Virus record (IMG/VR): IMGVR_UViG_3300008448_000665
Coordinates: 1 to 23,447 of that record
Reading direction: 5' to 3' (one strand)
DNA: 23,447 nt
Source: a virus
A program made the translations under genes and the position numbers. Shown in pieces: positions 1 through 23,447 of this stretch. Every line of letters begins with the position of its first letter. The stretch's first letter is position 1. Under the pieces are notes generated by a model. The model did not search any database, was not told where the DNA came from, and was given only the letters and a program-made list of their open reading frames with translations.

Positions 1-87
1 GCCTGTGATCTTGTTGAAGTTGGTTCTAAACTTCTTTCCAGCCGTAAGCTCGGACATTAAGTCGTCTGTTGAAGAAAATCCTGGCAC
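1..87 (-). CDS. Partial phage structural-type protein, cut by left edge
   Basis: Only the first 29 codons are present; the gene runs off the left edge. I read the start as GTG at 87, three bases after the upstream gene's TAA (91-93), with a G-run (GGGGG) six bases before it. An in-frame ATG at 57 is the alternative but has no visible ribosome site. The visible protein begins PGFSSTDDLMSELTAGKKF and continues RTNFNKITG. A short hydrophilic segment followed by a Gly-Lys or Gly-Gln stretch is also seen at the start of the next gene (ITSLRDYHEKIVLGGQSF), so the two may be tandem paralogues; this is inference from a short alignment by eye. No function can be assigned. Confidence 0.6.
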   Translation of the reverse strand, partial: MPGFSSTDDLMSELTAGKKFRTNFNKITG

Positions 88-90
88 GTG

Positions 91-945
91 TTACCCCCAC
101 ACAAATTTAGCTTGATGGCCATGACGTTGTTGGCCACCTGTCGCGCTGATCGTTATAAAACTTAAGCAAGAATCTTCATGAATTTCTGGCATGTTAAGAG
201 TCGAGGCTAGAAAGTCTTTTTCCGAGGTCATGTTTATGTCACCTTCAACTAAAGGTCCTATAGTAATTACCTTACAGATAACGAGTGCAAAGATCCCTCC
301 GTTTTCTGTGTTGAATGTAAATTCTTCCACGGATCTAACACCTGTGTCACCCCTTTCTAGGGGTAGAAAGATTGGGCTTTGGGTTGCATTTCCGGAGTTT
401 ATAATAGCACCAAGAGTTCCTGTAGTGTTCGACGTAACCGTTCGGGATACTCGACCAGAGACTCCGTTTTGGTTTGTGTACTTGACCTGAAAGGTAGCAC
501 CGCCAACATAAGCCCCTTGAGCTACCACAAACAGTGACAGTTGTTCTCCGTCTGCAAACCTAGGAAGAGTAACAGGGTTGTTAAAAGGTTGGTGGTCTGT
601 AGTTGTTCCGTCTATAAACGGATAGTACAACAGTAAGTCTACCAAAAAGGTAGACCAACAGGTTCCACCTGTGTTCTGCAAGTTAGTGCTGAGTTCTTTT
701 AGGTACTTAGTTTTACCTGGTTGCCTAGGTCCAAGTCTTAAACCTAAGTGCTGTGGCACAACGGCAGCGGTCAAAGGGGTATTTGCGTAGAAGTTTATGG
801 CAGGGTAACCTGTAAACATACTTAAGTCAAAAGCAACGCCCCCCGATAATACACTTAAACCAAGGTTCTTTTGGCAATAGGAGTTAAAACTTTGTCCCCC
901 TAACACAATCTTTTCGTGATAGTCCCTTAGACTTGTGATGGCCAC
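91..945 (-). CDS. Virion-associated protein of unknown function (284 aa)
   Basis: The start is GTG at 945 and overlaps the TAG of the small upstream gene by one base (TAGTG), which suggests translational coupling. The protein is soluble, rich in Thr, Gly, Asn and aromatic residues, and has no signal peptide or membrane segment. This composition fits a beta-rich virion component. Its N-terminal pattern (MAITSLRDYHEKIVLGGQSF) and distal position in the late operon resemble a type of phage structural protein often found near the end of the tail cluster, but I cannot name a family with certainty. The C-terminal half is polar and has a HEDSCLSFITIS strand near the end. Function unknown. Confidence 0.75.
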   Translation of the reverse strand: MAITSLRDYHEKIVLGGQSFNSYCQKNLGLSVLSGGVAFDLSMFTGYPAINFYANTPLTAAVVPQHLGLRLGPRQPGKTKYLKELSTNLQNTGGTCWSTFLVDLLLYYPFIDGTTTDHQPFNNPVTLPRFADGEQLSLFVVAQGAYVGGATFQVKYTNQNGVSGRVSRTVTSNTTGTLGAIINSGNATQSPIFLPLERGDTGVRSVEEFTFNTENGGIFALVICKVITIGPLVEGDINMTSEKDFLASTLNMPEIHEDSCLSFITISATGGQQRHGHQAKFVWG

Positions 946-1097
946 TACAGGCTACCCTCAAAGTGTTTTTTTAAGTACTCAAACTTAACTAACTGATCCT
1001 CAGACAGAGTAATACCCGATGCTACCTGCTCAAAATACAATTCCCACAAACTTTGTGGGTCTTGAAGCATTACCTTGAACTCAGTATCACCGTCCAT
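945..1097 (-). CDS. Small hypothetical phage protein (50 aa)
   Basis: This 50-codon gene fills the gap between two larger genes. ATG at 1097 lies two bases after the TAA of the upstream gene (1100-1102), and its TAG overlaps the next gene's GTG by one base. A GGAT sits about five bases before the ATG, a modest ribosome site. The product is acidic and probably helical (MDGDTEFKVMLQDP, then LWELYFEQVASG and LVKFEYLKKHF). It has no membrane segment and no motif I recognise. The tight packing on both sides is the main evidence that it is real; an untranslated 150-base gap would be unusual in this operon. Confidence 0.65.
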   Translation of the reverse strand: MDGDTEFKVMLQDPQSLWELYFEQVASGITLSEDQLVKFEYLKKHFEGSL

Positions 1098-1099
1098 GT

Positions 1100-1504
1100 T
1101 TAATCCAAAGTAAAGGTTAAAGCATTGATTGCAAACTGAGGTTGTATACCTGTAGAAACAGAAACAGAGGAGTTCAAAGCCCCTGAGACAATAACAGTAG
1201 CAGCACCAGAAGCAGTGTCTACAATACTAACATGAGTACAAAGAGAAGAACCGGAGGTACACAGAGGGAACTGGACCAGAGCTGCGTTTTGAACCGTAGC
1301 TCCAGAGATAGTAAACCCTGAGGCTCTGGCAATAGCTACGCGGGCATAGCTTCCATATGTAGCTTCTGCTGCCATAGAACCAGATTCACCTGGGTCAGCA
1401 GTGTGCAAGGCTAGCCAAAGGTTGGTGTTTCCGTCCCAGGAAACATCGTCGCCTTTAAAGATATAAGTGTTGATCGCTGTTTCAGCGGTATTGCTAAAGC
1501 TCAT
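1100..1504 (-). CDS. Phage virion-associated protein, LALHTADPGE family-like (134 aa)
   Basis: ATG at 1504 has an excellent ribosome site, AAGGAG with eight bases of spacing. The sequence has the pattern of a widespread small phage structural protein: an MSFSNTAET start, NLWLALHTADPGESG near residue 30, a YGSYARVAIAR segment, and repeated short beta segments with small residues (SGAATVIVSGALN) to the end. I recall this pattern from many phage genomes, usually annotated as hypothetical or tail/fibre-associated, so the family match is from memory and the exact role is unknown. No catalytic motif is visible. The beta-rich composition and lack of charge suggest a surface or decoration component of the virion. 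Confidence 0.8.
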   Translation of the reverse strand: MSFSNTAETAINTYIFKGDDVSWDGNTNLWLALHTADPGESGSMAAEATYGSYARVAIARASGFTISGATVQNAALVQFPLCTSGSSLCTHVSIVDTASGAATVIVSGALNSSVSVSTGIQPQFAINALTFTLD

Positions 1505-1516
1505 CTATAAATCTCC

Positions 1517-2299
1517 TTAAGGCTCAACACGAATTTGGTCGGTAATGTCGTCGTCCACATTATAGGACAGATAAGTTATTTTCGACAAATCTAAAACAGT
1601 ACCCTGTTTCACCGCCGTTACCCCCAGTGTGGGGGATGTAGGTTGAACAGGTACACCATACTCTTTGTGTGAAAAGGCTATTGTATCAGAGTCAACCAGT
1701 TTTGCATAGCCAAAGGTGTTGGCACCGGACGCATTTACAGCCGATATGGTAGCGGCAGTGATTGCCGCAAGTGTTGACGCGCATGAAACCATAATACCAG
1801 TTCTTCCTGCAATCGATGGGTCAACGCCTATACCATCGATCCGATACCAGACATAGTACTTCGACGAACCACTGACATTCTCAAACAGCCAGTACTCACC
1901 TGAAATCGATACACCTGGGAATGTTACGTTTACCCTGTTATTTACACCAGTGTAATAGTCTATTCTGATGATGTTACCATTAACGTCATATGAATATATG
2001 ATTTTTGCTGCGTCTTGGGTTATGTCGTCGACAACAGGCTCTTGCGTCGGTTCGGTTGGAAAGTAGGTGGATCTTTCGGACCATTTGCAGTTGTATTTAC
2101 CGCTGTTAGCATAGCGAACACGCTCAACCGTACCCGTTTTTTCAATTCGTTTGATCTGCCAAACAGCGTCGGAGTCGGAAGAGTCAAAACTTTCGGTACG
2201 ACCAAAATAGGTTATGTTCGGTGCAACCTTATCGGTTACAAAGTACATTACCTCATCGGTACGAATCGAATGGTCGACATGCCTACCCGACACACCCAT
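1517..2299 (-). CDS. Tail/fibre-associated structural protein (260 aa)
   Basis: I chose ATG at 2299, preceded by AGAGG with seven bases of spacing. A TTG at 2305 would add two residues and overlap the previous stop, but it lies almost on top of the ribosome site. The first part contains an ITYFGRTES and SDAVWQIKRIEKTG pattern followed by YANSGKYNCKWSERSTY. I associate this with small phage beta-structured domains in which a bound or assembled unit is described by a short value string. The rest is beta-rich, Gly/Ser/Thr/Val, with no enzyme motif (for example YWLFENVSGSSKYYVWYRIDG). It sits among other distal late genes, so a virion surface role is likely; which part of the particle is unknown. 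Confidence 0.75.
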   Translation of the reverse strand: MGVSGRHVDHSIRTDEVMYFVTDKVAPNITYFGRTESFDSSDSDAVWQIKRIEKTGTVERVRYANSGKYNCKWSERSTYFPTEPTQEPVVDDITQDAAKIIYSYDVNGNIIRIDYYTGVNNRVNVTFPGVSISGEYWLFENVSGSSKYYVWYRIDGIGVDPSIAGRTGIMVSCASTLAAITAATISAVNASGANTFGYAKLVDSDTIAFSHKEYGVPVQPTSPTLGVTAVKQGTVLDLSKITYLSYNVDDDITDQIRVEP

Positions 2300-2301
2300 G
2301 A

Positions 2302-2517
2302 TCAATCCTCTTGCGTTGCAGCTTTATCCTGTGCTACCCGACGAAGATCGGATAGGTTATTGATCTTTTTTACCTTAGACTGCATTGCCTTTTCTACATT
2401 GGCAAAAAGCATACTGTTAGCTTTAATTTCTTCAGCCTTCATGATTATTTCACCCATGTACTCTAGTTCTTCTTGGGTGTATTCATCCTGATCGGTGTTG
2501 ATGTCTTTAATATTCAT
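2302..2517 (-). CDS. Small acidic helical protein, paralogue of upstream gene (71 aa)
   Basis: ATG at 2517 overlaps the end of the preceding gene by 11 bases; GGAAG lies about nine bases upstream. The product is charged and predicted helical. Its second half aligns by eye with the preceding gene's product: an EEIKAN segment and NNLSDLRRVAQDK here, against EEIKAD and SSLSDLRTIAKSK there. Both end in a short acidic tail. The pair therefore looks like a tandem duplication. Function is unknown. Small charged helical proteins next to ejection-protein genes may be internal or assembly factors, but nothing in the sequence decides this. Confidence 0.75.
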   Translation of the reverse strand: MNIKDINTDQDEYTQEELEYMGEIIMKAEEIKANSMLFANVEKAMQSKVKKINNLSDLRRVAQDKAATQED

Positions 2518-2764
2518 CGTCGTCGTCTTCCGTTTTCACTGTTTTTGATTTAGCAATTGTACGCAAGTCGGACAGGGATGAAACGGCCTTCTTCATCCCT
2601 GCTATTTTCTTTTCAAGCTCAGGCTTCACATATTTCATTTTTTCGGCGTCGGCTTTGATCTCCTCGGCCTCACATATTGTACGGCACCAATCTTTGATTT
2701 GCCACTCATCAGGCTTTTTTGACTTTTTTTCTATAGGGGTTGCTTCGATTGAAATTTCCATCAC
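2507..2764 (-). CDS. Small charged helical protein, paralogue of downstream gene (85 aa)
   Basis: I chose GTG at 2764, giving a GTGA overlap with the TGA of the large upstream gene (the usual 4-base coupling here), with AGGAAGG seven bases before it. ATG at 2761 is a possible alternative. The product is lysine- and glutamate-rich (CEAEEIKADAEKMKYVKPEL, then KKAVSSLSDLRTIAKSK) and ends in an acidic run (EDDDDEY). The central EEIKA and the SLSDLR motif are shared with the next gene, so the two are probably paralogues. No domain is recognised; the role is unknown. Confidence 0.78.
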   Translation of the reverse strand: MMEISIEATPIEKKSKKPDEWQIKDWCRTICEAEEIKADAEKMKYVKPELEKKIAGMKKAVSSLSDLRTIAKSKTVKTEDDDDEY

Positions 2765-4698
2765 GGTTTTTCCTTCCTTTGACGAACGTATTCGAAAGCA
2801 GCAGCATTTGCAGCGGGTGCTTTTGTTGTATTCAGTAAATTTCTAACCTTTTCCACACCTTTTCCAGCACTTGTACCAGCACTTTCCACCACATTCCTAA
2901 CCGATTGCGGTAGTGCCCCCTTTACAGCAGTACCAACGGAACCAGGTACGTGTCCAAGTTCCATCGCTGCGCGTAATGCCGCTGGGCTACCCATTTTACC
3001 ACCTGCAACCGTACCCAAGATTGTCGCCAATGTGCGCATTTCAGGTGTTTCTTCTTTGGTAGACAGGTAACCGAGCATACCACCCGCCGCCGCCAATGGT
3101 ATAGCCTTACCAGAGGATACCGAACCTCCGATTGAAATAACGTCGCTCGATGGCTTACCAAAAAAGTGGTATGCTTGGGCTAGCTCGGCATCCTTTACCA
3201 AATCAGTACCAAGCCTTTTGTCCATTTTACCTAGTTTTTCTAGGAAAATTTCCTTAGCCTTACCCGACAAATTGCGCAAAGTCTGCAAACCTTGCTCATC
3301 AGTTTTAAATTTAGCACCTATCTCCCGGCGCATTGTGGCCAATTCTTTGTAATCCTGTTTTAGCTGTGGTATTTCGTCTGGGATTGCATCCGAAATCGCC
3401 TTATTTATGTACATGGTGGCTTCATTAATTGCCAATTTTGCCTGTTGATCGGCGTGAGGTTGACCTGCCATTTTAGACAAGACTTTGCTGGTATTCGTTT
3501 CAAACACTGTACCTAGTTCACCGAGTAACTTTTCAATCTCATATGCGGCCCTAACACTAATCTCCTCAGGTAGATCAGCAGGCATAACTTTTTCAACCAT
3601 GCGCACAACACCGTCGGCATCTACTTCTGCGAATTCTTGGATTCTCTCTTCCTTACCAAAGTGTTTTGTAATGATGTTTTTAACATCTACCAACCTTTCC
3701 GTAAATGCACCTACAGGTGCCTCATCGACTAATTTTTGTAATTTGTCGCGGAGATTTAATAGTGGTTGCTTCATTGGTGCCGTTGGTAACATAACACCCG
3801 CTCCGTCGATAGCGTCACTAAGGGCTTCACCTACTGCACTCATATGTTGGTCGAAACCGTCCCTTATCTTTTGAACGGCTTGTGTTGCAAATTCAGTAAC
3901 ACCTTCTTTTTCTAGTCGCTTAACATCAGGGAGTAGCTTGTATGCCTTACGGATTATTTTGGATGGAATCCCTGACATTTGCTGGCCAAGCCAAGGCAAT
4001 GCCCCACCCACTTTTTCACCTACTTTTTGCAAACCAAGCCCTGTAATACCCTTTTCCCATAGCTCTGGGCTTTTGATGCCCATCTCAGCCAGTTTCCCTG
4101 CCTTCGCACCCTGACCAAATAGGAGCGGGCTAGCGGCACCAAAACCAGTAGCTAAACCGATTTGCCCCTTGCTCATGTTGTCTTCATAATCTAACCCAGC
4201 CCCAACAGCTTGCCGTAGTGTCTCTAACGCACCACTGGAACCGGCACCTGCCGCTGCCGCGCCCAAAGGACCGCCAGTAAGCATACCAGCCGTTACCGCC
4301 ATCGACGAACCAACGCCCGCTGCGATGTCGTAGGCAATATCGCCGAGGTCAGCTAATTCCATCTTTTCCGGGTCGAGAACCCGCCACTCATTTTCCTCTG
4401 GACGCCTTATCTGAATTTGGTCGCCCACTTTTTTGAAAACAAGGTTTTTATTATCTTTCTGAAGTGCCCTAAAACTTGCATCAGGGTCTTTTGCAAAATT
4501 CATTTTCAGGAACCGTTGCACAGCACCTATGTCTGGATGTTGCTCCTGGATTACGGGCATGTTGTCGCCCTGATTCATCGAAGCAAGCTCGGCCTCTAGC
4601 TCAGCGTCCGTCATTTGCGCAGGGTTTTTTTGCTGCTGTAGCGAAGCCAGCTCGGCCTCTAGCTCAGCGTCCGTAAATTTTGAAAAATCTTCTGCCAT
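2761..4698 (-). CDS. Large internal/ejection-type virion protein (645 aa)
   Basis: ATG at 4698 has AGGG about seven bases upstream and starts eight bases after the previous stop. Residues 9-20 and 30-41 form a short direct repeat (TDAELEAELAS), visible in the DNA as well. A charged domain follows (about 50-110). Residues 122-160 are very rich in Gly, Ala and Ser with hydrophobic residues (DIAAGVGSSMAVTAGMLTGG), like a membrane-active glycine-zipper segment. The remainder is helical, Lys/Glu/Ala-rich (for example residues 240-320 and 420-500), and the C-terminus is basic. Repeated N-terminal D-A-E-L-E motifs plus an amphipathic Gly/Ala segment are typical of podovirus proteins ejected with DNA. 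This function is inferred from pattern and neighbours; no enzymatic domain such as a lytic transglycosylase is visible. Confidence 0.75.
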   Translation of the reverse strand: MAEDFSKFTDAELEAELASLQQQKNPAQMTDAELEAELASMNQGDNMPVIQEQHPDIGAVQRFLKMNFAKDPDASFRALQKDNKNLVFKKVGDQIQIRRPEENEWRVLDPEKMELADLGDIAYDIAAGVGSSMAVTAGMLTGGPLGAAAAGAGSSGALETLRQAVGAGLDYEDNMSKGQIGLATGFGAASPLLFGQGAKAGKLAEMGIKSPELWEKGITGLGLQKVGEKVGGALPWLGQQMSGIPSKIIRKAYKLLPDVKRLEKEGVTEFATQAVQKIRDGFDQHMSAVGEALSDAIDGAGVMLPTAPMKQPLLNLRDKLQKLVDEAPVGAFTERLVDVKNIITKHFGKEERIQEFAEVDADGVVRMVEKVMPADLPEEISVRAAYEIEKLLGELGTVFETNTSKVLSKMAGQPHADQQAKLAINEATMYINKAISDAIPDEIPQLKQDYKELATMRREIGAKFKTDEQGLQTLRNLSGKAKEIFLEKLGKMDKRLGTDLVKDAELAQAYHFFGKPSSDVISIGGSVSSGKAIPLAAAGGMLGYLSTKEETPEMRTLATILGTVAGGKMGSPAALRAAMELGHVPGSVGTAVKGALPQSVRNVVESAGTSAGKGVEKVRNLLNTTKAPAANAAAFEYVRQRKEKP

Positions 4699-4706
4699 AT
4701 AACACC

Positions 4707-5891
4707 CTATTTCTGTGGTGCAACCGCTGCTGCCGCTTTACGCTTCTCCAGTTCTGCCCTTAGTTGCGCTGCCCTTAGTTGCGCCCCCCCGTCCTTTTGT
4801 GGTGTGGCAGCACTTTGGGGCATATCTTTTTTTGGCATCGTTTCCCTAAGGTATGTCAATGCCGGATCGTTCTTAAGTTCAGGGAATCGTCTTTCCAAAT
4901 TACCATAGCTTTTTTGGAATTTTCTCTGGAGAACATTTTCAAGGTTGTCAAGTGCAGCAACAAAGTCCGCATCATTCTTACCAGTAATCAAAGAATTTAT
5001 GTAACCACCAAAGCCACCTTTAAAACCCTTTTGTCTTTCTAACATACCAACATCAGGTCCAGCCAAGGCCCCAAGACCGTACACATCCTTGGAAACAAGG
5101 TTAAACATAACATTTAGCTGATCTTGCGCTGTAGCATTACCCCCAAGGAACTCTATACCGTTAGCAGCAACATTTTTCTTCAGCTCCATAATTGGTCTAA
5201 TTGCCTCTGGTAGGTGATTAGCTACATTATAGTCATCCTCGCGGCTTATGTCTCTACGCTGTCTCTGTATGTCTTCTTTCGCCCTTTCAGCCTTTTTTTC
5301 TGCTCGCTCGGCTAGTTGCCTATCCTTCTCCATAGCCCTCCGTGCGTCCATATCACCACGATACGCACCAAAATGCTTAGCACGCTCCTGCGCTGCCGCG
5401 AGTTGAGCCGCTGCCGCTTCGCGTGACTTATAAAGACCTGCCAAGGCATTGTACTTGGATTGAATGATACCGGCTTCCGTACCCGCCGCCTTACCCTTCG
5501 CCTGAAGAATAGCTTCCTGTAGCATAGCCTCTTGCTTATTGATCTCTTCTGGCGATACAGGACGCTTATAACCACCCGCCAAGTTGCCACCGAACCAGGT
5601 GTCATGGAGAGCCATAAGTGGGCTTAAGTCCATCTTGGCTTCTTTAGGCTCTTTTAACTGTGCCAACCGATTTTCTAACGATTGTATTCCGGCCCGTTGC
5701 TCATCAAGCCCAGCGGTTTGAACCTGTGCGAGCTGTTCCATCAAAGAACCTTGACCGTACATACCAACAGGTAAGCCTGTAAGTAACTGCGTAATGTCAT
5801 CGGTTGAGCTAACACCGCTACCGTCGTCAAATTGAGGGTAAGCAGCATTAGGAATTTGCGCTAAACCGGGTGCGTATGGGTATTGCGGCAT
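4707..5891 (-). CDS. Coiled-coil internal/ejection-type protein (394 aa)
   Basis: ATG at 5891 follows AGGAG with seven bases of spacing. The N-terminus is Pro/Gly-rich and low in order (MPQYPYAPGLAQIPNAAY). Residues about 45-85 and 115-230 are Gln/Ala/Glu/Arg-rich and predicted to form long coiled coils (for example QLAERAEKKAERAKEDIQRQ). A more folded segment follows (about 240-350), including a GLGALAGPDVGMLERQKGF stretch. The C-terminal 40 residues are Ala/Lys/Gln-rich with AQLRAAQLRAELEKRKAAAA, a short repeat. Length, lack of membrane segments and position between two other such genes suggest a core or ejection protein. The assignment is architectural; no named family is recognised. Confidence 0.7.
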   Translation of the reverse strand: MPQYPYAPGLAQIPNAAYPQFDDGSGVSSTDDITQLLTGLPVGMYGQGSLMEQLAQVQTAGLDEQRAGIQSLENRLAQLKEPKEAKMDLSPLMALHDTWFGGNLAGGYKRPVSPEEINKQEAMLQEAILQAKGKAAGTEAGIIQSKYNALAGLYKSREAAAAQLAAAQERAKHFGAYRGDMDARRAMEKDRQLAERAEKKAERAKEDIQRQRRDISREDDYNVANHLPEAIRPIMELKKNVAANGIEFLGGNATAQDQLNVMFNLVSKDVYGLGALAGPDVGMLERQKGFKGGFGGYINSLITGKNDADFVAALDNLENVLQRKFQKSYGNLERRFPELKNDPALTYLRETMPKKDMPQSAATPQKDGGAQLRAAQLRAELEKRKAAAAVAPQK

Positions 5892-5894
5892 ATA

Positions 5895-6293
5895 TTAGCT
5901 CCTGATGTCTTGCCAAGGGCTTCGACCATAGTACCTTTGGTTCATGAATCTCGTGAATTCATCTTCATTTTCATTTTTTGGGTACATCGGTGACATGTTT
6001 TGATTTTGGTAGTTTTGCATCAGTGAGGCATCGCTCACAGGGGGTTCGCTAGTTTCTGTGGTCTTAGGTGTATCGGTGTCTGGCGCACCTTGCTGCACTG
6101 CCGCACCTGTAAGAGCACCGGACGCCGCACCACTTAAATAGTTGGCGTTTTTGATTTGGGTATTCGGAGTCATACCCGTCCAAGGGCTATACCTAGTAAC
6201 CTCCGCTTGAACCTTTCTCTGGCGTTCGGCCTCTTGTTGGTCCAAGTGAGACTTAGCTAAACCAATCGCTGCGCCTATCAAAATCGGCCACAT
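5895..6293 (-). CDS. Small internal/ejection-type protein with YSPWTG motif (132 aa)
   Basis: ATG at 6293 has AAGGTGGGG just upstream. The first 15 residues are hydrophobic (MWPILIGAAIGLAK), possibly an amphipathic or membrane-touching helix, followed by a charged helix (QQEAERQRKVQAEVTR). The motif RYSPWTGM at residues about 34-41 and the following Ala/Gly-rich segment (SGAASGALTGAAVQQ) match a pattern I recall in small podovirus proteins encoded next to internal virion proteins. The C-terminal third is acidic, Pro/Asn/Gln-rich and probably disordered, with a final YYGRSPWQDIRS that repeats the SPW element. The function is inferred from context only. Confidence 0.72.
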   Translation of the reverse strand: MWPILIGAAIGLAKSHLDQQEAERQRKVQAEVTRYSPWTGMTPNTQIKNANYLSGAASGALTGAAVQQGAPDTDTPKTTETSEPPVSDASLMQNYQNQNMSPMYPKNENEDEFTRFMNQRYYGRSPWQDIRS

Positions 6294-6305
6294 ATTAACC
6301 CCACC

Positions 6306-6728
6306 TTATAATGGCTTTTTTAAACACAGTTCAACAAAAACATTACCATCCCAATTTCTACAACCAATGATTCTAAAACCATTGTTCATAGCTAATTCTA
6401 GGTAATCTACATTATTAGCATCTACCAAAGTATTGATAGATTTATAACCTTTACCCCAACAAAAATCGATCAGTTTTCGGTAAAAAATGCTCACCTTAAG
6501 AGATCGCCTAGCCTTATCCACCGCGCCACCATACTGCCAGTAAACCGTTTCGGTATCCGTCTCTCTACATGTGGCATACATGATGGGGTCTTTGTTTTTG
6601 TCGTCGATACACAGTACCGCAAAGTCAATCCTAAGAAAGTTCTTAGGTATTAACTCCCCAAAAACAGCCCTGTGCGCAAACTCTGCAAATTCTGTCCACT
6701 CATCGGGGGAAAGAATCTCTAAAATCAC
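6306..6728 (-). CDS. GNAT-fold acyltransferase-like protein in ejection cassette (140 aa)
   Basis: The start is GTG at 6728, overlapping the TGA of the upstream gene (GTGA). The length and order of elements fit a GNAT (Gcn5-related N-acetyltransferase) fold: an N-terminal helix (EWTEFAEFAHRAVFG), strands DFAVLCID and PIMYATCRE, a loop and helix (RRSLKVSIFYRKLIDFCWGK), then TLVDANNVDYLELAMNNGF, the typical N-x-x-x-L-x-x-x-GF ending. The usual R/Q-x-x-G-x-G/A acetyl-CoA phosphate loop is not obvious, since KARRSLKV occupies that place, so catalysis is uncertain. Small GNAT-like proteins do occur beside podovirus internal-protein genes; whether they are packaged is not known here. Confidence 0.7.
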   Translation of the reverse strand: MILEILSPDEWTEFAEFAHRAVFGELIPKNFLRIDFAVLCIDDKNKDPIMYATCRETDTETVYWQYGGAVDKARRSLKVSIFYRKLIDFCWGKGYKSINTLVDANNVDYLELAMNNGFRIIGCRNWDGNVFVELCLKKPL

Positions 6729-8152
6729 TTCTTCCCACCCTTAGCCAAACCTTGTGCGGTCTTCTCTGCTCCATACCCAGCCATTTTCTGCTTGAATATG
6801 TCGAGATCAAAATTCCTCTGTGCGGAAGCCTCACCCAAGGTGTTCCCTACGTTAAATTGCTGGGAAGCCATGTTCTGCGCGGCATTTGTCTTTGCTACAT
6901 CGAGGCCGGTGTTGATATTGAACCTGTTAACATCAAGTCCCGTGGCCGTGTTCGTTTTTGCAACATCTAGCGCAGTTCCAACGTCAGCCATACCACCCTT
7001 CAAACTTCGCTCTGCCTCAGTCATGCCGATATTGGATTCAAGGTCGGATGCCGTCGACAATGCAGATTGACGCTGCTTAGCCGCTTCGGACTTAATACCA
7101 AGCCTTTCAAGCGCACCTTGCTGCATAGCCGAAGACTGGCCCATATTCTGCTGAGCCATTTGTGCCTTTGCCAAACTTGTTGCAGCACCACTGCCAAGCC
7201 CACCGCGCATAGCTAAACTTGCACGGGCACCGGCAGCACTACCCGCCGACTGCCTTGCGGCTGCGTCAATAGCAGATTTCTGCTCCAAATCTTGCTTCTC
7301 TAGTGCCAATTTCTCCCATGGTGAAGTTTCACCACGGCCCAACTCACCAAGGGCTTTTAAATTCTCCCCACCTGAAAAACCCGTGTACTTCCTTTCAGGT
7401 GCCTTAATGTTTTCTGGTCTGGATAGCCTTCCCGCCGTGACCTCAACAGGGCTAACCTGCATATTTTCAGGGAGACTTATGTTATCAAGGGACTTCAATT
7501 TTGGTGTAGGTAGGTTTTCTGAAAAGTCTTTAAACCCTGCCCATGCACTTTGCACCGATTCGGGTGAATTATCTTTTTTGCTAGGTGATATAGCATTTGA
7601 AATACCACCAGTAGATATAGTCGACTGTACGTCTTTAGCTTTTTCTAAAAGATCAGGGGTTTTCACTGCTGAAATAGCATTTGAAATACCTGGTGCCATA
7701 ACATTTGTAGAAGTTGTTGCAACATTGGTTGCAACATCTATAGGTGTTTTTCCCAATGTGCTTACACTGGGGGTAGCGGTAGTTGCTGCTACATTCTTGC
7801 GCGTAATGCTACCTGTGAGATCTGCAACAGGGGCTTGTACAGCAGCAATTAACGGCTTTACAGGTGCCGTTACAACTTTAGTAGCCTCACCTATGGGGTT
7901 TTTAACAACAGCCTTCGCCGTGCCAACGGGATCTGTTACGGCTTTCTTAACTGGCGCAACAGTAGCAGCTATAGATTTGTTAGCGGCACCAAGTATGCCA
8001 CCACCTGATAGACTTATCTTACCACTGGGTTTTATCGATGTGGATGCTTTTGGTGGTGTTACAAAATTTTGCACTGCTTTCACGGGGGCAGTGATAGGTG
8101 CCGTTACCGCTTTAGCAACAGAAGCAACACTTTTTGGTACTTTAAATCCCAT
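6725..8152 (-). CDS. Ala/Thr/Val-rich internal/ejection-type protein (475 aa)
   Basis: ATG at 8152 has AGG about seven bases upstream. The first third is low-complexity Lys/Ala/Val/Pro/Thr (KAVTAPITAPVKAVQNF, VVKNPIGEATKVVTAPVKP), with repeats of a V-K/T-x-P type. A duplicated GISNAIS element occurs around residues 155 and 185. Residues about 265-400 are helical with an SAGSAAGARASLAMRGGLGS stretch, and residues about 395-440 carry a repeated GLDVAKTN or GLDVNRFN element. The C-terminus is Lys-rich. Repeats, lack of cysteine and weak amphipathy suggest an elongated internal virion protein. A long antisense frame at 7383-8231 is a composition shadow of the Ala/Thr/Val codons. Confidence 0.72.
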   Translation of the reverse strand: MGFKVPKSVASVAKAVTAPITAPVKAVQNFVTPPKASTSIKPSGKISLSGGGILGAANKSIAATVAPVKKAVTDPVGTAKAVVKNPIGEATKVVTAPVKPLIAAVQAPVADLTGSITRKNVAATTATPSVSTLGKTPIDVATNVATTSTNVMAPGISNAISAVKTPDLLEKAKDVQSTISTGGISNAISPSKKDNSPESVQSAWAGFKDFSENLPTPKLKSLDNISLPENMQVSPVEVTAGRLSRPENIKAPERKYTGFSGGENLKALGELGRGETSPWEKLALEKQDLEQKSAIDAAARQSAGSAAGARASLAMRGGLGSGAATSLAKAQMAQQNMGQSSAMQQGALERLGIKSEAAKQRQSALSTASDLESNIGMTEAERSLKGGMADVGTALDVAKTNTATGLDVNRFNINTGLDVAKTNAAQNMASQQFNVGNTLGEASAQRNFDLDIFKQKMAGYGAEKTAQGLAKGGKK

Positions 8153-8160
8153 ATATCACC

Positions 8161-8847
8161 CTATACGTGGTCATTGTAATGAGTCATATCCGCCTCAATC
8201 AAAGTATCACCGTCGGCAGATAGGTTTGTAAGTGTGGATGTCATTTGCTCGCGCTGGTGTTGCAGCATTTGAATGGCAAGTTGTAAGTTCGGATGCCCTT
8301 CCTTCTCGTAGCAGCGAACCTTAACAAATTGAATAACAAAATGCACAAACTCTGGTATGTCGCAAATATCCTCATCTGCTATTAGTCTGTTAGCATTGCG
8401 CAGGTACCAGGCAGTCACAAATTGGCCGTCTTCTTTTGGTGTTGGTACCAAAATTACCTTAGGTTCACCTGCTGTGGAATTGTCCATAAAGTACTCATAG
8501 CGAGAACTCTGGCCCGTAATGGCTACTTCATGGTACCTTTCAATTCTCTTTGAGTGAGGTATCATTTTGATCGGGTAAACATCCGAACCATTCACATACA
8601 TGAGCCTACGGATTTTATTTGCATAGATGTCGGCTGGGACATCATAGTCCTCTTGCCCATTAACCAAAGTAATTGGTGCGCGTGCCAGAAAGTAATCCTC
8701 ATACAAAGTATGTATTTCCGACTCACATTCATCGATTGCTTCGTTAACGTAGTCTTGCAACTCCTCAGGTTGGATGAAATCCTCATCCTCAAGGTCAAGA
8801 TCACGGTTGACTTTTTGCTTGATTTCTTGGTAGGTCCAATATCTCAT
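8161..8847 (-). CDS. Head-tail adaptor/neck protein (228 aa)
   Basis: ATG at 8847 overlaps the previous TGA (ATGA). Early residues fit a phage adaptor or head-completion protein: acidic helices (IKQKVNRDLDLEDEDF, then EELQDYVNEAIDECESEIHT), a YEDYFLAR motif, then a beta segment with NGQEDYDVPADIYANKIRRL. This N-terminal D-x-V-N-E-A-I-x(9)-L-Y-x-D-Y-F pattern is shared by many podovirus portal-bound adaptor proteins, from memory. The C-terminal part is helical (LQLAIQMLQHQREQMTSTL). Its place between tail-hub genes and the internal proteins supports the call. Copy number and exact partner cannot be told from sequence. Confidence 0.78.
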   Translation of the reverse strand: MRYWTYQEIKQKVNRDLDLEDEDFIQPEELQDYVNEAIDECESEIHTLYEDYFLARAPITLVNGQEDYDVPADIYANKIRRLMYVNGSDVYPIKMIPHSKRIERYHEVAITGQSSRYEYFMDNSTAGEPKVILVPTPKEDGQFVTAWYLRNANRLIADEDICDIPEFVHFVIQFVKVRCYEKEGHPNLQLAIQMLQHQREQMTSTLTNLSADGDTLIEADMTHYNDHV

Positions 8848-9182
8848 ACCGTTCGGCCCTCACTATACGCACCTATGTAAGCTCTAACCCTGACCGAGGC
8901 TGTGATATCAGCGTAAAGTTTATCAGAAGTAAATGAGTCATACAACCATGTTATATCCCCACCGACTGCCGATGTCGTAATAATGTCTGTAGGGATGAAC
9001 GGTAAATGATGTGGTATCTCAACAGTACCAGGATAGCTCGGTAGCTTTAGATCAAACTTATAGAAGTCAAAACGGCCACGGGAAAAAGGGTCATCGCGCA
9101 AAAAGTCGGCCACCCGCCGAAAATTTTCGGCTATTTTAATCTCTTTTATGTCTTTGATAAAAAGATTTAAACGCCTTGTCAT
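8844..9182 (-). CDS. Small neck/tail structural protein (112 aa)
   Basis: ATG at 9182 overlaps the previous TGA (ATGA), and its own TGA overlaps the next ATG, so it is coupled on both sides. The N-terminus is a basic helix (KDIKEIKIAENFRRVADFLR). The second half is beta-rich (ITTSAVGGDITWLYDSFTSD then ADITASVRVRAYIG), ending with an RAYIG strand found in several small phage neck or tail-completion proteins. No enzyme motif. The size and location suggest an accessory neck or tail component; the precise role is unknown. Confidence 0.7.
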   Translation of the reverse strand: MTRRLNLFIKDIKEIKIAENFRRVADFLRDDPFSRGRFDFYKFDLKLPSYPGTVEIPHHLPFIPTDIITTSAVGGDITWLYDSFTSDKLYADITASVRVRAYIGAYSEGRTV

Positions 9183-11428
9183 GCAATCGATCCAATCTCG
9201 TTTGGTCTAAACGCGCTCTGTGTCCTACCAAACTGTGAGAAATGTAGGGTAAACGCTACCAAATGGAACACCTCTCCTTTAGGAACCCCGCGAATCTCCC
9301 AGTCAGAATCAGCACTATCAACGCTAAGGTTTGGGTTGTCCTCATACTGCAAAACAGTGTCGGACAACCGTTCGACGATGGAAAACTCGCGCCCCCAGTC
9401 GTTAGCAAAAGAGATTTTAAGGTCGGATACACTTTCTGGCCATTTATCACCATTTAACAATGTTGCGGTCTTGTTGAAAGAGTCGATCGAACAATTCTCG
9501 CGTATGATGGACGAATAAATAGGAACATAAGCGTTAGTCATACGGATCGACTTATAGGAACAACGCAACCCTTTGGCTGGAAAACGCCTTTGCTCCTCAA
9601 TTAGCCCCGAAAAGTTCCAAGTAAGAAGCGGATCACCCCAGAGAACATCGGGGTCACCCCATGTGAAATTACCTTTGAACCGTATAGGTTTAAGGTAGCC
9701 GTACTGGCGTCCGTCGTCATTATTAGAAATTATCTGTACGGAAATGTTCGTTTCGTTTCTAAACTGCGCTGACACACGCGGTATAAATTTCCGCACAAAG
9801 TTGTTACCGAAATTTGTGGCACAACTTTCGTAATCAAAGATAATAGCCTCTGTGATCCAATCATCAGGTGTTTTAGCCATATCGACTAAGGGGTCAGTGC
9901 GTAGCCCGTCGTCATGTTGGAACAGAAAACCCCGCCGGTCACCACGTACTAGGTTACCGTCTTTGAATTCGATAGCCGTAGGTGCCCAACTCTCCGAACC
10001 GTTACCCATACGCGTGAAACTGCTCTGATCCGTAAGTGGCCAGTTAAGGTCAAGGACAATACAGGCATCGTTATCTATCACACCGCCCTGCACTGACCAC
10101 CAAATTCGACGGTTTACAGAGTCATACCTGCCAACAATCCTCCGCTTTTTGTCCGCTGCTGAAGTATAAAGCGCATGTGTTGTAGGCCAATCGTCGTTCA
10201 ACGGGATGACTCTCTGGCCATCGGTGAAATAAATTTTGTCCTTACCCCACCAGAAAACGCCCTCAAGCGTTTGAACGACCGACTGTGATGAGATACAGGT
10301 AGCAGTGTCCGATATTCTCTGAGCTACCATGCTCCCACGGCCTAGCTCGTCGTAACGACCGTCGAGACGGAAAACACCCTGCGAGCAAAGCAGAACAGGT
10401 ATACCATTGGCTGATGACATCCCAACAATGTCCGCATCGATATCGGTAACAAAGTCAATAGGGCATGAGTCAATGTCGCCTGGTATGGACTGCCTAACAC
10501 GGTTATTGTGCTTCTGCGCCCCTTCCTTAATACAGGCATACAAAGCAACACCCTCCACAACATGTACCAACTTCGCCAAAGGTGGCGGGTCATTCTCAAC
10601 AACACCCCCCTCGGTATAGAGAAGCTGATTGTTTTGGAGAGCAGTGTCAGTGGTGGTATCAACGTAAGATGTGGTGCCGTTTGTAACCTCAGCTACTTTG
10701 TACCAAGTTGCGCCGTCAAGCACATTCCTATAGATACCAATTTTTACATTAGCAGTGTCATAATTTAAAGCTGAACCATTGGACAAAACGGGTATGTTAG
10801 TGATTGTATTTGTTCCAACTGTACCAGCAGTAGGCACAAATACCTCACGAACAGGACCGATATCAAGGAACTGTACGGTACCAACAGTGTATGTGTACTC
10901 ATGTACAAACTTGTAAGTATACGATCCAGCTCCGTTAGCATGTGCAATGCTAGGGTTAGAAGCTAATTCAGGTAGCCCAGCAGTTCTAACATTTAGGATG
11001 CTAGACCCATCCTTGAACAACTTAACGGGTGCCGTGTATTCATCGGATGTTATAATTAGGTGATGGTTCCACTCGGCAAAACTAAGCACAGTATCATAGG
11101 AAAATGCTGTCGGAAATGTGCCGTTACTTGTAGGACCAAGTAGTTCGTTAAAGCCAGCATCATACGTGTAGAGTTTATCGCCAGAATGAATTAGCAGGGT
11201 ATCTTCAAAATAGAGAAGGGTACCTACCCTCTGTTCTCCCAAAGGTATCTGTGGGTCTAAAGGGTACAGAATCTCAGAACCAGGGCGTGACCTTAGCTTA
11301 CCAAGGTTACCATATTCCAAAATCAAAAGATTTTCAGCACGACGGCATTTTTGCAGAGAGCCGTCAAGGTAGTTATCTGTGAAACCACCCTGAAAATCCT
11401 TAAACTCAAATGGTCCTTGATCGATCAT
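9179..11428 (-). CDS. Large beta-propeller-type tail hub/DNA-stabilisation-like protein (749 aa)
   Basis: ATG at 11428 overlaps the previous TGA (ATGA). The N-terminal motif FKDFQGGFTDNYLDGS followed by AENLLI and KLRSRPGSEI is typical of a phage protein family with several short beta-propeller blades, comparable in role to the P22 gp10-type stabilisation or tail-hub proteins. Middle segments have repeated blade patterns, for example GVFWWGKDKIYFTDGQRVIP around residue 400 and a WWSVQGG strand near residue 445. The C-terminal 250 residues are beta-rich with IRMTNAYVPIYSS. No enzyme motif is visible. It probably sits under or around the portal and closes the packaged head. Family identity is from pattern, not search. 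Confidence 0.72.
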   Translation of the reverse strand: MIDQGPFEFKDFQGGFTDNYLDGSLQKCRRAENLLILEYGNLGKLRSRPGSEILYPLDPQIPLGEQRVGTLLYFEDTLLIHSGDKLYTYDAGFNELLGPTSNGTFPTAFSYDTVLSFAEWNHHLIITSDEYTAPVKLFKDGSSILNVRTAGLPELASNPSIAHANGAGSYTYKFVHEYTYTVGTVQFLDIGPVREVFVPTAGTVGTNTITNIPVLSNGSALNYDTANVKIGIYRNVLDGATWYKVAEVTNGTTSYVDTTTDTALQNNQLLYTEGGVVENDPPPLAKLVHVVEGVALYACIKEGAQKHNNRVRQSIPGDIDSCPIDFVTDIDADIVGMSSANGIPVLLCSQGVFRLDGRYDELGRGSMVAQRISDTATCISSQSVVQTLEGVFWWGKDKIYFTDGQRVIPLNDDWPTTHALYTSAADKKRRIVGRYDSVNRRIWWSVQGGVIDNDACIVLDLNWPLTDQSSFTRMGNGSESWAPTAIEFKDGNLVRGDRRGFLFQHDDGLRTDPLVDMAKTPDDWITEAIIFDYESCATNFGNNFVRKFIPRVSAQFRNETNISVQIISNNDDGRQYGYLKPIRFKGNFTWGDPDVLWGDPLLTWNFSGLIEEQRRFPAKGLRCSYKSIRMTNAYVPIYSSIIRENCSIDSFNKTATLLNGDKWPESVSDLKISFANDWGREFSIVERLSDTVLQYEDNPNLSVDSADSDWEIRGVPKGEVFHLVAFTLHFSQFGRTQSAFRPNEIGSIA

Positions 11429-11802
11429 GATAAAATGATAACCTTACCGGATAAGGTGTTGTTGTTTATGTACAGGTAAAATGTGTTTGCACTTACTTTT
11501 TCAATTTTAGGGTAGAAAAACTCACCTGTCGATAGCTTAAAAGCAAATGCAAAGTTATCGAACAACATTGAACCTGACATGGTTAATAACTGCCTATACG
11601 TACCATTACCCTGCGATACCCAAGAACCACTGCTAAAAGCAATCTCGGTGATAATCACAGAAGCCGTTGTCAGTTTTGCGGAGTCAGAACCATTGTGCGT
11701 GTGGTCGTTTAGTTTCTGGAAGTTTAATTCAAGTGCTGGAAAAAAATCCACACCCTTGTCATTGGTTTCTGGTTTTTTGTAGCCGTATGTTAGCGTTAAC
11801 AT
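11425..11802 (-). CDS. Small capsid/fibre-associated protein (125 aa)
   Basis: ATG at 11802 has a perfect ribosome site, GGAGG with seven bases of spacing, only three bases after the previous stop. Residues 5-45 read YGYKKPETNDKG, then FFPALELNFQKLNDHTHNG and SDSAKL, a pattern I recall in phage proteins encoded beside fibre or head-decoration genes. The histidine-rich HTHNG element is also found in fibre trimers that bind metal, but I cannot prove that here. The remainder forms beta strands (ITEIAFSSGSWVSQGNGTYR). It probably partners the large upstream fibre protein. Confidence 0.75.
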   Translation of the reverse strand: MLTLTYGYKKPETNDKGVDFFPALELNFQKLNDHTHNGSDSAKLTTASVIITEIAFSSGSWVSQGNGTYRQLLTMSGSMLFDNFAFAFKLSTGEFFYPKIEKVSANTFYLYINNNTLSGKVIILS

Positions 11803-11805
11803 CCC

Positions 11806-14448
11806 TTAACCTCCAGTGACGAGTGTTGGAGTAGCACAAAGACCTGGGCTTAGGTCGCTACCGGAACCGGAGCAACCTATGTAGTGTGTTACCGCTTCCG
11901 AAACTTGCCCCCTTGGTACAAAGTAGAGTTTATTTGTGGTTGGTGAGTACACCCCACCAGAATAACCAGCGTTTGCCATATTACTTATGTTTGGTGTGTA
12001 TGTGACTACAGTACCAGGGTTTTTACAATCGACGTAATGCCAAAGGCTCATTCCACTCGTACTAGGTATAAAATAGATACGGTCCAAAATAGGGTGGTAA
12101 ACAGCCCCAGAATAACCGCGTGACCCGCCTATCGTGGTATTTGTATATGTTCCGATCGATGGACTACTCACAGTATTTATATAATGGAATGTAGCCTGGT
12201 TCGCACGAGTGTTTGGGCTAAAGTAAACTCTTTTATTTAATGGTGAGTATGCGCCGCCAGCGTAGGCATATGCTGCCAGTGTTAGGCCATGTGCATAAGC
12301 GTTGACCCCATATGCATCAACAAAATGCCAGTTCGTTTGGTTTGATTGACCAGCAGGCACAAAGTAAATTCGGTCATTGCTAGGCGAATAAACCCCACCA
12401 TGATAAGCATAACTAACGGCTGTGGCACCATGCGCATAAGCAACCACATTCCCCGTAGCGCAATCAATATAGTGCCAGTTCGTTTGGTTAGCTTGTGCAG
12501 CTGGTACAAGATAGATACGATCCCAAACAGGGTGGTAAACACCCCCAATATAAGCATTAGATACCGCTGTAGCACCATGGGCATAAGCCACAATATTACC
12601 TGTATAACAGTCAACATAATGCCAATTTGTTTGGTTGGCTTGCCCATATGGTACAAAATAAACCCTGTTTTGCTTTGGCGAATAAACGGCACCCGCATAG
12701 GGATCTGCCCCTACAACAGTAGCACCGGAAGCGTACTGAACAATAGCACCAGTCTCACAATTTAAATAAAGCCAATCACGCGTATCCGCATTTGTACCAG
12801 GTGAAAAATATATCCTGTTCAAGGTTGGTACAAGTGCGCCACCAAAATAAGATTCAGGGGAATTGGCTGGCATGGCCATTGTGCCGGGGTATGCAAGTGA
12901 ATTCCTGTTCTTAAAATGTACTTTTCTAAGTATAGAAGAAAACTTGTCGCTGTTCGCATGTCTTATGTACTCATTACCATTGAAACTATCCCCATAGCCA
13001 TTTGTTCTGTAGGAATCCTCTGAAACAAAGCTCAAAGGCTCTAATTCATTAACAACAATGCTGTCGATTGTAATGTCTGCCCCAGGTGTGGTGGAACCAA
13101 CCGACTCCAACCTAAGTTTAGTGTTGCTTGTGTAGAAAGATTCAGGGGTCTGTAAAATGATTTCATAGTAACTTGGTAGTGATCCTGGAATAGTTAAATT
13201 TGCCTCGTTTATAATCTCATACTCTACCCATGTTCCGCTTCTATAAAACCCAACCTTCCACTCAAAACCTGTTAGGGTACCCGTAGGTACCATTTTTAAA
13301 ATTAATGTGGCCGTTAAAGCCTTTTTTTCTTGGTAGGTGTTATTGCTTCTTAATGTGAATTCAACATAGCTATTTGCAGATGACTGATTCTTGGTAATTA
13401 GTAGTGACTTATTTCCTTTAAGGATACCTGTACCTGTAACCGTAGAAATTGCAAAAACAGGTGAAACAATATCGCTTACGCTGTTTTCAAAATCAGGGTT
13501 TAGTACCAAATTGTTAGCACTTGAACCACCAAAAGTATTTAAACTTGTGCCGTCGTCGAACTTGGGTACCTTCATTGTGGTGTCGTAAACTAACGTGCCT
13601 TCCTTGCGCGTTAGTGCGTTAAGGTTAGTCGTTGTTCCCTTTGGAATCGTGATTCGTCTGCTGTTTGATGCTGCCCCCCCGTTAATATCCTTGTTAATAA
13701 TTTCCAACGTATTATCTGCTGTCGCTATTGGGACAAAAGCAACGCCAGTATCAATAACAGGAGTAAAAGTTGAATTTAAATAAATTAACGTCCCCGCATA
13801 ATTTGTAAACCCGAAAGTGTCAGATGTTTGCGGAAGCGTTAATCTACGAGTTGTGGAAGCCGTACCCCCGTCAAAAATCTTGTTCGTAAGTGTTTGCGTA
13901 CCATCAAGAGTAACAAGAGTCTTTAAAGTCGTTCCGTTGTCGAACTTAAGAAAGTTCAACGTCGTATCGTAAACTAACGTACCTTGCTTGCGCGTTAGTG
14001 CGTTAAGGTTAGTCGTCGTGTCCTTTGGAATCGTGATTCTACGTGTGTCCGCCGCTGTGCCGCCGTCAATGTCCTTATTCGTAAGTGTCTGCGTACCATC
14101 GATGGTAGCGAGGGGATTTAGATTCGTTCCGTCGTCGTACTTAAAAAAGTTCAACGTCGTGTCGTAAACTAACGTGCCTTGCTTGCGCGTTAGTGCGTTA
14201 AGGTTAGTCGTCGTGTCCTTTGGAATCGTGATTCTACGTGTGTCCGCCGCTATGCCGCCGTCAAAATCCTTATTCGTAAGGACTTGGGCTGTGTCTGTGT
14301 CCACGAAAGTTTTCCACACCGATCCGTTATAAATTTTAGACACCAAATCAGTGGTATGAAAATATAACAACCCCATCGAAGCGGGTGTCGGATCAGAAGC
14401 TAAATTATGCAATTGCGCATACTCAAGCTGGCCAAGAGTAAGACCCAT
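11806..14448 (-). CDS. Modular fibre protein: stalk repeats, CBM-like domain, seven propeller-like repeats (880 aa)
   Basis: ATG at 14448 follows GGAG with seven bases of spacing. Residues about 50-310 contain four ~65-residue modules of the type TLTNKDIDGG, then RRITIPKDTTTNLNALTRK and GTLVYDTT; two or three are nearly identical and one is divergent. Residues about 315-480 (VLNPDFENS onward) resemble a jelly-roll carbohydrate-binding-type domain. Residues 535-880 hold seven repeats of 47-51 residues with the core GGVYSPxxDRIYFVP, NWHYVDC and AYAHGAT, expected to form a seven-bladed propeller. This fits a surface-binding fibre. It lies directly after the capsid gene, so it may be a head fibre rather than a tail fibre. 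Function is inferred. Confidence 0.82.
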   Translation of the reverse strand: MGLTLGQLEYAQLHNLASDPTPASMGLLYFHTTDLVSKIYNGSVWKTFVDTDTAQVLTNKDFDGGIAADTRRITIPKDTTTNLNALTRKQGTLVYDTTLNFFKYDDGTNLNPLATIDGTQTLTNKDIDGGTAADTRRITIPKDTTTNLNALTRKQGTLVYDTTLNFLKFDNGTTLKTLVTLDGTQTLTNKIFDGGTASTTRRLTLPQTSDTFGFTNYAGTLIYLNSTFTPVIDTGVAFVPIATADNTLEIINKDINGGAASNSRRITIPKGTTTNLNALTRKEGTLVYDTTMKVPKFDDGTSLNTFGGSSANNLVLNPDFENSVSDIVSPVFAISTVTGTGILKGNKSLLITKNQSSANSYVEFTLRSNNTYQEKKALTATLILKMVPTGTLTGFEWKVGFYRSGTWVEYEIINEANLTIPGSLPSYYEIILQTPESFYTSNTKLRLESVGSTTPGADITIDSIVVNELEPLSFVSEDSYRTNGYGDSFNGNEYIRHANSDKFSSILRKVHFKNRNSLAYPGTMAMPANSPESYFGGALVPTLNRIYFSPGTNADTRDWLYLNCETGAIVQYASGATVVGADPYAGAVYSPKQNRVYFVPYGQANQTNWHYVDCYTGNIVAYAHGATAVSNAYIGGVYHPVWDRIYLVPAAQANQTNWHYIDCATGNVVAYAHGATAVSYAYHGGVYSPSNDRIYFVPAGQSNQTNWHFVDAYGVNAYAHGLTLAAYAYAGGAYSPLNKRVYFSPNTRANQATFHYINTVSSPSIGTYTNTTIGGSRGYSGAVYHPILDRIYFIPSTSGMSLWHYVDCKNPGTVVTYTPNISNMANAGYSGGVYSPTTNKLYFVPRGQVSEAVTHYIGCSGSGSDLSPGLCATPTLVTGG
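11809..12846 (-). repeat. Seven ~150-bp repeats encoding propeller blades
   Basis: Seven consecutive units (50, 49, 49, 47, 50, 50 and 51 codons) encode the blade core GGVYSPxxDRIYFVP. Units 2-4 are the most similar, including at DNA level. Similarity is clear by eye; divergence is higher in units 1 and 5-7. Confidence 0.8.
13570..14300 (-). repeat. ~195-bp stalk modules in fibre gene
   Basis: Copies of a segment with GCGCGTTAGTGCGTTAAGG recur about 195 bp apart (14166 and 13971, counted at the same internal point), with a third conserved copy near 13587 and a diverged copy between. The encoded unit is about 65 residues. Near-identical DNA makes the stalk length prone to change by recombination. 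Confidence 0.8.
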
Positions 14449-14474
14449 GGAAAACTCCGTTGTGGTAAATAATC

Positions 14475-14490
14475 GGGGGCTTTCGCCCCC
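14475..14490 (-). terminator. GC hairpin after major capsid gene
   Basis: The minus-strand RNA would form GGGGGC-GAAA-GCCCCC, a six-pair GC stem with a GAAA tetraloop, six bases after the capsid gene's TAA. The following sequence is GATTATTT, a weak T-tract. It could be a partial terminator, or an RNA-stability element at the 3' end of the heavily needed capsid message. Confidence 0.6.
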
Positions 14491-14495
14491 TTAAT

Positions 14496-15749
14496 TTAGT
14501 AGCTAATGCTATGGATGATACCGTTGTGACCAGGCTTGGTCCACTCCATTTCACCGAAAAGGGAAATGTCGAGAATGTACTGGTACCCGTCTTCAGTACG
14601 AACTTCGTAGTACTCTAGGCCATTAGGGCTTTTTCTCTTCTTGAAAAATCCATTTGATCGGAAGATCAAAGAAGACCAGTCAATGAAAGCAATGATATCG
14701 TCGTCCCACTCTTGGATACCTACGATAGTCAAAGCACCTTTGACACTAGTAATCTCAATCTCAGTCCAACCATAGAGACTTGCAGAAGCGTCCTTGGTGA
14801 CCATGTATGGTCCCTTTTGCGCTTGCAATAACTTCATGATGGAACCAAGGTGCTTGTAGCTCATCATGATAGTTTTTGCATTGCCCTTGGCGCGAGTACG
14901 AATCTCGGTATAGGCGTCAAAAATCTTGTCAAGAATATTAGCTGCGGTGATAGAACTCCCTGAAATATTAACGGCTTGCAGGTAAGGGTAGGCCAACTTA
15001 CTTACACCGTGCAAGGTAGAGGAACCGCCGTTTGCCGCACTCAACAGAGCCATACGGAAGCTAGTGAAAGTGTAGTTGTTACCTGCACCATCCGTAACAC
15101 CGTCGTGGTAAAACTTAGCCGCTTGTGCCGTGGTGTAAGCAGACAAATCAGCAGCAGCCCCGCCGCGAGTCAGGGAGAATGTTACCTCTTTTGTGTTTAC
15201 GTCAATTGCGATAACATAAATGTCTGCCTTAACAGAGTTACCGTCATCAATAACGCACTTCTGTCGCAACATGAAACGGTCAACACGGTCGACGATAAAT
15301 TTACCCGTTGCACCGTTTGTGCTGTCGGTCGCAGTCGCAAAATGCGGACCAGAACCAAGTTGGATAGATGTGACCATTTTGAAATAGTCCATCATTTCGT
15401 CGATCTCGTCTGGCAAAATCTTAAGGAAAGTATCCTCTGGGATTTTACCACTGTCATGCTGCATAAGGTCTGTGTGATTAAACAGCAGCGATCCCCAACA
15501 TTCGACGTAAGAATCTATACTACCACGCACGAACTTACTTTGAGCAATGTCAGAGGAAGCAGTAAGTTTTCCAAATCGAACCGAGCTGGCCGATGCACCA
15601 CGAAAAGGCACGACAATTTTTCCGCCCTTCCAATTGTCATCCTTTTCAACCTTGGTAAGGATATAATCGCGCTTGATTAGCTCCTCTTTCAAAAGTCGGT
15701 TCGGTAGATACTCATTCAACAAGTCTTGAAATTCACGAGTAGTTGCCAT
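14496..15749 (-). CDS. Major capsid protein (417 aa)
   Basis: ATG at 15749 follows AAAGGGG with about seven bases of spacing. The gene lies directly after a scaffold-like gene and before a terminator-like hairpin, the usual place of a major capsid gene. Size and features fit an HK97-fold coat protein: a charged N-terminal helix (FQDLLNEYLPNRLLKEELIK), a Gly/Ser loop (FRGASASSVRFGKLT), a long central helix region (DEIDEMMDYFKM), an inserted beta domain (about residues 150-220), and a C-terminal segment with YKHLGSIMKLLQAQKGPYM. I cannot name the coat family. No cleavage site or protease gene is seen, so scaffold may leave intact. Confidence 0.82.
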   Translation of the reverse strand: MATTREFQDLLNEYLPNRLLKEELIKRDYILTKVEKDDNWKGGKIVVPFRGASASSVRFGKLTASSDIAQSKFVRGSIDSYVECWGSLLFNHTDLMQHDSGKIPEDTFLKILPDEIDEMMDYFKMVTSIQLGSGPHFATATDSTNGATGKFIVDRVDRFMLRQKCVIDDGNSVKADIYVIAIDVNTKEVTFSLTRGGAAADLSAYTTAQAAKFYHDGVTDGAGNNYTFTSFRMALLSAANGGSSTLHGVSKLAYPYLQAVNISGSSITAANILDKIFDAYTEIRTRAKGNAKTIMMSYKHLGSIMKLLQAQKGPYMVTKDASASLYGWTEIEITSVKGALTIVGIQEWDDDIIAFIDWSSLIFRSNGFFKKRKSPNGLEYYEVRTEDGYQYILDISLFGEMEWTKPGHNGIIHSISY

Positions 15750-15775
15750 TTTTATTCCCCTTTAGGAAAAATTTG

Positions 15776-16720
15776 TTACGACAATTCTGCCGCCCGTCTG
15801 CGTAGGTCGGCAATAGACCTAACCGCCGCTTTAACAGGCGAAGCACCTTTACCTGCGATATTAGGAATCACTGGTTTTTTACTCGCCTGTACCATGCCTG
15901 GTACCGTTGCCACTGGTTGCGCGGCCTGCGCCACTAGTGGGGAGTAAAGACCTAACAACTCACCTACTACCGCCTCTGCTGGAACATCTTGGTTAGCGGT
16001 AAGTGCATAATGTTGGCCGCGACGGATGACCTCCGCCTTAAATGCACCCTGCCTTCCAACTCTCATGTCAAACGCCTGAGCCACTTGACTAACATCAGGA
16101 CGACCTAAAACCATATCTAATTCAACTTCACGGGCTTGCGTCGTCGCATTAGAATACTGCTCTTGAAGTTGTCTATTCTGCCGCTCAAGCTCAACCATAC
16201 GCTTGTTATGGTTTACCTGCGCGTCATAGGATGCCCTTTGCTCCGGTGACATTTGTGCATACTGTGCTTTTGCTAATGCATATTCTAACACAAGTTGCTC
16301 AGGAATTTGCAATGCACCAAAAAAACTTTCTAAATCCTTTGACTCAACATACTGCCTAAGTTCACCTAGACCGGCCTTTAACTCGTTCAGCTCACCAACA
16401 GCAGCCTCACGCTCTTGCTGTGCCCTAGCCCTACCAGACTTGATAAAGTCCAAGCTAGACGACTTCTCATGGAGGTCGCGCAGCATTTTTTCCGTGTCCG
16501 CATCCTTAACCAATGGTTTGAAAATATCGGGTAACTCTCCCGAAACATCATCACCCTCTGGGCTTACATATTTGTAACCATAGTTTGGCGTATACGCCGG
16601 TTGCGCACTAGCATCGGTTTGATCGGCCCCTTGACCGTCCATGGCACCCATAGCCGATCCCTGTGCCCCACTATCACCACTGTCGATTGCATCGGTTTGA
16701 CCGCCGATTTCCACTTCCAT
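15776..16720 (-). CDS. Scaffolding protein (314 aa)
   Basis: I chose ATG at 16720, with AAGGG eight bases upstream; a GTG at 16723 is the alternative. The N-terminal 45 residues are acidic, Gly/Asp/Ala/Gln-rich and disordered. The middle is a long Glu/Arg/Gln/Ala-rich coiled coil (residues about 90-205, for example RARAQQEREAAVGELNELKA and VELERQNRQLQEQY). The C-terminus is basic (SKKPVIPNIAGKGASPVK, then SIADLRRRAAELS), as expected for coat binding. Position between portal and major capsid, high charge and absence of fold motifs match phage scaffolding proteins. Confidence 0.82.
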   Translation of the reverse strand: MEVEIGGQTDAIDSGDSGAQGSAMGAMDGQGADQTDASAQPAYTPNYGYKYVSPEGDDVSGELPDIFKPLVKDADTEKMLRDLHEKSSSLDFIKSGRARAQQEREAAVGELNELKAGLGELRQYVESKDLESFFGALQIPEQLVLEYALAKAQYAQMSPEQRASYDAQVNHNKRMVELERQNRQLQEQYSNATTQAREVELDMVLGRPDVSQVAQAFDMRVGRQGAFKAEVIRRGQHYALTANQDVPAEAVVGELLGLYSPLVAQAAQPVATVPGMVQASKKPVIPNIAGKGASPVKAAVRSIADLRRRAAELS

Positions 16721-16732
16721 CACTTATTCCCT

Positions 16733-18820
16733 TTATTGCTGTTGTTGTGTAACGGCAGCTTGCGGATTTCCAGCCAATTGAGTGGCCATATCTGCAAGCA
16801 TACCTTGGTTCATGGTTTCAAGTTTGTCCTGCGTCTTACCCTGTTCCTCTAGCTTCTGCACAAGCCAGTCGAGAGCCTCGTAAGGTAATCTAACGCGCTT
16901 AGGTGCCTTCATAGGATCTTCAGAAGGTACGTACATGTCAGCAGCTACCAGGGCACCGCCAGAAGGAATCATTTCTTGTTTTGCAGCAGCAAGTGCCGCC
17001 GCTTGCTTCTCAAGTATCGCCCTGTGTGTAGAGTAGAGGTTATTGTAACCTTCCTGTACCTCAGGGGCTAGGTACTGGAAGTCGGCTTGCTTCATACGAT
17101 GCACAAGCATCTGGGCAGCGTATTCATGGTTATCGTACTCAGATACCCTTGGTTGCTCACCGCGCTCAAGTGCCAGCATGTCGTTTTCGACGTTATCGTC
17201 GTCAATCGTGAAGTTTTGGAAAGCCTTGCGTAGATTGCCAAAAGGGGCATGTTTCATCAATCTACCAATGTCATCCTTATTGAGCTGCTTACCCACATAC
17301 TGAAGTACGTGGTTTATGGACAACTGCCTTCCGAATTTTTCTTCGACTGTTTCGTCCTCAGCTTCCACACGTATGGAATAACGTAACGGAGTAGTTTGCC
17401 TGAATTCTGCAATATTAATTGTCTCAGACTTGCCAACGGCAGCAATAAGTTCATCATCGTCTAGGTACTCCTGTGCCAACTTTAGATAAGTTTCGGTAAC
17501 GTCAATCTGAAACTGCTCAAACTTTTCTGCATACTCGGCATATTTTAACTTCTGCCTAATTTGCCGGAAAAGCATGGCGTAAGCATCAACTTGCCCAGAA
17601 TCTTTGGTTTCGTTCAACTCCTCAAGCATAACAGCGTCAAACATCTCCATACGCTGTTCTGCTATGTATGGGAGGAACTGCGAACCGTCACGGCCTGGAA
17701 CAACAATCGGCGGGGTGCCGTTGTAGCTCACACCACGAACACCTGGGAGCAATGAACCAGGGCTTAACTTTGTACCCTGCTGATATAGCAGTTTGTCGTC
17801 ACCTAGCGTTATCTGAGCCATGGCGAGCTGAGAACTAGCACGGTTTAGCTCAGCCTGAAACGGGCGAGCAACCTTGACAATCGATCGGGCACGGGCAGAG
17901 GTGTCATATTCGTCAAAACCAGCCCAAACAATCGGGAAAACACCAAAAGGAAGCTCACCCTTGGTCAAAATACCCGCTTTTGTCGTGATGTAAAAATAAC
18001 CGTTGCGGTATTTCTTGTTTGGCTTTATGTAAAGCTCACGAACAAGAATCTGCTTGTTTTCGCGGTTATACCGGCCCTTATCAGCCTCAAAAACGATGAA
18101 ATCGTCCTCTGAACTCGGCGAAAGTAGCTTTTTTACTTCGGGATCATTACCATATTCCTCTTCGAGGACATCAGGGTCGACAAGTTTACGAATCATGAGC
18201 CAGGGGCTGTCACTCATTGACTTTGCAGAAGGTGCCCTGAGCAAGTTTGGCGCAAAAATGTCCTCGAAAACAAATTCACCGGTAAAAACTGGCTTGGTTT
18301 CGTCAACCAACTGCTGACCTGTCATCGGATCGACAACAGGATTGCCAGCAACATCCACCATAGGCTCGTGGCCCTTGAACGAACCCCGATTCGGGTCAAA
18401 AGTAATTTTTACCGCTACCTCACCAACACCAACAAACGAACGACACCAGCGTCTAGTTTTCTCGCGAATCCGGTACCTGTATTTAGCATCCCGCCAAACG
18501 GCAAGGTTTAAATCAGCGTCCTTTTGATCCTGAAGCTCAAGGTCGTTTTGAGGTACGATTGTCGTGGTAGGGCTTTGGGATAAGATCTGTGCTACGTAAT
18601 GCCTGATTACCTTATGCACATAATTCTTTGTAAGCCTTAGCTTCTGGTAGTCAGAGTCGGGGGTGGAACTGCGCTGGCTGACACCGTTACTACCCTTTTT
18701 TTGATAGTGGTCGCCAGCAATGAGCAAAACATTAGAGCGCATTTCCGCAAACATCTCGCGGTCAATGCGCTCGGCCTCATCATACCAGGAGTTGATCTTG
18801 TCGATCGTTAATTGAGGCAC
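16733..18820 (-). CDS. Portal protein (695 aa)
   Basis: The start is GTG at 18820, with GGAG nine bases upstream. The gene overlaps the preceding small gene by 41 bases. Length is close to P22-type portals (about 725 residues). Early residues show a typical portal start (WYDEAERIDREMFAEMRSN, then LLIAGDHYQKKG and YVHKVIRHYVAQILSQSP). A wing region has VFEDIFAPNLLRAPSA, and a later helical segment (about residues 330-460) is followed by DIGRLMKHAPFG. The C-terminal 60 residues are Gln/Lys-rich and end in polyglutamine, probably the flexible barrel end. It is the dodecameric head vertex through which TerL packages DNA. Call from pattern plus position between TerL and scaffold. Confidence 0.85.
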   Translation of the reverse strand: MPQLTIDKINSWYDEAERIDREMFAEMRSNVLLIAGDHYQKKGSNGVSQRSSTPDSDYQKLRLTKNYVHKVIRHYVAQILSQSPTTTIVPQNDLELQDQKDADLNLAVWRDAKYRYRIREKTRRWCRSFVGVGEVAVKITFDPNRGSFKGHEPMVDVAGNPVVDPMTGQQLVDETKPVFTGEFVFEDIFAPNLLRAPSAKSMSDSPWLMIRKLVDPDVLEEEYGNDPEVKKLLSPSSEDDFIVFEADKGRYNRENKQILVRELYIKPNKKYRNGYFYITTKAGILTKGELPFGVFPIVWAGFDEYDTSARARSIVKVARPFQAELNRASSQLAMAQITLGDDKLLYQQGTKLSPGSLLPGVRGVSYNGTPPIVVPGRDGSQFLPYIAEQRMEMFDAVMLEELNETKDSGQVDAYAMLFRQIRQKLKYAEYAEKFEQFQIDVTETYLKLAQEYLDDDELIAAVGKSETINIAEFRQTTPLRYSIRVEAEDETVEEKFGRQLSINHVLQYVGKQLNKDDIGRLMKHAPFGNLRKAFQNFTIDDDNVENDMLALERGEQPRVSEYDNHEYAAQMLVHRMKQADFQYLAPEVQEGYNNLYSTHRAILEKQAAALAAAKQEMIPSGGALVAADMYVPSEDPMKAPKRVRLPYEALDWLVQKLEEQGKTQDKLETMNQGMLADMATQLAGNPQAAVTQQQQ

Positions 18821-19241
18821 CTACATTATCTCCGCGTAAATGCCGGTCGATCTCATCTTGCTCGTAACCAAGGGGGTCGTCCAACATGCGCTGGGAAGCA
18901 GCTGCTTCACGTTCAACTTGGTCGGAAAACAATTCTTGGGAACTGCGCAAACGCTGATCGATCGGAGTATTTTCCGATTGCGGGTGGAATACAATGGATA
19001 AACCACCTAATTTGAGTTTATGTACTTTGTTATTGGAACATAATTCAATAATACGTGTCAAATTGTCAAGTTCAACCATATTGCCCGTTCCAAAATTCAA
19101 TTTCCCCGTACCAGTTTGGCTCGTCATCAGGGGGGTCAGTCCTTTCTCCTCGACGTGCTGCTGTTTCCTCTTCCTCGCGGCTACGCTTGACCGGCTTCGG
19201 GGTTTCGTCGATTTGTTTTTCGATCCTTTTGGTCTTCCCAT
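18780..19241 (-). CDS. Small basic AT-hook-like protein, overlaps TerL 3' end (153 aa)
   Basis: I chose ATG at 19241: GAGGAT lies about seven bases upstream, and the product begins MGRPKGSKNKSTKPRSRSSV, a GRPKGSK element like AT-hook or other phage DNA-contact tails. The first 56 codons overlap TerL in another frame (19072-19241). A shorter form from ATG 19079 (99 residues, 8-base overlap) is possible but has only weak ribosome-site sequence (GGAAC). The shared part reads VELDNLTRIIELCSNN, KVHKLKLGGLSIVFHP, then a charged helix-rich end. Small proteins with a short K-x-L-K-x-G-x-L motif often sit between TerL and portal genes. Role unknown. Confidence 0.62.
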   Translation of the reverse strand: MGRPKGSKNKSTKPRSRSSVAARKRKQQHVEEKGLTPLMTSQTGTGKLNFGTGNMVELDNLTRIIELCSNNKVHKLKLGGLSIVFHPQSENTPIDQRLRSSQELFSDQVEREAAASQRMLDDPLGYEQDEIDRHLRGDNVGASINDRQDQLLV

Positions 19242-20724
19242 CTCTAATCCTCGCATTCGCAAAATTAAAATCCCAAGGTATAGCCACCGTGCCATACCTC
19301 AAACAATCAGCTAAATCGTCCTTAGCCTTAGTCTTAGGTGTGTTTACCATCAAGCCCATAAGTTCAGACACAAGTTTGCTCATCTCCGTGCCTTCCATAA
19401 TGAAAAGCATGTCAGCAGCAAACATAGTGTTAACCGCATCAGTACCTATGGCATGGTCCTTGTTTGCCATGATAAAATTCTCACCCGATCGGCTGGCGAG
19501 AGTGTGAAAATCCTTTGCAGCATAGTCATAGACCTGGAGCCACATCTGCTCAATACCAAGCCTTTCGCGTATCTGTCGGTATTTTTCAAGAAGATCGCCG
19601 GAAGTGGTATTTTCCGAATCCCCGCGCCAACCAGCAACAGCTATAGCCTTCCTGAAATCAGGTTTAACCGCGAAAAAAATAATCGCCGAAAAATGGTTCT
19701 TTTTGTCAGGCCCACCCGTTCCCTTGTCGACAACACCAAGCCAAAGCCAATTGGAAGGAATCGCTTGCATAGGAATAATATGCGTAGCAGGGTCAAAATT
19801 AGGGTATTTACGCCCAACCTCCGTGACAAAACGCCCCTCAATACGTCGTAGTCGCTCAGTCTCAGACTTACAACCAGCCTCTTCGACACGTATGCGCTCC
19901 GGTGTCCAGGGAGAAGGCGAACCATCCTCGTAATAAAGACAGTCCCACTTTGAAACCTGTAGCTTAAGCGCATCAGGGAAGGATTCATCTTCCTCCTCGC
20001 CCTCAATCGCCTTGCGCCATAGCTCCTGGTTCATGGTTGCCGTAAAAACCATATGGAAATAGCCATTAGTCGCAGAAAGACGCAACCAAAGTTCATCCCA
20101 AAGGTGCTCCGGCAATTCCTCATCGCAAAAAATAGCGTCAACAGTACCAGTTTGTAAGTGTTGCGGGTTCTGTGTGTAAAATTTGAAATAACAAGTAATA
20201 CCAGAAGCAAAAGTTATCGACTCAATAAAACCCTGCGTGTCATACTCTTCTTTCCAACCGTAAACAGGGTCTTTTTTTAGCTCAATTTTAGGTAAAAACT
20301 CCTTTACAAACTTGTGCAGGAATTCCACCGTCGCTACTTGCTTGGAAGGATATAAATACCAAAACTGATTCGGGGTGCGGTTTGGCCAAAGTTTTGGCCA
20401 AAGGCTCTTGTCAGTCGCCCAATGTATCATTTTTCTAATATTGATCGACGATTTACTGATCTGGTTTGCAGCACAAAGTAAATTTATACGATTGGTCGAC
20501 TCAAAAAAAGTACGCGACCACTTATACATCGGAAAACCGTGCAAATGAGGCAAATTCTCACGAAGTTTTACCTCAAGCGCAACACGCTCCTCAGCCATTT
20601 TTTCTTTTTCACGCAAAACCTCAAGACGCTGTGCCTCAATTTTGGCTAAAAGTCGCCGTTTTTCGCGCAAAAGATCGCCAACTAGCTTTTGAGGTGCCGG
20701 TTCCCTGGGCTTTTTAGAACTCAT
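19072..20724 (-). CDS. Terminase large subunit (550 aa)
   Basis: I chose ATG at 20724, with GAGGAG about four bases upstream; TTG at 20736 is the alternative. The packaging ATPase contains Walker A-like AANQISKSS (residues 85-93), where the usual Gly before Lys-Ser is Ser, and Walker B VDAIFCDEELPEH (195-207). Motif-like TATMNQE follows (228-234). The C-terminal RNase H-like nuclease has candidate acidic residues D333 (GVVDKG), D400 (VYDYAAKD) and D469/D470 (AKDDLADCL). The N-terminal 55 residues are a basic/acidic coiled coil (LREKRRLLAKIEAQRLEVLR). It acts with TerS and the portal. The C-terminal 50 residues are charged and probably disordered, and share DNA with an overlapping gene. Confidence 0.9.
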   Translation of the reverse strand: MSSKKPREPAPQKLVGDLLREKRRLLAKIEAQRLEVLREKEKMAEERVALEVKLRENLPHLHGFPMYKWSRTFFESTNRINLLCAANQISKSSINIRKMIHWATDKSLWPKLWPNRTPNQFWYLYPSKQVATVEFLHKFVKEFLPKIELKKDPVYGWKEEYDTQGFIESITFASGITCYFKFYTQNPQHLQTGTVDAIFCDEELPEHLWDELWLRLSATNGYFHMVFTATMNQELWRKAIEGEEEDESFPDALKLQVSKWDCLYYEDGSPSPWTPERIRVEEAGCKSETERLRRIEGRFVTEVGRKYPNFDPATHIIPMQAIPSNWLWLGVVDKGTGGPDKKNHFSAIIFFAVKPDFRKAIAVAGWRGDSENTTSGDLLEKYRQIRERLGIEQMWLQVYDYAAKDFHTLASRSGENFIMANKDHAIGTDAVNTMFAADMLFIMEGTEMSKLVSELMGLMVNTPKTKAKDDLADCLRYGTVAIPWDFNFANARIRDGKTKRIEKQIDETPKPVKRSREEEETAARRGERTDPPDDEPNWYGEIEFWNGQYG

Positions 20725-21496
20725 CAGGCTCCTCAACTATCCGTTGAGGAACGCCACTAGGTAAAATCTCTGCGTCCTCATACTCCTCATAAGGCGCGTC
20801 AGCAGTCGAAATACCACCAATCTGCAAACGCTCCTCTAACCCCTTGAGCTGACTCTCAAGCGACGATAACTTATCCACCGCCGATAGTGGCTCAGGGTCA
20901 GCCGTAACATTTACATTCAAAGATTTCTGATTCACATCCTGCTTTATCTCACTACGCTGGACAACAGTTCCGTAAACCCTATTTTGTAGCGTTTCAATCG
21001 TCATACGAACCTGCGCCACAATCGCCGTATGCACAACATCCTTCATCAAAGGCATACCGTTGTCGTCGCGTATGATCTGGCCCTTAGCCGAAACGTATGG
21101 AACCCTCGTGACAAAAGGTAACGCCAATATCTCGCGCATACGCTCCATGCCAAGCGTCAACATCTCTTCTGCCTGAAGGTCAAAAGCAGCAGGGCGAATA
21201 GCTAGCCAAGCAAAAATCTCAGGCACAACCAGAAGCTCTAACAGCCTCTCCTCCGTAATCGTACCCGTCAAACAACGCATAAGGCTCATGCGTCGATCCT
21301 CGGAGAAGGCAATGTCATACTCGCGCCAAACCGCAATGCGCAATCGCTTGAGTTCTGGCTCAGGCTCTAAAGCCCGCGCCAGCTCAGATTCAGACATCTT
21401 AAAACACTGTTTAGGAATTTTATCGAAGGCAGCTCGAAATACGGCAGGTGCTAAATTGTAAAGACTTTTAGAATTGTGGCGGTCGAGGGGCTTCAC
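20714..21496 (-). CDS. Probable terminase small subunit (260 aa)
   Basis: It lies directly before TerL, which it overlaps by 11 bases. The open frame extends to ATG 21862 (382 residues), but that part is a 395-base overlap with the recombinase. I prefer GTG at 21496, with GGAGGA seven bases upstream and only a 29-base overlap. The protein is helical and charged (LARALEPEPELKRL, FAWLAIRPAAFDLQAEEM). The segment TIETLQNRVYGTVVQRSEIK followed by DVNQKSLNVNV resembles the DNA-binding and tail parts of phage small terminases, and a coiled coil follows (SSLESQLKGLEERL). TerS recognises the packaging site and stimulates TerL. Function is inferred mostly from position. Confidence 0.65.
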   Translation of the reverse strand: MKPLDRHNSKSLYNLAPAVFRAAFDKIPKQCFKMSESELARALEPEPELKRLRIAVWREYDIAFSEDRRMSLMRCLTGTITEERLLELLVVPEIFAWLAIRPAAFDLQAEEMLTLGMERMREILALPFVTRVPYVSAKGQIIRDDNGMPLMKDVVHTAIVAQVRMTIETLQNRVYGTVVQRSEIKQDVNQKSLNVNVTADPEPLSAVDKLSSLESQLKGLEERLQIGGISTADAPYEEYEDAEILPSGVPQRIVEEPDEF

Positions 21497-22757
21497 CCCC
21501 GCTTCCTCCAGCTCCTCCGTCTGATACCCCAAGTGCGTCAGAGCCACTTTCAACTGGTCCCTGTTTAGCAAGGGCTTCGCGAAGTTCGCGGCGATCCCGT
21601 CGCCAATCTGTGACATAACCCGACGCTTCTTTTCGAGCACGCTTTCGCTCGGCGTTAGCTCGCTGTTCGTCGGTTCTTGCCATGATTCGGTCGTAGGCGA
21701 CGTTACCGGCAGCACGTATCTCCCGTCTTCGCTGCTCAATATCTTCTGCGCACCTGTAGCTTGGGTCGGAACGCCAGGCTTCGACTTGCTCTGCGGAAAT
21801 ACCCGCTGCAAAAGCCCATCCGAATGGTCGATACTCTCCAAGTCCCACTGTCTCGTAGTCATCAGGGTTAGATCCAGGGTAAAATTTTGGCATCACAATA
21901 CGTTTATAATGCTCGATAACCGTCTTTTCAGATACACCTAAAAGAGTTCCTATCTCATGAAAGTATAACCCATTTTGTCGGAATTCAAGCAATAAAGCCG
22001 GATCGATATTTTTCCACTGCGTACCAAATAGTTTTCCACGCGACCTAGCAAAGTCCTGGCCCGCCATTATTCGCTCAGAAATAATCGCCGCTTCAAACTC
22101 GGCAAAGGCACCGAGCATCTGATACATAAGCCTTCCAGCGGGTGTCGAAAAATCAAGATTCTCTGTCATCGAAACAAATGTACAGTTATGCGCATGTACC
22201 AATTTTATTATATTCAGTAAATCCAACATCGATCGAGCAATACGGTCGAGCTTCCAACAAACTATCATCGTGTATCGCTTCTCAGTTACATGTCGCAGTA
22301 GATCTTGCAAAGATTTACGGGCAATCTGTACACCCGTCGCATTGTCCGCATATATGTGCGGTTCCGGCCAACCCCTTAGCCTACAATAATCATTTATAGC
22401 CTTCACTTGCATCGATACACTTTGATCTTTCGTCGACACACGTACATATGCGGCAATGCGCTCCTGGCCCAGGGCTACGGGCGCAGGTAAAGTTTCGGGT
22501 TGTATGAAATCTAATCGATCGAGGGGGTCGGTCGGTGGCTTGGGTTTTGGGGTGTCAGGTAACTTTAAACCTAACTCTAATAATCGCTCCCGATCCAATT
22601 CGTCAATCGTGATCGGTTTGGACGGGTCGTGCATATGCTCGCGTAAAATTTTGTTGTGCAGTCGTCCTAGGCGGGACAACCCTAGCTTACGGGCACGGGA
22701 TTGCCCTGGCGTTAACTTTCCTGGCAGTCGTTTCGGTTGCTTCTTGTCGTTAGACAT
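21468..22757 (-). CDS. Serine recombinase (resolvase/invertase type) with extensions (429 aa)
   Basis: ATG at 22757 has AGGAG about ten bases upstream. Residues 100-235 are a resolvase catalytic domain: YVRVSTKDQ with R106 and nucleophile S108, CWKLDRIARS (167-176, containing the conserved D-R-x-x-R), and LDFSTPAGRLMYQMLGAFAE then EFEAAIISERIMAG. A helix-turn-helix DNA-binding domain follows (about 250-288, FHEIGTLLGVSEKTV). The catalytic Ser is normally near residue 10; here a basic 100-residue N-terminal extension precedes it. A further ~140 residues (Arg/Ala/Glu-rich helix, Gly-rich end) follow the HTH. It cuts DNA by a Ser linkage and rejoins it at paired sites. Whether it resolves multimers, inverts DNA or controls packaging is not shown. 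Confidence 0.88.
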   Translation of the reverse strand: MSNDKKQPKRLPGKLTPGQSRARKLGLSRLGRLHNKILREHMHDPSKPITIDELDRERLLELGLKLPDTPKPKPPTDPLDRLDFIQPETLPAPVALGQERIAAYVRVSTKDQSVSMQVKAINDYCRLRGWPEPHIYADNATGVQIARKSLQDLLRHVTEKRYTMIVCWKLDRIARSMLDLLNIIKLVHAHNCTFVSMTENLDFSTPAGRLMYQMLGAFAEFEAAIISERIMAGQDFARSRGKLFGTQWKNIDPALLLEFRQNGLYFHEIGTLLGVSEKTVIEHYKRIVMPKFYPGSNPDDYETVGLGEYRPFGWAFAAGISAEQVEAWRSDPSYRCAEDIEQRRREIRAAGNVAYDRIMARTDEQRANAERKRARKEASGYVTDWRRDRRELREALAKQGPVESGSDALGVSDGGAGGSGGEAPRPPQF

Positions 22758-22792
22758 ATGGCCGTGTCTCCTAGTTAAAAAAATTTCGGCGC

Positions 22793-22819
22793 ATTATAAC
22801 ATACAATCTCAAAAAGCAA
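22793..22819 (-). promoter_or_regulatory. Sigma70-type promoter for recombinase and late operon
   Basis: The minus strand reads TTGCTT, 15 bases, then TATAAT (22798-22793), and the -10 is preceded by TG (22801-22800) one base earlier, the extended -10 pattern. The TATAAT is perfect; the -35 is weak and slightly close. Predicted start is near 22786, about 30 bases before the recombinase ATG. Confidence 0.65.
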
Positions 22820-22856
22820 GTAACTTTTTTCCGGGGGAGTTTTTTAAGGGGCGGGG

Positions 22857-22916
22857 AAAAAAATTTCGGGGGACAGGGGATTGACCTTAACATTTCCAGT
22901 TGCCCCCCTAGCCCCC
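22857..22916 (-). terminator. G/C-tract hairpin followed by T-run, possible terminator or attenuator
   Basis: On the minus strand, GGGGGCTAGGGG (22916 leftward) can pair with CCCCTGTCCCCC (to 22868), leaving a loop of about 25 bases, followed by GAAATTTTTTT. It would stop transcripts that enter from the right before the recombinase promoter. The large loop and mismatches lower confidence. The plus strand of this area (22833-22879) carries five G-tracts of four or more, so a G-quadruplex is another reading. Confidence 0.45.
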
Positions 22917-22936
22917 GTCAAATTCCTGAGTTTTTC

Positions 22937-22974
22937 CAATGGGTTACGAGATCCCCAATTATTTCAATGGGTTA
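22937..22974. repeat. Two direct 10-bp repeats (CAATGGGTTA)
   Basis: CAATGGGTTA occurs at 22937-22946 and 22965-22974, 28 bp apart (start to start). They lie just left of the inverted-repeat pair, close to helical phase, and could be protein-binding sites. No known factor is identified. Confidence 0.55.
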
Positions 22975-22976
22975 TG

Positions 22977-23030
22977 TTGGCATGATTCTTGCATGTGGCA
23001 GGTAACCGATGTATGCAAGAACCGTGCCAA
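22977..23030. repeat. Inverted-repeat pair 1 with sigma54-like half-sites
   Basis: The left arm, plus strand 22977-22995, is TTGGCATGATTCTTGCATG. The right arm, minus strand 23030-23012, is TTGGCACGGTTCTTGCATA. They match at 16 of 19 positions and are separated by 16 bp containing GGTAACC. Each arm also fits the sigma54 -24/-12 pattern TGGCACR-N4-TTGCW, the right arm exactly; it points toward the recombinase. It could be promoters, an operator or a recombination site. Confidence 0.65.
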
Positions 23031-23214
23031 ACCATTTTGTGTAATGATTTCAGTTACTTACAAAAATACGCAGGGAATTTAGTAAATTGCAATTTTTCCA
23101 AGGTGCCGGAATTGTTGGGGAAATTGGAATCTAATTTAGTTCAATGATATTAAATGGTTATTTCGCTCAAACTGTAACATGCCGAAATTACACAAATCTT
23201 ATCAACGATGCCCT

Positions 23215-23250
23215 TTGGCACATTTTTTGCTAATTCAAGATTTATGCCAA
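23215..23250. repeat. Inverted-repeat pair 2 with sigma54-like half-sites
   Basis: The plus arm at 23215-23233 is TTGGCACATTTTTTGCTAA and the minus arm at 23250-23232 is TTGGCATAAATCTTGAATT. These share the TTGGCAYR outer part and TTG with pair 1; the arms abut, giving a 36-bp imperfect palindrome. The plus arm matches the sigma54 consensus TGGCACR-N4-TTGCW exactly; the minus arm lacks the final C. Together with pair 1 there are four related half-sites within 275 bp. Confidence 0.6.
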
Positions 23251-23297
23251 CTATTTTTTATATAAAAATTTTTCTCGCGATTTTTTAAAGCTAATCT
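23251..23297. other. AT-rich segment next to inverted repeats
   Basis: About 47 bases here are mostly A and T (including TTTTTTATATAAAAATTTTT), with one CGCG. A TTATCAACG at 23200-23208, within two mismatches of a DnaA box (TTATCCACA), lies nearby. It may be an easily melted element of an origin, or just promoter context. The evidence is composition only. Confidence 0.35.
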
Positions 23298-23310
23298 TGT
23301 AACCGATTGT

Positions 23311-23346
23311 TATTACTACCGTAATACAACAAAAAGGGTTTGTCAA
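23311..23346 (-). promoter_or_regulatory. Possible promoter with operator-like palindrome
   Basis: The minus strand has TTGACA (23346-23341), a perfect -35, with a weak -10 TACGGT 17 bases on (23323-23318). The palindrome TATTAC-TACC-GTAATA (23311-23326) lies over the -10, as an operator would. The -10 match is poor, so the promoter is tentative. It would transcribe toward the recombinase. Confidence 0.38.
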
Positions 23347-23375
23347 GTAAAAAATTTGTAGCCGATCGTGCTGAA

Positions 23376-23447
23376 GTGTTGTTCGTGCTGTTCGTGCCGA
23401 TCGTGCTGTTCGTGCTGTTCGTGCTGTTCGTGCTGTTCGTGCTGTTC
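23376..23447. repeat. 9-bp tandem repeat array running off right edge
   Basis: Eight units of GTGCTGTTC fill 23376-23447; unit 1 (GTGTTGTTC) and unit 3 (GTGCCGATC) are variant, and the array is cut by the edge. Because the unit is 9 bp it keeps frame: minus-strand reading gives repeated Glu-Gln-His up to a stop at 23343-23345, and plus-strand reading gives Val-Leu-Phe. Whether it is coding, iteron-like or packaging-related is undecided. Confidence 0.75.

Follow-up and report, generated by a model that had tools for sequence, protein, structure and literature searches.

The closest precedent for the element analysed here is provided by the clusters of CtrA-binding sites in alphaproteobacterial phages, which have been discussed in terms of 'lytic deferment' (PMC9437464). 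Like our element, these clusters are linked to promoters, occur in several unrelated phage lineages and are gained or lost among relatives. They are built from TTAA-N7-TTAA, whereas the phage pairs described below use the sigma54 -24/-12 motif in a stereotyped facing geometry and in 54-bp arrays; moreover, the phages that bear the pairs are more diverse, and nearly all of those seen here come from metagenomes. The second system to which the element has to be compared is the sigma54-dependent promoter, with the published consensus TGGCAC-N5-7-TTGCT (PMC12316311). The conserved positions and the spacing of such promoters are common to the phage arms, but fixed-gap facing pairs are almost absent from cellular genomes, and the phage arms have no gene-direction preference, lie beside sigma70-type promoters and occur in phages in which no activator was found.

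Sigma54 occurs in many bacterial phyla and has the same specificity in all of them. The enzyme it forms stays idle until an activator signal arrives, and promoters of this type depend on RpoN and an AAA+ activator being present in the cell. From genome-wide binding in E. coli, sigma54 can reportedly occupy sites other than the promoter of the neighbouring gene; those are scattered single bacterial sites, whereas here we deal with paired phage elements. In the literature searched, subscription literature aside, there was no account of sigma54-type site clusters in phages, and the arrangement, in which the host sigma54 promoter signal occurs as two copies that face each other beside the start of the late (virion) genes, is apparently new.

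Four arms in a phage control region

The window, i.e. the whole stretch of 23,447 bp that was analysed, is a complete IMG/VR record and represents a podovirus-like genome fragment. Its minus strand holds all late genes, namely those for a serine recombinase, a putative small terminase, the large terminase subunit (TerL), the portal and the virion proteins. The element lies in a probably non-coding control region (22758-23375), flanked on one side by the leftward recombinase/terminase/structural operon and on the other by the missing right-hand part of the genome. On the left side, the first gene 3' of the element encodes the serine recombinase (21468-22757, minus strand; Resolvase domain at residues 101-242), and TerL (PHROG 2; 19072-20736, minus strand) leads the structural operon, which has the element on its 5' side. 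The right end of the record (23376-23447) is inside eight copies of the 9-bp repeat GTGCTGTTC. This end is probably an assembly break, and the record lacks the operon to the right of the control region.

With both strands considered, the pattern TTGGCAYRNNTYTTG is matched exactly four times in the window, at 22977-22991 (plus), 23016-23030 (minus), 23215-23229 (plus) and 23236-23250 (minus), against 0.00 expected from 100 dinucleotide shuffles. Arm 1 (22977-22993, plus strand; TTGGCATGATTCTTGCA), which has T at position 7 of the motif and is hence called a T-arm, carries a full sigma54-type -24/-12 element and is faced by arm 2, a C-arm (23014-23030, minus strand; TTGGCACGGTTCTTGCA). Arm 3, also a C-arm with a full -24/-12 element (23215-23231, plus strand; TTGGCACATTTTTTGCT), faces the T-arm 4 (23234-23250, minus strand; TTGGCATAAATCTTGAA), which is the weaker partner because of TTGA at -12. 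Measured from TTG to CAA, the inner gap is 24 bp in the pair at 22977-23030 and 6 bp in the pair at 23215-23250. The sigma54-type pattern TGGCAYR-N4-TTGCW, with its invariant spacing, fits three arms without mismatch (22978 plus, 23029 minus and 23216 plus) and the fourth (23249 minus) with a single mismatch, the TTGA. A sequence-only reading of this DNA had described four related arms, TTGGCAYR-N2-TYTTG, in two facing pairs, considered them unlikely to be due to chance, and named two exact matches to TGGCACR-N4-TTGCW (23030 minus and 23215 plus). All of this was confirmed, except that the conserved unit comprises 17 bp and not the 19 bp given there.

If the usual 12-nt rule is applied, transcription from arm 1 would begin near 23004 and run rightward, and that from arm 2 would begin near 23003 and run leftward, toward recombinase and terminase. 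The two start points of this pair would thus be adjacent bases, and the transcripts would diverge. A TATAAT (22793-22798, minus strand), read by eye some 36 bp ahead of the start of the recombinase gene, is probably the -10 of a sigma70 promoter, with the first pair a further 180-230 bp upstream; the -35 of this promoter is weak, and it failed the -35/-10 scan. The control region also holds a motif private to this window, TAACCSATKK, which occurs six times in the window versus 0.48 expected. Four of the six copies lie in the control region, interleaved with the arms (22937-22946 and 22965-22974, minus; 23003-23012 and 23300-23309, plus), and could be operators of the phage's own regulator.

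Recurrence and anatomy of the facing pair

The sequence-only reading was right about the arms, but it treated them as a local peculiarity and thereby undersold them, since they are members of a family that recurs and has preferred gaps. At least 119 IMG/VR stretches contain two arms that face each other across 3-32 bp. Among the matches listed, the gaps peak strongly at 6 bp (5-9), with a second group at 24-28 bp, and the gaps of 6 and 24 bp in the window fall inside these two groups. The strict version, which requires four bases from one TTGC element to the other, is found in 119 IMG/VR stretches, whereas controls of the same information content gave none (arms with an internal spacing of five bases rather than four) or one (permuted arm). 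Bacterial and archaeal genomes totalling 257 Gb gave only 4 stretches with a facing pair for a pattern that allowed a wider range of gaps. One cellular match, from a Spirochaetia metagenome-assembled contig, was dropped: it is a dispersed REP-like hairpin repeat, the stem of which imitates the facing pair. On that contig the repeat lies at 680-800 and 15160-15290, near norB and flavorubredoxin-like genes. The contig of a deltaproteobacterial match has many short open frames and gave no informative Pfam match for the two proteins tested; it may be a phage contig. The arms of the window are one example of a cis element specific to phages, composed of half-sites of the sigma54 -24/-12 type, most of them in facing pairs. 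There is good support for this anatomy, whereas the identity of the bound protein and the mechanism, to which we return below, are inferred.

In 1.08 Mb of motif-selected viral loci we counted 457 half-sites, compared to 0-2 for wrong spacings or permutations. Because the loci of the first round were picked with a pattern derived from the window, counts at the constrained positions are biased there, which is partly addressed by a relaxed search within the same loci and by relatives fetched without selection. When positions 7, 8, 12 and 17 were left unconstrained, the relaxed search recovered C/T, G/A, T/C and A/T, respectively. These unimposed preferences (Y, R, Y and W) reproduce the sigma54 -24/-12 logo, so that the resemblance noted in the window is upheld at every position across many independent copies.

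The geometry is equally stereotyped. In a set of 660 distinct half-sites, the 16-bp elements of a facing pair are separated by two bases in 95 cases and, less often, by 3-5, and copies on the same strand are 54 bp apart 41 times and 108 bp apart 13 times. At position 7, C in one arm is usually combined with T in its partner (61 of 85 pairs, Fisher p 6e-5; 100 of 139 in the relaxed set), and both pairs of the window follow this rule. The C- and T-arms show no polarity relative to the direction of the terminase (21 vs. 22). An RNA or DNA hairpin was considered and rejected: matching between arms does not exceed chance at positions 10-11 and falls below it at positions 7 and 9, and the missing symmetry excess at 10-11 together with the deficit at 9 makes a hairpin unlikely. 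The search for tRNAs or known RNA families as targets gave none of note.

Individual phages surround the shared sites with motifs of their own, such as CTGCCATTTTGGCAG in locus L016 and AACAGANNTCTGTT in locus L168. Pair arrays in the 54-bp register were seen in L062, L069, L092, L032, L038 and L416, some of them diverged in sequence with the spacing kept. In L016 (1-6700), L109 (1-4000) and L168 (5700-7000), cassettes recur every 0.5-1 kb, consisting of a terminator-like hairpin, sigma54-like sites, a promoter-like block (sigma70 or another conserved type) and one or two tiny genes, and each of these phages has its own extra palindrome.

Genomic position and bearer phages

Gene calls were based on simple coding potential, without Prodigal, and single spacer labels can err, while the statistics use hundreds of sites. 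Only 7 of roughly 400 half-sites lie inside genes. Divergent contexts outnumber convergent ones by 124 to 8, but convergent spacers total only 3.4 kb, and the weight is therefore carried by the comparison with tandem spacers, in which the density is 0.51 sites per kb as against 2.64 in divergent spacers. Where TerL could be recognised (57 loci), the pair is on its 5' side in 54, usually with only co-directional genes in between. The sites are also clustered (e.g. 8 within 430 bp of a 43.6-kb record; 0-1 for the reversed-pattern control). As in the CtrA-type clusters, they are thus concentrated in one or a few regions of the genome, are intergenic and associated with promoters, and occur independently in unrelated lineages.

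Do the arms behave as promoters of the adjacent genes? A sigma54 promoter should point at the gene it drives, but the single arms in tandem spacers of related loci run with the gene direction in 36 cases and against it in 56. Sigma70-type promoters beside the sites face outward in 73 of 269 flanks and inward in 14. In L016, tandem plus-strand arms are located just upstream of near-perfect sigma70 promoters that belong to minus-strand genes. The lack of a direction bias and the outward sigma70 promoters indicate that the sites act like regulatory elements upstream of sigma70 promoters rather than as the promoters of those genes.

The bearers range from short fragments to genomes of 223 kb and from podo- to T4-like phages, with a GC content of 32-63%; they include phages with rIIA and gp55-like genes, Zobellviridae-like podophages and others. 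No protein family is present in more than 8 of 19 sampled bearer genomes, which have 32-60% GC, the most widely shared families being structural and none a regulator, and no common DNA-binding protein or regulator emerged from the 19 genomes at strict or lax thresholds. A phage-encoded sigma54 or AAA+ activator was rejected, as neither turned up in the bearer records: the Sigma54_activat domain (PF00158) was missing from 50 records and Sigma54_DBD, or any phage-encoded sigma54, from 43, many of the records in both sets being fragments. Sixteen cultured or named relatives have 0-2 scattered half-sites each and no cluster. When relatives of the window's TerL and portal were fetched regardless of the motif, 8 of 125 loci carried any site (17 sites vs. 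2 in reversed sequence). The sites in these eight are mostly upstream of TerL, and one of the eight loci has a nine-site array in the 54-bp register. Most relatives thus lack the arms, and with this patchiness within the window's own phage family the element is often gained or lost, at a similar genomic position.

Candidate readers of the pair

A motif that is common to unrelated phages of such different GC content, and that comes without a common regulator, points to a host factor. The near absence of pairs from host genomes argues against a host factor that itself uses the pair. Sigma54 is favoured because single arms are used in hosts, because its specificity is the same across phyla and because the match extends to every conserved position. 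We therefore suppose, at somewhat less than an even chance, that a host-encoded protein with the DNA specificity of sigma54, in all likelihood sigma54-RNA polymerase, reads the element. The facing pairs beside late genes of many unrelated phages suggest a transcription factor of the host that these phages read or exploit. Several observations count against the sigma54 reading. Ordinary promoter use predicts a gene-direction preference, which single arms do not have; independent sigma54 promoters predict neither the 54-bp register of the arrays nor the C/T asymmetry of the arms; no site for a sigma54 activator was identified; and cellular genomes hardly use the pair.

A different protein with a sigma54-like preference, either phage-encoded and diverged beyond detection or a host protein, might instead bind pairs and 54-bp arrays cooperatively and control the flanking sigma70 promoters. 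We regard such an operator as a lesser, though serious, possibility. It would account for single arms without direction bias and for sites upstream of sigma70-type promoters, and the facing pairs and the register suggest cooperative binding. However, even the lax threshold revealed no DNA-binding protein common to the 19 genomes, a host regulator should have left the pair in more than 4 stretches of host genomes, and the position-by-position agreement with sigma54 would be a coincidence. With the half-sites for a dimeric regulator envisaged by the sequence-only reading, the paired geometry fits, but a gap that varies, arms that stand alone and the absence of a common regulator do not. The same reading had also proposed sigma54 promoters, which it called unusual for late phage genes. 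As conventional promoters, the arms would drive the leftward recombinase/late operon and a rightward unit, and each pair would be a compact bidirectional promoter. The exact -24/-12 elements, the divergent geometry of both transcripts, the preference for divergent spacers and the presence of nearly all arms on one strand in some loci (e.g. L015) speak for it. We nevertheless consider it unlikely; apart from the sequence match, the proposal is weakened by the excess of tandem-spacer arms opposing their gene, by sigma70-type promoters between sites and genes, by the arms in L016 that point away from genes served by near-perfect sigma70 promoters, by leaders that would often span 200-500 nt, and by the lack of a viral activator.

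As the pair lies close to terS and terL, the small terminase might bind it as a packaging signal (cosB/pac). This is very improbable, given that the genes following the pair belong to different families from lineage to lineage and that the sites are not tied to one small-terminase family, are scattered in some genomes across several spacers and as much as 18 kb, are linked to promoters and are missing from most relatives of the window's TerL. Binding or recombination sites of the adjacent serine recombinase, the remaining proposal of the sequence-only reading, can be practically dismissed: the adjacency is confined to the window, the only one of 43 site-bearing records with a Resolvase domain. 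Moreover, res or inversion sites are unlike the window's two pairs, whose spacing differs by 18 bp.

On the favoured reading, unrelated phages would have acquired the element convergently, as in the case of CtrA sites in alphaproteobacterial phages. Each arm points outward across its partner. With -12 elements only a few bp from each other, or with coinciding start points, a pair should hold no more than one polymerase at any moment. The bound enzyme might wait as a closed complex and so modulate or insulate neighbouring sigma70 promoters, or it might fire divergently when a host activator is active; either option would tie the expression programme of the phage to the state of the host. We tentatively propose, with a little less confidence than in the reader itself, a class of phage element that is acquired repeatedly and couples the early/late switch to the host's sigma54 polymerase, and hence to nitrogen, motility and pilus state, with the holoenzyme possibly regulating nearby sigma70 promoters instead of transcribing. 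Were this true, sigma54 would serve many environmental phages as a sensor of host state, extending the CtrA precedent, the hosts of bearer phages must carry rpoN, and the 36-bp facing pair would be a simple sequence signature with which to locate the control regions of uncultured phages. If the bound protein is other than sigma54, the element would still mark a widespread regulator that is not yet known.

Two further features of the window concern its late genes. A stretch of 395 bp (21468-21862) is shared, in different frames, by the recombinase ORF and the ORF downstream of it for the putative small terminase, and the small terminase probably starts further in than its ORF. An 880-residue ORF (11806-14448, minus strand) with a weak match to a tail-fibre family contains two tandem 195-bp copies with 88% matches (13868-14280).
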